The notes beneath the pieces are model-generated. The model was not told where the DNA came from and did no database searches. It saw only the letters and a program-made list of their open reading frames with translations. The translations under genes were made by a program, and so were the position numbers. A stretch of 64,000 bases of DNA from the NCBI RefSeq assembly GCF_900091445.1, contig NZ_LT607733.1, forward strand, positions 4,491,001 through 4,555,000, written 5' to 3'. Positions 1 to 64,000 of this stretch are shown in pieces. This DNA is from Micromonospora echinofusca (GTDB lineage Bacteria; Actinomycetota; Actinomycetes; Mycobacteriales; Micromonosporaceae). Numbering within the stretch: the first letter of the stretch is position 1; the number at the start of each line of letters is the position of its first letter.

Positions 1-421
1 CGCGTTCGATCTGGGCCATGGTGCTGGTCAGCGCGACCAGGCCGGTGAGCATGCCCAGGCCGAGCGCCAGTTCGCCGGCGCGTTCGGTGCGGTCCCCCTC
101 GCCGAGCAGCTCGGCCACCATCGGCTCGCTCGCCCCGGGGGTGAGGGCCAGGACCGTGTCGGCGACGACGCGGCCGCCCTCCTCCACGCCGAGTTCGCTG
201 ATCAGGCCGGTCAACGCGATCAGGAACGGCACCACGGCGAGGCAGAGTTGCAGCGCGAAGGCGCGCGAGTGGCTGAACCCGTCGCCGTAGCGGAACCGGA
301 TGAACGCGTCGCGCAGCAGGTGCCAGCCGCCCTGCCGGCGCAGGGTGTGCCAGGCGTCGTCGGCGTTGAGTTCCTCGTCGGACATCAGCCGGGTCTCCGG
401 CACGATCCGGGTGCTACTCAC
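1..421 (-). CDS. YihY/virulence factor BrkB family membrane protein (3' end outside window)
   Basis: Only the N-terminal ~140 residues are present; the gene runs off the left edge. The fragment opens with a short polar stretch, then FRYGDGFSHSRAFALQLCLA and a hydrophobic segment at about residues 55-75, the first membrane helix of the YihY/BrkB family. It starts with GTG at 421, inside the last codons of the upstream kinase gene (8-bp overlap), so translation is probably coupled. Family members are integral membrane proteins of about 300 residues whose transported substrate is unsettled. The family call rests on recognising this N-terminal pattern, without a search. Confidence 0.7.
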   Translation of the reverse strand, partial: MSSTRIVPETRLMSDEELNADDAWHTLRRQGGWHLLRDAFIRFRYGDGFSHSRAFALQLCLAVVPFLIALTGLISELGVEEGGRVVADTVLALTPGASEPMVAELLGEGDRTERAGELALGLGMLTGLVALTSTMAQIER

Positions 422-1418
422 GGCGGGCTTCCTCGATCAACTGCTCACCACGCTCCGCGGCCGCCTTCGCGTCCTCGGCCAGGTCGGGATCCTGCTCCGG
501 CTGCGGCACGCAGAGCCACAGCGCCCGCCGGCGGATCTCGGCCTTGAGGGTGCGCCCCGGCTCGATCAGATCGCCGTCGAGCTCCCGGGGCTGGGCCCGG
601 TTGCTGGTGATCTCCACCCGCCGGGCCCGGAAGACCTCCATCCGGGGCACGCGGTCCTGCTTGCGTACGACCGCCCAGCCGAGCGCGAGCCAGTGCCGCA
701 GCGTACGCGGCGTGAGCACCGCGACGTCGAGGTAGCCGTCGTCCGGTTCGGCCTCGGTGAGCAGGCGTACGCCGCCCTGGAGGCGGCCCACGTTGGCGAC
801 GAGGACGGAGCGGGCCCGGCGGCGCAGCGGCTGCTGGTCGTCGATGCGGATGGAGACCCTCATCGGCCGGTCCCGCAGGTGCCGGGCGGCCCCCACCACG
901 TACGCCGGCCAGCCGATCCGCTTCTTGGTGGTCTCCGAAGTGTCGGCGAGCATCTGGGCGTCGAAGCCCATGCCGGCCATCACGGTGAAGTAGTGGTCCT
1001 CGACCGCGCCGACGTCGAGCAGCCGGCGGCCACGCTCGACGGCGACCTCCAGCCCGCCGGCCAGGTCGACCGACAGCCCCAGGTTGGCCGCGAGCAGGTT
1101 GCCGGTGCCCTGCGGCAGCACGGCGAGCGCCACGTCGGTGCCGACGAGGCCGCTGACGCAGGCCATCACGGTGCCGTCGCCGCCGCAGGCGAAGACGACG
1201 TCCACGCCGGCCGCGACCGCCTCCTCCGTCTGGCCCCGGCCCGGGTCCTCGACCGTGGTCTCGAACCACAGCGGCTCGGGCCAACCGGCCGCGGCGAGGG
1301 CGTCGTGGACCGTACGACGCAGCTCGTCGAGGTCGGCCACCTTCACCGGGTTGACCACCACGGCCGAGCGCAGACCGCCGTCGTGCGCCGGGCGTCCCTT
1401 GTCCTGTCCAGCATCCAC
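414..1418 (-). CDS. Diacylglycerol kinase family lipid kinase
   Basis: The protein has the DAGK catalytic signature: VVNPVK near the start, the nucleotide loop CGGDGTVMA about 55 residues later, and LPQGTGNLLA, which is typical of bacterial DgkB/YegS-type lipid kinases that phosphorylate diacylglycerol or related lipids at the membrane. The frame stays open up to a GTG at 1490, giving 358 residues, but the extra 24 residues are an Arg-rich stretch unlike the family; the GTG at 1418 gives a normal start and 334 residues. Its stop overlaps the start of the YihY-type gene, suggesting one membrane-lipid-related operon. Exact substrate cannot be told from sequence. Confidence 0.82.
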   Translation of the reverse strand: MDAGQDKGRPAHDGGLRSAVVVNPVKVADLDELRRTVHDALAAAGWPEPLWFETTVEDPGRGQTEEAVAAGVDVVFACGGDGTVMACVSGLVGTDVALAVLPQGTGNLLAANLGLSVDLAGGLEVAVERGRRLLDVGAVEDHYFTVMAGMGFDAQMLADTSETTKKRIGWPAYVVGAARHLRDRPMRVSIRIDDQQPLRRRARSVLVANVGRLQGGVRLLTEAEPDDGYLDVAVLTPRTLRHWLALGWAVVRKQDRVPRMEVFRARRVEITSNRAQPRELDGDLIEPGRTLKAEIRRRALWLCVPQPEQDPDLAEDAKAAAERGEQLIEEARRE

Positions 1419-1563
1419 GGCGCCAGTGTGCAGCAGATCCGGCACGGCAGCGACCCGGCGGCGCGGTGACGTTACGCGCAGCGCAAACACGTTTGCCGCG
1501 CCCTTGCGCCCCTCCCGCCGCCTCCCCCGCCCCGCCGCGACCCGTCGTCCAGGGGACGGGCGG

Positions 1564-2145
1564 TCAGGCGGGGGTGCGCAGGGCGGTCTCCACCCGGCGG
1601 CGCAGGTCGTCGAGGTCGGCGCCGGCCTCGGTGAGCACCAGCGCGCCGAGGCCCTGCCCCTCGCGGAGGACGCCGAGCAGGATGTGCTCCGTGCCGATGT
1701 GCCGGTGGCGCAGGCGCAGCGCCTCCCGCAGGGCCAGCTCCAGCACCTTCTTGGCGCGCGGGGAGAAGGGGCCGCCCGCGTACCGTCGACGGCCCCAGCG
1801 GCGACGCGGCGCCGGCGCGGCCTCGCGCAGCGCGTCGGGGCCGAAGGACTCCTCGATCCGGGCCACGATTGCAGCCAGGTCGATGCCGATCTCGCGCAGG
1901 GCCGCGGCGTCGGCCTCGCCGAGGCCGGTGGCTCCCCGCTCGGTGTGCCGGCGGATGCGGGCCCGCAGGTCGTCGGCGCGCAGGCCGGCCTCGACGAGCA
2001 CCCGGGCGGCGAGGCTGTCGCCGTCGGAGAGCAGGGCGAGCAGCAGGTGCTCGGTGCCGACGGGTCGCTGGCCCTCGGTCCGGGCCTCGTCCCGGGCGTC
2101 GCGCACGACAGTGCGGGCCCGGTCGGTGAACCGTTCGAACATCAC
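1564..2145 (-). CDS. Clp N-terminal (R) domain protein, no ATPase domain
   Basis: 193 residues containing two Clp-R repeats: MFERFTDRARTVVRDARDEA with GTEHLLLALL in the first 70 residues, and FSPRAKKVLELALREA with GTEHILLGVL in the last 90. These match the N-terminal substrate- and adaptor-binding domain of ClpC, but there is no Walker ATPase module, so it cannot unfold proteins alone. It may bind Clp substrates or adaptors, or act in DNA-damage or stress control; that is inference. ATG overlaps the stop of the HTH gene (ATGA, 2142-2145), so the two are translated together. Confidence 0.85.
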   Translation of the reverse strand: MMFERFTDRARTVVRDARDEARTEGQRPVGTEHLLLALLSDGDSLAARVLVEAGLRADDLRARIRRHTERGATGLGEADAAALREIGIDLAAIVARIEESFGPDALREAAPAPRRRWGRRRYAGGPFSPRAKKVLELALREALRLRHRHIGTEHILLGVLREGQGLGALVLTEAGADLDDLRRRVETALRTPA

Positions 2146-2378
2146 GCCTCCCAGGAGGATCCGACCGCCGGACGACCGGCGTGCTTCTTGTGGACCGCCT
2201 GCCGGCTGACTTCCAGCTCGTCGGCGATCTCCTGCCAGGACCAGCCCTGTCGACGGGCGTTGTCCACCTGGACCACCTCGAGCCGCTCGAGCAGCCGGCG
2301 CAGCGCGCGGACGGCGCGCAGCCCGACCCGGGGGTCGGTGCTGCCGGCTGCCGCCGCGAGTTCCGTTGCCTGACTCAT
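2142..2378 (-). CDS. Small helix-turn-helix regulator
   Basis: A 78-residue protein with a helix-turn-helix at about residues 45-68 (WSWQEIADELEVSRQAVHKK) of the sigma-70 region 4-like type. It is the first gene of a two-gene operon with the Clp-N protein, overlapping by ATGA. This pair is common in actinobacteria, where the HTH protein probably regulates the operon. The promoter upstream carries two perfect GTCAAC-N4-GTTGAC palindromes placed over the -35 and -10, which would fit autoregulation. Target and signal are unknown. Confidence 0.8.
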   Translation of the reverse strand: MSQATELAAAAGSTDPRVGLRAVRALRRLLERLEVVQVDNARRQGWSWQEIADELEVSRQAVHKKHAGRPAVGSSWEA

Positions 2379-2381
2379 GTC

Positions 2382-2425
2382 GTCAACCTACGTTGACATC
2401 GCGTCTAATGTCAACCCATGTTGAC
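2382..2425. promoter_or_regulatory. Two palindromic operators GTCAAC-N4-GTTGAC
   Basis: Two perfect inverted repeats, 2382-2397 (spacer CTAC) and 2410-2425 (spacer CCAT), lie 28 bp apart centre to centre, in the 65-bp gap between the HTH gene start (2378) and the divergent ATG of the interrupted VOC gene (2444). The first covers the -10 and the second the -35 of the minus-strand promoter. They are probable binding sites for the adjacent HTH protein (inference) and could control both directions. Confidence 0.7.
2385..2414 (-). promoter_or_regulatory. Promoter of the HTH-ClpN operon, probably leaderless
   Basis: On the minus strand TTGACA (2414-2409) is followed after 18 nt by TAGGTT (2390-2385). 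The expected transcription start, about seven bases on, falls on the A of the ATG at 2378, predicting a leaderless transcript, which is common in actinobacteria. Confidence 0.55.
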
Positions 2426-2443
2426 AGCCGCTATGGTGTATCG

Positions 2444-2453
2444 ATGGCGTCGG
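2444..2453 (+). pseudogene. 5' fragment (codons 1-4) of VOC-family gene split by the transposon
   Basis: ATG GCG TCG G is directly followed by the transposon end. The final five bases GTCGG (2449-2453) are the target duplication, repeated at 12147-12151. Joined to 12152 onwards the frame reads MASVKQVQITFDCAEPERVA, a normal VOC/glyoxalase-like start. A -10-like TATGGT (2432-2437) seven bases before the ATG suggests a leaderless transcript for the original gene. Confidence 0.75.
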
Positions 2454-2467
2454 TGTGGGTTCTCAGC
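2454..2467 (+). repeat. Left terminal inverted repeat
   Basis: TGTGGGTTCTCAGC, identical to the complement of the right end at 12133-12146. The preceding five bases GTCGG are the target-site duplication. Confidence 0.92.
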
Positions 2468-2530
2468 GGGGTTGATCTGTTCTCACTGAACCTGATCCGT
2501 ACCTGATCCGTTCTCACGGAACTTGATCCG
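2459..2530 (+). repeat. Left-end array of TnsB-type binding sites
   Basis: Three copies of a 21-bp motif, consensus GTTCTCAC.GAAC.TGATCCG, occur at 2459-2479 (overlapping the inverted repeat), 2479-2499 and 2510-2530; a partial copy (tail CCTGATCCG) lies at 2501-2510. All point inward from the end. Tn7-family ends carry such arrays as transposase binding sites; the assignment to TnsB is inference. Confidence 0.8.
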
Positions 2531-2892
2531 CCCGACTGCGTGCCGCCGTCCGGGGGCCGTCGCTGTCCTGTCCACGTGAGGCTGCAACCGTCCGGCTGAA
2601 GTTGGATCAATCAGGGGGCGGTGTCGGCGACCGCCTGAATCTGTGGTGAGCAGTCCGGCTCTGGCTCGGACCTGCGTCTGCCCGAGGTCACAGGCACCGG
2701 GGTCCTTGCATGGCCCTGCGCATGGGTGGGCTGGGACAGCCCACTAAATATCTGATCTCGATCTGGGTCGTGTCGATCGTGGGGTGTTGTTGCCGACCCT
2801 CAAAGGACACGCGGGCAGACTCTACGCCGATAGATGGCGCGCGTCAGGGTCGGGTAACAGTGCCTCCTACATCTTGACGGGCCCATCACATG
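2531..2892. other. Transposon left-end internal region without a recognisable gene
   Basis: About 360 bp between the left-end repeat array and the hairpin at 2893. No frame gives a protein I recognise. It may be decayed sequence or spacer. Confidence 0.5.
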
Positions 2893-2925
2893 ACGAGAGC
2901 CTCGCCGCAACTGCGAGGCTCTCGT
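2893..2925 (-). terminator. Strong hairpin downstream of the ABC exporter operon
   Basis: A perfect 13-bp stem (2893-2905 with 2913-2925) with a 7-nt loop, extended by imperfect pairing of flanking ATCACA/TGTGAT. It lies about 120 bp beyond the permease stop on the minus strand, so it probably ends that transcript and shields the transposon end. No clear U-tract is present. Confidence 0.6.
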
Positions 2926-3045
2926 GGTTTGTGATCAAGGGCGGTGTCGCCGGGCGGTAGGGCGTGTTGACCGGGCGTAGTGAGATGGAAGCTGCCGGGT
3001 CTCCGCCCTCACGTTCGCCGGATGTTTCGCCGGCCGAGGTTGTTG

Positions 3046-5262
3046 TCAGTCAGCGGTTGGTCGCCAGCGGCGTACTGCGCGGCTCGCGGTCTCTCCGCAG
3101 AGCAGACCGAGCGCGATGGCGGTGATCGTGACGGTGAGGACGGAGCCGGTCAGTAGTGGCCAGGAGAGGCGTCCGAAGCCGCGGGTGAGACTGAAGGCGT
3201 ATCCCAGGGCGGCAGCTGCGGCGCCTCCGACGACGCCAGCGAGAATGAGCGGCACGGTGATGTTCCATTGAGCGATGGCGGTGTAGAGCCTTCGGCGGGT
3301 GTACATCGCGCCGAGCGGTCCGAGGGAGCGGGTCTGTAGCAGAAATGTGTCTATCGCGCCGATGGCGGTGGTCAGTGCCAGCACGAGGACACCGAGTAGT
3401 CCGAAGGCCCAGACCCAGGAGTATAGGTGTGCCTGGTCAACGGCACCGGAAATGCTGTACTGCCCGGAGGTGTGCACGTCCGGGAAGGCGAGTGTGGCGT
3501 AGGCGGTGCGGGCGATGGCTTGCACACCTGAGATGCCCTCGTCATTGAATACCAGGAAGCCCACGATTTGGTATCCGTTGGGCACGGTTGGGCCGACGAG
3601 TGGGTCCGTCCAGAGGATGGTAGATGCCGCGCCGGAGCGGATGGCGTCGCCGGTCGTGTTGAAGGTGCGGTACGCCGCAGGTGCAGGGGTGGGCGTGGCC
3701 ATGCAGGTAGTCAAGGTACCCAGGTGGGCCAGGGCTTCGCAGGTGCCGACGAGGGCCTGGTTGTTGTTCCTGTCGGTGGCGACCCGAACGGTGCGATCGG
3801 TGCCGAGTGTGGTGGTGAAGCGTTCAGCCTCGATGGCGGGGTTGTTGGCGCGTACGGTGACGATGCGGTCGCCGAGTAGCTGTCGCTGCGCGGACCAGGT
3901 GCCCGCGTCGAGGGCCTGGTTGAGGTAGACCTGCAGGAAGGTCAGTACCGCCAAGCCGACGACGACGGCGGCGCACATGCGAGCGATCGCTGCGGAGCGG
4001 TCCAGTAGCCAGCGTCCACCGATGAGTGCGGCAGGCCAGCCTCGGCGCCGTCCGGTGCGGGCTGCGAAGCGCGCGACAGGCACAGCGAGGCTGGCGACGG
4101 CAGCGGGCAGGGTGAGAATGGCCACCAGCATGGCCGCTTGAAACACGCGCATCTGCAGGGCGTTGGGATACACCCCGCCGGCTTCGGCGGCTGACCATGT
4201 GGCCAGGGCCAGGAGCATCACGGCCACCGCGAACACAACTCGAGGCCATGTTCTCAGTCGAGCTGTTACGGCGCGGGGCCTCGTGCCCTGCACCGCGCGG
4301 CGCCGTAGCTGCGCGGCGATGGTCAGCGCCAGCATCAGCATGGCGGTGCCGACGGCTAGCAGCGCCAGCGCTGGACGGCCAGCCGACAGGTCGACCGAAC
4401 GTACTCGGTAGTCCACGAACGGTACGGTGACGTCGACGACGGTGGTCAACGCCGCGGTCACGCCCCCGAGCAGGATGCCAACGGCAACCGGCAGGCCGGC
4501 TTCCCCGGCGAGCACCCAGGACTTGGCTCGTGCGGGTGCGCCAAGGGCATCAAGCATCGCCAGGCGTCGGTCCCGCTGCTCAGCGCCGGAGCGCACCGCA
4601 ACCGCGATCAATACCAGGGTCGGTACGCCGATGACGAGCAGCATGAGCAGGTACATGTCGTGGGCGGTGCGGCCGGATAGACCCGAGGTGCGGTAGGTCA
4701 GCGGGGTGACCTGCGGATTGCCGAAGCCGCTGATACGGGTTTCGGCGCCGGAGCGGTCCAGCCAGGTGGGATCTGTCGGCTGCAGGTATACCAGCCACTC
4801 GGCGGGCTCGGCCAGACCATCGGCGTCGATCTCGCCGGCGAAGCGGCCGTAGCGTTGCTGAAGCTCTCCGTCGGTGTCGGCGGCCAGCAGCGCCGGCGAC
4901 AGGAACGCTTCCCCGGGGGCTGGCCAACGCGGCAGTCCCGGTGGCGGCGGTGCGTCGGCGCGTTGTGGAACCACGTTGATGACGATGAACTGGCTGTCAT
5001 GATGGAAGTCGCCGCGTTCGGCCCACTTGGCCATCGGCGCGCTGGTGTCGCCGCGGTCGAGGAAGACTGGTTCGCGGGAAACGATACGAGCGTCGCGAGC
5101 GGTGAATACCGCGTCCGCGGCGATGAACAGCCATCCACTCAGCAGTGCGACTATCGTCGCTGAGGCCAAGGCCACCCGGTGGGTCAACGCCGTCATGCCG
5201 CCGTGACGGCTACTGCGGTGACCGAGTACGGCGAGCATCGCGGTTGGGCCAGGACGCCTCAT
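3046..5262 (-). CDS. FtsX/MacB-type ABC transporter permease (peptide exporter)
   Basis: 738 residues from the ATG at 5262, which overlaps the ATPase stop (ATGA); the longer open frame upstream is the shadow of the ATPase gene. The protein begins with a membrane anchor (about residues 27-47), followed by an extracytoplasmic domain to about residue 180. A group of helices with DRRLAMLDALGAPAR follows, then a central second helix set and three C-terminal helices, the arrangement of long FtsX-like permeases associated with bacteriocin or lantibiotic export and immunity. With the ATPase and the secreted peptide gene upstream it forms a three-gene cassette. The cargo substrate is probably that peptide (inference). 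Confidence 0.82.
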   Translation of the reverse strand: MRRPGPTAMLAVLGHRSSRHGGMTALTHRVALASATIVALLSGWLFIAADAVFTARDARIVSREPVFLDRGDTSAPMAKWAERGDFHHDSQFIVINVVPQRADAPPPPGLPRWPAPGEAFLSPALLAADTDGELQQRYGRFAGEIDADGLAEPAEWLVYLQPTDPTWLDRSGAETRISGFGNPQVTPLTYRTSGLSGRTAHDMYLLMLLVIGVPTLVLIAVAVRSGAEQRDRRLAMLDALGAPARAKSWVLAGEAGLPVAVGILLGGVTAALTTVVDVTVPFVDYRVRSVDLSAGRPALALLAVGTAMLMLALTIAAQLRRRAVQGTRPRAVTARLRTWPRVVFAVAVMLLALATWSAAEAGGVYPNALQMRVFQAAMLVAILTLPAAVASLAVPVARFAARTGRRRGWPAALIGGRWLLDRSAAIARMCAAVVVGLAVLTFLQVYLNQALDAGTWSAQRQLLGDRIVTVRANNPAIEAERFTTTLGTDRTVRVATDRNNNQALVGTCEALAHLGTLTTCMATPTPAPAAYRTFNTTGDAIRSGAASTILWTDPLVGPTVPNGYQIVGFLVFNDEGISGVQAIARTAYATLAFPDVHTSGQYSISGAVDQAHLYSWVWAFGLLGVLVLALTTAIGAIDTFLLQTRSLGPLGAMYTRRRLYTAIAQWNITVPLILAGVVGGAAAAALGYAFSLTRGFGRLSWPLLTGSVLTVTITAIALGLLCGETASRAVRRWRPTAD

Positions 5263-5984
5263 GCTGCCACCGTCGCTGGCACCAGTGCCCCGCCCTGCAG
5301 AACGACTGTGGAATCGGCGCGGGCGGCCACCTGAGGGTTGTGAGTCACCACTACCAGGGCATAGCCATACTTGCGAGGCAGCGCGTAGAGCAGGTCGGCA
5401 ACGAGATCGGTGGCTGTTTCGTCCAACGCGCCCGTAGGCTCGTCGGCGAGGACTACCGCCGGACGCGTCACAAGCGCTCGGGCGACCGCCACCCGTTGGC
5501 GTTCTCCGCCGGACAGTGTCGCGGTCTGCGCCTCTGCAAGTTCGGCCACGCCCAAGTCGGCGAGCAGCTTTCCCGCCCGCTCGTATGCCTCGGCGGTTTT
5601 CACTCCCGCCAGCAGCGCCGGCAGGGCCACGTTCTCCACCGGCGCGAGCTCCGGCAGCAGCTCCCCGAACTGGTACACCACCCCGATGCGTGACAGTCGC
5701 AGCGCCGCGCGATCCCCGGCACGCAGCCCGGTCAACTTGGTGGCCGAGATGTGGATGCTTCCCTGCGCTACTGGCAGCAACCCGGCCAAACACAGCACGA
5801 GGCTCGTCTTGCCACTGCCGCTGGGCCCGGTGATCGCCACCGACTGCCCGGAGGCCACCGTCAGGTCCGCGCCAGCGAGCAGGGTGCGGCCCGCCACCTC
5901 GTAGCGAATCCCGCGCGCTATCAAGGCCATCTCCGAAGCGCTGCTGGCAGGTGTGCTTGTCGTCATCTGAACCCCGTCACTCAT
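5259..5984 (-). CDS. ABC transporter ATP-binding protein (MacB/LolD type)
   Basis: About 241 residues. It has Walker A GPSGSGKTS, Q-loop VVYQFGELLPEL, signature LSGGERQRVAVARAL, Walker B VVLADEPTGALD and the switch His in VVTHNPQ, so it is a complete nucleotide-binding subunit of the LolD/MacB class that partners FtsX-like permeases. The ATG at 5984 is chosen; ATG 5966 is an equally possible start, and the open frame extends to 6062 across the hairpin, which is unlikely to be translated. Stop overlaps the permease start. Confidence 0.88.
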   Translation of the reverse strand: MSDGVQMTTSTPASSASEMALIARGIRYEVAGRTLLAGADLTVASGQSVAITGPSGSGKTSLVLCLAGLLPVAQGSIHISATKLTGLRAGDRAALRLSRIGVVYQFGELLPELAPVENVALPALLAGVKTAEAYERAGKLLADLGVAELAEAQTATLSGGERQRVAVARALVTRPAVVLADEPTGALDETATDLVADLLYALPRKYGYALVVVTHNPQVAARADSTVVLQGGALVPATVAA

Positions 5985-6004
5985 CGGGCATCGGTGCAAC
6001 GGAA

Positions 6005-6031
6005 CGCGGGCCGACGAAGCGTCGGCCCGCG
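6005..6031 (-). terminator. Attenuator-like hairpin between peptide gene and ABC genes
   Basis: A perfect 12-bp stem (6005-6016 with 6020-6031) and 3-nt loop sits between the peptide stop (6044) and the ATPase start. It lacks a U-run, so it may act as a partial terminator or mRNA end stabiliser, giving more peptide message than transporter message. Confidence 0.6.
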
Positions 6032-6043
6032 CACCCCATCGGG

Positions 6044-6337
6044 TTACGGCTTCCATTCCCAACCGGAGTAGGAGTCCGGACCGGTGTAGTTGGCTGCGGC
6101 CCTGTGCCTGTAGACGTAGTTGGACGTGTCGGAGCCGCTGTTCACCGACGTGTTGCAGCCCTGGTAGTTGTTCACCGTCTGCGTGGTGCCACTCTGCTGG
6201 GTACGGCGGTACTCACCATAGACGCCCGTGGAGTCGCAGGCCGTGTCCTGGATGGTGACACCACCGTAGCCGTCGTAGAACAGGGTGCAGGCGGACATCT
6301 CGTCCGTGCACACCTTCGCCGCCGCAGGAGCGGCAGG
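6044..6337 (-). pseudogene. Secreted cysteine-containing peptide gene, 5' end lost to IS256
   Basis: The frame ends in SYSGWEWKP and, read upstream, passes VCTDEMSAC and an Ala-rich LPAAPAAAK that looks like the end of a signal peptide. It then runs directly into the end of the IS256 copy. So the start codon and most of the export signal are missing. The mature part (~88 residues) has four Cys (CTDEMSAC, DTAC, QGC) and is rich in Ser, Thr, Tyr and Asn. It is followed by an ATPase and a long FtsX-type permease, an order seen in lactococcin-972-like cassettes, but it does not match that peptide. Family unrecognised; possibly a bacteriocin or signalling peptide. Confidence 0.6.
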
Positions 6338-7575
6338 GAGTGTGTTGATTTCCGTGTTTGGGCCTGTGGTGTGATCGAGGTTGTTAGATGGTGATCCGGT
6401 CGCCGTAGGCGAGGATCAGGGCGTTGAGGGCCTTGGCCCAACCGTAGACCCTGCCGGTGATGCTCCCGCCGCCCTTGCGTTTCTGCTGGACGACGAGGTA
6501 GAGGACCTTCATCGCGGCCTGCTCGGTCGGGAAGTGCCCGCGCCGGCGGGCGGCCTGCCGGAACCGGGCGTTCAGACTCTCGATGATGTTGGTGGTGTAG
6601 AGGACCTTGCGGACCTCGTGGTCGTAGTCGAGGAAGGGCACGAACTGCGGCCACGAGGTCCGCCACAGCCGGATGACGGCCGGATATTGGTCGCCGAACT
6701 CGGCGGCGAAGGCCTCGAAACGGGCCTCGGCGGCGGCGACGGTGGGGGCGGTGTAGATCTCCCGCAGGGTGGGGGTGATCTTCTGCCAGTCCTTGCGGTT
6801 CGTATAGCGCAACGACGCTCGCACCAGGTGCACGACGCACTGCTGGTGCACCGCCTGCGGCCAGACCTGTTCGATGGCGTCGGTCATGCCCTTGAGGCCG
6901 TCGGAGCAGACCATGAACACGTCCTCGACACCGCGGTTGCGCAGTTCAGTGAGGTAGCCGGCCCACTGCTTGGCGCCTTCCCCGCCGGTCCCGGCCCACA
7001 TACCGAGCACGTCGCGTTCCCCGTCGAGGCTGATGCCGACCACGACGTAGACGGGCCGGTTCGCGACCTGCCCTTGGCGGATCTTCATCACCAGGGCGTC
7101 GATGAACACCACCGGATAGATCCGGTCGAGTGGCCGTTGCCGCCAGGCTTCCATCTCGTCGAGGACGCTGTCGGTGACCCGGCTGATCAACTCCCGAGAC
7201 ACGTCGGCGTCATACACATCCGCCAGATGCGCGGAGATCTCCCCCGTGGTCAACCCTTTGGCATACAGCGACAGGATCGCCTCGTTGAACCCGTCCAACC
7301 TGCGGACATGCTTGGGCACGATCCGCGGGGTGAACGACCCGGCTCGGTCCCGCGGAACCTGGATGCGCACCGGCCCGACCTCGGTCTGCACCGTCTTGGC
7401 CCCGTGCCCGTTGCGAATGTTCGTCCGCCGGCCGGTCTCCTCGTCGACGCCGACCTCGTCGAGGTGCGCATCCAGCTCCGCATCAAGCGCTGATTCCAGG
7501 ACGGTGCGAGTGATCCCGACCAATAGCCCACCCGGCCCGACCAACGAGACTCCGTCGGCCTTGGCCCGTTCGAGA
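6337..7575 (-). mobile_element. IS256-family insertion sequence, left part missing
   Basis: The 3' boundary lies near 6337, where sequence of the peptide gene stops and the segment GTGTTGATTTCCGTGTTTGG begins, as in actinobacterial IS256 ends. The other boundary, near 7575, cuts the transposase within its N-terminal region: no start codon, leader or second inverted repeat is present, and the sequence passes straight into tnsA. This points to a deletion after insertion that removed one end of the IS and the 5' part of tnsA. Confidence 0.7.
6384..7575 (-). pseudogene. IS256-family transposase, N-terminally truncated
   Basis: About 397 residues from LERAKADGVSLVGPGGLL to the natural end GDRITI. 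Catalytic DDE residues are visible: Asp in VVFIDALVMKI, Asp in VCSDGLKGM and Glu in TNIIESLNARF. Intact relatives carry roughly 25 more residues before ERAKADG; here those codons and the start are replaced by tnsA sequence. The frame stays open much further upstream, but that part is antisense to tnsA and tnsB. The protein is probably not made or not active. Confidence 0.72.
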
Positions 7576-7883
7576 CGACCGGCCGGGCCTGCGCCGAGGT
7601 TGGTTGGGAGTATCGGCTGGTGCACGAGCCGGATCCGGTGGTGATGGCGAATGTGCGGTGGCTGGCAGGGTATCGGTATCCGCGCTGCCTGCGCCCGGCC
7701 GTCGCCGCTGCCGCCCCGGCGGTGTTCGCGGAGCCTACGCCGTTGATGGACGGCGCGACACGGTTGGGTGACCCGCTGGCCAGTCTGCCGACGGTGTTCC
7801 ACCTGCTGTGGCGCGGCCGGTTGGGCATCGACCTGACGGTTCCGCTGTCGGAGTTGTCGATCGTGTCGGCGGCGGGCCGGTGA
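7576..7883 (+). pseudogene. tnsA: TnsA-like transposase endonuclease subunit, 5' truncated
   Basis: The surviving C-terminal ~100 residues, with GWEYRLVHEPDPVVMANVRW, LAGYRYPRC and WRGRLGIDLTVPLSELSIV, match the C-terminal half of actinobacterial TnsA-like heteromeric endonuclease subunits. The N-terminal catalytic part and the start are gone, replaced by the IS256 fragment. In Tn7, TnsA cuts the 5' ends so that the element moves by cut-and-paste. Its loss would leave TnsB strand transfer only. The stop overlaps the tnsB GTG (GTGA, 7880-7883). Confidence 0.72.
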
Positions 7884-9940
7884 GTGGCGCCGGCCGGGCG
7901 GTGCTGGGTGTAGGCGACCGGTTGCAGTTTGACGGTCGGTCGTGGGCGGTCGGCGGCTTGCAGGGGGTGCGGGTACGCCTGGTCGATGACGCCGGTGATG
8001 CCCAGGTGCTGCTGTTGGCGCATGTGCTGGCGTCGCCGGGCTTCGAACTGTTGGAGGCCGGTCCATCGCCTGCCCGGCTGGATCCGGTCGGGTTGATCGA
8101 CGCGCTGCCGGCGACGGTGCTGGAGCGGGCCCGGCAGTGGGAGCGGCATGTCGTGGAGGTGCAGACCGGGTTGCCACCGGACGCGCCGGCAGGTGTCCGG
8201 CCGCGCGAGCCCTACGATCCGGCCCGGCACACTCTCGCGCAGCGGGAGGCGGTCAAGGCTGCCGAGTTGACCGAGGCGGGACAGCCGACCAGCGCGGTCA
8301 CGGTCAAGCGGATGCGGCTGCGCTACCGGTCTGAAGGGTTGTGGGGCCTGGTCGACCACCGGGCCACCCGCCCGGTGTCCTCCTACGGTCGGGTCGACGA
8401 CCGGGTGGTCGCGGCGGTCGAGGCTGTGATGGTGACCGAGACCGGGGAGTCGACCGGCACCCGGTCGCGGTTGCGGCACCGGGTGGAGCAGTTGCTGGCC
8501 GTCGAGCACGGGCCGGGTGTGGTGCCGATGCCGTCGACGGCGACGTTCTACCGCCTGGCCGCCGTGATGGACGCTGGCCGGCACACCTTCGGCGAGGCGA
8601 CCACCCGCCGCAGCCTGGCGAATCGGCCGGCGCGGCCGTTCACCCGCGCCGTCGCGGTCCGCCCGGGCGAGCTGGTGCAGGTCGACACGTCCCCGCTGGA
8701 CGTGATGGCGCTGCTGGACGACGGCGTGACCGGACGGGTGGAGCTGAGCGTCGTGCTGGACGTCGCGACTCGCTCGATCTGCGCGGCGGTGCTGCGTCCG
8801 CAGGGCACCAAGGCCGTCGACGCGGCACTGCTGCTGGCCAAGATGTTGGTCCCGGAGCCGATGCGGCCCGGCTGGGCGGACGCGCTGGCGATGGCCCGCT
8901 CGCGTATCCCCCACCGGCGGCTGCTGGACCTGGACGCACGGCTGGAGCACGCCGCCGCCCGGCCCGTCATCGTCCCGGAGACCATTATCACCGACCGAGG
9001 CGCGGTGTTCGTCTCCGAGACGTTCGTGCGGGCCTGCGCCCGGCTCGGGATCTCCGTCGAGCCGGCCCGGCCGGGCACCCCGACCGACAAGGGCCACGTC
9101 GAGCGGACGTTCGGCTCGATCCGCACCCTGTTCTGCCAGCACGTTGCCGGCTACGTCGGGCCGAACGTCACTCGTCGGGGCACGGCGGCTGCCACGGAGG
9201 CGGTGTGGTCACTTCCCCAGCTTCAGGAGTTGCTCGACGAGTGGATCGTCGCGGGGTGGCAGCCCCGCCCGCACGAGGGACTACGTGACCCGGATGCTGG
9301 TGGCCGGGTGCTGTCGCCCAACGAGATGTTCGCTGCCGCGATCGCGGCGGCCGGGTACGTCACCCTGCCGCTGACCGGCACCGACTACCTGGAGCTGCTG
9401 CCGGTCGAGTGGCGCACCATCGGCGATCACGGCATCCAGATCGACTACCGCCACTACCACAGTCCTGACCTGGGCCGTTACCGCCACGGGTCCTCCGGTG
9501 TGGTCGGCAAGGGCAAGCAGTGGGAGGTCCACTACGACCCCTACGACCTGTCGCACGTCTTCGTCCGGGACCACCAGTGCGGCGGCTGGATCACGGCCAC
9601 CTGGACCCACCTGCCGATGGTCGGGCAGCCGTTCGCCGACTTCACCTGGCGGGCCGCCCGGCAGATTGTCGCCGCCCGCGGCGGCGACGACACCGACGAG
9701 ACCGCCGTTGCCCGCGCCCTGGACGACCTCCTCACCCGGGCCGGTGCCGGCCCCGGCGGCGATGCCCGCCATCAGCGGGTGGCCGCCCGGACCCGCGCTG
9801 CGGCCCGGCCGATCCCGTCCACTCCGCCGGCCGACCCGGAAGAACCCGCCGACGCCGAAGAGGAGGGCCAGGACCTGCCGCTGGCGAAGGTGATCCCGTT
9901 CGGGGTGTTCGAGCCTGGCGACGAGCGGCGCTACCGGTGA
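7880..9940 (+). CDS. tnsB: TnsB/TniA-type DDE transposase
   Basis: 686 residues from the GTG at 7880 overlapping the tnsA stop; the frame is open to 7808 but only as a shadow of tnsA. An N-terminal DNA-binding region with a helix-turn-helix (about residues 100-200) precedes the RNase-H-like core: Asp in VQVDTSPLD, Asp in IITDRGAVF and Glu in DKGHVERTFGS. A C-terminal Mu-transposase beta-barrel-like part follows. TnsB binds the end repeats and joins the 3' ends to target DNA with 5-bp spacing, matching the observed duplication. Coupled by GTGA to tniB. Confidence 0.92.
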   Translation: MSGAGRAVLGVGDRLQFDGRSWAVGGLQGVRVRLVDDAGDAQVLLLAHVLASPGFELLEAGPSPARLDPVGLIDALPATVLERARQWERHVVEVQTGLPPDAPAGVRPREPYDPARHTLAQREAVKAAELTEAGQPTSAVTVKRMRLRYRSEGLWGLVDHRATRPVSSYGRVDDRVVAAVEAVMVTETGESTGTRSRLRHRVEQLLAVEHGPGVVPMPSTATFYRLAAVMDAGRHTFGEATTRRSLANRPARPFTRAVAVRPGELVQVDTSPLDVMALLDDGVTGRVELSVVLDVATRSICAAVLRPQGTKAVDAALLLAKMLVPEPMRPGWADALAMARSRIPHRRLLDLDARLEHAAARPVIVPETIITDRGAVFVSETFVRACARLGISVEPARPGTPTDKGHVERTFGSIRTLFCQHVAGYVGPNVTRRGTAAATEAVWSLPQLQELLDEWIVAGWQPRPHEGLRDPDAGGRVLSPNEMFAAAIAAAGYVTLPLTGTDYLELLPVEWRTIGDHGIQIDYRHYHSPDLGRYRHGSSGVVGKGKQWEVHYDPYDLSHVFVRDHQCGGWITATWTHLPMVGQPFADFTWRAARQIVAARGGDDTDETAVARALDDLLTRAGAGPGGDARHQRVAARTRAAARPIPSTPPADPEEPADAEEEGQDLPLAKVIPFGVFEPGDERRYR

Positions 9941-11025
9941 CCCGCACCCCGGCGGAAGATCTCGTCGACCCGCCTGCCCACGAACCGCCCACCACGAAGG
10001 AAGGCTGGGCGGCGTTCATCGAGCAGCAGCCCTCCCGGATAGAGGTTCTGGCGACCGCCCGGCTGGCCGCGCTCACCCCGGCCGAGCGGGACACCTACGA
10101 CGATGCGCGGATCGCCCACCACGCCCGGCTCATCATCGTGGCAACCCCAACCGTCGACCAGATCGTCAACACCGGCCGGCGGCTCGTGCTGCTCAACCGC
10201 GGCACCGACACCGCGCGGCGGGGCCTGGTCGTCACCGGCGACTCCGGAACCGGCAAGAGCACCGCGATCAAGCAGCTCGGCAAGCACCACGAACTGCTGG
10301 CCCGGCGTCGACGCACCGCGCCCGGCCCGTTCCTGCCAGTCGTCTACGTCACCGTCCCGCCAGCGGCCACTCCGAAGGTCCTCGCCGCTGAGTTCGCCCG
10401 GTTCCTCGGCCTGCCGCTACCCCGCAATCTCAACCAGGTCAACATCACCAACGCCGTCTGCGACGTGCTCTCCCAGCTCGGCACCGACCTCGTGCTCGTC
10501 GACGAGATACACAACCTCAACCTGGCCACCAGAGTCGGCGCGGAAGCCTCCGACCAGCTCAAATACCTGGCCGAGCGGCTCCCTGCCACGTTCGTCTACG
10601 CTGGCATCGACGTCGAGCGCGCCGGCCTGTTCTCCGGCGTCCGTGGCCGGCAGATCGCCGGCCGTTTCGCCTCGATCACCACTACGGCGTTCGCGTACGG
10701 CACCCGCACCCAGCGCGAGCAGTGGGCCGCCCTGGTCAGCGCTCTCGAACACGCGCTACGCCTGCACCAGCACCGCACCGGTTCGCTGTTGCGTCTCTCC
10801 GGCTACCTGCACGAACGCACCAGCGGCATGATCGGCAGCTTGTCCCACCTGATCCGCGACGCCGCGATCGAGGCCATCTTCGACGGCACCGAACGCATCA
10901 CCAAGACCGCCCTGGACCGGGTCGTCCTCGACCACGCCGCCGAACATCCCCGGCCGGGCGCCGCCGCATCACCGGCTCGGCCACGCCGGATGCCCGCACA
11001 CACCGCCAGCAGCGGAGCCGCCTGA
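9937..11025 (+). CDS. tniB: TniB/TnsC-type AAA+ ATPase, transposition regulator
   Basis: 362 residues starting at the GTG that overlaps the tnsB stop. Walker A GDSGTGKST lies at about residue 102, Walker B VLVDEIHNL at about 190, and a sensor region with YAGIDVERAGLF follows, the pattern of TniB/TnsC ATPases. These assemble on target DNA, receive the target signal from TniQ and activate the TnsB transposase. It sits between tnsB and tniQ exactly as in Tn5053/Tn7-like elements. The long open frame upstream is antisense or off-frame to tnsB. Confidence 0.92.
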   Translation: MTRTPAEDLVDPPAHEPPTTKEGWAAFIEQQPSRIEVLATARLAALTPAERDTYDDARIAHHARLIIVATPTVDQIVNTGRRLVLLNRGTDTARRGLVVTGDSGTGKSTAIKQLGKHHELLARRRRTAPGPFLPVVYVTVPPAATPKVLAAEFARFLGLPLPRNLNQVNITNAVCDVLSQLGTDLVLVDEIHNLNLATRVGAEASDQLKYLAERLPATFVYAGIDVERAGLFSGVRGRQIAGRFASITTTAFAYGTRTQREQWAALVSALEHALRLHQHRTGSLLRLSGYLHERTSGMIGSLSHLIRDAAIEAIFDGTERITKTALDRVVLDHAAEHPRPGAAASPARPRRMPAHTASSGAA

Positions 11026-11027
11026 CC

Positions 11028-12059
11028 ATGCCCGACCCGCGCGACCCCTACTGGCAACGCCGCCTGCGCCCGTTACCGATCCCAGTCCGGCCGATGCCGC
11101 GCGAACTCATGATCTCCTACCTGCGACGGCTCGCCAACGCCAACCGCGTCGACCGCCCCCTGCTGATCCGCCACATCGCCACCGACCACGCCCACCACAT
11201 CGGCCCGCTCCACACACATGACCTCGCGCTCAACCGGCCGGCGCTCGCGCGACTGGCCATCCTCAGCGGCTACCCCGAAGCCGTCCTACTGGCAGCCATC
11301 TCCACCCGCACCCTCAAGACACCTGGGCCGGAGCCGCTGCGCGACTGGATACCGCTGGGCGGCACCGGCCCCACTTTGCTACGCCCCTGCTCCCACTGCA
11401 CGGCCCGCCATGGGATCCGCGTCCCGGCCATCATCCAGCTCGAACCGGGCCCGCCACCCATCTGCATCCGACACCGCCGCACGTTGGTGCCCTACCACTA
11501 TCGATCCGACCGCGGCAACGAACAGCCCCTCGGGGCAGCACCCGAGATCGTCACCGCCGCGCACCGCTACAAGATCCTTCGCCGCCGCCATCGAAACACC
11601 ATCGGCGAGGCGTTCGCCGCAGCCGCCAACATCACCCGCCTCTGGGGGCGAGGCCGGGTCGGTCACTACAGAGACAAGTCGGAGCAGATCAACGCCCGCT
11701 GGAACGCCCGAACCGAGCACCTCCCACACGTTCCCGACACCGTCATCCGCTACCCGGAGACCATCGCGCTCACCAGCCTGTTCGCCTCGGCCCCCACGCT
11801 GATGCTCACCCCAACCGAGGACCGCGAAGCCCCCTCCACCATGCAGTTCCTGCTCGCCGTCGCTCGATGCCTTGATCATCCAGCGCCCGAACAGCTACTC
11901 CGCCCCGCCCATCCGCTGTTCCGCTGGGCTGGCGGCTGGGGCATGCCCACCTGGTTCTGGCGCAACATCCAGGAGCCAGACCGGACGATCTACCGAACCC
12001 TGGCCCAAGGCTCAACCCAACTCAACCCCCGGCCGGCAAGAAGAGATCAAATCCAGTGA
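11028..12059 (+). CDS. tniQ: TniQ family target-selection protein
   Basis: 343 residues. The N-terminal IPVRPMPRELMISYLRRLAN is the TniQ opening, in which the protein interacts with target-site machinery. A Cys/His knuckle (CSHC at about residue 124, CIRH at about 150) fits the zinc finger of the family, and an Arg-rich helical part follows. TniQ/TnsD proteins recruit the transposase to specific targets; whether this one recognises a defined attachment site is unknown. Starts 2 bp after the tniB stop. Its last codons overlap a TnsB-type end repeat (12043-12063). Confidence 0.88.
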   Translation: MPDPRDPYWQRRLRPLPIPVRPMPRELMISYLRRLANANRVDRPLLIRHIATDHAHHIGPLHTHDLALNRPALARLAILSGYPEAVLLAAISTRTLKTPGPEPLRDWIPLGGTGPTLLRPCSHCTARHGIRVPAIIQLEPGPPPICIRHRRTLVPYHYRSDRGNEQPLGAAPEIVTAAHRYKILRRRHRNTIGEAFAAAANITRLWGRGRVGHYRDKSEQINARWNARTEHLPHVPDTVIRYPETIALTSLFASAPTLMLTPTEDREAPSTMQFLLAVARCLDHPAPEQLLRPAHPLFRWAGGWGMPTWFWRNIQEPDRTIYRTLAQGSTQLNPRPARRDQIQ

Positions 12060-12141
12060 GAAGGCGACGGCCTGAGGCTTCTCACCGAAACTGACCCGCT
12101 GCTGGTCGGCTGGTCGCCCCTGGATCACCTTTGCTGAGAAC
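12043..12141 (-). repeat. Right-end array of TnsB-type binding sites
   Basis: Three sites related to the left-end motif: complement of 12121-12141 (overlapping the inverted repeat), complement of 12043-12063 (matching 15 of 21 positions of the second left copy, within the tniQ 3' end) and, in the opposite orientation, 12078-12098 on the plus strand. The unequal number and orientation between ends resembles the left/right asymmetry of Tn7 ends. Confidence 0.7.
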
Positions 12142-12146
12142 CCACA
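12133..12146 (-). repeat. Right terminal inverted repeat
   Basis: The complement reads TGTGGGTTCTCAGC, identical to the left end. It is followed by GTCGG (12147-12151), the second copy of the target duplication. Confidence 0.92.
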
Positions 12147-12576
12147 GTCGGTCAAGCAGGTACAGATCACCTTCGACTGCGCGGAACCCGAGCGCGTCGC
12201 CCGCTTCTGGTGCGAGCTGTTGGACTACGTCGTACCGCCGGCACCCGAGGGGTACGCCACCTGGGACGATTTCGATCGCGCGCTGCCGCCCGAGCGACAG
12301 GGTTCGGCGTTCGCATGCGTCGACCCCTCAGGCGTGGGCCCGCGACTGTTCTTCCAGCGCGTCCCCGAGGGCAAGGTCGCCAAGAACCGGCTGCATCTCG
12401 ACGTACGCGTCGGCACCGGGCTCGTGGGCGAGGAGCGCCTGGCCGCACTTGAGGCCGAATGCGCGCGGCTGGTCGCGCTCGGCGCGGTACGCGTGCGACT
12501 GCTGCGCGCCGACGGCTACAACGAGTCCTGCCTCGTGATGCAGGACATCGAGGGCAACGAGTTCTGTCTCGACTGA
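12147..12576 (+). pseudogene. VOC-family (glyoxalase-like) protein, 3' part of interrupted gene
   Basis: The coding frame continues from the target duplication: VKQVQITFDCAEPERVARFW, then DPSGVGPRLFFQRVPEGK, KNRLHLDVRV and QDIEGNEFCLD at the end, a complete VOC fold of two beta-alpha-beta-beta-beta modules. With the 10 bases at 2444-2453 the original protein is 144 residues. The gene now lacks its start and promoter; an internal GTG/ATG start would lose the first strand. Function of the subgroup unknown; many are small-molecule-binding or resistance proteins. Confidence 0.82.
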
Positions 12577-12593
12577 GTGGCCGCTGACGCCTC

Positions 12594-13238
12594 TCAGCCG
12601 AGCAGGTACGCGGTCAGCCGGTCGGCGAGCCCCTCCGGATGGCTGAGCGCCACCGAGTGCCCCCCGTCGATCTCGTCCGGGACGACGCCGAGCCGCTCGG
12701 CGGCCACCCGGCGCTGGAAGTCCGCCAGGAAGAACTGGTCGTCGCGGGCGATGAGCACCTTCGTCGGCACGGCCGGCCAGGCGTCCAGAGGCCACGGCTC
12801 GTTCCACTCCACGCTGACCTGCGCCCGGCTGTGCGCCGCGGCCTCCGCGACGACCTCGGTCGGCAGGCCGTTGTAGAACTGCTCCTCCTCGCTCAGCCCC
12901 TCCGCGACCCGGTGACCGGTGTCGTCCCACCAGTCCCCGGGCCTCTCACCGGGCTTGGGCACCATCGGCGCGAGCAGGACGATCAGCCGCACCGGCAGCC
13001 TGTCGGCGACCAGCGGCGCGGTGAACGCCCCGTACGAGTGCCCGACGACCACGAGATCGCCCCGGTCGCCGATCGCGTCGACGACCGCTTCGCAGAAGTC
13101 GGCGAACCCCGCCGAGACGTCCTCGATCGGCAACTCCGGCACCACCACGTCGTGGCCACGACGGATCAGCTCAGGGGCCAGGAGATGCCAGTCCCAGGCG
13201 CTGCCCCCGCCGCCGTGGATCAGAACGAAAGTCGCCAC
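12594..13238 (-). CDS. Alpha/beta hydrolase
   Basis: 214 residues from the GTG at 13238. It opens with TFVLIHGGGGSAWDW (oxyanion region), has the nucleophile elbow VVVGHSYGAFTA (Ser), an acid in LIARDDQFF and His in DGGHSVALSHPE, so the catalytic triad is complete. It resembles the salicylate-esterase / haloalkane-like small esterases of soil actinobacteria. Substrate unknown. It is convergent with the interrupted VOC gene, separated by 17 bp. The longer open frame to 13325 is low-complexity and not chosen. Confidence 0.8.
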   Translation of the reverse strand: MATFVLIHGGGGSAWDWHLLAPELIRRGHDVVVPELPIEDVSAGFADFCEAVVDAIGDRGDLVVVGHSYGAFTAPLVADRLPVRLIVLLAPMVPKPGERPGDWWDDTGHRVAEGLSEEEQFYNGLPTEVVAEAAAHSRAQVSVEWNEPWPLDAWPAVPTKVLIARDDQFFLADFQRRVAAERLGVVPDEIDGGHSVALSHPEGLADRLTAYLLG

Positions 13239-13278
13239 GCACCGAAGCCTCACACACGGGTACGACAGCAAGCCGGAC

Positions 13279-13432
13279 ACCCGGCCCGCCACGCCAGGCC
13301 TGCCGCCGCCGCCCCGGCTCGCCAAACCAGGCCAGGCCAGCCGCCGCCGACCCGGCTCGCCACGCCAGGCCTGCCGCCGACGACCCGACCCGGCACACCA
13401 GGCCTGCTGCCGCCGAACCGACTCGGCAGGAT
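13279..13432. repeat. Degenerate tandem repeats of about 33-38 bp
   Basis: Four imperfect units built around CGCCACGCCAGGCCTGCCGC occur back to back between the hydrolase start and the pectate lyase promoter. Variants change single bases and spacer length. No gene is visible in this 440-bp gap; the repeats probably arose by slippage. Confidence 0.6.
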
Positions 13433-13543
13433 GGCCGCCGCGCCGTCAGCGCCTGGCGCCCCGGTCGCGGGGGCGGTCGGCGTCATGGTGGTGCGCGCGT
13501 CGCCGGCTGCAACAAACCTGCATGTCTCCGCTCTTGCCTCACC

Positions 13544-13557
13544 GGCAAGCGCTTTCC
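13544..13557. promoter_or_regulatory. Candidate LacI-type operator upstream of pectate lyase
   Basis: GGCAAGCGCTTTCC has the AAGCGCTT palindrome core found upstream of many polysaccharide-degradation genes in actinobacteria and bound by LacI-family regulators. It lies about 125 bp before the lyase start. The regulator is not identifiable here. Confidence 0.4.
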
Positions 13558-13681
13558 TAGCCTGTGTTTCATCGATGTTTCCGATTCTCGACCGGGCCGA
13601 GGGTGCGGACACGAAGCCACCTGCGGTGCCGGGCGGCAAGGCAGCGCCCCGCGCCGTGCCTACTCCTGAGGAGTCCCAACA

Positions 13682-15358
13682 GTGAGAACCGCAGTGCGAC
13701 ACAAGCTTCTCGCCGGCGGCACCGCCTTGGCCGCCGCAGCCGCGGTCGCCGCGGCGCTACCGATGGCCCAGGCGTCGGGTGCGTCCGGCGGCCCCAGTCC
13801 CGCATCGGTCAGCGCCAACGCGACCAACCTCAGCCTCGGGGGCGACTCCGACGGCTCCAGCAAGGCCAGCGGCACCAGCTACGGCAACGTACGCGACGGC
13901 GACATGAGCACCTACTGGTCACCGGCAGGCTCGACCGGCCGCATCTCGATCAAGTGGGATTCCGCCACCACGGTGGCCTCGATCAACATCCGGGAGGCGG
14001 CCGGCGCCGTCGGGGCCATCGGCTCCTGGCGGGTCGTCAACAACGACACCGGCACCACCCTGGCCAGCGGCGCCGGGGCGGGGGCCATCAGCTTCGCCGC
14101 CACCTCGCTTCGCAAGATCAACTTCGAGATCACCAGCTCGACCGGCACCCCGAGGGTCGCCGAGTTCGAAACGTACGCCTCGGGTACGACGACCCCGCCG
14201 CCGACGACCGGGCCGACCACGCCCCCGCCGACCACGCCCCCACCCACCACACCGCCGCCGACCACGCCCCCGCCGTCGAGCAGCACGCTGTACGTGGCAC
14301 CCACCGGCACCGACAGCGCGGCCGGCACCGAGGCGAACCCGACGACGCTCACCTCCGCGATCACCCGGATCACCGCCGGCGGCACGATCTACCTACGCGG
14401 CGGCACCTACCGCTACTCGCAGACCATCACCATCGGCCAGGGCAACAACGGCACGTCGAGCGCGCGCAAGAACATCTTCGCCTACCCGGGCGAGACCCCG
14501 ATCCTGAACTTCTCGGCCCAGAGTGAGGACCCGGCCAACCGTGGCCTCGCGGTGGGCGGATCGTACTGGCACATCCGCGGCATCATCGTCGAGCGGGCCG
14601 GGGACAACGGCATCCTGCTCGCTGGAAACAACAACATCATCGAGCGTACGGTGACCCGCCACAACCGGGACTCGGGGCTCCAGCTCTCGCGGCTGGTGGC
14701 CAACGCGCCCCGCGACCAGTGGCCCGCCAACAACCTCGTGGTGAGCACCGTGTCGCACGACAACGTCGACTCCGACGGTGAGGACGCCGACGGTTTCGCC
14801 CCGAAGCTCACCGTGGGCCCGGGCAACGTCTTCCGCTACACCGTGGCCCACAACAACATCGACGACGGCTACGACCTCTACACGAAGAGCGACACCGGGG
14901 CCATCGGCGCGGTGACCATCGAGTCCTCTCTCGCCTACAACAACGGCACCCTCAGCAACGGCGGCCAAGCCGGGGCCGGCGACCGCAACGGCTACAAGCT
15001 CGGTGGCGAGGACATCGGGGTGAACCACATCGTCCGGGGCAACATCGCCTACGACAACGGCAAGCACGGGTTCACCTACAACCGCAACCTGGGCACCATG
15101 CAGGTGTCGAACAACGCCAGCATCGGCAACACCGAACGCAACTTCACCTTCGACGGTGGCTCCTCGGTGTTCCGGAACAACACCTCGTGCGACGGCGGCT
15201 CGAACGACAAGATCGTCGGCAACTCCGACAGCTCGAACCAGTTCTGGTCCGGCACCAACGGATCCCGGTGCTCCCAGTACTCCGGCGCCCTGGGCTGGTC
15301 CTTCGCGTCCGACGGCCGCCTCGTCGTGACCTTCGGCGGCAGGGTGGTCACCCCGTAA
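13682..15358 (+). CDS. Secreted pectate lyase, PL9 family, with N-terminal beta-sandwich
   Basis: 558 residues. The signal peptide covers about residues 1-32 (VAAALPMAQAS). Residues about 40-165 form a discoidin/CBM-like module (GDMSTYWSP), followed by a TPPPTT linker to about 200. The parallel-beta-helix lyase domain follows with YVAPTGTDSAAGT, many Asn-rich turns, and the PL9 calcium-site motifs DSDGEDADGFAPKL and NIDDGYDLYTKS. PL9 enzymes cleave polygalacturonate by calcium-dependent beta-elimination outside the cell. The start is ATG/GTG at 13682 after GAGGAG. A strong terminator follows directly. Confidence 0.88.
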   Translation: MRTAVRHKLLAGGTALAAAAAVAAALPMAQASGASGGPSPASVSANATNLSLGGDSDGSSKASGTSYGNVRDGDMSTYWSPAGSTGRISIKWDSATTVASINIREAAGAVGAIGSWRVVNNDTGTTLASGAGAGAISFAATSLRKINFEITSSTGTPRVAEFETYASGTTTPPPTTGPTTPPPTTPPPTTPPPTTPPPSSSTLYVAPTGTDSAAGTEANPTTLTSAITRITAGGTIYLRGGTYRYSQTITIGQGNNGTSSARKNIFAYPGETPILNFSAQSEDPANRGLAVGGSYWHIRGIIVERAGDNGILLAGNNNIIERTVTRHNRDSGLQLSRLVANAPRDQWPANNLVVSTVSHDNVDSDGEDADGFAPKLTVGPGNVFRYTVAHNNIDDGYDLYTKSDTGAIGAVTIESSLAYNNGTLSNGGQAGAGDRNGYKLGGEDIGVNHIVRGNIAYDNGKHGFTYNRNLGTMQVSNNASIGNTERNFTFDGGSSVFRNNTSCDGGSNDKIVGNSDSSNQFWSGTNGSRCSQYSGALGWSFASDGRLVVTFGGRVVTP

Positions 15359-15360
15359 CG

Positions 15361-15408
15361 AGCAGGACGACGTCGGCGTCACCACAGCGGTGACGCCGAC
15401 GTCCTGCT
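15361..15408 (+). terminator. Terminator of the pectate lyase gene
   Basis: Long stem: 15371-15383 pairs perfectly with 15389-15401 over a 5-nt loop, and AGCAGGAC (15361-15368) pairs with the following GTCCTGCT. It begins two bases after the stop codon. Confidence 0.8.
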
Positions 15409-15566
15409 GCCGCGCCGGCCGAGGCGACAGGAACGACGGCTGGTCACCGGCACAAGGAATGGCGATCGTCCGCTCCGGTTCACCCGATCGGTGCCGCCAC
15501 ACAGACGCCGCTGGCCGGCACCCCGGGTGGGGTACCGGCCAGCGGCAGTCGTTCACACTGCTCAGG

Positions 15567-16166
15567 TCAGCTGTTCCAGTGCTCGGCGACCAGGTCGGCG
15601 GCCTGCTGCTCCCACTGGGCGTAGTGGTCCGGGTACGCCGACACCTGCACCGTCTGCGCGGCCTTCGTCAGGGGCATGTCCTGCCACCCGTCGACCTGCT
15701 TCAGACCCTTCAGGAACGCCGTCGTCGAGTACTCCGGGTCGGTGATCTGCTCCACCGTGCCCCAACCACTGGACGGACGCTGCTGGAACAGGCCCTGCGA
15801 ATCATGGTCGTTGCGGTCACCCAGGTGACCCAGGTTCTCCAACTTCGACTCCTGCAACGCCGTCGCGATCGACACCACCGCGGCCCGCTCGTCCATGCCG
15901 GCCTTCTTCGTCGCCGCGATGATCGCCTTCACGTTGCCGACCTGCTCATCGGACAGGTCGATACGCGACTGGGTGCCCTGCAAACCATGCGGCACCAGCT
16001 TGCCCATGTCGGGCTTGTCGGCCTGCACCGCGGCGACGGCGACAGCCGTCGTGTCCACGCTCGGGGCGCTGGTGTGGGCGGTGTCGGTCATCGGACCGGC
16101 GGCCACACCACCGGCGAACGCGAGACCGGCGATACCGAGAACGCTGTTACGAATGATCGTGTTCAT
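15567..16166 (-). CDS. Secreted lysozyme-like / transglycosylase-like protein
   Basis: 199 residues from the ATG at 16166 (preceded by GGAG), the only start giving an export signal (IIRNSVLGIAGLAFAGGVAA). The mature part has AAVVSIATALQESKLENLGH, NDHDSQGLFQQRPSSGWG and DPEYSTTAFLKGL, the lysozyme-fold pattern with a likely catalytic Glu in LQESKL. Similar domains occur in actinobacterial wall enzymes and resuscitation-type factors, often misnamed heavy-metal transporters. It probably cleaves or remodels peptidoglycan outside the membrane. It has an unusually long upstream region rich in hairpins. Confidence 0.72.
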   Translation of the reverse strand: MNTIIRNSVLGIAGLAFAGGVAAGPMTDTAHTSAPSVDTTAVAVAAVQADKPDMGKLVPHGLQGTQSRIDLSDEQVGNVKAIIAATKKAGMDERAAVVSIATALQESKLENLGHLGDRNDHDSQGLFQQRPSSGWGTVEQITDPEYSTTAFLKGLKQVDGWQDMPLTKAAQTVQVSAYPDHYAQWEQQAADLVAEHWNS

Positions 16167-17280
16167 CGCAGATGCTCCATTCGGGGGTCGGCACCCACAA
16201 TGCCGAGGGGGATCGGCTTCACGCGGGTGCAAGCACCGTCCGGCGCCCAAGGAACTCAGGGGATCTCCAGTCGAACCGGGGGAGATTTCTCCGGCGTCGT
16301 ACCGGAGGAAAGGTCTCCCGAGTCGCGCTGGAGGAAAGATCAGATCGGCCGTGTCGGCCGGATGTCCGACCTGTGCGGGTCGGAAGGACCCGGACTGTTT
16401 CGCGGGGGCGGGGGGTGCCCTCACGTCGGCCGGACCATGTGTAACGACCACCGGCCCGCCGTCATTCCGGGACCCCGGTCCCGCCACCCCGTCGGGGCGG
16501 TCCCGCCATCCCGGCGGGGCGGCATCGCCTTGGCGCTTGCCCGTCGGGGCGGCGTGGCCTGGCCTCGGCGCGTGACCTTGCTCGGTCGTACGCAGGGTGT
16601 AACGACCCCGCCCCCGCCACGATTCCGCCCCCACGATGCCCCCGACCACACCCCCAAACCGGACAACCCGGCGGCGGGTCGCCCGGGAGGGACCGGCCCC
16701 AGCCATCCGGAAACCCGACACCCCAGACCCGACCAAGCCATCCGCACACCCGCCACGACACCGGACACCCCACGCAGTCGGATGCGGCGACGCCTCGGCA
16801 GCAGATCTTGGTAGATACCGGCCCCTGGAGGGGCACGTTCTTACCAAGATCTCCCCGGCCCCGGACCCGACCCCGACCAGGAGCCGGAGCCGGAGCCGCC
16901 GGACGTGGGAGGGGGCACCGTCGGAGTGTGGCCCGTCGTGCCCGGCGCAGGGATCAAGCCTGACCGCCCGGAGCCGGGCACGGCGGGCCACACCCCCACC
17001 CCCACGCAGCGCAACCGACCCCACCCCGCCGCACCCGCTACCGATCCCACCCCAACGCCGCACACCCACCCCGGACGCCGTACGACCGACCCCACCCAAG
17101 ACGCCGCGCAACCCAAACGCGAAGCCACACCCGCCGAGCCGGTACGACGCAGCACGACCCACGCGGCACCAGCCACGGCAGAGACCAGCAGGCCGCGACG
17201 CGCGATCCCGCCCCACCCACGTACGGACGCGACTAGCCTCGACAGGAGGGCCGGGCGCGACGCCTGCGGAGGTGATTCGG
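16167..17280. other. 1.1-kb intergenic region, repetitive and structured, no gene seen
   Basis: Between the divergent lysozyme-like gene and the stress-protein gene I see no credible coding sequence. 16440-16600 repeats CCCCGTCGGGGCGG-like and CCCGCC units; 16730-17250 is proline-codon-like low complexity. Near the minus-strand gene are GGAGA-AA-TCTCC (about 16284-16295) and small hairpins that may form a regulatory leader. A good ribosome site (GGAGGTGA) precedes the start at 17281. Confidence 0.5.
16803..16852. repeat. Intergenic palindrome with nested stem
   Basis: AGATCTTGGTA (16803-16813) pairs perfectly with 16842-16852; inside, GCCCC (16821-16825) pairs with GGGGC (16830-16834), leaving a 7/7-nt internal loop. 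It lies between divergently transcribed genes, so it is not an ordinary terminator. Confidence 0.65.
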
Positions 17281-18138
17281 ATGGCCGCACCCACCGACGC
17301 GGCGGTGCTGGTCGGGCTCGGCGCGGAACGCAACCTGCCGGTGGTCCGACTGGCGGCGCAGGAGGCCGCCGCGCACGGGCGTCCGCTGTGCCTGTTGCAC
17401 GCGTTCGACTGGGCGGCCGCGCTGGAGGCGCCGTCGGTCGCGGGGCCGCGCGTGGACGCCGAGGACCTGATCTCCCAGGCCACGCAGGTCGCCAACGAGG
17501 TCGAGCCGGCGCTGCCGGTGAGCAGCGAGATCGTCGAGGGTGCCCTCGTCCCCACCCTGGTCCGCCGGTCGGAGTCGGCGTTCCTGCTCGCCGTCGGGGA
17601 CGGCGGCATGGCGGCCAGCGGCGAGTGTGTGTCGGTCGACGCGCCGGCGGTGCAGCTCGCCGCCCGGGCCGGCTGCCCGGTGCTGGTGGTCCGCCGGGAT
17701 CCGCCGCCGCAGGGGCCGGTGCTGGTCGGGGTGGACGGCTCGGACAGTTCACGGGCCGCGCTGGAGTGGGCGTTCGAGTGCGCGGCCGGGCGGGAGGCGC
17801 GACTGTTGGCGGTCCGCGTCGTCGAGCCGGAGGACGGCGACGAGGATGCCGGGCCGCTGGTCGAGATGGTGGCGCGCTCGGCGCGCCGGTTCCCGTCGGT
17901 GGCCACGGAGTGCCACACGATCCGGGGTGACCCGGGCGCCGTCCTGGTGGAGCAGTCCCGCTCGGCGCAGGTGGTGTTGGTCGCCTCCCGGGGCGACGAG
18001 CCGTGGCGGGGCATGCTCGGGGCGGTGAGTCAGGCGCTGCTCTACCACTCCCCCGCGCCGCTGATCGTGGTGCGCGGGCTGACGGGGATTCCGGTGGACG
18101 GGCGCAACGCCCGCCACCCACGGGACCAACGGCCCTGA
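17281..18138 (+). CDS. Universal stress protein, two UspA domains
   Basis: 285 residues with tandem Usp domains (about 8-140 and 147-282). The second carries GVDGSDSSRAALEWAFECAA, the USP signature; the first is diverged. The ATP-binding G-2X-G-9X-G-S motif is degenerate in both (SRGDEPWRGMLGAVSQALLY in the second). It begins the stress cluster and is followed after 96 bp by phosphoketolase. In mycobacteria such tandem USPs belong to the DosR regulon and act in hypoxic persistence. A GGAGGTGA ribosome site precedes the ATG. Confidence 0.86.
   Translation: MAAPTDAAVLVGLGAERNLPVVRLAAQEAAAHGRPLCLLHAFDWAAALEAPSVAGPRVDAEDLISQATQVANEVEPALPVSSEIVEGALVPTLVRRSESAFLLAVGDGGMAASGECVSVDAPAVQLAARAGCPVLVVRRDPPPQGPVLVGVDGSDSSRAALEWAFECAAGREARLLAVRVVEPEDGDEDAGPLVEMVARSARRFPSVATECHTIRGDPGAVLVEQSRSAQVVLVASRGDEPWRGMLGAVSQALLYHSPAPLIVVRGLTGIPVDGRNARHPRDQRP
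18122..18135. promoter_or_regulatory. DosR/DevR-box-like site upstream of phosphoketolase
   Basis: GGGACCAACGGCCC resembles the mycobacterial DosR box core GGGACTWWAGTCCC (10 of 14 positions fit). It ends just before the stress-protein stop codon and lies about 100 bp upstream of the phosphoketolase start, a usual distance. Binding by the DevR protein encoded at 27104-27742 is inference. Confidence 0.45.
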
Positions 18139-18234
18139 TCCACATCGGCGTCGACCGGCGATGATGGGGCCGGCCCGGATGAATCCGCCCTCTGAGGATG
18201 CAGGATTCCCCTACCCGCGAGAGGCTCTTGCAGT

Positions 18235-20637
18235 ATGGACACCGCTCTCGACCTGCACAGCCCCCTGACCGAAGATGAGCTGCGCCGGCTGGACGCCTAC
18301 TGGCGGGCGGCGAACTACCTGACCGTCGGGCAGATCTATCTGCTGGACAACCCGCTGCTGCGCGAGCCGCTGGCCCCCGAGCACGTCAAACCGCGCCTGC
18401 TCGGCCACTGGGGCACCAGTCCCGGCCTGAACCTGCTCTACGCCCACCTCAACCGGGTCATCGTCGCCCGTGACCTGTCGGCCCTGTTCGTCACCGGCCC
18501 CGGTCACGGCGGCCCGGCGGTCGTCGCCAACACCTGGCTGGAGGGCACCTGGAGCGAGGTGTACCACCACATCGGCCGCGACGAGGCCGGCATGGCCAGG
18601 CTGTTCCGCCAGTTCTCGTTCCCCGGCGGCATCCCCAGCCACGTGGCGGCGGAGGTGCCGGGTTCGATCCACGAGGGCGGCGAGCTGGGGTACGCGCTCA
18701 GCCACGCCTACGGCGCGGCGTTCGACAACCCCGACCTGTTGGTGGCCTGCGTCATCGGCGACGGGGAGGCGGAGACCGGTCCCCTGGCCGGGAGCTGGCT
18801 CTCCAACGTCTTCCTGAACCCGGCCCGGGACGGGGCGGTGCTGCCGATCCTGCACCTCAACGGCTACAAGATCGCCAACCCGACGGTGCTGGACCGCATC
18901 CCCGAGGACGATCTGCTGGCCATGATGCGCGGCTTCGGCTACGAGCCGTACGTGGTCGCCGGTGACGACCCGGCGACGGTGCACCAGGCGCTCGCCGGCA
19001 CGCTGGACCGGGCGCTGGACGAGATCGCCGCCATCCAGCGGCGGGCCCGCTCGGGCGGCGCCGTCGAGCGCCCCCGCTGGCCGATGATCGTCCTGCGTAC
19101 GCCGAAGGGCTGGACGGGGCCGCACGACGTCGACGGCAAGCAGGTCGAGGGCACCTACCGCGCGCACCAGGTGCCGCTGTCCGAGGTACGCAAGAACCCG
19201 GAGCACCTGGCGGAGCTGGAGCGCTGGCTGCGCAGCTACCGGCCGGAGGAGCTCTTCGACGCCACCGGTGCCCCGGTCGCCGAGCTGGCCGAGTTGCCGC
19301 CCCGGGGCGAGCGGCGGATGAGCGCCAACCCGGTCACCAACGGCGGGCTGGTGCTGCGTGACCTGGTGCTGCCGGACTTCCGCGACTACGCGGTCGACGT
19401 GCAGCGGCCCGGCGAGACCGTGGCCGGGGCGACCGGCACCCTCGGCCCGTGGGTACGCGACGTCATCAGCGCCAACCCGGAGACGTTCCGCCTCTTCGGT
19501 CCGGACGAGGTCGCCTCGAACCGGCTCGGCGCGGCGTTCGAGGTCACCGACCGGGCCTGGGTGGCCGGCACCGTGCCCGGCGACGACCACCTCTCCCCCG
19601 ACGGGCGGGTGATGGAGGTCCTCTCCGAGCACCTGTGCCAGGGCTGGCTGGAGGGTTACCTGCTGACCGGCCGGCACGGCATCTTCACCAGCTACGAGGC
19701 GTTCATCCACATCGTCGACTCCATGCTCAACCAGCACGCGAAGTGGCTGAAGGTGACCCGGGGCATCCCGTGGCGCAAGCCGGTGGCCTCGCTGAACTAC
19801 CTGCTCTCCAGCCACGTGTGGCGGCAGGACCACAACGGTTTCTCCCACCAGGACCCGGGCTTCATCGACCACGTGATGAACAAGAAGGCCGAGGTGGTAC
19901 GCGTCTACCTGCCGCCGGACGCCAACACCCTGCTCTCCACGATGGACCACTGCCTGCGCAGCCGGCACTACATCAACGTGGTGGTGGCCGGTAAGCAGCC
20001 TGCCCCGAACTGGCTGTCGATGGACGAGGCCGTCCAGCACTGCCGGCGCGGCATCGGCATCTGGGACTGGGCCAGCACGGACGCCGGCAGCGAGCCCGAC
20101 GTGGTGCTGGCCTGCGCGGGCGACGTGCCGACCCTGGAGACGCTGGCCGCCGCGGACCTGCTGCACAAGCACCTGCCGGAGCTGAAGGTGCGGGTCGTCA
20201 ACGTGGTCGACCTGATGCGGCTCCAGCCGCCGACGGAGCACCCGCACGGGCTGTCGGACAAGGAGTTCGACACCATCTTCACCCGCGACAAGCAGGTCAT
20301 CTTCGCGTACCACGGCTATCCCTGGCTGATCCACCGGCTCACCTACCGCCGGACCAACCACGCCAATCTGCACGTGCGTGGCTACAAGGAGGAGGGCACC
20401 ACCACCACGCCGTTCGACATGGTGATGCTCAACGACCTGGACCGCTTCCACCTGGTCATCGACGTGATCGACCGGGTGCCGGGGCTGGCCGACCGGGCCG
20501 CCCACCTGCGGCAGGAGATGGTCGACGCGCGGCAGGCCTGCCGGGACTACACCCGCGAGCACGGCGAGGACGACCCGCAGGTCGCGGAGTGGCGCTGGGT
20601 GCGCGAGACGGACCCGGGGCTGCGGGGTGACCAGTGA
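18235..20637 (+). CDS. xfp: Xylulose-5-phosphate/fructose-6-phosphate phosphoketolase
   Basis: 800 residues, normal family length. Recognised by the N-terminal [20 protein letters not shown], the substrate/thiamine-site motif [15 protein letters not shown], the thiamine-diphosphate motif [28 protein letters not shown] and the C-terminal [17 protein letters not shown]. It splits xylulose-5-phosphate or fructose-6-phosphate with phosphate to acetyl phosphate plus a sugar phosphate in the cytoplasm, giving ATP-yielding carbon flow without oxygen. Its position among DosR-like genes fits anaerobic maintenance. The stop overlaps the first of the 57-bp repeats leading to the next stress-protein gene. 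Confidence 0.95.
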
Positions 20638-20844
20638 GCGCGAGGAGTGAGCTTGCGAGCCCCGCAGTCGCGCACGAAAGGCCGGCACCGGTGAGCGCGA
20701 GGAGTGAGCTTGCGAGCCCCGCAGTCGCGCACGAAAGGCCGGCACCGGTGAGCGCGAGGAGTGAGCTTGCGAGCCCCGCAGTCGCGCACGAAAGGCAGGC
20801 CCGGTGAGCGCGAGGAGCGCAGTCGCGAACGAGAGGTGGACCCG
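20634..20844 (+). repeat. 57-bp tandem repeat, 3.7 copies, at an operon junction
   Basis: Units start at 20634, 20691 and 20748, and a shortened, diverged one at 20804. Each begins GTGAGCGCGAGGAGTGAGC and contains TGCGAGCCCCGCAGTCGCG. The first overlaps the phosphoketolase stop (GTGA) and the last supplies the ribosome site (GAGAGGTGG) of the next gene. A 59-bp relative lies at 42662-42800 between bioF and bioD. Confidence 0.9.
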
Positions 20845-21717
20845 ATGAGCGGCAACGAGATCCTGGTCGGCTACGACGGCTCCGCCGACGCCTCCGCCGC
20901 GCTGGAGTGGGCGTTGGAGGAGGCCGGCCGCAGCGGGCGACCGGTGCGGTTGGCGTACGTCTTCGAGTGGCTCACGGTGGCCGGCTGGATCGGCCCCGGC
21001 GTCGCCCCCGGCATCTGGCCGGACGAGACGGCCCGCCGGCAGGTCGAGGAGCTGGTCCGCAAGGCGGCGGCGGACGCGTCCGCCGCGCACCCGGAGCTGA
21101 CCGTCACGGGCGAGGTGTTCGACGGGCCGCCCGCGCTGGTGCTCCAGGAACGCTCGGCGCAGGCCGACCTGCTGGTGCTGGGCACCCGGGGGCACGGCGG
21201 CTTCGGCGGGCTGCTCGTCGGCTCGACCGCGGTCGCCGTGGCCGCCCACGCGCACTGCCCGGTCGTGGTCGTGCGCGGCGAGGCCGCCGCCGGTGGGCGC
21301 AGCGGGCACGTGGCGGTCGGTGTGGACGGCTCCGACTGTTCGCTGTTGGCGCTGGGCTTCGCCTTCGAGCAGGCCGCCGCCCGGCGGGTGCCCCTGCACG
21401 TGGTGCGGGCCTGGCATCCGCCGACCGGCCAGCGCCCGCCGTCGGGCCCCGAGGCGCGGGAGGCCGCGGCGGCCGACCGGGCCGAGCTGGACGAACCGCT
21501 GGCCCGGTGGGGCGCGACGTTCCCCGACGTGCCGGTCACCGTGGAGGTGGCGGAGGGGCGCCCGGCGTCCCTGCTGGTCGACGGCAGTCGCAACGCGTGC
21601 CTGGTGGTGGTGGGCACCCGGGGCCGGGGCGGCCTGAAGGGGATGCTGCTCGGTTCGGTCAGCCAGCAGCTCATCCAGCACGCGCACTGCCCGGTGGCGG
21701 TGGTCCGGGAACGCTGA
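20845..21717 (+). CDS. Universal stress protein, two UspA domains
   Basis: 290 residues, two full Usp domains (about 4-145 and 155-289). Both have the nucleotide-binding signature: GTRGHGGFGGLLVGSTAVAV and GTRGRGGLKGMLLGSVSQQL, so ATP binding is likely in each, unlike the first stress protein of this cluster. VGYDGSADASAALEWALEEA and VGVDGSDCS open the domains. It follows phosphoketolase after the 57-bp repeats and ends at a short terminator. It probably functions in energy-limited survival as DosR-regulated mycobacterial homologues do (inference). Confidence 0.92.
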   Translation: MSGNEILVGYDGSADASAALEWALEEAGRSGRPVRLAYVFEWLTVAGWIGPGVAPGIWPDETARRQVEELVRKAAADASAAHPELTVTGEVFDGPPALVLQERSAQADLLVLGTRGHGGFGGLLVGSTAVAVAAHAHCPVVVVRGEAAAGGRSGHVAVGVDGSDCSLLALGFAFEQAAARRVPLHVVRAWHPPTGQRPPSGPEAREAAAADRAELDEPLARWGATFPDVPVTVEVAEGRPASLLVDGSRNACLVVVGTRGRGGLKGMLLGSVSQQLIQHAHCPVAVVRER

Positions 21718-21722
21718 ACGGG

Positions 21723-21740
21723 AGGCCCCGCGGGGGGCCT
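21723..21740. terminator. Bidirectional hairpin between convergent genes
   Basis: AGGCCCC (21723-21729) pairs with GGGGCCT (21734-21740) over GCGG, six bases after the stress-protein stop and ten before the P-type ATPase stop on the other strand. Confidence 0.65.
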
Positions 21741-21749
21741 TCGGCGCGG

Positions 21750-24092
21750 TCACCGGGTCTCGGCCGGTTCCGCGGGGCTGAGCGAGAAGTAGTCCTCCTC
21801 CTCCTGGGCGAGGTGCAGCCGCAGGATCGCCTCCAGGCCGTAGAGGGTGGCGAGCAGGTCGGTGAGCTGGTCGCGGCGCAGCGGGCCGTCGCCGGCCTGC
21901 GCGAGATGGGCGCCGAGCCGCTCCACCAGTCGCCGGATCTCCACGTGGGCGCGGCTCATCGTCGAGGTCGCCTCGGCGCTGCCCAGCGGGTCGGCCAGCG
22001 CCGGGTAGAGCTGACGTTCCTCGGCCGCCTCGTGCGGCAGCACCTCCCCGGTCAGCCTGCGGTGCGTCCCGCGCAGCGCCGGCAGGCACTGCGGCGCGTC
22101 CGGTGCGGTGGCGACCAGGTCGGCGGTGTCGCGCAGAGCGGCGAGCACGTCGCGGACGCCGCCGTGTTCGGCCGCGTACCGGTCGAGCAGTTCGCGGGTG
22201 CCCGGCGGCACGTCGCGGCGACGCAACCCGCCCCCGAGGGCGCGCAACGCGTTGAGGATCACCAGCACGTCGATGCCCTCCTGGAGGAACGCGCCGGCGA
22301 CCGGGGGCAGCCGGCCCAGCGCGGCGGCCAGCATCGCCAGCACCGCGAGGCCCATCCCGACGGTGGCGCTCTGCACCGCGATGCGGCGCGCGTAGCGGGC
22401 GATCTCCACCGCGTCGGCGAGCCGGTCGAGCCGGTCGACGGTGAGCACCGCGTCGGCGACGTCGGCCGAGGCGGTCGCCCCGGTGGCGCCCATGGCCACG
22501 CCGACGTGCGCCTCGGCGAGGGCGGGGGCGTCGTTGACCCCGTCACCGACCATCACGGTGACCGCCCGGTGCGCCTCCTCGCGTACGCGGGTCGCCTTCT
22601 CCGGCGGCGAGCACCGGGCCACCACGTCGTCCACGCCGACCACCCGCGCGACCTGGGCGGCGACGTCGGGCCGGTCCCCGGTGACCATCACGATGCGCCG
22701 CAGCCCCGCCTCGCGCAGCCGGCGTACGGTGCGGCGGGCGTCGGGACGTACCGGGTCCTCCAGCAGGATCGCCCCGAGCGGGCCCCGCTCACCGCTGACC
22801 CACACCACCGAGCGACCGGCCAACTCGGCCCGGGACCGGGCCCGCCCCGCCCAGTCGGGCAGGTCGCCGTCGAGCTGACCGACCCGTACCTGCCGCCCGT
22901 CGACCGACCCGCGTACGCCCCGGCCCGGCTCCTCGGTCACCCCCGCCGGCTCCGTCAGCGGCAGACCCCGCTCGCGCGCCTGCGCCACCAGCGCGCGGGC
23001 CAGCACGTGCGGGGAGAGCTGCTCCACCGAGGCGGCCAGACGCAGCACGTCGTCGCGGTCGCCGTCGGGGGCGGCCACCACCTCGGCGGCGCGGGGGCGG
23101 CCCGCCGTCAGCGTGCCGGTCTTGTCGACCAGCAGGGTACGGGCCCGACCGAGCAGTTCCAGCGAGCCGCCGTCGCGGACCAGCACCCCACGCCGGGCGG
23201 TACGCGACAGCCCCGACACGATGGCGATGGGGGTGGCCAGCAGCAGCGGGCACGGGGTGGCGACCACCAGCACGGCCACCGCCCGGACGAACTCGCCGGA
23301 GAGCAGCCAGCCCAACCCCGCCAGGACCAGGGTGAACGGCACGAACGCGGCGGCGTACCGGTCGGCGAGGCGGACCATCGGCGCCTTGTGGGCGGTCGCC
23401 TCCTCGGCCAGCCGGACGATCCCCGCGTAGGTGCTCCCCGCCGCGTCGCCCGTCGCGCGCATCGGAAAGCCGGCGCCGGCGTTGACCACGCCGCTGGCGA
23501 CCTGCTCGCCCGCCGCGCGCCGCACCAGCCGGGACTCGCCCGTCACCACGGACTCGTCGAGGGTCACCGGCTCGTCGACCTGCCCGTCGACCGGCACCAC
23601 GTCCCCCGGGCCGACCAGCAGCCGGTCCCCCGCCACCACCCGGTCCAGCGGCACCTCCTCGACGCCCCCGCCCGGGGTACGCCGGCGGGCGGTGCGGGGG
23701 GCGCGGGCGAGCAGCGCACGCAGGTCACGGGTCGCCCGCCCCTGGGCGTACGTCTCCAGCGCCCGCCCGGTGGCCAGCATCACCGCGATCACCGCCCCGG
23801 CCAGGTACTCCCGGACGACGAGCGCGCCGACCAGGGCCAGCACGGCGATCACGTCCACCCCGAACTGCCGGCGCCACAACTGACGCAGCACCGACCAGGC
23901 GGCGGGTGCCAGGGCGGCCACGGTGGCGGCCGCCCACACCGCGTCGGCCGCGTCCCGCCGCCCGGCGAGGCGCAGCACCGCCCCGACCAGCACCAACGCC
24001 GTCACGCCGGCCAGCGGCGCCCAGAGCAGCAGGCGCGACCGGTCCCGCCGTACCGGCTGCTCCGGCACGCACTCGCGCGACTCCGTTCCCAC
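21750..24092 (-). CDS. P1B-5-type metal-transporting ATPase with C-terminal hemerythrin-like domain
   Basis: 780 residues. There is no N-terminal metal-binding domain. The actuator has VTGESRL (about 195), membrane helix 4 carries VVATPCPLLLATP (TPC motif), the phosphorylation site is VDKTGTLTAG, and the hinge is VMVGDGVNDAPAL. The last ~150 residues form a hemerythrin-like domain with spaced His/Glu (GTHRRL, LPHEAAEERQLYP, RAHVEIRR, LHLAQEEEDYF) able to hold a di-iron centre. TPC plus this tail defines the P1B-5 group, implicated in nickel/iron export with oxygen or redox sensing. Divergent from the nitroreductase gene; fits the dormancy cluster. Confidence 0.9.
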   Translation of the reverse strand: MGTESRECVPEQPVRRDRSRLLLWAPLAGVTALVLVGAVLRLAGRRDAADAVWAAATVAALAPAAWSVLRQLWRRQFGVDVIAVLALVGALVVREYLAGAVIAVMLATGRALETYAQGRATRDLRALLARAPRTARRRTPGGGVEEVPLDRVVAGDRLLVGPGDVVPVDGQVDEPVTLDESVVTGESRLVRRAAGEQVASGVVNAGAGFPMRATGDAAGSTYAGIVRLAEEATAHKAPMVRLADRYAAAFVPFTLVLAGLGWLLSGEFVRAVAVLVVATPCPLLLATPIAIVSGLSRTARRGVLVRDGGSLELLGRARTLLVDKTGTLTAGRPRAAEVVAAPDGDRDDVLRLAASVEQLSPHVLARALVAQARERGLPLTEPAGVTEEPGRGVRGSVDGRQVRVGQLDGDLPDWAGRARSRAELAGRSVVWVSGERGPLGAILLEDPVRPDARRTVRRLREAGLRRIVMVTGDRPDVAAQVARVVGVDDVVARCSPPEKATRVREEAHRAVTVMVGDGVNDAPALAEAHVGVAMGATGATASADVADAVLTVDRLDRLADAVEIARYARRIAVQSATVGMGLAVLAMLAAALGRLPPVAGAFLQEGIDVLVILNALRALGGGLRRRDVPPGTRELLDRYAAEHGGVRDVLAALRDTADLVATAPDAPQCLPALRGTHRRLTGEVLPHEAAEERQLYPALADPLGSAEATSTMSRAHVEIRRLVERLGAHLAQAGDGPLRRDQLTDLLATLYGLEAILRLHLAQEEEDYFSLSPAEPAETR

Positions 24093-24282
24093 CTGCGGAT
24101 CGTCTCAGCGCCCACCGCGCCACGGAGGGCATCCCGGCGAACCGGAGGGGGCGACATGCCCTGCCGCGCCGGGACCTGCGTACCGTGCGTCGGCACGGCC
24201 GATGGCGCAGGATGGAGCGGCAACCCCGCCCGGGGCACCGTCGGGCTGGGGCACGATGGGGAGAAACGGAAAGGTCGTGACC

Positions 24283-27064
<2,782 letters not shown>

Positions 27065-27073
27065 CCCGCCGGC

Positions 27074-27132
27074 GTCAGGGGTCTTGCCCCGCAGGCGGGT
27101 CGGTCAGGGGGTCTTGCCCAGCAGGCGGGTCG
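27074..27132. repeat. Tandem duplication of the devR 3' end
   Basis: Two direct copies, 27074-27102 and 27103-27132, share GTCAGGGG.GTCTTGCCC..GCAGGCGGGTCG. The second is the last seven codons and stop of devR (RLLGKTP); the first is a non-coding copy just outside, encoding RLRGKTP-stop. Confidence 0.75.
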
Positions 27133-27742
27133 CGAGGACCGCCGCCTGGGTGCGGCGCTCCAGGCCCAGCTTGGCCAGCACGCTGGAGACGTAGTTCTTC
27201 ACCGTCTTCTCGGCGAGGAACATCTTGCCGGCGATCTCCCGGTTGGTCAGGCCCTCGGCCACGTACTCCAGGATCCGCCGCTCCTGCTCGGTGAGCGACT
27301 TCAGCTCGCGCGGCTGCTCCACGCCGCTGCGGATGCGCTCAAGCACCCGCGTGGTGATCGCCGGGTCGAGCAGCGACTGCCCGGCCGCGACCCGGCGCAC
27401 CGCGTCGACCAGGTCGGTGCCGCGGATCTGCTTCAGCACGTAGCCCGACGCGCCGGCCATGATCGCGGCGAAGAGCGCCTCGTCGTCCTCGTATGAGGTC
27501 AGGATCAGACCCTTGATCGAGGAGTCCACGGCCCGGATGTCCCGGCACACGTCGATGCCGTTGCCGTCGGGCAGCCGCGCGTCGAGGATCGCCACGTCCG
27601 GCCGCAGGGCGGGGATGCGCCGGGCCGCCTCCTGGGCGAGGCCGGACTCGCCGACCACCTCGATGTCCCCGCTGCTCTCCAGCAGGTCGGCAAGGCCACG
27701 ACGGACGACCTCGTGGTCGTCGAGCAGGAACACGCGGATCAT
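27104..27742 (-). CDS. devR: DevR/DosR-type response regulator (NarL/LuxR family)
   Basis: 212 residues. The receiver domain has acidic DD in LLDDHEVV, phosphoacceptor Asp in VAILDARLPDGNG and Lys in YVLKQIRG. The LuxR-type helix-turn-helix is LTEQERRILEYVAEGLTNREIAGKMFLAEKTVKNYVSSVL (about 145-185), with the linker and C-terminal helix as in DosR. It should be phosphorylated by the DevS kinase encoded convergently 39 bp away and activate hypoxia/dormancy genes. A DosR-like box (27778-27791) is 36 bp upstream of its start and may mediate autoregulation. Confidence 0.93.
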   Translation of the reverse strand: MIRVFLLDDHEVVRRGLADLLESSGDIEVVGESGLAQEAARRIPALRPDVAILDARLPDGNGIDVCRDIRAVDSSIKGLILTSYEDDEALFAAIMAGASGYVLKQIRGTDLVDAVRRVAAGQSLLDPAITTRVLERIRSGVEQPRELKSLTEQERRILEYVAEGLTNREIAGKMFLAEKTVKNYVSSVLAKLGLERRTQAAVLATRLLGKTP

Positions 27743-27777
27743 CCCTCGTTTCTACCCCCGCCCACCGCATTCCGCAC

Positions 27778-27791
27778 GGGCCGAAGGTCCC
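27778..27791. promoter_or_regulatory. DosR-box-like palindrome between devR and nitroreductase
   Basis: GGGCCGAAGGTCCC; read on the minus strand with flanks it is TTCGGGACCTTCGGCCCGT, close to the mycobacterial consensus TTSGGGACTWWAGTCCCSAA. Placed between the divergent devR (27742) and nitroreductase (27920) starts, it could act on both. Confidence 0.6.
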
Positions 27792-27919
27792 GAACCGGCA
27801 ACACCTGCGCCGCCCGGCGGGACGGGACGTCCGGCCCTGCCCGCGACCCGCCGTCGTGACGCACCGTGGATACGTACCACCACCGCCGGCGCAGGACCTG
27901 TCACGGAAGGAGCACGACC

Positions 27920-28894
27920 ATGGACACCGGCTTCACTGTCGAGCAGCTACGGGCCGCCGCCACCGACGCCGTCCGCGCGCCGTCGCTGCACAACACCCAG
28001 CCGTGGCGGTTCCGACTGCGCGACGGCGGCATCGAGGTGCTCGTCGACCCGGCCCGACGCCTGCCGGCCACCGACCCGAACGGCTGGGGCGTCCGCATCG
28101 CCTGCGGGGCGGCCCTGTTCAACCTGCGGCTCTCCCTGGCCGCGGCCGGCACCCCCGCGAAGGTGCGGCTGCGCCCCTACCCGGCCGAGCCGGACGTGGT
28201 GGCCCGGCTGGTCCCGGACGTGCCGCGCCGCCCCACCCCCGCCGAGCAGGCCCTGCACGCGGCCATCCCCCGCCGGTTCAGCAACCGTGCGCCGTTCTGG
28301 CCCGACCCGGTGCCCGCCGACGCCCGTTGGCGCCTGGCCGAGGCGGCCCGCGCCGAGCAGTGCTGGCTGGAGCTGCTGGTCGGCGTGAGCGCCGTGAACG
28401 CGTTCGCCGAGATCGCCCGCAGCGCCCACCGGGTGCTGGAGCGCAGCCCCGAATACCGGGCCGAACGCCAGGAGTGGGTACGCGCCACGCCCGCCACGGA
28501 CGGCATCCCGGCCGCTTCCGGCGGCCCGCAGGGCGAGCCGCAGGACCTGCTGCCCTCCCGGGGCTTCGGCGGGCTCAACCGGGCACCGGGGCGGGACTTC
28601 GAGCCGGAGCCGCTGGTCGCGGTGCTCGGCTCGCCGGGCAACACGGCCGTCGACCAGGTCGTCGCCGGGCAGGCGTTGCAGCGGGTGCTGCTCACCGCGA
28701 CGGACTCGGGGCTGTCGGTGTCGATGCTGTCCCAGCCGATCGAGGTGCCGTCGGCGCGCGAGCAGCTGCGGCTGTCGCTGGGGCGGTTCGGTACGCCGCA
28801 GATGGTGATGCGCGTCGGCTACGGCCAGCCGGGCTGGCCGACCCCGCGCCGCGAGGTGGACGAGGTGCTCGATCTGGCGGTCGTCCGGTCCTGA
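27920..28894 (+). CDS. Acg-type nitroreductase/FMN-binding oxidoreductase
   Basis: 324 residues, paralogue of the protein encoded at 24283. APSLHNTQPWRFRLRDGGIE at the start, RRFSNRAPFWPDPVPADARW in the middle and QALQRVLLTATDSGLSVSML toward the end are Acg family marks. It has a clear ribosome site (GGAAGGAG) before the ATG and a DosR-like box 130 bp upstream. Role likely FMN sequestration or redox chemistry in hypoxic cells; the substrate is unknown. Confidence 0.88.
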   Translation: MDTGFTVEQLRAAATDAVRAPSLHNTQPWRFRLRDGGIEVLVDPARRLPATDPNGWGVRIACGAALFNLRLSLAAAGTPAKVRLRPYPAEPDVVARLVPDVPRRPTPAEQALHAAIPRRFSNRAPFWPDPVPADARWRLAEAARAEQCWLELLVGVSAVNAFAEIARSAHRVLERSPEYRAERQEWVRATPATDGIPAASGGPQGEPQDLLPSRGFGGLNRAPGRDFEPEPLVAVLGSPGNTAVDQVVAGQALQRVLLTATDSGLSVSMLSQPIEVPSAREQLRLSLGRFGTPQMVMRVGYGQPGWPTPRREVDEVLDLAVVRS

Positions 28895-28953
28895 CCGGCA
28901 GCGGGCCGGCGGCACCGCGTCAACCGGTCAGCGCGCGCAGCGCGTCGGCCCGC

Positions 28954-29955
28954 TCAGGTGCGTGTCGCGTGCGTGGCGGAGAGTAGCGCCGCCTCCCGGT
29001 CGGGGTCCAGCCCGACGGGGGCGCGCTGCGGTCTGCCTGCCCGGGGCGGGACGGTGCCGACCTCCCGCAGCCACGCCCACGTGTCGGCGACCGTCCCGGT
29101 CACCGGTCGGCAGGTCAACCCGGCCGCGTACGCCCGCTCGACGCCGCGCTCCTGCAACCAGCGGTACTCGTGCCCGACCGGGATCCAGATCGGCAGGTCG
29201 TTCCACGGCACCACGCCGGCGGCCAGGATGGGTTCCGGATCGGTCCAGCGCAGCCGGGCGTCGGCGCCGGTGACCGTGACGCAGGCGTCGAGCAACTCCC
29301 CCATCGTCGTGTGCCCGGGGCGGCTGACCACGTTGAACGTTCCGCCCGCGCCCCGGTCCAGCAGCCAGCCCGCGAGGTCACGCACGTCGACGTACTGCAC
29401 CGGCAGGTCGACCGGGCCGGGCGCCAGCACGTCCCCGCCCCGCGCGACGCGCGTCAGCCACCAGGGCAGCCGGCCGATGTCCTCCCCCGGCCCGAGGATC
29501 AGCCCCGCCCGGGCGATCAGCGCACGCTCACCGAACGTCTCCCGTACGGCCCGCTCGGCGCCGGCCTTGTTGGCCGGGTAGTCGCCGTCGTCGGCGTCCG
29601 GCTCAGCGTCCACCAGCGGGGCGTCCTCGCCCACGCCGGGGGCGACGGGCTCGGCGTAGACCGAGCCGCTGGAGACGTAGACGTACCGGTCGACCCGGTC
29701 GGCCAGCGCGCGGGCGGCGTCCCGCGCCGCGCGGGGCGCACCGTCCCAGGTGTCGACCACCAGGTCCCACTCGCCGTCCGCGAGCGCCGCCAGGCCGTCG
29801 GGCGCCATCCGGTCACCCCGCAACCGGCGTACGCCCTCAGGCGTCGCGCCGTGCAGCCCGCGATTGAACGCCGTCACCGACCAGCCCCGGCGCACCGCCT
29901 CGGCGACCGTCGCGCCGCCCACGAATCCCGTTCCACCCAGCACCAGCAGCCTCAT
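28954..29955 (-). CDS. NAD-dependent epimerase/reductase (extended SDR)
   Basis: 333 residues from ATG 29955; a GTG three codons upstream is possible. The Rossmann motif is LVLGGTGFVGGATV at the N-terminus, and the catalytic region is YVSSGSVYAEP with a Lys in YPANKAGAE; the Tyr/Lys spacing is altered relative to classical YxxxK. The fold resembles sugar-nucleotide epimerases or reductases of the chloroplast-stem-loop-binding type (VDTWDGAPRAARDAARAL). Substrate not identifiable. It is the first gene past the stress cluster on the minus strand. Confidence 0.8.
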   Translation of the reverse strand: MRLLVLGGTGFVGGATVAEAVRRGWSVTAFNRGLHGATPEGVRRLRGDRMAPDGLAALADGEWDLVVDTWDGAPRAARDAARALADRVDRYVYVSSGSVYAEPVAPGVGEDAPLVDAEPDADDGDYPANKAGAERAVRETFGERALIARAGLILGPGEDIGRLPWWLTRVARGGDVLAPGPVDLPVQYVDVRDLAGWLLDRGAGGTFNVVSRPGHTTMGELLDACVTVTGADARLRWTDPEPILAAGVVPWNDLPIWIPVGHEYRWLQERGVERAYAAGLTCRPVTGTVADTWAWLREVGTVPPRAGRPQRAPVGLDPDREAALLSATHATRT

Positions 29956-30125
29956 GCGCTCCACTGTGCCGGCTGCCGGGGGCGACGCGGTCCCGTGTTC
30001 ACCGTCGGCGGATCTGCCCTCGGCAGAACCCGACGCGGTCAGGGCGTACGCGTGGTGGGACCGTCAGGTCTCGCGGCGGTGTTTCCCGCTCGCTGCGAGG
30101 GCGGGACGGGTTGACAGACGGATGG

Positions 30126-30197
30126 TGGGCGATACTGGGTTTGAACCAGTGACCTCTTCCGTGTCAAGGAAGCGCGCTCCCACTGCGCCAATCGCCC
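30126..30197 (-). tRNA. tRNA-Val(GAC)
   Basis: Cloverleaf with acceptor pairs GGGCGAT/ATCGCCC, anticodon stem CTTCC/GGAAG around TTGACAC (anticodon GAC) and T-loop TTCAAAC. CCA is encoded (30123-30125). Identical to the copy at 30827-30898. Confidence 0.95.
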
Positions 30198-30245
30198 GGG
30201 GTGACCGCCCGCTCCGGCGGACCGGAGCACGTGGGGCGGATCGCG

Positions 30246-30318
30246 AGCGGACGACGGGATTCGAACCCGCGACCCTCACCTTGGCAAGGTGATGCGCTAC
30301 CAGCTGCGCTACGTCCGC
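30246..30318 (-). tRNA. tRNA-Gly(GCC)
   Basis: Acceptor GCGGACG/CGTCCGC, anticodon loop TTGCCAA (anticodon GCC), T-loop TTCGAAT. Lies 48 bp upstream of tRNA-Val in the same orientation; identical to 31017-31089. Confidence 0.95.
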
Positions 30319-30481
30319 GTGTCGCCGGTGTTCGTCGGCGACGAGGGAAACTCTACCCGACGGCAAGATCGCCTCACACGCCGCCCCGCCGGGAGCCCGA
30401 CCGGGCGAGGATTGCGCTGCTCACGCGTGGGGTACTGAGGTCCATCGACAGCACACCACATCCCTGACGAAGGAGGCTGTC

Positions 30482-30721
30482 GTGGGTATCGGCACCAGCA
30501 TCTTCCTGATCGCGCTCGGCGCGATCCTCACCTTCGCACTCGACGCGAACCTCGGCGGTCTCAACCTCGACGTCGTCGGGTGGATCCTGATGGCCGCCGG
30601 CGTGCTCGGCCTCATCATGACCACGCTCATCTGGGGGCGCCGCCGCCGGGTGGTCAGCACGGCCGAGCCGGTCGAGTACCGGCGCGTCGAGGAGCGTCGG
30701 GACGTCGCCCCGCCGCTCTGA
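30482..30721 (+). CDS. Small membrane protein, DUF6458 family
   Basis: 79 residues starting at GTG 30482 after a good AGGAGG ribosome site. Two membrane helices (about 5-24 and 30-50) are joined by a short loop NLGGLNLDVVGW, followed by a basic RRRRVV and an acidic/basic cytoplasmic tail ending DVAPPL. This matches the small actinobacterial DUF6458 membrane proteins of unknown role. It is inserted between two tRNA blocks on the opposite strand. Confidence 0.85.
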   Translation: MGIGTSIFLIALGAILTFALDANLGGLNLDVVGWILMAAGVLGLIMTTLIWGRRRRVVSTAEPVEYRRVEERRDVAPPL

Positions 30722-30785
30722 GGCGGCGGGCCGTGGGCCCGGCGGCCGTTCCGAGCGAGCCCCTCGGCCATCGGGTTAGCAGACG

Positions 30786-30821
30786 ACGAAGGCCCGTCAC
30801 CGGATGGTGACGGGCCTTCGT
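30786..30821. terminator. Strong bidirectional terminator
   Basis: A perfect 16-bp stem (30786-30801 with 30806-30821) over loop GGAT, placed between the convergent DUF6458 gene and the upstream tRNA block (Gly-Cys-Val). Confidence 0.9.
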
Positions 30822-30826
30822 GCTGG

Positions 30827-30898
30827 TGGGCGATACTGGGTTTGAACCAGTGACCTCTTCCGTGTCAAGGAAGCGCGCTCCCACTGCGCCAATCGCCC
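30827..30898 (-). tRNA. tRNA-Val(GAC), second copy
   Basis: Same sequence as the gene at 30126, with CCA encoded at 30824-30826. It ends five bases before the terminator. Confidence 0.95.
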
Positions 30899-30911
30899 TC
30901 GCTTGTTACCG

Positions 30912-30982
30912 AGGTGGGGACGGGATTTGAACCCGCGTACACGGCTTTGCAGGCCGTTGCCTCGCCTCTCGGCCACCCCACC
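30912..30982 (-). tRNA. tRNA-Cys(GCA)
   Basis: Acceptor GGTGGGG/CCCCACC, anticodon stem ACGGC/GCCGT around CTGCAAA (anticodon GCA), T-loop TTCAAAT. Located between tRNA-Gly and tRNA-Val; CCA is not encoded. Confidence 0.95.
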
Positions 30983-31016
30983 GAGGTTGCCCCCGTCATG
31001 CGTGGCGGCAGCTCCG

Positions 31017-31089
31017 AGCGGACGACGGGATTCGAACCCGCGACCCTCACCTTGGCAAGGTGATGCGCTACCAGCTGCGCTACGTCCGC
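31017..31089 (-). tRNA. tRNA-Gly(GCC), second copy
   Basis: Identical to the gene at 30246-30318. Sequences just upstream of both (GTGTCGCCGGTGTT and TTGTCTCCGGCGTT) are also similar, suggesting segmental duplication including the promoter side. Confidence 0.95.
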
Positions 31090-31406
31090 TTGTCTCCGGC
31101 GTTAACCGGTGACGGGTGAGAACTCTAGCCGAGCCGGCGAGCGGTTGCCAAATCGGGGCCCTCCCGGCGCGTCCGACGGGGGTCGGGCCTGCTCGACCAC
31201 GACGTGATCGGCTCCGACGCGGGTGTGCGGCTCGGGGTGACGCCCGCCTCCCGCCCTAGCCTTCCTAGGAGGATGGGTCGGAATCCTCGGATCCGTCTCG
31301 CGGCCGGCGAGGCGAGGTCGGAACTGTCCGGCTTCCGACTGCATCGGGGCAACTGGGCCGTGATCCGTAACTGCTCGTGTTCGGCAGGATGGGCTACGGT
31401 AACGGC

Positions 31407-32009
31407 GTGACGAGACGTGCGGCCGAGATCCGCCTGGATGCCCTGCTGCGCACGGCCTGTGACGTGATCGTGGAGCGCGGTCTGGCCAACACCCGCACGG
31501 CCGACGTGGCGCAGGCCGCCGGGGTGAGTCAGGCGCTGGTCTTCTACCACTTCGCCACCAAGGACCGGCTGCTCGCGCAGGCGTTCGCGTACGCCGTGGA
31601 GCAGGACCTGGCCCGGCTCGACGCGGTGATGCGCTCCAGCGCCCCGCCCCTGACCAAGCTCCGCCGGATCGTGCGGCTCTACACGCCAGCGGGCCGGGCG
31701 ACGTCCTGGGCCATGTGGATCGACGGCTGGGCGGAGTCGCTGCGTACCCCCGAGTTGGAGAAGGTCTCCCGCCGGCTCGACCTGCGCTGGCGGGAGGACC
31801 TGGCCACGGTCATCGCGGACGGGGTCCGCGATGGCACCTTCGAGTGCGCCGACCCGGCCGGGGCGGCGTGGCGGATCAGCGCGGTGGTCGACGGGCTGGC
31901 GGTGCAGCTCGCGGTGCACGAGCGGGTGATCTCCCGTCGGCAGTTCGCCGAGTGGGTACGCCTGCTCACCGCCCGCGAGCTGGGGCTGGACCCGGCACAG
32001 CTGGACTGA
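31407..32009 (+). CDS. TetR-family transcriptional regulator
   Basis: 200 residues from the GTG at 31407. The N-terminal TetR DNA-binding domain reads RLDALLRTACDVIVERGLAN, TRTADVAQAAGVSQALVFYHF, FATKDRLLAQAF. The C-terminal ligand domain (SWAMWIDGWAESLRTPELEK, DGLAVQLAVH) is of the BetI/YcdC-like type. A -10-like TACGGT (31395-31400) seven bases before the GTG suggests a leaderless message. Target unknown; the gene stands alone before a TIGR03086 gene. Confidence 0.88.
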   Translation: MTRRAAEIRLDALLRTACDVIVERGLANTRTADVAQAAGVSQALVFYHFATKDRLLAQAFAYAVEQDLARLDAVMRSSAPPLTKLRRIVRLYTPAGRATSWAMWIDGWAESLRTPELEKVSRRLDLRWREDLATVIADGVRDGTFECADPAGAAWRISAVVDGLAVQLAVHERVISRRQFAEWVRLLTARELGLDPAQLD

Positions 32010-32089
32010 CCGGGCACGGGCGGCGGCCGGAGGGCCGCGAAGCCGGCAAAACGGCTCGGCTGCCGGGGGCAGCCGGAACAATCGTCGGC

Positions 32090-32665
32090 ATGGACCCGCT
32101 GGAGACGTACCGCCGCAGCCTGGCCGAATTCACCGACCGGGTGGACCGGGTCGGCCCCGACCAGTGGTCGGACCCGACCCCGTGCCCCGACTGGGACGTC
32201 CGGACGCTGGTCAACCACGTGGTGGGCGAGGACCGCTGGAGCGTGGCGCTGCTCGCGGGGCGGACGATCGAAGAGGTGGGCGACCGCTACGACGGCGACG
32301 TGCTCGGCCCCGACCCGGCCGGCACGGCCCGGGAGGCGGCGGGGCAGGCCGAGCTGGCCTTCACCCACCCGGGGGCGCTGGAGCGCACGGTGGCGCTCTC
32401 CTCCGGCGAGACCCCCGCCGACGAGTACCTGCACCAGTTGATCGCGGAACACCTGATCCACGGCTGGGACCTCGCCGTGGCGATCGGCACCGATCCCCGG
32501 CTGGACGCCGACGCGGTCGCCGCCTGCGCGCGGTGGTTCGACCAGCGGATCGGCGACTACCAGCGGGGCCGGCTCGTCCGCCCGGAGGTCGACGTGCCGG
32601 CGCGGGCGGACCAGCAGGACCGCCTCGTCGCCGCCTTCGGCCGCGACCCCGACTGGACGCCCTGA
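32090..32665 (+). CDS. TIGR03086-family metal-binding protein (DinB/MDMPI-like)
   Basis: 191 residues. DQWSDPTPCPDWDVRTLVNHVVGEDRW is the N-terminal signature of the maleylpyruvate-isomerase-like/DinB superfamily, with His in NHVVGE and HLIHGWDLAVAIG providing metal ligands in a four-helix bundle. Members use mycothiol or bacillithiol-linked chemistry or are uncharacterised. It follows the TetR gene by 80 bp in the same direction; co-regulation is possible. Confidence 0.85.
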   Translation: MDPLETYRRSLAEFTDRVDRVGPDQWSDPTPCPDWDVRTLVNHVVGEDRWSVALLAGRTIEEVGDRYDGDVLGPDPAGTAREAAGQAELAFTHPGALERTVALSSGETPADEYLHQLIAEHLIHGWDLAVAIGTDPRLDADAVAACARWFDQRIGDYQRGRLVRPEVDVPARADQQDRLVAAFGRDPDWTP

Positions 32666-32705
32666 AAAACCCTCGGACGGCCAGCCGCCGCGACGCGGGT
32701 CCGCG

Positions 32706-33881
32706 TCAGTCGGCCCCCGGGCCCCGGCGGCGCTCGCGCAGCCGGCGCAGCGCCGGCGGGTGGACGTTGGCGCGGCTCAGGTCGCCGCCGTAGTGGGCGA
32801 GCACGCGGTGGTCCATCAGCCGGCGCCACACCGGCGGCACCAACGCGGCCACCACCATCGTGGCGTAGCCGGCGGGCAGCTGCGGGGACGACTCGAAGGT
32901 GCGCAGGGTCTGGTAGCGGCGCAGCGGATTGGCGTGGTGGTCGCTGTGCCGCTGGAGCTGGAAGAGGAAGATGTTGGTCACGCTGCGGTCGCTGTTCCAG
33001 CTGTGCCGGGGGTCGACCTTCTCGTAGCGTCCGGCGGGGGTGCGCTGCCGGGCCAACCCGTAGTGCTCCAGGTAGTTGACCACCTCGAGCAGGGAGAACC
33101 CGACCACCGCCTGGAGCACCAGGAACGGCAGCACACCCGGGCCGAAGGCGACGGCCAGCGCCGCGTAGAGCGCGAGGGTCATGGCGGACGCGTTGAGCAC
33201 GTCGTTGCGCCACGTCCACGGGGTGCGGCCCCGCAGGCGGAACCGGGCCGCCTCCAGCCGCCACGCCGAGCGCAGGCTGCCTGAGACGGTACGCGGCCAG
33301 AACGCCCAGAAGCTCTCCCCCAGCCGGGCGCTGGCCGGGTCCTCAGGCGTGGCGACGCGGGTGTGGTGGCCCCGGTTGTGCTCGACGTGGAAGTGCCCGT
33401 ACGCGGCCGGCGCGAGGGCCACCTTGGACAGCCAGCGCTCCACCGCCTCCCGCTTGTGGCCCAGCTCGTGGGCGGTGTTGATGGCGATGCCGTCGACCAC
33501 CCCGATCGTGGCGACCAGGCCGGCCGCACCGGCCACCGTCAGGCCGCCCCGGGCCCAGACCGCGCAGCACAGCGCGAGGGCCGCGTACTGGGCGGGCAGG
33601 TAGAGGTAGGTCAGCCAGCGGTAGTAGCCGTCGGCGGCCAACCGGGGCACCGCCTCGTCGGGCGGGTTGCGACGGTCCTCGCCCACCAGCAGGTCGACCA
33701 CCGGGATCAGGACGAACACGGCCGCCGGGGTGAGCCACCAGGCCCACGCGTCGCCGGTGGCCCGCCAGGTCGCCCAGCCGATGAACGGCAGCGAGGGGAC
33801 GAGCAACGCCAGCGGCCAGAACGGCCGGCGGGCGTCCCGCCAGCCGGCGGCGGAGGCTGTCGCTGCGGGGTCGAGGGCCAT
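32706..33881 (-). CDS. alkB: Alkane 1-monooxygenase (AlkB-type membrane di-iron hydroxylase)
   Basis: 391 residues with six predicted membrane helices and the full set of AlkB histidine motifs: HELGHK (about 142), EHNRGHH (about 167), the NYLEHYG motif (about 275) and LQRHSDHHAN (about 311). It should hydroxylate the terminal carbon of n-alkanes or fatty-acid-like chains at the inner membrane using rubredoxin-delivered electrons. No rubredoxin or reductase gene is next to it. ATG 33881 follows a GGCC-rich leader. Confidence 0.9.
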   Translation of the reverse strand: MALDPAATASAAGWRDARRPFWPLALLVPSLPFIGWATWRATGDAWAWWLTPAAVFVLIPVVDLLVGEDRRNPPDEAVPRLAADGYYRWLTYLYLPAQYAALALCCAVWARGGLTVAGAAGLVATIGVVDGIAINTAHELGHKREAVERWLSKVALAPAAYGHFHVEHNRGHHTRVATPEDPASARLGESFWAFWPRTVSGSLRSAWRLEAARFRLRGRTPWTWRNDVLNASAMTLALYAALAVAFGPGVLPFLVLQAVVGFSLLEVVNYLEHYGLARQRTPAGRYEKVDPRHSWNSDRSVTNIFLFQLQRHSDHHANPLRRYQTLRTFESSPQLPAGYATMVVAALVPPVWRRLMDHRVLAHYGGDLSRANVHPPALRRLRERRRGPGAD

Positions 33882-34081
33882 GGGCCGGCCTCCGAATCTG
33901 TCGCGGTCCTCCCTCGACTGTGACAGCCGTCACGTCCGTGCACAAGGGACTGTTTTTGTCAAGACCGACGCGGGGGCGGTCCCGCGGCGTGGCGCCCGCG
34001 CGGGCCGCCTTGAGTAGGCGCGCCCCTTGTTCCCCACCAGGCAGGCTGATATCCAGATGCACATGCGCAACCGCGCCCGGC

Positions 34082-34344
34082 TTCGGCCACCAGCGGCTGA
34101 CCGTCGTCGCCAAGGCCGGCAAGCAGGGGTACGTCGACCTGCGGATGAGCCGGAACAACCTGCGCGAGTTCGCGGTGCCGACCACGCTGGCCACGCACCT
34201 ACGGTTGGAGGTGCTCGCCAGCCAGTGCACCGGCGGCCCCGCCTACGCCGGGGAGCAGGACGACGCCCCGGCGACCACCACCGACTGCGCGACGGCCAGC
34301 CCGGCGCGTACGCAGGTGCATCGCGGAGTTCCAGGCGTTCTCGA
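34082..34344 (+). pseudogene. Possible remnant of a secreted-protein gene
   Basis: The frame LTVVAKAGKQGYVDLRMSRN with FAVPTTLATHLRLEVLASQC looks coding, but it has no start or recognisable N-terminus. The likely end (CIAEFQAFSK-stop, 34344) is in another frame, implying a frameshift. I do not recognise the family. The surrounding 33882-34389 gap otherwise holds no gene. Confidence 0.35.
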
Positions 34345-34389
34345 AGTGACCGCCCGTCGGGGCCGGTCGGCCCTGACGACCACCGCCGG

Positions 34390-35256
34390 TCAGCGGCGCG
34401 CCGCCCGCCACCGTCCGGACGCGACGGGTCGTTCCCGGCGTCGGTCCGGCCCGGCGGCGGCGTCGCCCGCGCCGGCGGCCCGAGTCAGGTGGCGCAGCCG
34501 CAGCAGCAGGCCGAGGCCGAGCGAGAGCAGCAGCCCACCCAGCAGGAACGCGGCCTGCACCACCCCGAAACCGCCGGATTCCGCCACCGGCCGCCCCGCG
34601 CCGGCCGGGGGCGGCCCCTCGGACGCGGGGTCGTCGGTCACCGGCTCGTCGGTGGCGGGTTCCGCCCCGGTCTCCGTCGCCCCGGTCTCCTCGGCCGCCG
34701 GTAGGGTCGGCCCGGGCGGGGTGTCACCGGGCGCCGGTTGCCCCGTCGGGGCCCTCCGGGCGTCCGGCCCGACGACCGACCGCGTGGCCGTCTGCCGCGA
34801 CAGCAGCCGCAGGTTCGCGTCGTACGCCTCGGCCGCCAGGGTGATCCGCCCCCGGGTGACGTCCCCCGCGAAGGCCACCCGGTAGCGGGCGGTGACCGTC
34901 CGCCCCGGGCAGAGCGTGCCCGGGTCGAGCCGGCGGTCGGTCAGCCGGGCCACGTCCCCCTCGGCACGGACGTCCAGCGGGAACGAGCCGGTCTCCTCGA
35001 TCCGGTCCATCCTGACCTGGTCGAGCCGGAGCCCGCGCACCCGCAGCACCATCGACCAGCGGACCTTGACGCAGCCGCCGTCGTCGCGGGAGACCACGGC
35101 GGAGACGGTCCGCACCCGGTCCCCGGCGGTGAACTCGTCCGGCAGGCCGCTCAGCTCGGTGCTGAAGGCCGCCTGCGCGGGCGCGGGCAGGCCCGCCCCG
35201 GCCAGGCAGGCGAGCACCATCGCGGCCCGTAGCGCGTACCGCCACACCGTCGCCAC
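34390..35256 (-). CDS. Secreted/membrane-anchored protein of unknown function
   Basis: 288 residues from the GTG at 35256 (preceded by GGGAGG). A signal peptide (AAMVLACLAGAGLPAPAQAA) leads to a beta-rich domain of about 140 residues (TELSGLPDEFTAGDRVRTV, RSMVLRVRGL), then an acidic Pro/Thr-rich stalk with TGAEPATDEPVTDDP. A C-terminal membrane helix (VVQAAFLLGGLLLSLGLGLL) with Arg-rich tail follows. The topology is that of a surface domain held on a stalk. No family recognised; upstream extension of the frame is not chosen. Confidence 0.7.
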   Translation of the reverse strand: MATVWRYALRAAMVLACLAGAGLPAPAQAAFSTELSGLPDEFTAGDRVRTVSAVVSRDDGGCVKVRWSMVLRVRGLRLDQVRMDRIEETGSFPLDVRAEGDVARLTDRRLDPGTLCPGRTVTARYRVAFAGDVTRGRITLAAEAYDANLRLLSRQTATRSVVGPDARRAPTGQPAPGDTPPGPTLPAAEETGATETGAEPATDEPVTDDPASEGPPPAGAGRPVAESGGFGVVQAAFLLGGLLLSLGLGLLLRLRHLTRAAGAGDAAAGPDRRRERPVASGRWRAARR

Positions 35257-35528
35257 CTCCCGTCCGTCGCCGCCACCCCGCAACGCTGCCAGCGCCGCCG
35301 GGCGGTCGGTAGACGGGCGTGTTCGCACCGGCCGCCAACCGCGGTGCCCACTTTCACCGACGGTGGTGAACCGATCACCCCTCCCCCGCGACACGCCGGT
35401 CGTCCGACGTCGGCGGGTCGACGGCCGGGTTCGCCGGGACCGGCAGTGGTGGGGTTGTGGCCGGGTCGCAGGGATCGGCCGGGGTGGCGGCGGTCGGCGG
35501 GTGCGGGTGAGGGGGGACAATCGCCGGC

Positions 35529-36197
35529 GTGTCCGAGCTCTCCACCGCCTTCGTCCGGCTGCACGCCAGCCTCACCCCCGTCGCCTTCGTCCCCGAGGTG
35601 CGGCTGCACCAGGCGGACGACGCCATCGGGCTGTGGGAGTTGACGGAGGGCGAGTTCCGCAGTTCGCAGCCGCCGCCGTTCTGGGCCTTCGCCTGGGCCG
35701 GCGGGCAGGCGTTGGCCCGGTACGTCACCGATCACCCGGACCTGGTCACCGGCCGCCGGGTGCTCGACCTCGCCGCGGGCTCCGGCCTGGTCGCCATCGC
35801 CGCCGCGCGGGCCGGCGCCGCCGCCGTGCGCGCCGTGGAGATCGACGAGCTGGCCGTCGCGGCCGTCGCGGTCAATGCCGAGGCCAACGGGGTACGCGTC
35901 GACGCCGAACTCGGCGACATCCTCGACGGCGACGCCGGCGGCGCCGAGGTGGTGCTCGCCGGGGACGTCTTCTACAGCCAGGCGATGGCCAACCGGGTAC
36001 TGCGCTTCCTGCTCCGGGCCGCCCGCGCCGGGGCCCGGGTGCTGGTCGGGGACCCCGGCCGCGCCTTCCTGCCGCACGACCGCTTCGACGAGGTGGCCGT
36101 CTACGACGTGCCGGTACCCGAGACGCTGGAGAGCGTACGGGTGAAGCGCACCACGGTGTGGCAGTTGCGGGCGGGGCTGCCGGGGGCGGGCCGCTAG
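35529..36197 (+). CDS. Class I SAM-dependent methyltransferase (ETFBKMT/NNT1-like)
   Basis: 222 residues. SAM motif I is VLDLAAGSGLVAIAAARAGA, preceded by the substrate-side FWAFAWAGGQALARYV typical of protein-lysine methyltransferases such as ETFB/ribosomal-protein types. GDILDGDAGGAEVVLAGDVFYS supplies motif III-IV. Probably methylates a protein; target unknown. GTG start; P450 gene begins 9 bp after its stop, so the two may be cotranscribed. Confidence 0.85.
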   Translation: MSELSTAFVRLHASLTPVAFVPEVRLHQADDAIGLWELTEGEFRSSQPPPFWAFAWAGGQALARYVTDHPDLVTGRRVLDLAAGSGLVAIAAARAGAAAVRAVEIDELAVAAVAVNAEANGVRVDAELGDILDGDAGGAEVVLAGDVFYSQAMANRVLRFLLRAARAGARVLVGDPGRAFLPHDRFDEVAVYDVPVPETLESVRVKRTTVWQLRAGLPGAGR

Positions 36198-36206
36198 CGT
36201 GTCGGC

Positions 36207-37370
36207 GTGCTGTTCCGGAGCTGGGCGCAGACCGCCGACGCGCACTGGCCGGACGTGGCCCGGGTGGCCGACCACGTGGGGGTCGTGCACCTGGTGGTGA
36301 CCCGGCACGCCCTGGTCCGCCAGGTGCTCACCGATCCGGTGACGTACCGGCCGGACAACGCGCTCGACGCGGTGACCCCCGTCCCGGTCGCCGCCCTGCG
36401 GGTGCTGGCCGGACACCGGTTCCGGCTGCCGCCGACCCTGGCGAACAACGGTGGCGCCAGCCACCCGGCGATCCGGGCGATCGTCGCCGACGCCCTGCAC
36501 CCGAGCCGGGTCGCCGCGCAGCGGCCCTGGCTGACCGGGCTGGTGCGGGAGCGCGTCGCGAGGATCGGCGCCGCCCTGGACGCCGGCACGCCGGTGGACC
36601 TGTACGCCGAACTCGCCGCCGACCTGCCGCTGCTGGTGCTGGCCCGGCTGGTCGAGCTGCCGGACGCGCCGGTGGGCGCGGTGAAGGAGTTCGCCCGCGC
36701 CGCGCTGGAGCTGTTCTGGGCTCCGCTGGACGCCGAACGGCAGCTGGCCCTCGCCGCCGAGGTGGGCCGCTTCCACCGGGTACTGCGGGAGTTCGCCGCG
36801 ACCGGGGGCGGGCTGGCCGGCTCGCTGCGGTCCGCCGGGCACCCGCCCGACGTGGTGGTCGGCGCGCTGTTCTTCCTGCTGGTGGCCGGCCAGGAGACCA
36901 CCTCGCAGTTCCTCACCCTGCTGCTGCACCGGCTGGCCGGCGAGCCGACCGTACTGGCCGGGCTGCGCGACGGCACCGTCGCGGTCGCCGACGTCGTCGA
37001 GGAGGGACTACGGCTGGAGCCGCCGATCGTGACGTGGCGGCGGGTGGCGGCGCTCGACACCACGCTGGGCGCGACAGCCGTGCCGGCGGGCAGCAGCATC
37101 GTGCTCTGGCTGGCCCGCGCCGGCCGGGACCCGGCCACCGTCGAGGCGCCGGACGAGTTCCGGCCCGGGCAGCGCGGCTCCCGCCGGCATCTGGCCTTCG
37201 GGGCGGGCGCGCACCGCTGCGTCGGCGACCAGCTGGCCCGGATGGAGGCGGCGGTGGTGGTCGCCGAGACCGCCGCGCTGCTGGACGGGGTCACCGTCGT
37301 CCGCGAGCCGTGGTGCCCGGACAACCTGACCTTCCGCATGCCCGACGCCTTCGTCGTCCGCCGCCGCTGA
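36207..37370 (+). CDS. Cytochrome P450
   Basis: 387 residues. The oxygen-activating I helix is LLVAGQETTSQF (Glu-Thr pair), the ExxR motif is EEGLRLEP, and the heme loop FGAGAHRCVGDQLARME contains the thiolate Cys. The N-terminus is short with no membrane anchor, so it is soluble, CYP105/107-like in type. Needs ferredoxin and reductase, which are not nearby. Substrate unknown; it follows the methyltransferase gene closely, a pair that could belong to a small modification pathway. Confidence 0.92.
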   Translation: MLFRSWAQTADAHWPDVARVADHVGVVHLVVTRHALVRQVLTDPVTYRPDNALDAVTPVPVAALRVLAGHRFRLPPTLANNGGASHPAIRAIVADALHPSRVAAQRPWLTGLVRERVARIGAALDAGTPVDLYAELAADLPLLVLARLVELPDAPVGAVKEFARAALELFWAPLDAERQLALAAEVGRFHRVLREFAATGGGLAGSLRSAGHPPDVVVGALFFLLVAGQETTSQFLTLLLHRLAGEPTVLAGLRDGTVAVADVVEEGLRLEPPIVTWRRVAALDTTLGATAVPAGSSIVLWLARAGRDPATVEAPDEFRPGQRGSRRHLAFGAGAHRCVGDQLARMEAAVVVAETAALLDGVTVVREPWCPDNLTFRMPDAFVVRRR

Positions 37371-37477
37371 CCCCGCACACCCCGCGCCGTCCCGCCGAGT
37401 GCTCCGCCGCCCGGAACGCCCGAGCCCGCCACCCCCACCCACCCCCACCCACCCCCACGGCAGTGACACGAGCGCTC

Positions 37478-37538
37478 GGTGATCAGGACGCCATGGACCT
37501 TCCCCGGCGTTTTTCAGGTCCATGGCGTCCTGATCACC
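37478..37538. repeat. Perfect 23-bp intergenic inverted repeat
   Basis: 37478-37500 is the exact reverse complement of 37516-37538, separated by 15 nt (ending in TTTTT). It lies between the P450 stop and the ABC gene start. It may terminate the P450 transcript. Comparable palindromes occur at 59790 and 48762. The rest of the 37371-37733 gap shows no gene; TAGCGT (37722-37727) precedes the next ATG by six bases. Confidence 0.85.
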
Positions 37539-37733
37539 ACTGGAGGGGCCGGGCCTGCGGGGTGGGTTGGCGACCGGGTGAGCAGGTCGGGCGGCGGAGG
37601 CCGGACGGGGTGGGTGGTCGGACGGGGGCAGGCAGCCGGGCGGGGGTGGTGGGTGGCGGGGCGACGAAAGTCGGGGGTCGGTGGTGCCGTTCGGGGGCGG
37701 TCGGCGCGGGGGTGCCGGACCTAGCGTCAACAC

Positions 37734-38666
37734 ATGATCACATTACGTGGGTTGACGAAGCGGTTCGGGGACGTGACCGCCGTCGACGCCCTGACCGTCG
37801 ACATCGGACCCGGGCGGGTCACCGGCTTCCTCGGCCCGAACGGCGCGGGCAAGTCCACCACCATGCGGATGATCCTGGGGCTGGACCGGCCCACCGCCGG
37901 GCAGGCGCTCGTGGGCGGGCGGGCGTACGGGGAACTGCGGCGGCCGCTGCACGAGGTCGGCGCGCTGCTCGACGCCCGGGCGGTGCACCCCGCCCGGTCG
38001 GGTCGGGCGCACCTGCTCGCGATGGCCCGCAGCAACGAGATACCGGACCGTCGGGTGGACGAGGTGCTCGCCACCGTGGGGCTGGACGCCCGCGCCGCCG
38101 CCAAGCCGGGCCGCACCCTCTCCCTCGGCATGGGCCAGCGACTCGGCATCGCCGGTGCGCTGCTCGGCGACCCGCCGGTGCTGATGTTCGACGAACCGGT
38201 CAACGGCCTCGACCCGGACGGCGTGCGCTGGGTACGGCAGCTGATGCGGTCGCTGGCCGACGAGGGCCGGACGGTCTTCGTCTCCAGCCACCTGATGACG
38301 GAGATGCAGCTCACCGCCGACCGGCTGGTGGTGATCGGCCGGGGTCGCCTGCTCGCCGACGCCCCGATCGACGAGGTGATCGCCGGCAGCGCGGTGGCGG
38401 TGCGCGTACGCAGCCCGCAGCCGGTCGGCCTCGCGGCGCTCGCCGAGCGGCTCACCGCGACCGGGGCCACCGTCGAGGCCGCCGGACCGGACGAGCTGAC
38501 CGTCACCGGCGCCACCGTCGAGCGGATCGGCGATCTGGCGTACGAGCTGGGGGTGCCGCTGCACGGGCTCAGCCCGCACGGGGCCTCCCTGGAACAGGCC
38601 TTCATGGAACTGACCGCCGACAGCGTCGAGTACGCCGGCACCCCGACCCGGAGCGAGGCACGATGA
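37734..38666 (+). CDS. ABC transporter ATP-binding protein (DrrA/BcrA type)
   Basis: 310 residues with Walker A GPNGAGKSTT, signature LSLGMGQRLGIAGALLG, Walker B VLMFDEPVNGLDPDG and the switch SSHLMTEMQ. The C-terminal part has the DrrA-like domain ending EQAFMELT. It energises the permease encoded next (ATGA overlap). Exporters of this kind expel antibiotics or other hydrophobic molecules. A convergent two-component system follows and may control it. TAGCGT, six bases before the ATG, suggests a leaderless transcript. Confidence 0.92.
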   Translation: MITLRGLTKRFGDVTAVDALTVDIGPGRVTGFLGPNGAGKSTTMRMILGLDRPTAGQALVGGRAYGELRRPLHEVGALLDARAVHPARSGRAHLLAMARSNEIPDRRVDEVLATVGLDARAAAKPGRTLSLGMGQRLGIAGALLGDPPVLMFDEPVNGLDPDGVRWVRQLMRSLADEGRTVFVSSHLMTEMQLTADRLVVIGRGRLLADAPIDEVIAGSAVAVRVRSPQPVGLAALAERLTATGATVEAAGPDELTVTGATVERIGDLAYELGVPLHGLSPHGASLEQAFMELTADSVEYAGTPTRSEAR

Positions 38667-39415
38667 ACACGATCTCCGCCGAGTGGACCAAGCTGTGGTC
38701 CGTACGTTCCACCTGGTGGTCGCTGCTGGCCGGGGTGCTGCTGATGGCCGCCACCGCCGGTCAGCTCGCCATCTACGCCGCCAACGCGAACACCAACGAC
38801 GACCCGGCCGACGACGCCGGGATCGTCACCGTCGGCAGCGTCGTGATCGGCTCGGTGGAGCTGACCCAGTACGCCGTGCTGGCCCTTGGCCTGCTCGTGG
38901 TCACCAGCGAGTTCACCAGCGGCACCATCCGTACGACCCTGCAGTGCACGCCGTCGCGCGGCCGGGTCCTGCTGGCCAAGGCGGCGGTGACCGGGGCGGT
39001 GACGTTCGCCCTCGGGCTGCTGCTGGGCACGGTCGGCGCGCTCGTGGCCCGCCCGGTGCTCGGCCGCTGGGGCGCCGCGCCGGCGGGCGGCACCGTCGGC
39101 GACGTGCTGGCGGTGGCGACCTACCTGGCGCTGGTCGGCGTGCTGGCCCTCGGGCTCGGCGCGGCCCTGCGCAGCGCGGTGCTCGCCCTCGTCGTGCTCG
39201 TCGCCACGCTGATGATCGTCCCGCTGTCGTTGCAGGAGCCGGACATCGCCGTACTCAACCGGATCGCCGACGCCTTCCCCGGGGTCGCCGGCGGGCACTT
39301 CATGGCCGGGAACACCGGCCCGTACCCGGCTCCGATCGGGTTGCTGCTGCTGGCCGCCTGGGCCGGCGCGGCGCTGCTGCTGGGCCGGGCCACGCTGCGC
39401 CGCCGGGACGCGTGA
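38663..39415 (+). CDS. ABC transporter permease (ABC-2 type)
   Basis: 250 residues with six membrane segments (about 18-38, 60-80, 105-125, 145-170, 177-195, 225-245). TSEFTSGTIRTTLQCTPSRGRVL is the conserved cytoplasmic loop of ABC-2 permeases partnered with BcrA/DrrA ATPases. Translationally coupled to the ATPase gene. Substrate unknown. Confidence 0.9.
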   Translation: MNTISAEWTKLWSVRSTWWSLLAGVLLMAATAGQLAIYAANANTNDDPADDAGIVTVGSVVIGSVELTQYAVLALGLLVVTSEFTSGTIRTTLQCTPSRGRVLLAKAAVTGAVTFALGLLLGTVGALVARPVLGRWGAAPAGGTVGDVLAVATYLALVGVLALGLGAALRSAVLALVVLVATLMIVPLSLQEPDIAVLNRIADAFPGVAGGHFMAGNTGPYPAPIGLLLLAAWAGAALLLGRATLRRRDA

Positions 39416-39452
39416 GCCACCGAGGACGTGTGCGGTGCCGGGGCGGGGCGGG

Positions 39453-40130
39453 TCAGCCGGTCGGCTCGACCAGCCCCGCCTCGTACGCGAGGATCGCCGC
39501 CTGCACCCGGTTGCGCACCTCCAGCCGGGTGAAGACGCTGGTCAGGTAGCTCTTCACGGTCCCCTCGACCAGGTGCAGCCGGCGGGCGATCTCGGCGTTG
39601 GACAGCCCGGCCCCGACCAGCGCGAGGACCTCCCGCTCCCGCTCGGTCAGCCCGGCCAGCCGGTCCCGGGCCACCGGCCGGCGCGCGACCCGGTCACCGC
39701 CCAGTTCGATGACCCGGCGGGCGACCTTCGGCGACAGGTACGCGCCGCCCTCGGCGACCGCGTGCACCCCGGCGATCAGCTCGCGCGGGTCGCCCGCCTT
39801 GAGCAGGAATCCGCTCGCCCCGTGCCCGAGCGCCCGGGCGACGTGGTCGTCCTCGCCGAACGTGGTCAGCATGAGCGTCGCCGTCTCCGGCACGAGCCGA
39901 CGGATCTCGGCGGCGGCGGTGAGCCCGTCCAGCCTCGGCATCCGGATGTCCAGCAGCGCCACCCGGGGCCGGTGCGCCCGGACCAGCTCCACCGCGGTCC
40001 GGCCGTCGCCGGCCTCCGCCACCACCTCGATGCCCGGATCGGTGGCCAGGATGGCCCGGACCCCGGCCCGGATCATCGCCTCGTCGTCGGCGAGGACGAC
40101 CCGCACCGGGCCGGCCGTGTCGGCGTTCAT
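39453..40130 (-). CDS. NarL/LuxR-family response regulator
   Basis: 225 residues. Receiver: ADDEAMIRAGV, phosphoacceptor Asp in VALLDIRMPRLDG, Lys in FLLKAGDPRE. LuxR-type helix-turn-helix: LTEREREVLALVGAGLSNAEIARRLHLVEGTVKSYLT. It pairs with the kinase upstream (ATGA overlap). Together with the convergent ABC exporter it resembles actinobacterial antibiotic-sensing or detoxification modules. Confidence 0.93.
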   Translation of the reverse strand: MNADTAGPVRVVLADDEAMIRAGVRAILATDPGIEVVAEAGDGRTAVELVRAHRPRVALLDIRMPRLDGLTAAAEIRRLVPETATLMLTTFGEDDHVARALGHGASGFLLKAGDPRELIAGVHAVAEGGAYLSPKVARRVIELGGDRVARRPVARDRLAGLTEREREVLALVGAGLSNAEIARRLHLVEGTVKSYLTSVFTRLEVRNRVQAAILAYEAGLVEPTG

Positions 40131-41863
40131 CCGTCGATCCGCTCCTTGCTGACCAGCCGGCCCTCGACGAAGCAGAGCCGCCACGTCGGCTGGGCCAGGG
40201 GGAAGTTGCCATCGGTGTAGTGCTCGCAGCCCGGGCGCGCCGCGCCGTCGGGCGGGGTGAGCTGCCGTCGGGGCAGCCCGGTCAGCTCGGCGCGCTGCGC
40301 GCCGAGCGGCAGCCGCGCGAAGGCCCCCTCGTCGAGGACCGTCCCGGCGGTGGCGACCGGGTAGTAGACCAGCGAGAGCACCAGCGCCAGGCCCGCCGGG
40401 GCGCCGAGCGCGGTCAGCAGGCTGAGCCGGACCCGACGGCGGGCGTCGCGCAGCCGCCGCTCGGCCTCGGTCGCGGTCGCGGACTTCGACGGCGACGGCC
40501 CCGGCCGCTCCCCCGGCGACCCGCCGTCCGACGGATCGGCGCCCGCCCCCGGGGCGACCGGAAACCCCGGCTGGTCCGCCTCGCCCGCCGGCCAGCCGCC
40601 CACCGCCCACCTGCCGGCGGGGTCGGGATCGCCTGTGCGCGACGGGAGGGCGTCGCCCCCCGGCCGAGCAGTCACGGGCGGGCGGGCGTCGGCGCCGCTC
40701 GGCTCGGCGACCGGCAGCTGGGCGCGGACGGCGAAGCCGCCACCGTCCTGGTGACCGGTCGTCAGGGCGCCGCCGGCGAGCCGGACCCGCTCGGCGAGGG
40801 CAAGCAGGCCGGAACCGGTGGACGGCGGTCCCGGCAGCGGCCCGGCCGGTGGGGGCGCGTTGACGACGGCCACCTCGAGCCGGTCGCCGTCGCGGCGCAA
40901 CACGACGTCGACCGCCGCACCGGGTGCGTACCGGGCGGCGTTGGTGAGTGCCTCGCGGACCATCCGGTGCGCGGCGTGCACGGCCATCGGGGACAGCGCC
41001 GCGAGGGCGTCCGCGCCGTCCAGCCGTACCGACATGCCCGCCTCGCGGGCCCCGTCGACCAGCTCGCCGACGCTCTCGTCGGCCGGCCGGATGGTCGCCG
41101 CGCCGTCCGGCTCCCGGAGGACCCCGATGATCCCGTGCAGCCGCTCGGTGGCGGCGGCGACGCTGGCGCGCAACTCCCCGGCGGCGGCCCGGTGCCGGGG
41201 CGCGAGGTCGCCGGCGACCTCCAGCGCGGCGGCGCGCAGGGCGATCAGGCTCAGGTCGTGTCCGAGGGAGTCGTGCATCTCCTGCGCGATGCGGGCCCGC
41301 TCCCGCAGCCGGATCCGCTCGGCGGCGCCCCGCCGCTCCCGGTCCCGCGCCTCGGCGTGCCGGCGGCCGGCCTCGACCAGCACGGCCTGCTGACGCCGGT
41401 ACCGCCCGACGAGCCACGGGAAGACCCCGGCGAAGAGCAGCACGGAGGCGAGCAGGAACCAGGTGGCCGCGCCGGTGCCGAGCCACCCCAGGTTGAGCGC
41501 CGTGCCGCCGGCCGCGAGCACGGCGAAGGCGACGGCGGCCGGTACGGCGGTGGCGCTGCGGCGGCCGGTCAGGTAGCTGAACACCGGGATCGCGAAGAGG
41601 AAGTTGCCGTCCAGCAGCGAGCCGAGCACGACGACGACCAGGGCGGCCACCGGCCATCGCCGGCCGACCGCGACCGCCGCCGCGAGCAGCAGCAGCACGC
41701 CGAGCGTCAGGGCGGTGGCGCGCCCCGAGTGCGGCGGGGTCACGCCCGCGTACGCGATCGGGGCGGCGGTGCCCACCCACAGCAGCAGGTCGGCGCCGCG
41801 TAGCCGGACGACCGCCCGGGACCACCGACCGCCGCCCGCCCGGGCGGACCGCCAACTCTCCAC
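40127..41863 (-). CDS. Sensor histidine kinase with extra C-terminal membrane and extracytoplasmic part
   Basis: 578 residues: several N-terminal helices (about 25-160), HisKA_3 with the phosphoacceptor in [17 protein letters not shown], and HATPase_c with [14 protein letters not shown]. Then comes a Pro/Gly-rich linker (about 410-480), a further membrane helix ([20 protein letters not shown]) and a tail with [20 protein letters not shown], two Cys that could form a disulfide outside the cell. This C-terminal addition is unusual for the family and could be a second sensing domain. Coupled to the regulator gene. Confidence 0.9.
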
Positions 41864-41917
41864 GGCGGCCAGGCTACCGACGCCCGACCTGCGCCGACAC
41901 CGACGAAAGTCAGGTGC

Positions 41918-42646
41918 TCAGCTGATCTCCTCGGCCCACGCACGCCAGTCGTCGAGCACCCCGTACAGCGTCGGGGTCAACCAGCCGGACGCGGACCGGC
42001 GGAAGACCCCCGGGTCCATCGCCCCGGTGCCGGCGGGCAGGGCGCCCAACAGCTTCGGCACCAGGTCCGTCAGGTTGGCCCAGTGCACCAGCTCCGGCGC
42101 GGCCGGCCAGGCGCCGACCACCACGCCGGCCGGCACCGCCCGGCGCTCCAGCGCCTCCAACGTCAGCGCCGTGTGGTTCAGGGTGCCCAGGCCGGCCCGG
42201 GTCACCACCACGGCCGGGCAGCCCAGCTCCACCGCCAGGTCCGCCACCGTCCAGGGCTTCCCCTCCGGCCACAGCCCCATCGGTACGAGCAGGCCGCCCG
42301 CGCCCTCGACGAGCACCAGGTCGTGCTTGTCGGCCTCCTCGTGGACCGCGTCGACGGCGGTGTGCAGCTCCAGCGGCGCCAGCTCGGCGACCCGGGCCGC
42401 CGCCAGTGGGGCGAGCGGGTCGGGGAAACTCGCCAGGGTCCGACCGGTCAGCGGGGCCGCCAGCCGGTTGACCGCGTCGACGTCGCCGGGCTCACCGCCG
42501 GCCGTACCCGTCTGGGCGGGCTTGACCACCGCGACCCGCAGTCCGGCGGCCTGCGCGGCGGCGGCGATCGCGGCGGTGACCACCGTCTTGCCGACGTCGG
42601 TGTCGGTGCCGGTCACCAGCACCGGCCCGCGCCACGGCCCGGTCAT
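41918..42646 (-). CDS. bioD: Dethiobiotin synthetase
   Basis: 242 residues from ATG 42646; the frame is open further into the repeat but the repeat is not coding. The P-loop is [15 protein letters not shown], the substrate Lys in VVKPAQTG, and Glu in [14 protein letters not shown]. The enzyme closes the ureido ring of dethiobiotin from DAPA, CO2 and ATP. It follows bioF, with 59-bp repeats between. BioA is not in the window. Confidence 0.95.
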
Positions 42647-42661
42647 GTCACCACCCCGACC

Positions 42662-42800
42662 CCGCTCACTCCTCGCGCTCACCGTGCCACCTTTGTTCGC
42701 GACTGCGGGGCTCGCAAACCCCGCTCACTCCTCGCGCTCACCGTGCCACCTTTGTTCGCGACTGCGGGGCTCGCAAACCCCGCTCACTCCTCGCGCTCAC
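42662..42800 (-). repeat. 59-bp tandem repeat, 2.4 copies, between bioF and bioD
   Basis: Full units at 42662-42720 and 42721-42779, plus a partial unit to 42800. On the minus strand each begins GTGAGCGCGAGGAGTGAGC, and the first overlaps the bioF stop codon (GTGA). It belongs to the same family as 20634-20844. Confidence 0.9.
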
Positions 42801-43939
42801 GGGGCACACGCCACGATGGTCTCCAGGGCGCGCTCGAAGTCCGCCCGGGGGACGCCGGCGCCGATGGTCAGGCGCAGCCGGGACCGGCTGTCGGGCGTGG
42901 ACGGGGGCCGGAAGCAGCCCACGGCGACCCCCCGGTCGCGGCAGTCCGCCGCCCAGGCGGTCGCCGCCTCGGGGCCCGGCGTGGTGACCGAGACGACCGC
43001 GCCGTCGGGGGCGGAGACCGCCAGCCCGGCGGCGCCGAGCCGGCGCACGGCCAGGGCCGCCCGGTCGGCCAACTCGGCGCGCAGGTCGTCACCGGCGCGG
43101 GCCAGGCCGACGGCGGCGTGCACGCCGGCGGCGACGGCCGGGGGCAGCGCGGTGTCGAAGATGAAGGTGCGGCCGGTCTCGATCACGTGCCGGACGAACT
43201 CCGCCGGCCCCGCCACCACCCCGCCCGCGCCGCCGAGGGCCTTGGAGAGGGTGGCGGTGACGACCACGTCGGGCTGGCCGGCGAGGCCGGCGGCGGCGAC
43301 TCCCCCGGCGCCGGACGGGCCGGTCACGCCGAGGGCGTGCGCGTCGTCGACCAGCAGCAGCGCGCCGTGCTCCCGGGCGACGGCGTGCAGCCGGGCCAGC
43401 GGGGCGAGGTCACCGTCGACGGAGAAGACCGACTCGGTGACGACCACCGCCGGACGGCCCGGCGCGGCGGCGAGCGCGGCGGCCACCGCCGCCACGTCGG
43501 CGTGCGGGGTCACCACGGTCTCCGCGCCGGAGATGCGGCACCCGTCGATCAGGGACGCGTGGTTGTGGGCGTCGGAGACGAGCAGCGTACGGGGCCGCAC
43601 CAGCGCCCGCACCGCCGCGAGGTTGGCCAGGTAGCCGGAGGAGAAGACGAGCGCCCGGTCGGCGCCGAGCCAGTCGGCGAGGGCGTCCTCGAGCGCGTGG
43701 TGGACGTCGGTGGAGCCGCGCACCAGCCGCGACCCGGTGGCCCCCAGCCCGTACGCCGACAGCGCCCGCGCCGCCGCAGCGGTGACCTCGGGGTGGGTGG
43801 CCAGGCCGAGGTAGTCGTTGCCGGCCAGGTCGACCACGGCGTCGCCGGCGGCCCGCGCTCGCAGCCGGCGGGTCAGCCCCGCCTTCGCGCGCAGTGCGGC
43901 GCGGCGGTCGAGCGCCGCCAGCCAGTCCGCCACCGTCAC
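42797..43939 (-). CDS. bioF: 8-amino-7-oxononanoate synthase (AONS/KAPA synthase)
   Basis: About 380 residues. Markers: [31 protein letters not shown], the glycine-rich [29 protein letters not shown] (PLP-contacting Asp/His) and the PLP-lysine region [13 protein letters not shown]. It condenses pimeloyl thioester with alanine, the first PLP step of biotin ring synthesis. GTG 43939 chosen; GTG 43945 and 43933 are alternatives. Divergent from bioB with a 150-bp gap that should hold both promoters. Confidence 0.94.
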
Positions 43940-44089
43940 CCCCACGCCGCCCGCGCCGGCCGCCGTCGGCCGCTTCCGCCGGGCGAAATTACCACCCGCC
44001 GGCCAGCGCCCGGCGTGTCCACCCCGCCTCCCCGGGTGCCGACACGCGGGCCGTTCATCCCGGCCAGCTGGCCTTGTAGGGTACGAGCC

Positions 44090-45085
44090 ATGCCAGAGAT
44101 CCTCGACCAGGCCCGAACCCAGGTGCTGGAGAACGGCGTCGGTCTCGACGAGGCCGGCGTCCTCGCCGTGCTGAACCTGCCCGACGAGCAGTTGCCCGCC
44201 GCCCTCCAGCTCGCCCACGAGGTGCGGATGCGCTGGTGCGGGCCGGAGGTGGAGGTCGAGGGCATCGTCTCGCTGAAGACCGGCGGGTGCCCGGAGGACT
44301 GCCACTTCTGCTCGCAGTCGGGCCTGTTCACCTCCCCGGTCCGGTCGGTCTGGCTGGACATCCCCTCGCTGGTCGAGGCGGCGAAGCAGACCGCGGCGAC
44401 CGGGGCGACGGAGTTCTGCATCGTGGCGGCCGTGCGCGGCCCGGACGCCCGGCTGATGAAGCAGATGCGCGAGGGCGTCGCCGCGATCAAGGCCGAGGTC
44501 GACATCCAGGTGGCCGCGTCGCTGGGCATGCTCAACAAGGAGCAGGTCGACGAGCTGGTCGACATGGGCGTGCACCGCTACAACCACAACCTGGAGACCT
44601 GCCGCTCCTACTTCCCCAACGTGGTCACCACCCACTCCTGGGAGGAGCGCTGGGAGACCCTGCGGATGGTCCGCGAGTCCGGCATGGAGGTCTGCTGCGG
44701 CGGCATCCTCGGCCTCGGCGAGACGGTGGAGCAGCGGGCCGAGTTCGCCGCGCAGCTCGCCGAGCTGGACCCGCACGAGGTCCCGCTGAACTTCCTCAAC
44801 CCCCGCCCCGGCACCCCGCTGGGCGACCGGCCGGTCGTGGAGGGCAAGGACGCGCTGCGCGCCATCGCCGCCTTCCGGCTGGCCATGCCGCGCACCATCC
44901 TGCGGTACGCGGGCGGCCGGGAGATCACCCTCGGTGACCTGGGCACCCGCGACGGCCTGCTCGGCGGCATCAACGCGGTCATCGTCGGCAACTACCTGAC
45001 CACCCTGGGCCGGCCGGCGACCGACGACCTGAAGATGCTCGACGACCTGAAGATGCCCGTCAAGGCGCTCTCCGCGACGCTGTGA
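44090..45085 (+). CDS. bioB: Biotin synthase (radical SAM)
   Basis: 331 residues. The radical-SAM cluster motif is [12 protein letters not shown]; further BioB motifs are [44 protein letters not shown] and [10 protein letters not shown]. It inserts sulfur into dethiobiotin. The tail contains a small duplication, [12 protein letters not shown]. It is coupled (GTGA) to bsaP, which actinobacterial type II BioB enzymes need. Confidence 0.97.
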
Positions 45086-45315
45086 GCGCCCCGGTGACGA
45101 CGAGTGACGCGGCGACGGCGGCCGGCGGGGCGTCGGCCGCCTGGTGCGACCGCTGCGGCGAGGCCGTGGCGGCCGGGTCGCACGACGGGTGCGCGGCGGC
45201 CCGGGTGCTGGAGCCGCCGCGCTTCTGCCCGCACTGCCGCCGCCGGATGAAGGTGCAGGTGCTGCCGGTCGGCTGGGCGTCGGTCTGCGTCGAGCACGGC
45301 GAGATGCGGGGCTGA
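45082..45315 (+). CDS. bsaP: Biotin synthase auxiliary protein
   Basis: 77 residues starting at the GTG that overlaps the bioB stop. Cys are arranged [19 protein letters not shown] and CVEHG, fitting a small metal- or cluster-binding protein. In mycobacteria the equivalent short gene next to bioB (BsaP) helps restore the BioB auxiliary iron-sulfur cluster. Assignment rests on position, size and Cys pattern. Confidence 0.82.
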
Positions 45316-45320
45316 GGGCG

Positions 45321-45827
45321 ATGCTGCGCGGCCGGGCGGTGACCCTGCGGCCGGTGACGGCCGGGGACGTGCCGGCGCTCGCCGCGATCCGGGCCGACCC
45401 AGAGGTCCGGCGCTGGTGGCGCGGCGGCGACGACCTCGCCGCCGCCGTCCGGGCCGACCTCGACGACGAGGCCCTGTCGGTGTACGCGATCGAGCACGAC
45501 GGCCGGGTGGTCGGCGCGATCCAGTGGTACGCCGAGGACGACCCCGACTACCGGCACGCCAGCATGGACGTCTTCCTCGACCCGGCGGTACGCGGCGCGG
45601 GGCTGGGCGGTGACGCGATCCGCACCCTGGTCCGGCACCTGATCGACGAGCACGGCCACCACCGGTTCACCATCGACCCGGCGGCGGCGAACACGGCGGC
45701 CGTGCGGGCGTACGCGAAGGTCGGCTTCCGCCCCGTCGGGGTGCTGCGCCGCTACGAGCGCGGCGAGGACGGGCGCTGGCACGACGGGCTGCTGATGGAC
45801 CTGCTCGCCGACGAACTGGCCGACTGA
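45321..45827 (+). CDS. GNAT N-acetyltransferase (AAC(6')-like)
   Basis: 168 residues. The acetyl-CoA loop is VRGAGLGGDAIRTLV; IDPAAANTAAVRAYAKVGF and VGVLRRYERGEDGRWHDGLL are typical of aminoglycoside-6'-acetyltransferase-like GNATs. A chromosomal copy of this kind may modify an amine metabolite rather than confer resistance; not decidable here. It begins five bases after bsaP. Confidence 0.85.
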   Translation: MLRGRAVTLRPVTAGDVPALAAIRADPEVRRWWRGGDDLAAAVRADLDDEALSVYAIEHDGRVVGAIQWYAEDDPDYRHASMDVFLDPAVRGAGLGGDAIRTLVRHLIDEHGHHRFTIDPAAANTAAVRAYAKVGFRPVGVLRRYERGEDGRWHDGLLMDLLADELAD

Positions 45828-45859
45828 CACCCCGGCGACGCACCGGGCGCAGCGCGTCG

Positions 45860-47302
45860 TCAGCGGCCCGGCGGGGCGGGGCGCATCGTCCGCAGCCACC
45901 GCCGGCGCCGCCGCCAGAGCAGCACCGACCCCAGCACGGCGGCGACCAGCAGGGCCGGCGGCACCGCCACGAACAGGATGACCGGCCGGGCCGGGAACGG
46001 ACGAGGGTCGGTCGCCGGGGCGCCGAAGCGGCCGGCCACCAGCAGGTCCCGCGCCACGTCCATCGCCCACACCGGGCCGGGCGGGTCGAGCAGCGTCTCG
46101 ACGTGACCGTCGGGGCGCAGGGCCACCAGCCGGACGTGCCCGGTCTCCCAGTAGCCGGTGTCGTTCCATTCCGGGAGGTCGGTAGTGCTGGTGCCCGGCT
46201 CCGGTTCGTAACGCACCGCCACCAGGTCGGTCCCACCACGCCAGCCGAGCGCCCGCAGTGCCTGCCCGCGTACCGGCGGGAGCGCGGGGCCGGCGCCGTC
46301 GCGTCCGGTGGCGGCGTCGACGTACTCGACCCGCCAGGTGCGCGCGGCCCGCTGGTCCGCGTCGCACCGGCTCAGGCAGCCGTCCAGGTGGAGCACGGCG
46401 ACGGCCGAGCCGTCGGGGGTGAACGCGCCGATCCCGGCGAGCCGGCGGTCCGGCCCCAGCTGCCTGGACCAGGACGACTCCCCGTTGCGGTCGAGCATGA
46501 CCAGTTCGTCGCCCGCGCTGGCCACGATCCGTGAACCGTCCGGGGAGAAGGCGGCCAGCGAGCCGGTCCGCACGCTCCACCGGTCGCCGAGGCCCGGCCC
46601 GAGGTCCCTGGTCGCGCCGCTGGCCAGCTCCAACAGCACCAGCCGGCTGGGCCACGGGCCGTCGTAGCCGGCGTCCTGGCCGGTGCGCTCGGCATGGTGC
46701 AGGACGAGCAGCGCGCTGCCGTCGGGCGCCCAGGCCACCGGCGTACCGCAGCAGGTGCTGCCGGCCCAGCCGGTGAAGACCCGGCGGCTGCCGTCGGTGA
46801 GGTCGGTGACGCCCACCCAGCCATCGGTGAAGCTGTCGGCGACGTACCGGCCGTCCGGGGAGAGCAGTACCTCCTCCCCCGCGACACTCTCCCGGCCGCC
46901 GTAGAGCAGCATCCGGTACCGGCCGTCGCGGCCGAGGACCGCGACCTTGCCCTCGTGGTCGAGGCCGTCGATGCCGCGCAGGCCGAGGCCGCCGCCGCTG
47001 AACAGCAGCGAGGCGGGCCCGGGCGGGTCCTGCTCCACGGTGGCCTGCCACATGTACGGCAGGCCGATCCGCTCCGGCACGCCGTCCGGGGCGGCCGCAG
47101 GCGTCGCCCACGGGCCCGGGGCCCCGAGCCCGGCCGGCACGCCGAGCGCGCAGGCCAGCGTCGCGACCAGGACCGCCCCGGCGGTACGCCAGCGGGCCCG
47201 CCGCCGCTGCCGCCGCCCGGCGGCCCACGGGTCACCGGGCAGCCGGGCCGGCGGCATCCGCTCGCCCAGCTCACGCAGCGCGGTACGCAACTCGTCGCTC
47301 AT
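45860..47302 (-). CDS. Membrane-anchored beta-propeller-like protein, partner of sigma factor
   Basis: 480 residues. A short N-terminal cytoplasmic part (MSDELRTALRELGERMPPAR) precedes a membrane helix (about 37-62), then about 360 extracytoplasmic residues with repeated blades (LLSPDGRYVADS, WAPDGSALLVLH, FSPDGSRIVASA, FTPDGSAVAVLH), and a C-terminal helix (about 437-462) with a basic tail. The gene overlaps the sigma factor gene (ATGA), as anti-sigma or sensor proteins of SigE-family systems do. It may hold the sigma factor inactive and sense envelope signals (inference). Confidence 0.78.
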   Translation of the reverse strand: MSDELRTALRELGERMPPARLPGDPWAAGRRQRRRARWRTAGAVLVATLACALGVPAGLGAPGPWATPAAAPDGVPERIGLPYMWQATVEQDPPGPASLLFSGGGLGLRGIDGLDHEGKVAVLGRDGRYRMLLYGGRESVAGEEVLLSPDGRYVADSFTDGWVGVTDLTDGSRRVFTGWAGSTCCGTPVAWAPDGSALLVLHHAERTGQDAGYDGPWPSRLVLLELASGATRDLGPGLGDRWSVRTGSLAAFSPDGSRIVASAGDELVMLDRNGESSWSRQLGPDRRLAGIGAFTPDGSAVAVLHLDGCLSRCDADQRAARTWRVEYVDAATGRDGAGPALPPVRGQALRALGWRGGTDLVAVRYEPEPGTSTTDLPEWNDTGYWETGHVRLVALRPDGHVETLLDPPGPVWAMDVARDLLVAGRFGAPATDPRPFPARPVILFVAVPPALLVAAVLGSVLLWRRRRRWLRTMRPAPPGR

Positions 47303-47823
47303 CGGTCCCTCCGTGTGGTCACGCCGACCAGGTCGGCCAGTTCGGGGGCGTGTGCCCGCAGCCGCGCCAGGGCGTCCCGCGTCTGGCTCTTGACGGTCGA
47401 GACCGAGCAGCCGAGCGCGTCAGCGGTCTCCGCCTCGGTGAGGTCCTCGAAGAAGCGCAGCACCAGCACGGCCCGTTGGCGTGGGGCGAGCCGGGCGAGT
47501 GCGGCACGGACCACCATCGCGCGGGCGACCCCGGCGCTCCCGTCGGGCGTCGCCTGCTCCGGCGGGTCCGCGCGCAGGTCCACCTGCCGCCAGCGACGCC
47601 GCCAGAGCGAGACGTGCTGGGTGTACATGACCCGCCGGACGTACGGCTCGGGGTCGCCGGCCGCGCTCACCCGCTCCCAGTGCCGGGCCACCCGGACCAG
47701 CGTGAGCTGCACGAGATCCTCGGCCTGGTGCCGGTCACCGGTCAGCAGCCACGCCGCCCGGGACAGGGCCGCGATCCGCCCGGACACGTACGCGCGGAAC
47801 GACTCCTCAGGGTCCACACCCAC
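47299..47823 (-). CDS. SigE-family ECF RNA polymerase sigma factor
   Basis: 174 residues. Region 2: FRAYVSGRIAALSRAAWLLTGDRHQAEDLVQ with VRRVMYTQHVSLWRRR. Region 4: ALARLAPRQRAVLVLRFFEDLTEAETADALGCSVSTVKSQ with the typical helix-turn-helix. The match is to the actinobacterial SigE family (Streptomyces SCO-type ECF with this AEDLVQ opening). Start GTG 47823. Coupled to the membrane partner encoded next. Confidence 0.92.
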   Translation of the reverse strand: MGVDPEESFRAYVSGRIAALSRAAWLLTGDRHQAEDLVQLTLVRVARHWERVSAAGDPEPYVRRVMYTQHVSLWRRRWRQVDLRADPPEQATPDGSAGVARAMVVRAALARLAPRQRAVLVLRFFEDLTEAETADALGCSVSTVKSQTRDALARLRAHAPELADLVGVTTRRDR

Positions 47824-47881
47824 CTCCCGACACGGAGCACGCCCGGCGGTGGCCGCGCGGGTGGGTCCGGCGGGGAGTTTT

Positions 47882-48406
47882 TCAGGCGTCCCAGATCAGG
47901 TCGCGGTCACCGCAGCGGCGGGCGCCCTCGGCGGGGCGGTGCGGGGTGAGCCGGCCGTCGGGCATCAGGTGGGACACCGGCACGCCGTGGGCCAGCACGG
48001 CGACGTCGGCGATCAGCCGCCGGTGGCAGCGCCACCAGACGCTCTCGCTGCACATCACCGCCGTGGTCCGGGTCGCCGCGTCGGCCAGCACCGCGTCCAG
48101 CGCCGCCCGGAAGTCGGCGGTACGGGTGTACGCCGCGTACGCCCGGAAGGCGGCGACGGTCCACCAGGCGTCCGGCTCCTCGGTGCCGGCAGGGGTGTGC
48201 CGCCGGCCGCCGAGGTGCTGCTCCCAGCGGTAGTCCACGCCGGCCGCCGGCAGCCAGCGGGCCAGCTCCTCCCGGCGTACGTCGGGGTTGGTCCGGCTCG
48301 CCGGGAACCGCCGCACGTCCACGACGAGCGCGACCCCGGCACCCGTCAGCAGCTCGCCCAGCCGTTCCCGGTCCGCCGCCCCGTGTCCCACCGTCAGCAG
48401 TGTCAC
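47882..48406 (-). CDS. DUF488 domain-containing protein
   Basis: 174 residues from GTG 48406. TLLTVGHGAADRERL at the start, VDVRRFPASRTNPDVRREEL, LGGRRHTPAG and the Cys-containing VMCSESVWWRCHRRLIAD are the DUF488 marks. Function unknown; the conserved Cys/His resemble those of small nucleic-acid- or metal-related enzymes. The huge open frame upstream is antisense to other genes. Divergent from the AbiEi-like remnant, starts 9 bp apart. Confidence 0.85.
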   Translation of the reverse strand: MTLLTVGHGAADRERLGELLTGAGVALVVDVRRFPASRTNPDVRREELARWLPAAGVDYRWEQHLGGRRHTPAGTEEPDAWWTVAAFRAYAAYTRTADFRAALDAVLADAATRTTAVMCSESVWWRCHRRLIADVAVLAHGVPVSHLMPDGRLTPHRPAEGARRCGDRDLIWDA

Positions 48407-48415
48407 GAGGAGGAT

Positions 48416-48823
48416 ATGCCCCGATTCCCGGGTGGCTACCGCCCGCGCGAGGCGGAGACCGCCGGGATCTCCGCGCGGGGCGGGCGACGCGGCCGGGCGG
48501 CGAGGGTGGTACGGGTGCGCCCCGACCTTCCGGCCGACGAGGCCGACGCCCTCGACTGGCTGGCGTTCGAACAGGCCGGCGTCGTCACCACCGCCCAGGT
48601 GACCCGGTCGCTGACCGAGGGCACCGTACGCGGACGCGTGCGCTCCGGGCGGTGGCGCTCGATCTGCCGGGGCGTCGTGCTGATGGGCAACGGCCGGCTC
48701 ACTCGGGACCAGCAGTTGTGGGTGGCGGTGCTCGCCGCGGGTCCCCGGGGCCGTACTGGCCGGACAGTTGCCGTTCCACGGGAACGGCAACTGTCCAAGG
48801 TTCTCCGATGGCGCGGACGGTGA
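48416..48823 (+). pseudogene. AbiEi-antitoxin-like / DUF559-type gene, truncated and frameshifted
   Basis: The start (ATG 48416 after GAGGAGG) and the first ~100 residues look intact: DWLAFEQAGVVTTAQVTRSL, GRVRSGRWRSICRGVVLM, RDQQLWVAVLAAGP, matching the winged-helix N-terminus of AbiEi-like proteins of about 300 residues. After AAGP the family continues GAVLAG; here that peptide is encoded in the next frame (one extra C in CCCCGGGG), and homology stops where a perfect hairpin begins (48762). The C-terminal two thirds are absent. Confidence 0.7.
48762..48796. repeat. Perfect 16-bp inverted repeat at the gene break
   Basis: GGACAGTTGCCGTTCC (48762-48777) pairs exactly with 48781-48796 over a 3-nt loop, directly where AbiEi-like coding similarity ends. 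May be a mobile palindrome or the product of the deletion. Confidence 0.8.
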
Positions 48824-48833
48824 CGTCCGCGCC
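48810..48833. terminator. Terminator of the GH9 cellulase gene
   Basis: GGCGCGGAC (48810-48818) pairs with GTCCGCGCC (48825-48833) over GGTGAC, 14 bases beyond the cellulase stop on the minus strand. Confidence 0.7.
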
Positions 48834-48846
48834 ACCGGATCGTGCG

Positions 48847-52972
<4,126 letters not shown>

Positions 52973-53210
52973 CCCCACCCAGCGCCGACCCGGCCGCCGG
53001 ACACCTCGTCCGGCGGCCGGTCCTCGTCTCCGCCCCGGACGGCCCGCCACCCGGACGCCCGACGGGCCTCCCGCGACCACCGGACGTTCATCACATCATC
53101 TAAGTACGTCGATGTGACGTCGACATATGCCCAGGTCAACCTGCCGGAAGGGGTCCAAAAAGACGCGGCGGGACCGGTGCGACGCGGGGCCGGCGTTCCG
53201 GCATACGAAC

Positions 53211-53248
53211 GTACTGTTGCCGCGCCGCTTCCCGGCGCGCGACAGTAC
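53211..53248 (+). promoter_or_regulatory. Imperfect palindrome upstream of aldehyde dehydrogenase
   Basis: GTACTGTTGCCGCGCCG (53211-53227) faces CGGCGCGCGACAGTAC (53233-53248), pairing with one extra base on one side. It is 60 bp before the start and may be an operator or leader hairpin. Around 53100, GTCGATGTGACGTCGAC adds another short palindrome. No gene is seen in 52973-53307. Confidence 0.45.
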
Positions 53249-53307
53249 GCCTCACCAGCGGTGCCATCGACGCCGCCGCTCCCCCGGTCAACCCTGAGGA
53301 GATCGCG

Positions 53308-54873
53308 ATGGCTCTACGACTCGCCGAAGGCACCGCCTGGTCCGACACCCTCGCCCGCGCCGTGGCCGCCGCACCGGAGGCGTTCGGCTCCCCGGTCGAC
53401 GGCGTCACCACGCTGCACAACCTCGTACGCGGCGACTGGCACGCCGTGGGCTCGCCCAGCCCGGTCCGCACGCCGGTGGACAACACCGTGCTGGTCAGCC
53501 TGGCCCGCCTCGACGCCGAATCCGCCCGCGCCGCGGTCGCGTACGCCGCCGCCGCGCACCGGGTCTGGGCCGACACCCCGCTCGCCGACCGCAAGGCCCG
53601 GGTCACCGACGCCCTGGACGCGCTCACCGCCCACCGCGACCTGCTCGCCCTGCTGCTGGTCTGGGAGATCGGCAAGCCGTGGCGGCTGGCCTGCGCCGAC
53701 GTGGACCGGGCGCTCGACGGCGTCCGGTGGTACGTCGACGAGATCGACCGGATGCTCGCCGACGGCCGGGAGCCGCTGCCGGGACCGGTCAGCAACATCG
53801 CGTCGTGGAACTACCCGATGAGCGTGCTCGTGCACGCCGAACTGGTGCAGTTGCTCGCCGGCAACGCGGTCATCGCGAAGACCCCGTCGCAGGGCGGGGC
53901 GGTCTGCCTCACCGTCGCGCACGCGCTGATGCGCCGGGCCGGGCTGCCCGCCACCCTGGTCTCCGGCGGCGGCGAGGAGCTGTCCGAGGTGCTCGTACGG
54001 GCGCCGGAGATCGGCGCGGTGGCGTTCGTCGGCGGGCGCTCCAACGGCGGCAAGGTCGCCGCCGCGCTGCTCGACTCCGACAAGCGGCACTTCATCGAGC
54101 AGGAGGGCCTCAACGCGTGGGGCATCTGGCACTTCTCCCAGTGGGACCTGCTCGCCGGGCACCTGAAGAAGGGCTTCGAGTACGGCAAGCAGCGCTGCAC
54201 CGCGTACCCGCGCTTCGTGGTCCAGCGGGACCTCGTCGACGAGTTCCTCGACATGTACCTGCCGGTGGTGCGCTCCGTCCGGTTCGGACACCCGCTCGCC
54301 GTCGGCGACGGCTGGACCGCCGGTAACCCGCTGCCCGAGCTGGACTTCGGCCCGCTGATCAGCGGCGCCAAGGCCGACGAGCTGCGCCGCAAGGTCGACG
54401 AGGCGGTACGCGGCGGCGCCGTGCCGCTGCACCGCGGCAAGCTGCACGGCGCGCCGTTCCTCGACGGGCAGGACACCTCCGCGTACGTGGCCCCGTCGGT
54501 GCTGCTGGCCCCGCCCGGGCGGTCCCGGCTGATGCACGCCGAGCCGTTCGGCCCCGTCGACACCATCGTCGTGGTGGACACCACCGACGAGCTGCTGGCC
54601 GCGATGAACGCCTCGAACGGCGCGCTGGTCGCCTCGCTGGCCTGCGACGACGAGGAGTTGGCCGGCAAGCTCGCGGTCGACCTCCAGGCGTTCAAGGTGG
54701 GCATCAACAAGCCGCGCTCGCGGGGCGACCGCGACGAGCCGTTCGGCGGCCGGGGCGCGTCCTGGAAGGGCGCCTTCGTCGGCGGCGACCTGCTGGTGCA
54801 GGCCGTCACCCAGGGCGGCGACGGCCGGCTCTACGGCAACTTCCCCGACTACAGCAGCTACCCCGCCACCTGA
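53308..54873 (+). CDS. Aldehyde dehydrogenase family protein
   Basis: 521 residues, complete. Features: the NAD-binding region SNIASWNYPMSVLVHAELVQ with KTPSQGG, catalytic Glu candidate in FIEQEGLNAWG, catalytic Cys in YGKQRCTAYPRF, and EPFGPVDTIV near the end. The N-terminus differs from classical ALDHs, and the sequence fits a diverged branch of the phenylacetaldehyde/betaine-aldehyde group. Substrate unknown. It stands alone with its own leader palindrome and terminator. Confidence 0.88.
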   Translation: MALRLAEGTAWSDTLARAVAAAPEAFGSPVDGVTTLHNLVRGDWHAVGSPSPVRTPVDNTVLVSLARLDAESARAAVAYAAAAHRVWADTPLADRKARVTDALDALTAHRDLLALLLVWEIGKPWRLACADVDRALDGVRWYVDEIDRMLADGREPLPGPVSNIASWNYPMSVLVHAELVQLLAGNAVIAKTPSQGGAVCLTVAHALMRRAGLPATLVSGGGEELSEVLVRAPEIGAVAFVGGRSNGGKVAAALLDSDKRHFIEQEGLNAWGIWHFSQWDLLAGHLKKGFEYGKQRCTAYPRFVVQRDLVDEFLDMYLPVVRSVRFGHPLAVGDGWTAGNPLPELDFGPLISGAKADELRRKVDEAVRGGAVPLHRGKLHGAPFLDGQDTSAYVAPSVLLAPPGRSRLMHAEPFGPVDTIVVVDTTDELLAAMNASNGALVASLACDDEELAGKLAVDLQAFKVGINKPRSRGDRDEPFGGRGASWKGAFVGGDLLVQAVTQGGDGRLYGNFPDYSSYPAT

Positions 54874-54880
54874 GACGTGA

Positions 54881-54917
54881 GGCAGCGCCCCCTGTGCACG
54901 TCGCAGGGGGCCCTGCC
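54881..54917 (+). terminator. Terminator of the aldehyde dehydrogenase gene
   Basis: GCCCCCTG (54887-54894) pairs with CAGGGGGC (54904-54911); outer GGCAG (54881-54885) pairs with CTGCC (54913-54917) with one mismatch between. Begins eight bases after the stop codon. Confidence 0.7.
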
Positions 54918-54944
54918 GACACCACGGACGCGTACCGTCGAGTG

Positions 54945-55340
54945 ATGTCGATCATCGCGCAACTCTCCCTGGGAGTGTCCGATCCGCAGCGGGCGGCGGC
55001 CTTCTGGTCGGCCGCGCTGGGCTACCACCGCCGCCCGCCCCGGTACGCCGGCGACGACTGGATCGTGCTGGAGCCGCCGCCCGGCGTGCCGGGCACCGCC
55101 ATCGCCATGGACGTCAGCGAGAGCCCGGCCGAGGAGTTCCCCCGCATCCACCTCGACATCGACGCCGGCGACCGGGACCTCCACGAGGAGGTGGCGCGGC
55201 TCGTGGCGCTCGGCGCGCACCCGGTCGACTGGCGGCACTACCCGACCGACCCGCACCCGGCCGAACCGCCGTACGTGGTGCTCGCCGACCCGGAGGGCAA
55301 CCGGTTCTGCGTGCAGGGGACGCGCGCACCCGCGACGTGA
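54945..55340 (+). CDS. VOC-family (glyoxalase-like) protein
   Basis: 131 residues from ATG 54945 (GTG 54942 possible). Two beta-alpha-beta-beta-beta units: SIIAQLSLGVSDPQRAAAFW with DDWIVLEPP, and RIHLDIDAGDRDLHEEV with VVLADPEGNRFCVQG. The metal-binding residues of glyoxalase are partly kept (HLDID, LADPEGNRF). Function unknown, likely small-molecule binding. A second VOC gene was split by the transposon at 2454. Confidence 0.88.
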   Translation: MSIIAQLSLGVSDPQRAAAFWSAALGYHRRPPRYAGDDWIVLEPPPGVPGTAIAMDVSESPAEEFPRIHLDIDAGDRDLHEEVARLVALGAHPVDWRHYPTDPHPAEPPYVVLADPEGNRFCVQGTRAPAT

Positions 55341-55361
55341 CGCCTCCGCGCGCCCGCCGCG

Positions 55362-56423
55362 TCAGCAGGGGCCCCTTCCGTTGACCGAGGGCACGCCCGC
55401 GGTGAGCGGGACGGTGAGGCTGACCAGCGCGCCGTCCCGCTCGGCCGCGGCCGGCCGGTCGAGCCGCCGCACGGTGCGCAGCATCGGCGCGTTCTCCGCG
55501 TGGACGTGCAGCACCAGGGCCGCGTGACCGGCCTGCTCGGCGTGCCGGACCAGCCGGCGCAGCAGGGCCGAGCCGAGGCCCCGCCGCTGCCAGTCGTCGC
55601 GCACCAGCAGCGCCGCCTCGGCCTCGTCGCCCTCGGCGAGCAGGTTCGCCATCGCCACCACCGACCCGGTCGCGCCGGCGTCGCCGGCCGTGGCGAGCAG
55701 GGTCACGCCCCGGGCCGGCTCCAGCAGCCGGCGCAGCCGGGCCGGCGAGGGAGCCGCCGCACCGCCCAGGTAGCGGCGGTGCCGGCTGCGCGCCGAGCAG
55801 CCCTCGTGCAACTCGACGACGCCGGGCAGGTCGTCGACGGTTGCGGGTCGTACGGCCGCCTCGGCGCCGTCGGGCAGCACCAGGGTGACCTGCTCGGCGG
55901 CCCGGCGCGCGACGGCCGCCGACAGCTCGACCAGGGCCTGGGCGCGGGCGTACTCGGCCGGGGTGAAGCCCGGCACGGCGCGGCGCAGCGCGAACGACCC
56001 GCCGGCCGGGTCGTCCAGCAGCATCGTGGTCTCGGCGAGCCCGCCGCCGGAGCCGGTCGACGCGGGCCGCCAGGCGACCGCGTCCGCGCCGAGCAGGGCG
56101 CGCAGCGCCTCGCCGGTCGCGTCCGGGTCCCGCACCAGCCGGGTGGCCAGGCCGAGCGCCCGGGTCGGCTGGTCGGCGAGCCCGCGCGCCTCGCTGCGCG
56201 CCACCCAGCAGTCCCGGCCCCGCCCCCGGTGCACGGCGGCGACGAGGCCGGCCTCGTCGAGCGAGTCGGGCGCGTCGACCAGGAAGTCGTCGACGGCGCC
56301 CCGCTCGGTGGTGTGCACCTGCACGGCGAGGATGTTGACCCCTCGCAACGCCAGGCTCGCCGTCAGCACCGACAGGTAGCCCGGCCGGTCGTCCACGGTC
56401 GCCCGGATCCGCCACAGCGTCAT
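55362..56423 (-). CDS. ACT-domain/GNAT acetyltransferase fusion protein
   Basis: 353 residues. The first ~75 residues are an ACT domain (RIRATVDDRPGYLSVLTASL, ILAVQVHTTERGAVDDFLVD), normally an amino-acid sensor. After a linker of about 120 residues comes a GNAT domain (VRPATVDDLPGVVELHEGCS, VRDDWQRRGLGSALLRRLV for acetyl-CoA, LHVHAENAPMLRTVRRL). This suggests an acetyltransferase allosterically governed by an amino acid, acting on a protein or metabolite. Similar to ACT-GNAT proteins of actinobacteria linked to amino-acid signalling. Upstream partner: the ACT protein at 56547. Confidence 0.85.
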   Translation of the reverse strand: MTLWRIRATVDDRPGYLSVLTASLALRGVNILAVQVHTTERGAVDDFLVDAPDSLDEAGLVAAVHRGRGRDCWVARSEARGLADQPTRALGLATRLVRDPDATGEALRALLGADAVAWRPASTGSGGGLAETTMLLDDPAGGSFALRRAVPGFTPAEYARAQALVELSAAVARRAAEQVTLVLPDGAEAAVRPATVDDLPGVVELHEGCSARSRHRRYLGGAAAPSPARLRRLLEPARGVTLLATAGDAGATGSVVAMANLLAEGDEAEAALLVRDDWQRRGLGSALLRRLVRHAEQAGHAALVLHVHAENAPMLRTVRRLDRPAAAERDGALVSLTVPLTAGVPSVNGRGPC

Positions 56424-56546
56424 GGTTCGCTCCCTTCCCCCGTACGAGGCTCGCGGGTCGCTGTTGCGGGCCGGTTGCTCCCGGGTGACGGCTCCGGTCC
56501 CGGCACGGCGACCTGCGCCACACCGGCCGCCGCCGGCCGGCCCGGC

Positions 56547-57251
56547 TCAGGGGTTCGCGGCCACCGGGGGCGCCCCGACCAGGTCGAGCCGGTCGCCGAG
56601 GATCACCGCGGCGGCCCGCACGAGCTGCGCCAGCCGGTCCACCTCCGTGGCGTGGAAAGCCGCCGCGGCCGGCGTCCCGGCGCACTCGCGGGCGGCCACC
56701 AGCACCAGGCCCGCCCGGCCGAACGGCGCGACCGCGACGTGCGGGCCGGCCGCGACGCTGATCGCCCGGGCGCGCAGCGGGGTCACCTCCGGCAGCGGCG
56801 GCGGTACGGGGGCACGCCAGCTCGCGTACCCGACGGTCGCCTCCCCGGCGGCGCCGGTCCGGGAGGCCCAGTCCACGGGCACCACCGCGGCCACCGCCCA
56901 GTCGGCGGCGAGCAGCCCGGGCACGGCGTCGACCAGCGTGGCGACGCCGTCGACCGGGTTGGCCGCGACCTGGGCCAGCAGTTCGGCGTCCTGCCCCGAC
57001 GTGGTGGGCGCGCCGATCGCCCGCCACACCCCGTCCACCCGGACGCCGGGGATCGCCGCCAGCCCGGCGAGCAGCCGCTCGACCCGCGCCGCGCCCGGCC
57101 AGACCACGGTGAAGTCGTCCACCGCCCGCCCGCCGAGCCGCTCCAGGACGACCACCTGGACGATGTCCGCACCGGACACGCCCATGGTGCGCGCCACCTG
57201 ACCGAGCGTGCCCGGACGGTCCGGCAGGGTGACCCGAACTCGCAGCAACAT
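56547..57251 (-). CDS. ACT-domain protein
   Basis: 234 residues from ATG 57251. An ACT domain at about 1-70 (LRVRVTLPDRPGTLGQVART, IVQVVVLERLGGRAVDDFTV) is followed by a ~150-residue GAF-like region (AVAAVVPVDWASRTG, RAISVAAGPHVAVAP, CAGTPAAAAFHATEVDRLAQ). No enzyme motif is visible, so it is probably a sensor or regulator of amino-acid metabolism. Its ACT domain resembles that of the ACT-GNAT protein 124 bp downstream, suggesting a functional pair. Confidence 0.78.
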   Translation of the reverse strand: MLLRVRVTLPDRPGTLGQVARTMGVSGADIVQVVVLERLGGRAVDDFTVVWPGAARVERLLAGLAAIPGVRVDGVWRAIGAPTTSGQDAELLAQVAANPVDGVATLVDAVPGLLAADWAVAAVVPVDWASRTGAAGEATVGYASWRAPVPPPLPEVTPLRARAISVAAGPHVAVAPFGRAGLVLVAARECAGTPAAAAFHATEVDRLAQLVRAAAVILGDRLDLVGAPPVAANP

Positions 57252-57367
57252 GTCTGAACCCTCCGCTCGGCGGGCCGGCACCACGGGCCGGCAGGCTGGG
57301 CCCCAGCCTGGTGGGTGGCCGTTTCGCCCCTGTTGCAGCGGCATGTCCCGAGGGTCAAATCCCGACC

Positions 57368-57396
57368 TTGACAGAATGGCGGAGCTGCCATCAACT
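57368..57396 (+). promoter_or_regulatory. Probable promoter of the APH/acyl-CoA dehydrogenase operon
   Basis: TTGACA (57368-57373), 17-nt spacer, then TCAACT (57391-57396). The expected start is near 57403, the A of the ATG used here, so translation would be leaderless. The -10 is weak, so confidence is limited. Confidence 0.4.
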
Positions 57397-57402
57397 AATC
57401 GG

Positions 57403-58488
57403 ATGACCGAGCCGGCCGTCGACGCGCACGGGCCGGGCAGTGTGCCCGCCCCCGCCTCCCCCCGCGGGCTGGATCTCGACCGGCTCGCCGATCACCTGGC
57501 CCGGCACCGGCCCGACCTGGCCGACGGCCCGCTGCGGGCCCGGCTGATCGCGGGCGGCAAGTCCAACCTGACCTACCTGCTGGCGCTCGGCGAGCGCGAG
57601 GTGGTGCTGCGCCGCCCGCCGCTCGGGCACGTGCTGGCCACCGCGCACGACATGGCCCGAGAGTACCGGGTGATCTCCGCGCTGGCGCCGACCGACGTGC
57701 CGGTGCCCGCCGCGCTGCTGCTCTGCGAGGACGCCGAGGTCATCGGCGCGCCCTTCTACCTGATGGAACGGGTGCACGGCGAGGTGTTCCGCACCCGCGC
57801 CCAGACCGATCCGCTCACCGCCGAGCAGCGGCGGGAGCTGGCGCTGGCGATGATGGACACCCTCGCCGCGCTGCACGCGGTCGAGCCCGCCTCGGTCGGG
57901 CTGGCCGACTTCGGCCGGCCCGAGGGCTACCTCGCACGGCAGGTACGCCGCTGGGCGGGCCAGCTCGACCGGTCCCGCAGCCGGCCGCTGCCCGGCATCG
58001 AGGAGCTGCGGGACCTGCTCGCCGGCACCGCGCCGGAGGGCGCCAACGCCGGCCGGATCGTGCACGGCGACTACCGGCTGGACAACCTGCTCGCCACCGT
58101 CGACCCGGTGGCCGTACGGGCCGTGCTCGACTGGGAGATGGCCACCCTCGGCGACCCGCTGGCCGACCTCGGGCTGCTGCTGACCTACTGGGACGTGCTC
58201 GGCGGCAGCGACTCGGCCGCCGGCAACCCGGTCGCCGACGGGCTCGGCCCGCGTGCCGGGTTCCCCACCGGCGCGGAGCTGATCGCCCGGTACGCGGGGC
58301 GCGGCGACGTCGACGTCGGGCCGCTGCACTGGCACGTCGCGCTCGGCTGCTTCAAGCTCGCGGTGATCTGCGAGGGCATCCACTACCGGCACACGCTCGG
58401 GCAGACGCTCGGCGAGGGCTTCGACCGGATCGGCGACATGGTGGCACCGCTGGTCGAACACGGGCTGACCGCCGCCAGGGAGCGGTGA
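57403..58488 (+). CDS. Phosphotransferase family protein (ACAD10-type APH domain)
   Basis: 361 residues (ATG 57376 would give 370). The kinase-like fold has [13 protein letters not shown] (nucleotide loop), [10 protein letters not shown], catalytic [12 protein letters not shown] and metal-binding [16 protein letters not shown]. Together with the acyl-CoA dehydrogenase encoded next (overlapping TGATG) it corresponds to the two halves of eukaryotic ACAD10/11, which phosphorylate and dehydrate 4-hydroxy acyl-CoAs so they can enter beta-oxidation. That pairing is strong context for the function. Confidence 0.9.
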
Positions 58489-59702
58489 TGGACTTCGCGT
58501 ACGACGCCCGCACGGAGCAGCTGCGGGCCGAGCTGACGGACTTCCTGGAGCAGCACGTCTACCCCTCGGAGCCGGTGCACGCCGCGCAGGTGGCCGCCGC
58601 CGGCGACCCGTGGGCCCGACCCCCGGTGATGGCCGAGCTCAAGGCCGAGGCGCGCAAGCGCGGCCTGTGGAACCTCTTCCTGCCCGACCCGCGCCACGGC
58701 GCCGGCCTGACCAACCTCCAGTACGCCCCACTGGCCGAGCTGACCGGGCGCAGCCCCCACCTGGCCCCGGAGGCGCTCAACTGCGCCGCGCCCGACACGG
58801 GCAACATGGAGCTGCTCGCCGAGTTCGGCTCGCCGGAGCAGCAGGAGCGCTGGCTGCGGCCACTGCTGGAGGGCGAGATCCGCTCGGCGTTCTGCATGAC
58901 CGAGCCGGAGGTGGCGTCCTCGGACGCGACCAACATCGCCACCCGGATCACCCGCGACGGCGACCACTACGTGGTCGACGGGCGTAAGTGGTGGTCGTCC
59001 GGGGCGATGGATCCGCGCTGCGAGATCTTCATCGTGATGGGCAAGACCGACCCGCAGGCCGACCGGCACCGCCAGCAGAGCATGATCCTGGTGCCCCGGG
59101 ACACCCCCGGCATCGCCGTGCGGCGGGGCATGACGGTGTTCGGCTACAGCGACGCCTCGCACGGCGGGCACGCCGAGATCGACTTCACCGACGTCCGCGT
59201 ACCGGTGGAGAACCTGGTCGGGGCGGAGGGCACCGGCTTCGCGATCGCCCAGGCCCGCCTCGGCCCCGGCCGCATCCACCACTGCATGCGGCTGATCGGC
59301 ATGGCGGAGCGGGCCCTGGAGCTGCTCTGCCGGCGGGCCCTCGACCGGGTCGCGTTCGGCCGGCCGCTCGCCGAGCAGGGCGTGGTGCGCGAGTGGATCG
59401 CCGAGTCGCGGGTGCGCATCGAGCAGGCCCGGTTGCTGGTGCTCAAGACCGCCTGGCTGATGGACACGGTCGGCAACAAGGGCGCGCACACCGAGATCCA
59501 GGCCATCAAGATCGCCACTCCCGCCATGGCCGAGTGGGTGATCGACAAGGCCATCCAGGCGTACGGCGGCGCCGGCGTCAGCCAGGACACCCCGCTCGCC
59601 GCCCTCTGGGCGCAGTCGCGCACCCTGCGCCTGGCCGACGGCCCCGACGAGGTCCACCGCTCCTCGCTGGCCAAACGCGAACTTCGCCGCTGGTCGGACT
59701 GA
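58488..59702 (+). CDS. Acyl-CoA dehydrogenase (ACAD10/11-like)
   Basis: 404 residues with FAD/acyl-CoA motifs [33 protein letters not shown], and [16 protein letters not shown] in the C-terminal helical domain. It works with the preceding kinase-like protein, probably processing hydroxylated fatty acyl-CoAs (4-hydroxy acids from lipid breakdown). The start overlaps the upstream stop by one base. A palindrome downstream (59790) may end the transcript. Confidence 0.93.
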
Positions 59703-59789
59703 CCCCCCAGACACCCCCACCCGCGAACCGACCCCCCACCCCCACCCCTCCCACACCCCACCCCACCCCGGCCCGGCCCGGCCCGGCCC

Positions 59790-59850
59790 GTTGATCATGA
59801 AGTTATTGTCGCGACACGCCGATGTCGAGGGCAACAACTTCATGATCAAC
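59790..59850. repeat. Near-perfect 19-bp palindrome between convergent genes
   Basis: 59790-59808 pairs with 59832-59850 with a single mismatch; inside, CGACA/TGTCG pairs again. It sits between the convergent acyl-CoA dehydrogenase and cebR genes, so it could terminate both. Its flanks are C/A-rich and G/T-rich runs; the rest of 59703-59927 holds no gene. Confidence 0.8.
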
Positions 59851-59927
59851 CCGGGAGGTGGGTCCGGAGGTGGGTGGGGTGGGTGGGCTGGGTGGGGTGG
59901 GCTGGGTGGGTGGTGGAGGCGGGTGGG

Positions 59928-60974
59928 TCAGGCGGAGGCGCGTTCGATCAGTTGGGTGTCGAGGAGGATGTGGGGGGACGGAAGCTCGTCGCCGCGGATG
60001 CGGGAGACCAGCAGGCGGGCCATCTGCCGGCCCATCTCCTCCACCGGCTGGAAGACCGTGGTCAGCGGCGGCTCGGCCTGCCGGGCGATCGGGGCGTCGT
60101 CGAAGCCGACCACCGCCACGTCCTCCGGCACCCGCCGACCCGCCTCGCGCAGCGCGCGCAGTGCCCCGAACGCCATCAGGTCGGAGGCGACGAAGACGGC
60201 GTCGAGGTCGGGGCAGGCCTCCAGCAGCCGACGCATCCCGGCCGCCCCGCTGCCCTCGCTGAAGTCGCCGTACGCGATCAGGGCGGGGTCGACCCCGCGC
60301 CCGGCGGCCTTGACCGCCTCCTTGTAGCCGGTCAGTCGGCCCAGGCCGGCGCCCATGTCCTGCGGGCCGGCGATGGTCGCGATGCGCCGCCGCCCCCGGC
60401 CGGCCAGGTGTTCCACCGCGCGCCGGGCGCCGCCGACGTTGTCCACGTCGACGTAGTACGCCGGCTGGGCACCCGGTTGCAGCATCCGGGCCGGACGGCC
60501 GCCGAGCACGGTGGGCAGGCCGCGCTCCTCCAGCAGGGTGGGCAGCGGGTCGGAGTCGTGCAGCGACAGCAGCAGGACGCCGTCGACGTGCTGGTTGGTC
60601 AGGTGGTGCTCGACCCGCTCCCGCTCGATCGGCGACTGCACCATGGCCAGCCAGAGCTGCAACGGGGTCTCCAGCAGCCCCGAGCTGACGCCCCGGACGA
60701 TGCCGGCGAAGAACGGCTCGGTGAAGACCCGGTCGCCGGATTCGGAGACCACCAGGGCGATCGAGTCGGTGCGCTGGGTGACCAGGGCGCGGGCGGCCCG
60801 GTTCGGCACGTACCCCAGCTCGGCGATGGCCTGCTGCACCGCGGCGCGCGCCTCGGGGCTCACCTGCGGCGAGCCGTTGACCACCCGGGAGACCGTCCCG
60901 CGACCGACGCCGGCGCGGGCGGCGACGGCGTCGAGGGTCGGGCGCCCGAGCGACCGGGTGCGCTGCGTTGTCAT
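59928..60974 (-). CDS. cebR: LacI-family repressor, probable CebR
   Basis: 348 residues. The HTH is RPTLDAVAARAGVGRGTVSRVVNGSPQVSP with hinge LGYVPNRAARALV, followed by a periplasmic-binding-like ligand domain (DVDNVGGARRAVEHLAGRG, VFVASDLMAFGALRALREA, VVGFDDAPIARQAEPPLTTV). Clustering with a GH1 enzyme and sugar permeases is the ceb locus order, and a CebR-type box precedes the cellulase. It should repress until cello-oligosaccharide binds. Confidence 0.88.
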   Translation of the reverse strand: MTTQRTRSLGRPTLDAVAARAGVGRGTVSRVVNGSPQVSPEARAAVQQAIAELGYVPNRAARALVTQRTDSIALVVSESGDRVFTEPFFAGIVRGVSSGLLETPLQLWLAMVQSPIERERVEHHLTNQHVDGVLLLSLHDSDPLPTLLEERGLPTVLGGRPARMLQPGAQPAYYVDVDNVGGARRAVEHLAGRGRRRIATIAGPQDMGAGLGRLTGYKEAVKAAGRGVDPALIAYGDFSEGSGAAGMRRLLEACPDLDAVFVASDLMAFGALRALREAGRRVPEDVAVVGFDDAPIARQAEPPLTTVFQPVEEMGRQMARLLVSRIRGDELPSPHILLDTQLIERASA

Positions 60975-60998
60975 TGTCTGCTCCTCCGACGGCGGACC

Positions 60999-61036
60999 GG
61001 CCCCGGCGCCACCCCCTGCGGGGTGGCGCCGGGGCC
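60999..61036 (-). terminator. Strong hairpin between beta-glucosidase and cebR
   Basis: A perfect 17-bp stem (60999-61015 with 61020-61036) over loop CTGC, just after the beta-glucosidase stop on the minus strand and 25 bp before the cebR start. It separates cebR expression from the sugar-uptake operon. Confidence 0.85.
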
Positions 61037-61059
61037 GCCCGTTGATGACTGGCCCTGGC

Positions 61060-62493
61060 CTATTGTGCGGCCAGACCGTTGCGTCGGATCACCTCGGCGT
61101 ACCACCTGGCGCTGGACTTGGGGATGCGCACCTGGGTGTCGTAGTCGACGTGGACCATGCCGAACCGCTTCGTGTAGCCCCAGGCCCACTCGAAATTATC
61201 CATCAACGACCAGGCGAAGTATCCGCGCAGGGGCACCCCGGCCTCGATCGCCTCGTGCGCGGCGCGCAGGTGGGCGTCGAAGTACGCCAGCCGGTCGACG
61301 TCGTCGACCCGCCCGTCGACCACCTCGTCGACGAAGGCGGAGCCGTTCTCGGTGACGTAGAGCGGCAGGTCGGTGTACTCCTCGTGCACCCGGCGCAGCG
61401 TCTCCACCAGGCCGGGGGCGTCGATCTCCCAGTTCATGTCGGTGACCGGCACGCCCCGGGTGACGAACCGGACGTCCTCGCTGCCCGGCCAGCACGACGG
61501 CGCCCGCCAGTACGGCTCCGGCTCGGCGTCGGGCACCGGCGCGGCGACGACGTGGCGGCTGTAGTAGTTGACGCCGACCACGTCCAGCGGGGTGGAGATG
61601 GTCGCCAGGTCGCCGTCGCGCACGTGCCCGAAGTCGGTGACCCCGGCGAGGTCGGCCATCAGGTCGGCCGGGTAGGACCCGCGCAGCAGCGGGTCCAGGA
61701 AGAAGCGGTTGGCCAGCCCGTCGATGCGCCGCGCGGCGTCGACGTCGGCGGGCGCGTCGCTGGCCGGGGTGACCGGGTAGAGGTTGACCGTCACCCCCAC
61801 CTCGGCGCTCGGCCGGGCCGCGCGCAGCGCCTGCACCGCGAGGCCGTGCCCGAGCATCAGGTGGTGCCCGGCGCGCACCGCGTCGGCGCCGTCCGAGCGG
61901 CCCGGTGCGTGCACGCCCGAGCCGTAGCCGAGGAACGCCGAGCACCACGGCTCGTTGAGCGTGGTCCAGTAGCGCACCCGGTCGCCGAGCGCGTCGGCGA
62001 CCAGCGTGGCGTAGTCGGCGAAGCGCGCGGCGGTGTCCCGGGCCGGCCAGCCGCCGGCGTCCTCCAGCGGCTGCGGCAGGTCCCAGTGGTAGAGGGTGAG
62101 CCACGGCTCGATCCCGTGCCCCAGCAGCTCGTCGACGAGCCGCCGGTAGAAGTCGAGCCCCTCGGCGTTGGCCGGGCCGGTGCCGCCGGGCTGGACCCGG
62201 GGCCAGGAGACCGAGAACCGGTACGACTTCAGCCCCAGCTCGGCCATCAGCGCGACGTCGGCGCCCATGCGGTGGTAGTGGTCGCAGGCCACGTCGCCGG
62301 TGTGCCCCTCGACCACCCGGCCGGGGGTGTGGCTGAAGGTGTCCCAGATCGACGGGGTCCGGCCGCCCTCGGCCGCCGCGCCCTCGATCTGGTACGCGGC
62401 GGTGGCCGCGCCCCAGAGGAAGCCGGGCGGGAAGGTCAGCGGCGGACGGTCGTCGACGACGCCGACGGCGGGCGGGCTGGCGGGGTTGCTCAC
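61060..62493 (-). CDS. bglC: GH1 beta-glucosidase
   Basis: 477 residues. It starts [20 protein letters not shown]; acid/base Glu in TLNEPWCSA (about 175), nucleophile Glu in YVTENGSAF (about 380) and the C-terminal [13 protein letters not shown] are GH1 hallmarks. There is no export signal, so it hydrolyses imported cellobiose and cello-oligosaccharides in the cytoplasm. GTG 62493 overlaps the permease stop (GTGA). The open frame upstream is not coding here. Confidence 0.95.
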
Positions 62494-63332
62494 GACTTGA
62501 CGGCACCTTCCATGATCCCGCCTACGATCTGGCGGCCGAACACGATGAACACGATCACCAACGGTAGAGTGCCGACCGCCGTGGCGGCGAACACCTGCGA
62601 GTAGTCGGTGTAGTAGGCGTACGACAGGAAGGCCAGCGAGACCTGGAGGGTCGGGTTCTCGGAGGTGAGCACCGCGTACGGCCACAGGAACGAGTTCCAG
62701 GTCTCCATGAACGTGAGCAGGCCGAGCACGGCGGCGGCCGGGCGCAGCGCGGGCAGCACGATGTTCCAGTAGATCCGGAACGTGCTCGCCCCGTCCACCC
62801 GGCCCGCCTCGATCAGCTCGTCGGAGATGGCCTGGGTGGCGTACTGCCGCATCATGAACACGCCGAACGCGCTGACCAGGAACGGCACCGTCACCGCGTA
62901 GAGGGTGTCGAACCAGTTCAGGTCCTGGATCATGCCCCACAGCGGGATGAGCCCGAGCTGCGTCGGGATCATCATGGTGACGATGATCGTCAGCAGCAGG
63001 GCGTTGCGGCCCCGGAAACGCAGCTTCGCGAAGGCGAAGCCGGCCAGCGAGCCGGTGATCACCACGGAGACGGTCACGATGCCGGAGACGATCACCGAGT
63101 TGAGCAGGCCGGTGAGGAAGTTCGCCGCCTCGTTGTCGAGCACGCGGCCGAAGTTGTCGCCGAACGACCCGGCGGGCGCGACCGGCGGCGGGACGTCGTT
63201 GATCGAGTCCAGGCTGCGGGTGGCGATGACCACCATGTAGTAGAACGGGTAGATCGAGAAGAGCGTCGCCAGGACGAGCGCGACGTAGGTCAGCGGGCTG
63301 GTGCGCCACAGGCGCCGGGATGCCGAGTTCAT
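62490..63332 (-). CDS. cebG: Sugar ABC transporter permease (CebG-type, MalG family)
   Basis: 280 residues from ATG 63332, with six membrane helices (about 14-34, 77-97, 111-130, 143-163, 190-210, 245-265). The EAA loop is [19 protein letters not shown], the contact point for the shared ATPase. It is the second permease of a cello-oligosaccharide importer, followed by the beta-glucosidase gene. The ATPase (usually MsiK) is elsewhere. Confidence 0.9.
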
Positions 63333-63343
63333 CTGGGCGTTCC

Positions 63344-64000
63344 TCACTTCACCGTGCGGCGGACGAGCAGGAAGTTGATCCCCGAGACGAGGGCGATCAT
63401 CAGGAACATCGCCCAGGCGACCGCCGCGCCGTAGCCGGCCGTGTTGAGGTTCTCGATGCCCAGCTCGTACATGTACATGGCCAGGGTCTGGAACTCGCGC
63501 TGGTCGCCACCGATGATGTTGCCGTTGGCGAAGACGAGCGGCTCGGTGAAGAGCTGGAGCCCGCCGATGGTGGAGAGGATCACCACGAAGACGAAGGTCG
63601 GCGTGAGCATCGGCAGGGTGATCCGCCAGAACTGCTTCCACTGGCTGGCCCCGTCGAGCGCCGCCGCCTCGTACAGGTCGCGCGGGATGGCCTGCATGCC
63701 CGCGAGCAGGATCAGGGTGTTGTAGCCGGTCCACCGCCAGTTGACCATCGAGGCGATGGCGGTCCAGGAGCTCCAGCGCTCGGCGTCCCAGTCGATCGCG
63801 TCGATCCCGACGAAGCTCAACAGCCAGTTGATCACGCCGAAGTCGCGCTGGAAGAGCATGCCGAAGACGATCGCCACGGCGGCCACCGAAACCACGTTCG
63901 GCATGAAGATCGCCATCCGGAAGAACGTGCGCGCGCGCAGGAAGGTGCGGTTGAGCAGGTTCGCCAGGAACAGGGCGAGCAGCAGCTGAGGGATGGTCGA
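63344..64000 (-). CDS. cebF: Sugar ABC transporter permease (CebF-type, MalF family), 5' end outside window
   Basis: The C-terminal ~218 residues are present; the frame runs off the right edge ([20 protein letters not shown] upstream of the internal start at 63916). Helices include [19 protein letters not shown] and [25 protein letters not shown], with the EAA loop in the latter. First permease of the importer, 11 bp ahead of cebG. The solute-binding CebE gene should lie beyond the window. Confidence 0.9.

Follow-up and report, generated by a model that had tools for sequence, protein, structure and literature searches.

Structure and gene content of the element

The window, that is, the whole 64-kb stretch of DNA that was analysed, contains a 9.7-kb element delimited by two perfect 14-bp copies of TGTGGGTTCTCAGC, located by motif search at 2454..2467 on the forward strand and at 12133..12146 on the reverse strand. 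The two copies face each other, carry GTCGG on their outer sides (2449..2453 and 12147..12151) and are the sole matches with up to two mismatches in the window; four of 100 shuffles reach two or more matches this loose. Once the flanks are joined and compared with relatives, GTCGG is present as a single copy. Each end also bears three 19-bp repeats that resemble TTCTCANNGAANTTGATCC and look like TnsB-binding sites: repeats 1 to 3 of the left end lie at 2460..2478, 2480..2498 and 2511..2529, all on the forward strand, and those of the right end at 12122..12140 (reverse), 12079..12097 (forward, and thus in the opposite orientation) and 12044..12062 (reverse). The inverted repeats, the exact 5-bp duplication and the end-proximal repeat arrays of the initial annotation are all borne out.

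The left part of the element holds its cargo, all encoded on the reverse strand: an FtsX-type permease of 738 aa (3046..5262; Pfam FtsX), an ABC transporter ATP-binding protein similar to LolD/MacB (5259..5996; Pfam ABC_tran, with NCBIfam matches below their cut-offs) and a small Cys-containing protein known from the ORF list and from one 94%-identical relative (6044..6361), the start of which was possibly removed through an IS256 insertion. An IS256-family transposase gene, apparently without its 5' end (6384..7566, reverse), is fused to a tnsA remnant encoding the C-terminal ~105 aa (7567..7883, forward). This remnant covers positions 113-211 of the 212 positions of NF033179 (TnsA_like_Actin, NCBIfam) and passes its cut-off; in the alignment the conserved N-terminal half is missing, and the IS256 fragment adjoins. 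There follow, all forward, tnsB for a DDE transposase (7868..9940, with a possible alternative ORF start at 7808), tniB/tnsC for an AAA+ regulator (9937..11025) and tniQ for the presumed target selector of 343 aa (11028..12059). The reading frames of these three genes are open, and they stand as proposed in a tnsA'-tnsB-tniB-tniQ operon, whereas the first gene of that operon is reduced to its C-terminal half. In the same way, the description of the transposon as complete holds for both of its ends but not for the transposition gene set, which is broken by the loss of the tnsA N-terminal half. TnsA is whole in another genome, G234 (315 bits), and the TnsA sequences of 12 further relatives could be aligned.

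Among the element proteins scanned, no resolvase and no cas effector family was recognised, the only matching models of CRISPR-associated systems being those for TnsB, TnsC and TniQ, and the search for defence genes in the cargo returned generic ABC/AAA matches only. Close relatives of TniQ are confined to the window among the 394 genomes of the class sample, and a related TniQ is recorded from Plantactinospora. On plasmids TniQ has no match; TnsB matches are common there (3126 records), 3123 of them below 60% identity.

Assignment to the Tn7-like transposons

The assignment to the Tn7-like transposons is supported by all four transposition proteins, since TnsB, TniB/TnsC and TniQ pass Pfam cut-offs and the TnsA fragment passes that of its NCBIfam family. 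TnsB matches PF00665 (rve) with 33.5 bits against a cut-off of 32.6 and PF09299 (Mu C-terminal) with 36.4 against 21.7, and is similar to TnsB of Tn6677 (E 4.3e-10). TniB/TnsC matches PF05621 with 61.8 bits (cut-off 22.4) and resembles VchTnsC (E 1.2e-13), and TniQ matches PF06527 with 30.7 bits (cut-off 27) and has CxxC...CxxH columns that are invariant across eight sequences. The TGT ends, the several TnsB-type repeats per end and the 5-bp duplication found here are those expected of a Tn7-like element. Of the TnsA endonuclease, the C-terminal half alone remains in the window; this defect does not exclude Tn7-like membership, because some Tn7-like branches are described as entirely devoid of tnsA in passages of PMC8649781.

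The same kind of ends recurs in relatives, as the initial annotation had proposed to check: a search for duplications combined with inverted repeats recovered paired TGT ends with a common 5-bp duplication at 18 of 107 related loci, one of which (L185) is a mini-element without tnsABC, against 0-2 of the 107 when the duplication test was shifted. The strict end motif gave few pairs across the fetched loci because relatives carry other end sequences.

A candidate attachment site in front of HTH/Clp_N genes

The left end of the element lies 28 bp beyond the outer of two palindromes (GTCAACNNNNGTTGAC) that precede a divergent host gene for an HTH protein of 78 aa (2145..2378, reverse), whose start codon is 75 bp from the element and which is followed by a host gene for a Clp_N-domain protein (1564..2145, reverse). 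The outer palindrome, GTCAACCCATGTTGAC (2410..2425), and the inner one, GTCAACCTACGTTGAC (2382..2397), make up the candidate attachment site, the promoter region of the HTH gene being the proposed address. Whole-genome searches in 16 hand-chosen genomes, ten occupied and six empty, found the exact palindrome restricted to the HTH promoter in all 16; the backwards control occurs at 0-2 places per genome, and a palindrome this long is rare by chance anyway. Uninterrupted sites, proposed earlier as a check, are present in relatives, and among 84 empty HTH sites conservation ends at the outer palindrome, the inner one being uninformative here because the site motif demanded it together with the start codon.

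From these comparisons the HTH promoter region appears to be the landing address of the Tn7-like element. We infer that recognition is of the palindromes, rather than of some other stretch of the HTH gene, and that they are operators of the HTH protein. A literature search of titles and abstract openings found no published description of the HTH/Clp_N promoter as a Tn7-like address. The initial annotation had left target choice open, and it proved the interesting part: with a candidate attachment site whose distance and orientation can be measured, the target choice of actinobacterial Tn7-like elements becomes directly testable, and the engineering of antibiotic producers could make use of a single address in the Micromonospora chromosome as a landing site.

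Occupied sites in the Micromonosporaceae

The strict motif matches 94 HTH sites in 354 Micromonosporaceae genomes, and ten of these carry an intact or decayed element end (up to three mismatches). All ten ends face the HTH gene and lie 61-76 bp from its start codon, a range of 16 bp; the distance to the outer palindrome is 27-30 bp in seven occupants and 15, 17 and 23 bp in the remaining three. Insertion at a fixed distance and in one orientation, as is typical of Tn7-like elements, is thus seen in genomic evidence at 10 of 94 HTH sites, with copies also present elsewhere. Between 20 and 400 bp from the start codons of the 94 sites no further HTH-facing end was found, and the two matches in the opposite orientation lie at 27 bp, overlapping the palindrome (L297), and at 306 bp (L290), the background rate of end matches being ~1.6e-5 per position. 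An exact end adjoining the palindrome occurs in 8 of the 354 genomes, against none for the backwards control.

Several occupants are decayed remnants. A perfect duplication remains in three of the ten (the window, G309 and G228, the last with a second, weaker right-end candidate showing the identical five bases), and these duplications differ (GTCGG, TCGAC, ATCGC); a recognisable tniQ is still encoded in two, the window and G234. Of the 97 loci matched by TnsB (L051-L147), several are truncated at the end of a contig and some represent the same place twice; in the sequence fetched for them, the HTH gene is present once, at L130, the locus with a close TniQ. Copies with perfect duplications are also found off the site: G000 has a mini-element flanked by GGAAC, and G234 a copy flanked by CCTGC. 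Targeting is therefore not absolute. The mini-element in G000 is close to where a different regulator-like gene starts, which we tentatively read as PadR.

The occupant of G234, which belongs to another genus, has an element core 94% identical in DNA to that of the window and sits at the same place. The Clp_N proteins of the two genomes are 56% identical and the dagK proteins 73%, so that a transfer between genera, with arrival at the same position, is probable. Although G234 offers the best comparison, its HTH-site element has no duplication, and the available sequence to its right contains no further right end that its left five bases follow. A deletion, suggested by the spacing in G176, was considered as the cause and withdrawn, as the sequence on the right flank of the G234 element lies between the two ends in G176. 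On the HTH tree the occupied state requires at least seven changes, five of them forced by supported branches; occupancy is nevertheless clustered (0 of 500 shuffles gave as few as seven changes), so the ten occupants are not all independent.

Proposed mechanism and alternative explanations

Taken together, the comparisons make it very probable that the element belongs to an actinobacterial TnsA-TnsB-TnsC(TniB)-TniQ family of Tn7-like transposons, and that it is a 9.7-kb member without a working tnsA which homes mainly to the HTH/Clp_N promoter site, a putative operator of the host, probably by way of TniQ. TnsB would have recognised the repeats of both ends and linked these ends to a target staggered by 5 bp, TniB would have bridged TnsB and TniQ, and the pathway through TniQ, the likely target selector, would have steered most insertions to a single place in the chromosome, the tandem palindromes before the conserved HTH/Clp_N pair. 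The left end would be placed towards the HTH gene, typically 27-30 bp beyond the outer palindrome and irrespective of the sequence there. The sequence evidence covers the ends, the duplication, the uninterrupted site in relatives, the gene families and the recurrence of site, distance and orientation across species.

The names TniB and TniQ also occur in the Tn5053/Tn402 group, as do TGT ends and 5-bp duplications; these last two features by themselves would fit that group as well, and in the window the break in tnsA would leave replicative movement as what could remain. A replicative tni-type element of this group, which would have a resolvase gene and lack TnsA, is nevertheless very improbable, given the TnsA remnant in the window, the whole TnsA of G234 and those aligned from relatives, and the scan of element proteins in which no resolvase was recognised. 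Equally remote is a physical hot spot, in which open or bent promoter DNA would draw insertions without sequence recognition: the site does lie at a promoter region, and the G000 mini-element is similarly placed, but scattered positions and both orientations would then be expected, not ten ends facing the HTH gene within 16 bp, nor an HTH gene only at the one TnsB locus with a close TniQ. Somewhat less improbable, though still quite unlikely, is shared ancestry, in which the element would have inserted upstream of the HTH gene just once or twice long ago, with vertical inheritance and frequent loss thereafter, the common position then reflecting descent and not targeting. The partial clustering of occupied sites on the HTH tree, with the three g32 occupants in one supported group, and the decayed state of several occupants speak for such ancestry. 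Against it stand the changes of state forced on the tree, at least five in number, the differing duplications, and the insertion of the window element in codon 4 of a VOC gene, while the ends in G309 and G044 lie ~95 bp upstream of that point. The element cores are also far more alike than the Clp_N and dagK proteins, an argument somewhat weakened by the HTH coding DNA, which is 87% identical between the window and G234.

Within homing to the palindromes, a variant that we consider possible but clearly the less likely is that TniQ does not read the DNA, and that TniQ or TniB docks instead on the host HTH protein, which would mark the site as a beacon by sitting on its operators. The conserved DNA at the site consists of two palindromes, as would be expected where a dimeric repressor binds, and no other exact copy of the palindrome occurs in the 16 genomes searched. 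Moreover, TniQ is short, and no additional selector gene such as tnsF was seen, as judged by inspecting the ORFs of the window element and of its G234 counterpart rather than by profile search; short TniQ proteins are tied to partner selectors in passages of Faure et al. 2023 (PMC10293859). A TniQ of 343 aa may, however, still bind DNA directly. If docking were true, the host would supply the reader of the address, which would explain both a short TniQ without a partner selector gene and a site made of two palindromes.

Comparison with known systems

Tn7, in which TnsABC+D act at attTn7 (glmS), has in common with the element described here the TnsB/TnsC/TniQ-domain machinery, the 5-bp duplication and the single orientation, and its ends are TGT. 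It differs in that no TnsE was recognised here, the TniQ has 343 aa, tniQ adjoins the right end and the TnsA belongs to a separate NCBIfam family. According to passages of PMC2918618, Tn7 inserts ~25 bp from the recognised sequence, the sequence of the insertion point being irrelevant, which is similar here, and attTn7 has no inverted repeats. The address of Tn7 is the 3' coding end of glmS, whereas the one proposed here consists of tandem palindromes within a promoter region. An operator as attachment site would differ in kind from the glmS, tRNA, comM, parE, yhiN, guaC, yciA, ffs and rsmJ sites mentioned in the literature passages considered.

By its description, clade 2 of Benler et al. 2021, in which Actinobacteria dominate, is similar, with actinobacterial tnsB/C/Q elements and repeat arrays at both ends. 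The passages concerned (PMC8649781) associate clade 2 with tyrosine resolvases, whereas none was recognised here; they name no attachment site for the clade and state that, as of that study, no clade 2 element had been experimentally characterised. Tn6022, with TniQ and TnsF at comM, likewise combines a short TniQ with one dedicated chromosomal address according to passages of PMC10293859; here, no TnsF-like gene was seen, and the proposed address lies before a gene instead of within a coding gene. The Tn5053/Tn402 elements, from which this one also differs in the presence of TnsA in its relatives and in that no resolvase was recognised, target plasmid resolution sites in Table 1 of PMC11406308, and not a chromosomal regulator site.

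The interrupted VOC gene

The element interrupts a VOC (Glyoxalase_6) gene that is whole in relatives, its first codons lying at 2444..2453 and the remainder at 12152..12576, both forward. As a target this gene was considered and discarded, since it is the HTH promoter that the insertion point tracks: the ends hold their distance to the HTH gene with or without VOC present, and 17 of 20 fetched VOC loci have neither an HTH start within 600 bp nor a left end, a 4-mismatch right-end-like match inside VOC at three of the 17 being taken as chance. VOC is a neighbour of the HTH gene in several genomes, which complicates the insertion history, and a role purely as cargo of small elements was also set aside, since in L253, L300 and L330 it is found there without a recognisable end. 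VOC as cargo of a small element is supported in G309 (559 bp, duplication TCGAC) and likely in G044, where both ends are present without a duplication.

A shared address in the promoter of a host regulator gene

The Tn7-like element of the window lies at an address that recurs with the same distance and orientation in other Micromonosporaceae, namely the promoter region of a conserved host regulator gene (the HTH gene, followed by a Clp_N gene), where two palindromes form the proposed attachment site. An exact element end with the palindrome GTCAACNNNNGTTGAC 12-42 bp beyond it was found in 8 of 354 Micromonosporaceae genomes, and the backwards control returned none. The HTH-promoter pattern itself matches 94 of the 354 genomes, and when all 94 sites were read, ten (here called occupants) carried an HTH-facing end with at most three mismatches, the other 84 lacking such an end. 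In the occupants, the distances from this end to the HTH start codon are 61, 63, 70, 73, 73, 75, 75, 76, 76 and 76 bp, and those to the outer palindrome are 27-30 bp in seven cases and 23, 17 and 15 bp in the remaining three. No further HTH-facing end with up to three mismatches occurs within 20-400 bp at the 94 sites, and matches in the opposite orientation number two, at 27 bp in locus L297 (overlapping the outer palindrome) and at 306 bp in L290, the locus of genome G093.

At 91 of the 94 sites both palindromes are exact and lie 27 or 28 bp from each other. In the 84 empty sites the outer palindrome has nearly invariant half-sites, and the DNA outside it, which forms the insertion zone, mostly shows 0.1-0.5 bits per position; the conservation of the inner palindrome carries no weight, because this palindrome belonged to the search pattern. 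In all 16 chosen genomes searched whole, the exact palindrome is confined to the HTH promoter, with two copies in 15 genomes and one in G344. The backwards palindrome occurs in 0-2 places per genome in the same set, and thus a palindrome of such size is rare anyway.

Occupants of the site and their distribution

Among the occupants are the window and G234, a genome of a different genus in the same family, which retains all four genes; G176 has both ends and tnsA fragments, and G344 a left end with a tnsA fragment. G228 carries 1.9 kb with the duplication ATCGC, plus a second, weaker right-end candidate with the identical five bases, and in G290 a left end is accompanied by an uncertain right-end assignment. 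The final four are G309 (L244; 559 bp, duplication TCGAC), G044 (L242; 664 bp, no duplication), and G038 (L289) and G093 (L290), with decayed ends. Three of the ten thus show a perfect duplication. In these final four loci, the intact or decayed ends at the HTH site bracket a VOC gene (Glyoxalase_6-type; in L290 by a decayed left end only), the smallest unit being that of 559 bp with its perfect duplication. This gene is possibly a host gene captured as minimal cargo. On a tree built on 290 bp of the HTH gene, the occupied state requires 7 changes, 5 of them forced by supported branches; shuffled labels give a mean of 9.7 changes, with 0 of 500 shuffles as low as 7, which indicates clustering as well as repetition.

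The G234 element (L130; 6,559 bp) lies beside the host genes dagK, Clp_N and HTH, as in the window, and a distance of 73 bp separates its left end from the HTH start codon, against 75 bp in the window. Its DNA is 94% identical to that of the window over 4,580 bp, from tnsA to the right end, and 88% identical over the first 111 bp, with different DNA between these stretches; the host proteins are 73% (dagK), 56% (Clp_N) and 92% (HTH) identical, and the HTH coding DNA 87%. TnsA is whole in G234, and tnsB has an in-frame stop after 598 codons, counting from an upstream start. The element has no target duplication (flanks GAATC/GGGAT). The right flank of the G234 element is found, in the congeneric genome G176, between the two element ends at the same site (L246 3379-5417, reversed coordinates).

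Structure of the window element

The unit at 2454-12146 comprises 9,693 bp and, as the initial annotation had proposed, is bounded by perfect 14-bp inverted repeats with GTCGG on both outer sides. The end-proximal repeat arrays described there are likewise real, with three 19-bp repeats resembling TTCTCANNGAANTTGATCC inside each end: those on the left start at 2460, 2480 and 2511 and are all direct, and those on the right lie at 12122-12140, 12079-12097 (opposite orientation) and 12044-12062. Comparable sites, two or three per end, are found in L130, L246, a mini-element of the window's own genome (G000), L131 and the left end of L185, a second G234 locus; by the same criterion the right end of L185 has none.

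Matches above the Pfam cut-off were obtained for tnsB (rve and Mu C-terminal domains), tniB (TniB) and tniQ (TniQ), and the nearest solved structure to TniB by sequence is Vibrio Tn6677 TnsC. A tnsB query gave one match in the window's genome. The TnsA fragment matches NF033179 (TnsA_like_Actin) from position 113 onward only, and an alignment of 14 TnsA sequences shows that ESWLERD, HAPD and the D of (I/V)DxRP, all conserved, fall in the part it lacks; from Tn7 TnsA, we take these to be nuclease residues. What breaks tnsA is its fusion to an IS256-family transposase gene (6384-7566), which is apparently without its own 5' end and right end and is joined in place to the tnsA remnant; a second full copy of this gene did not turn up in the window's genome. 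The element called a complete transposon in the initial annotation is therefore complete in its ends and broken in its gene set, the N-terminal part of TnsA being absent. Its cargo consists of an FtsX-type permease, an ABC ATPase and a small protein (6044-6361), whose start may have been removed by the IS256 insertion and whose one relative in the large database, 94% identical, is from Micromonospora sp. NPDC048170.

The uninterrupted site

The window element splits ATG GCG TCG G from the remainder of a VOC gene, interrupting it at codon 4. This gene is uninterrupted in relatives, since the joined window flanks align with the fetched VOC loci: 19 of 20 same-genus loci align in one block, with 12-27 bases left of the joint, and the twentieth (L163) in three blocks, with 3 bases left of it. 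The HTH gene is nearby in only 3 of the 20. An empty site had been suggested as a check, and the best one was found in L300 (G349), where the HTH gene, the palindromes and an unbroken VOC gene lie one after another and further window sequence aligns in order; G349 is close to the window on the HTH tree.

How the address may be read

Judging from position and symmetry, the palindromes are probably operators of the HTH gene, the product of which gives weak family matches, below cut-off. By analogy with Tn7, TniQ would, via TniB, set the transpososome at a distance of 27-30 bp beyond the operator: the passages available from PMC2918618 have Tn7 inserting some 25 bp away from the TnsD site, with the sequence at the insertion point irrelevant, and the corresponding distance from the outer palindrome is 27-30 bp in seven of ten occupants. 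TniQ may read the palindromes itself or dock on the host HTH protein bound there; such docking on the regulator at its operators as the address reader is considered rather unlikely.

As a kind, these elements are already known. The portions available from Benler et al. 2021 (PMC8649781) describe an Actinobacteria-dominated clade of which no member had been characterised by experiment. The addresses named in the available parts of the literature (PMC8649781, PMC11406308, PMC10293859) are glmS, tRNA genes, comM, parE, yhiN, guaC, yciA, ffs and rsmJ, with no operator among them, and searches of titles and abstract openings yielded no paper on a Micromonospora address for such elements. The attachment site, apparently of an operator type, therefore seems to be new.

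Specificity and copies elsewhere

The HTH gene was seen in one of 97 TnsB-match loci (L051-L147), namely L130, although many loci end early at contig ends, so that absence is no proof. TniQ of L130 is 88% identical to that of the window, against 26-37% in the other loci where TniQ was detected. Close TniQ proteins are rare. Matches at 1e-10 occur in 12 of 354 family genomes, several being fragments; among 394 genomes of the class sample the window's is the sole hit, and a search of the large database brought up 8 proteins, counting that of the window.

Targeting is not absolute, because mini-elements in G000 and G234, as well as right-end remnants in G210 and G031, sit away from the HTH site. 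The G000 mini-element (C1:2041986-2043617; loci L354 and L359, outside the window) has ends of the same kind on both sides and the duplication GGAAC, and lacks tnsB; as read from translations, one of its ORFs is transposase-like and one membrane-protein-like. That of G234 (L185 9882-10947; 1,066 bp, duplication CCTGC) still has the left end, together with a short remainder of the tniQ end. Finally, G335 holds three related tnsABC element copies (L141, L142 and L143) with the same ends (TGTCCGTTG...) and the duplications CTGGC, ACAGG and CGCCC.
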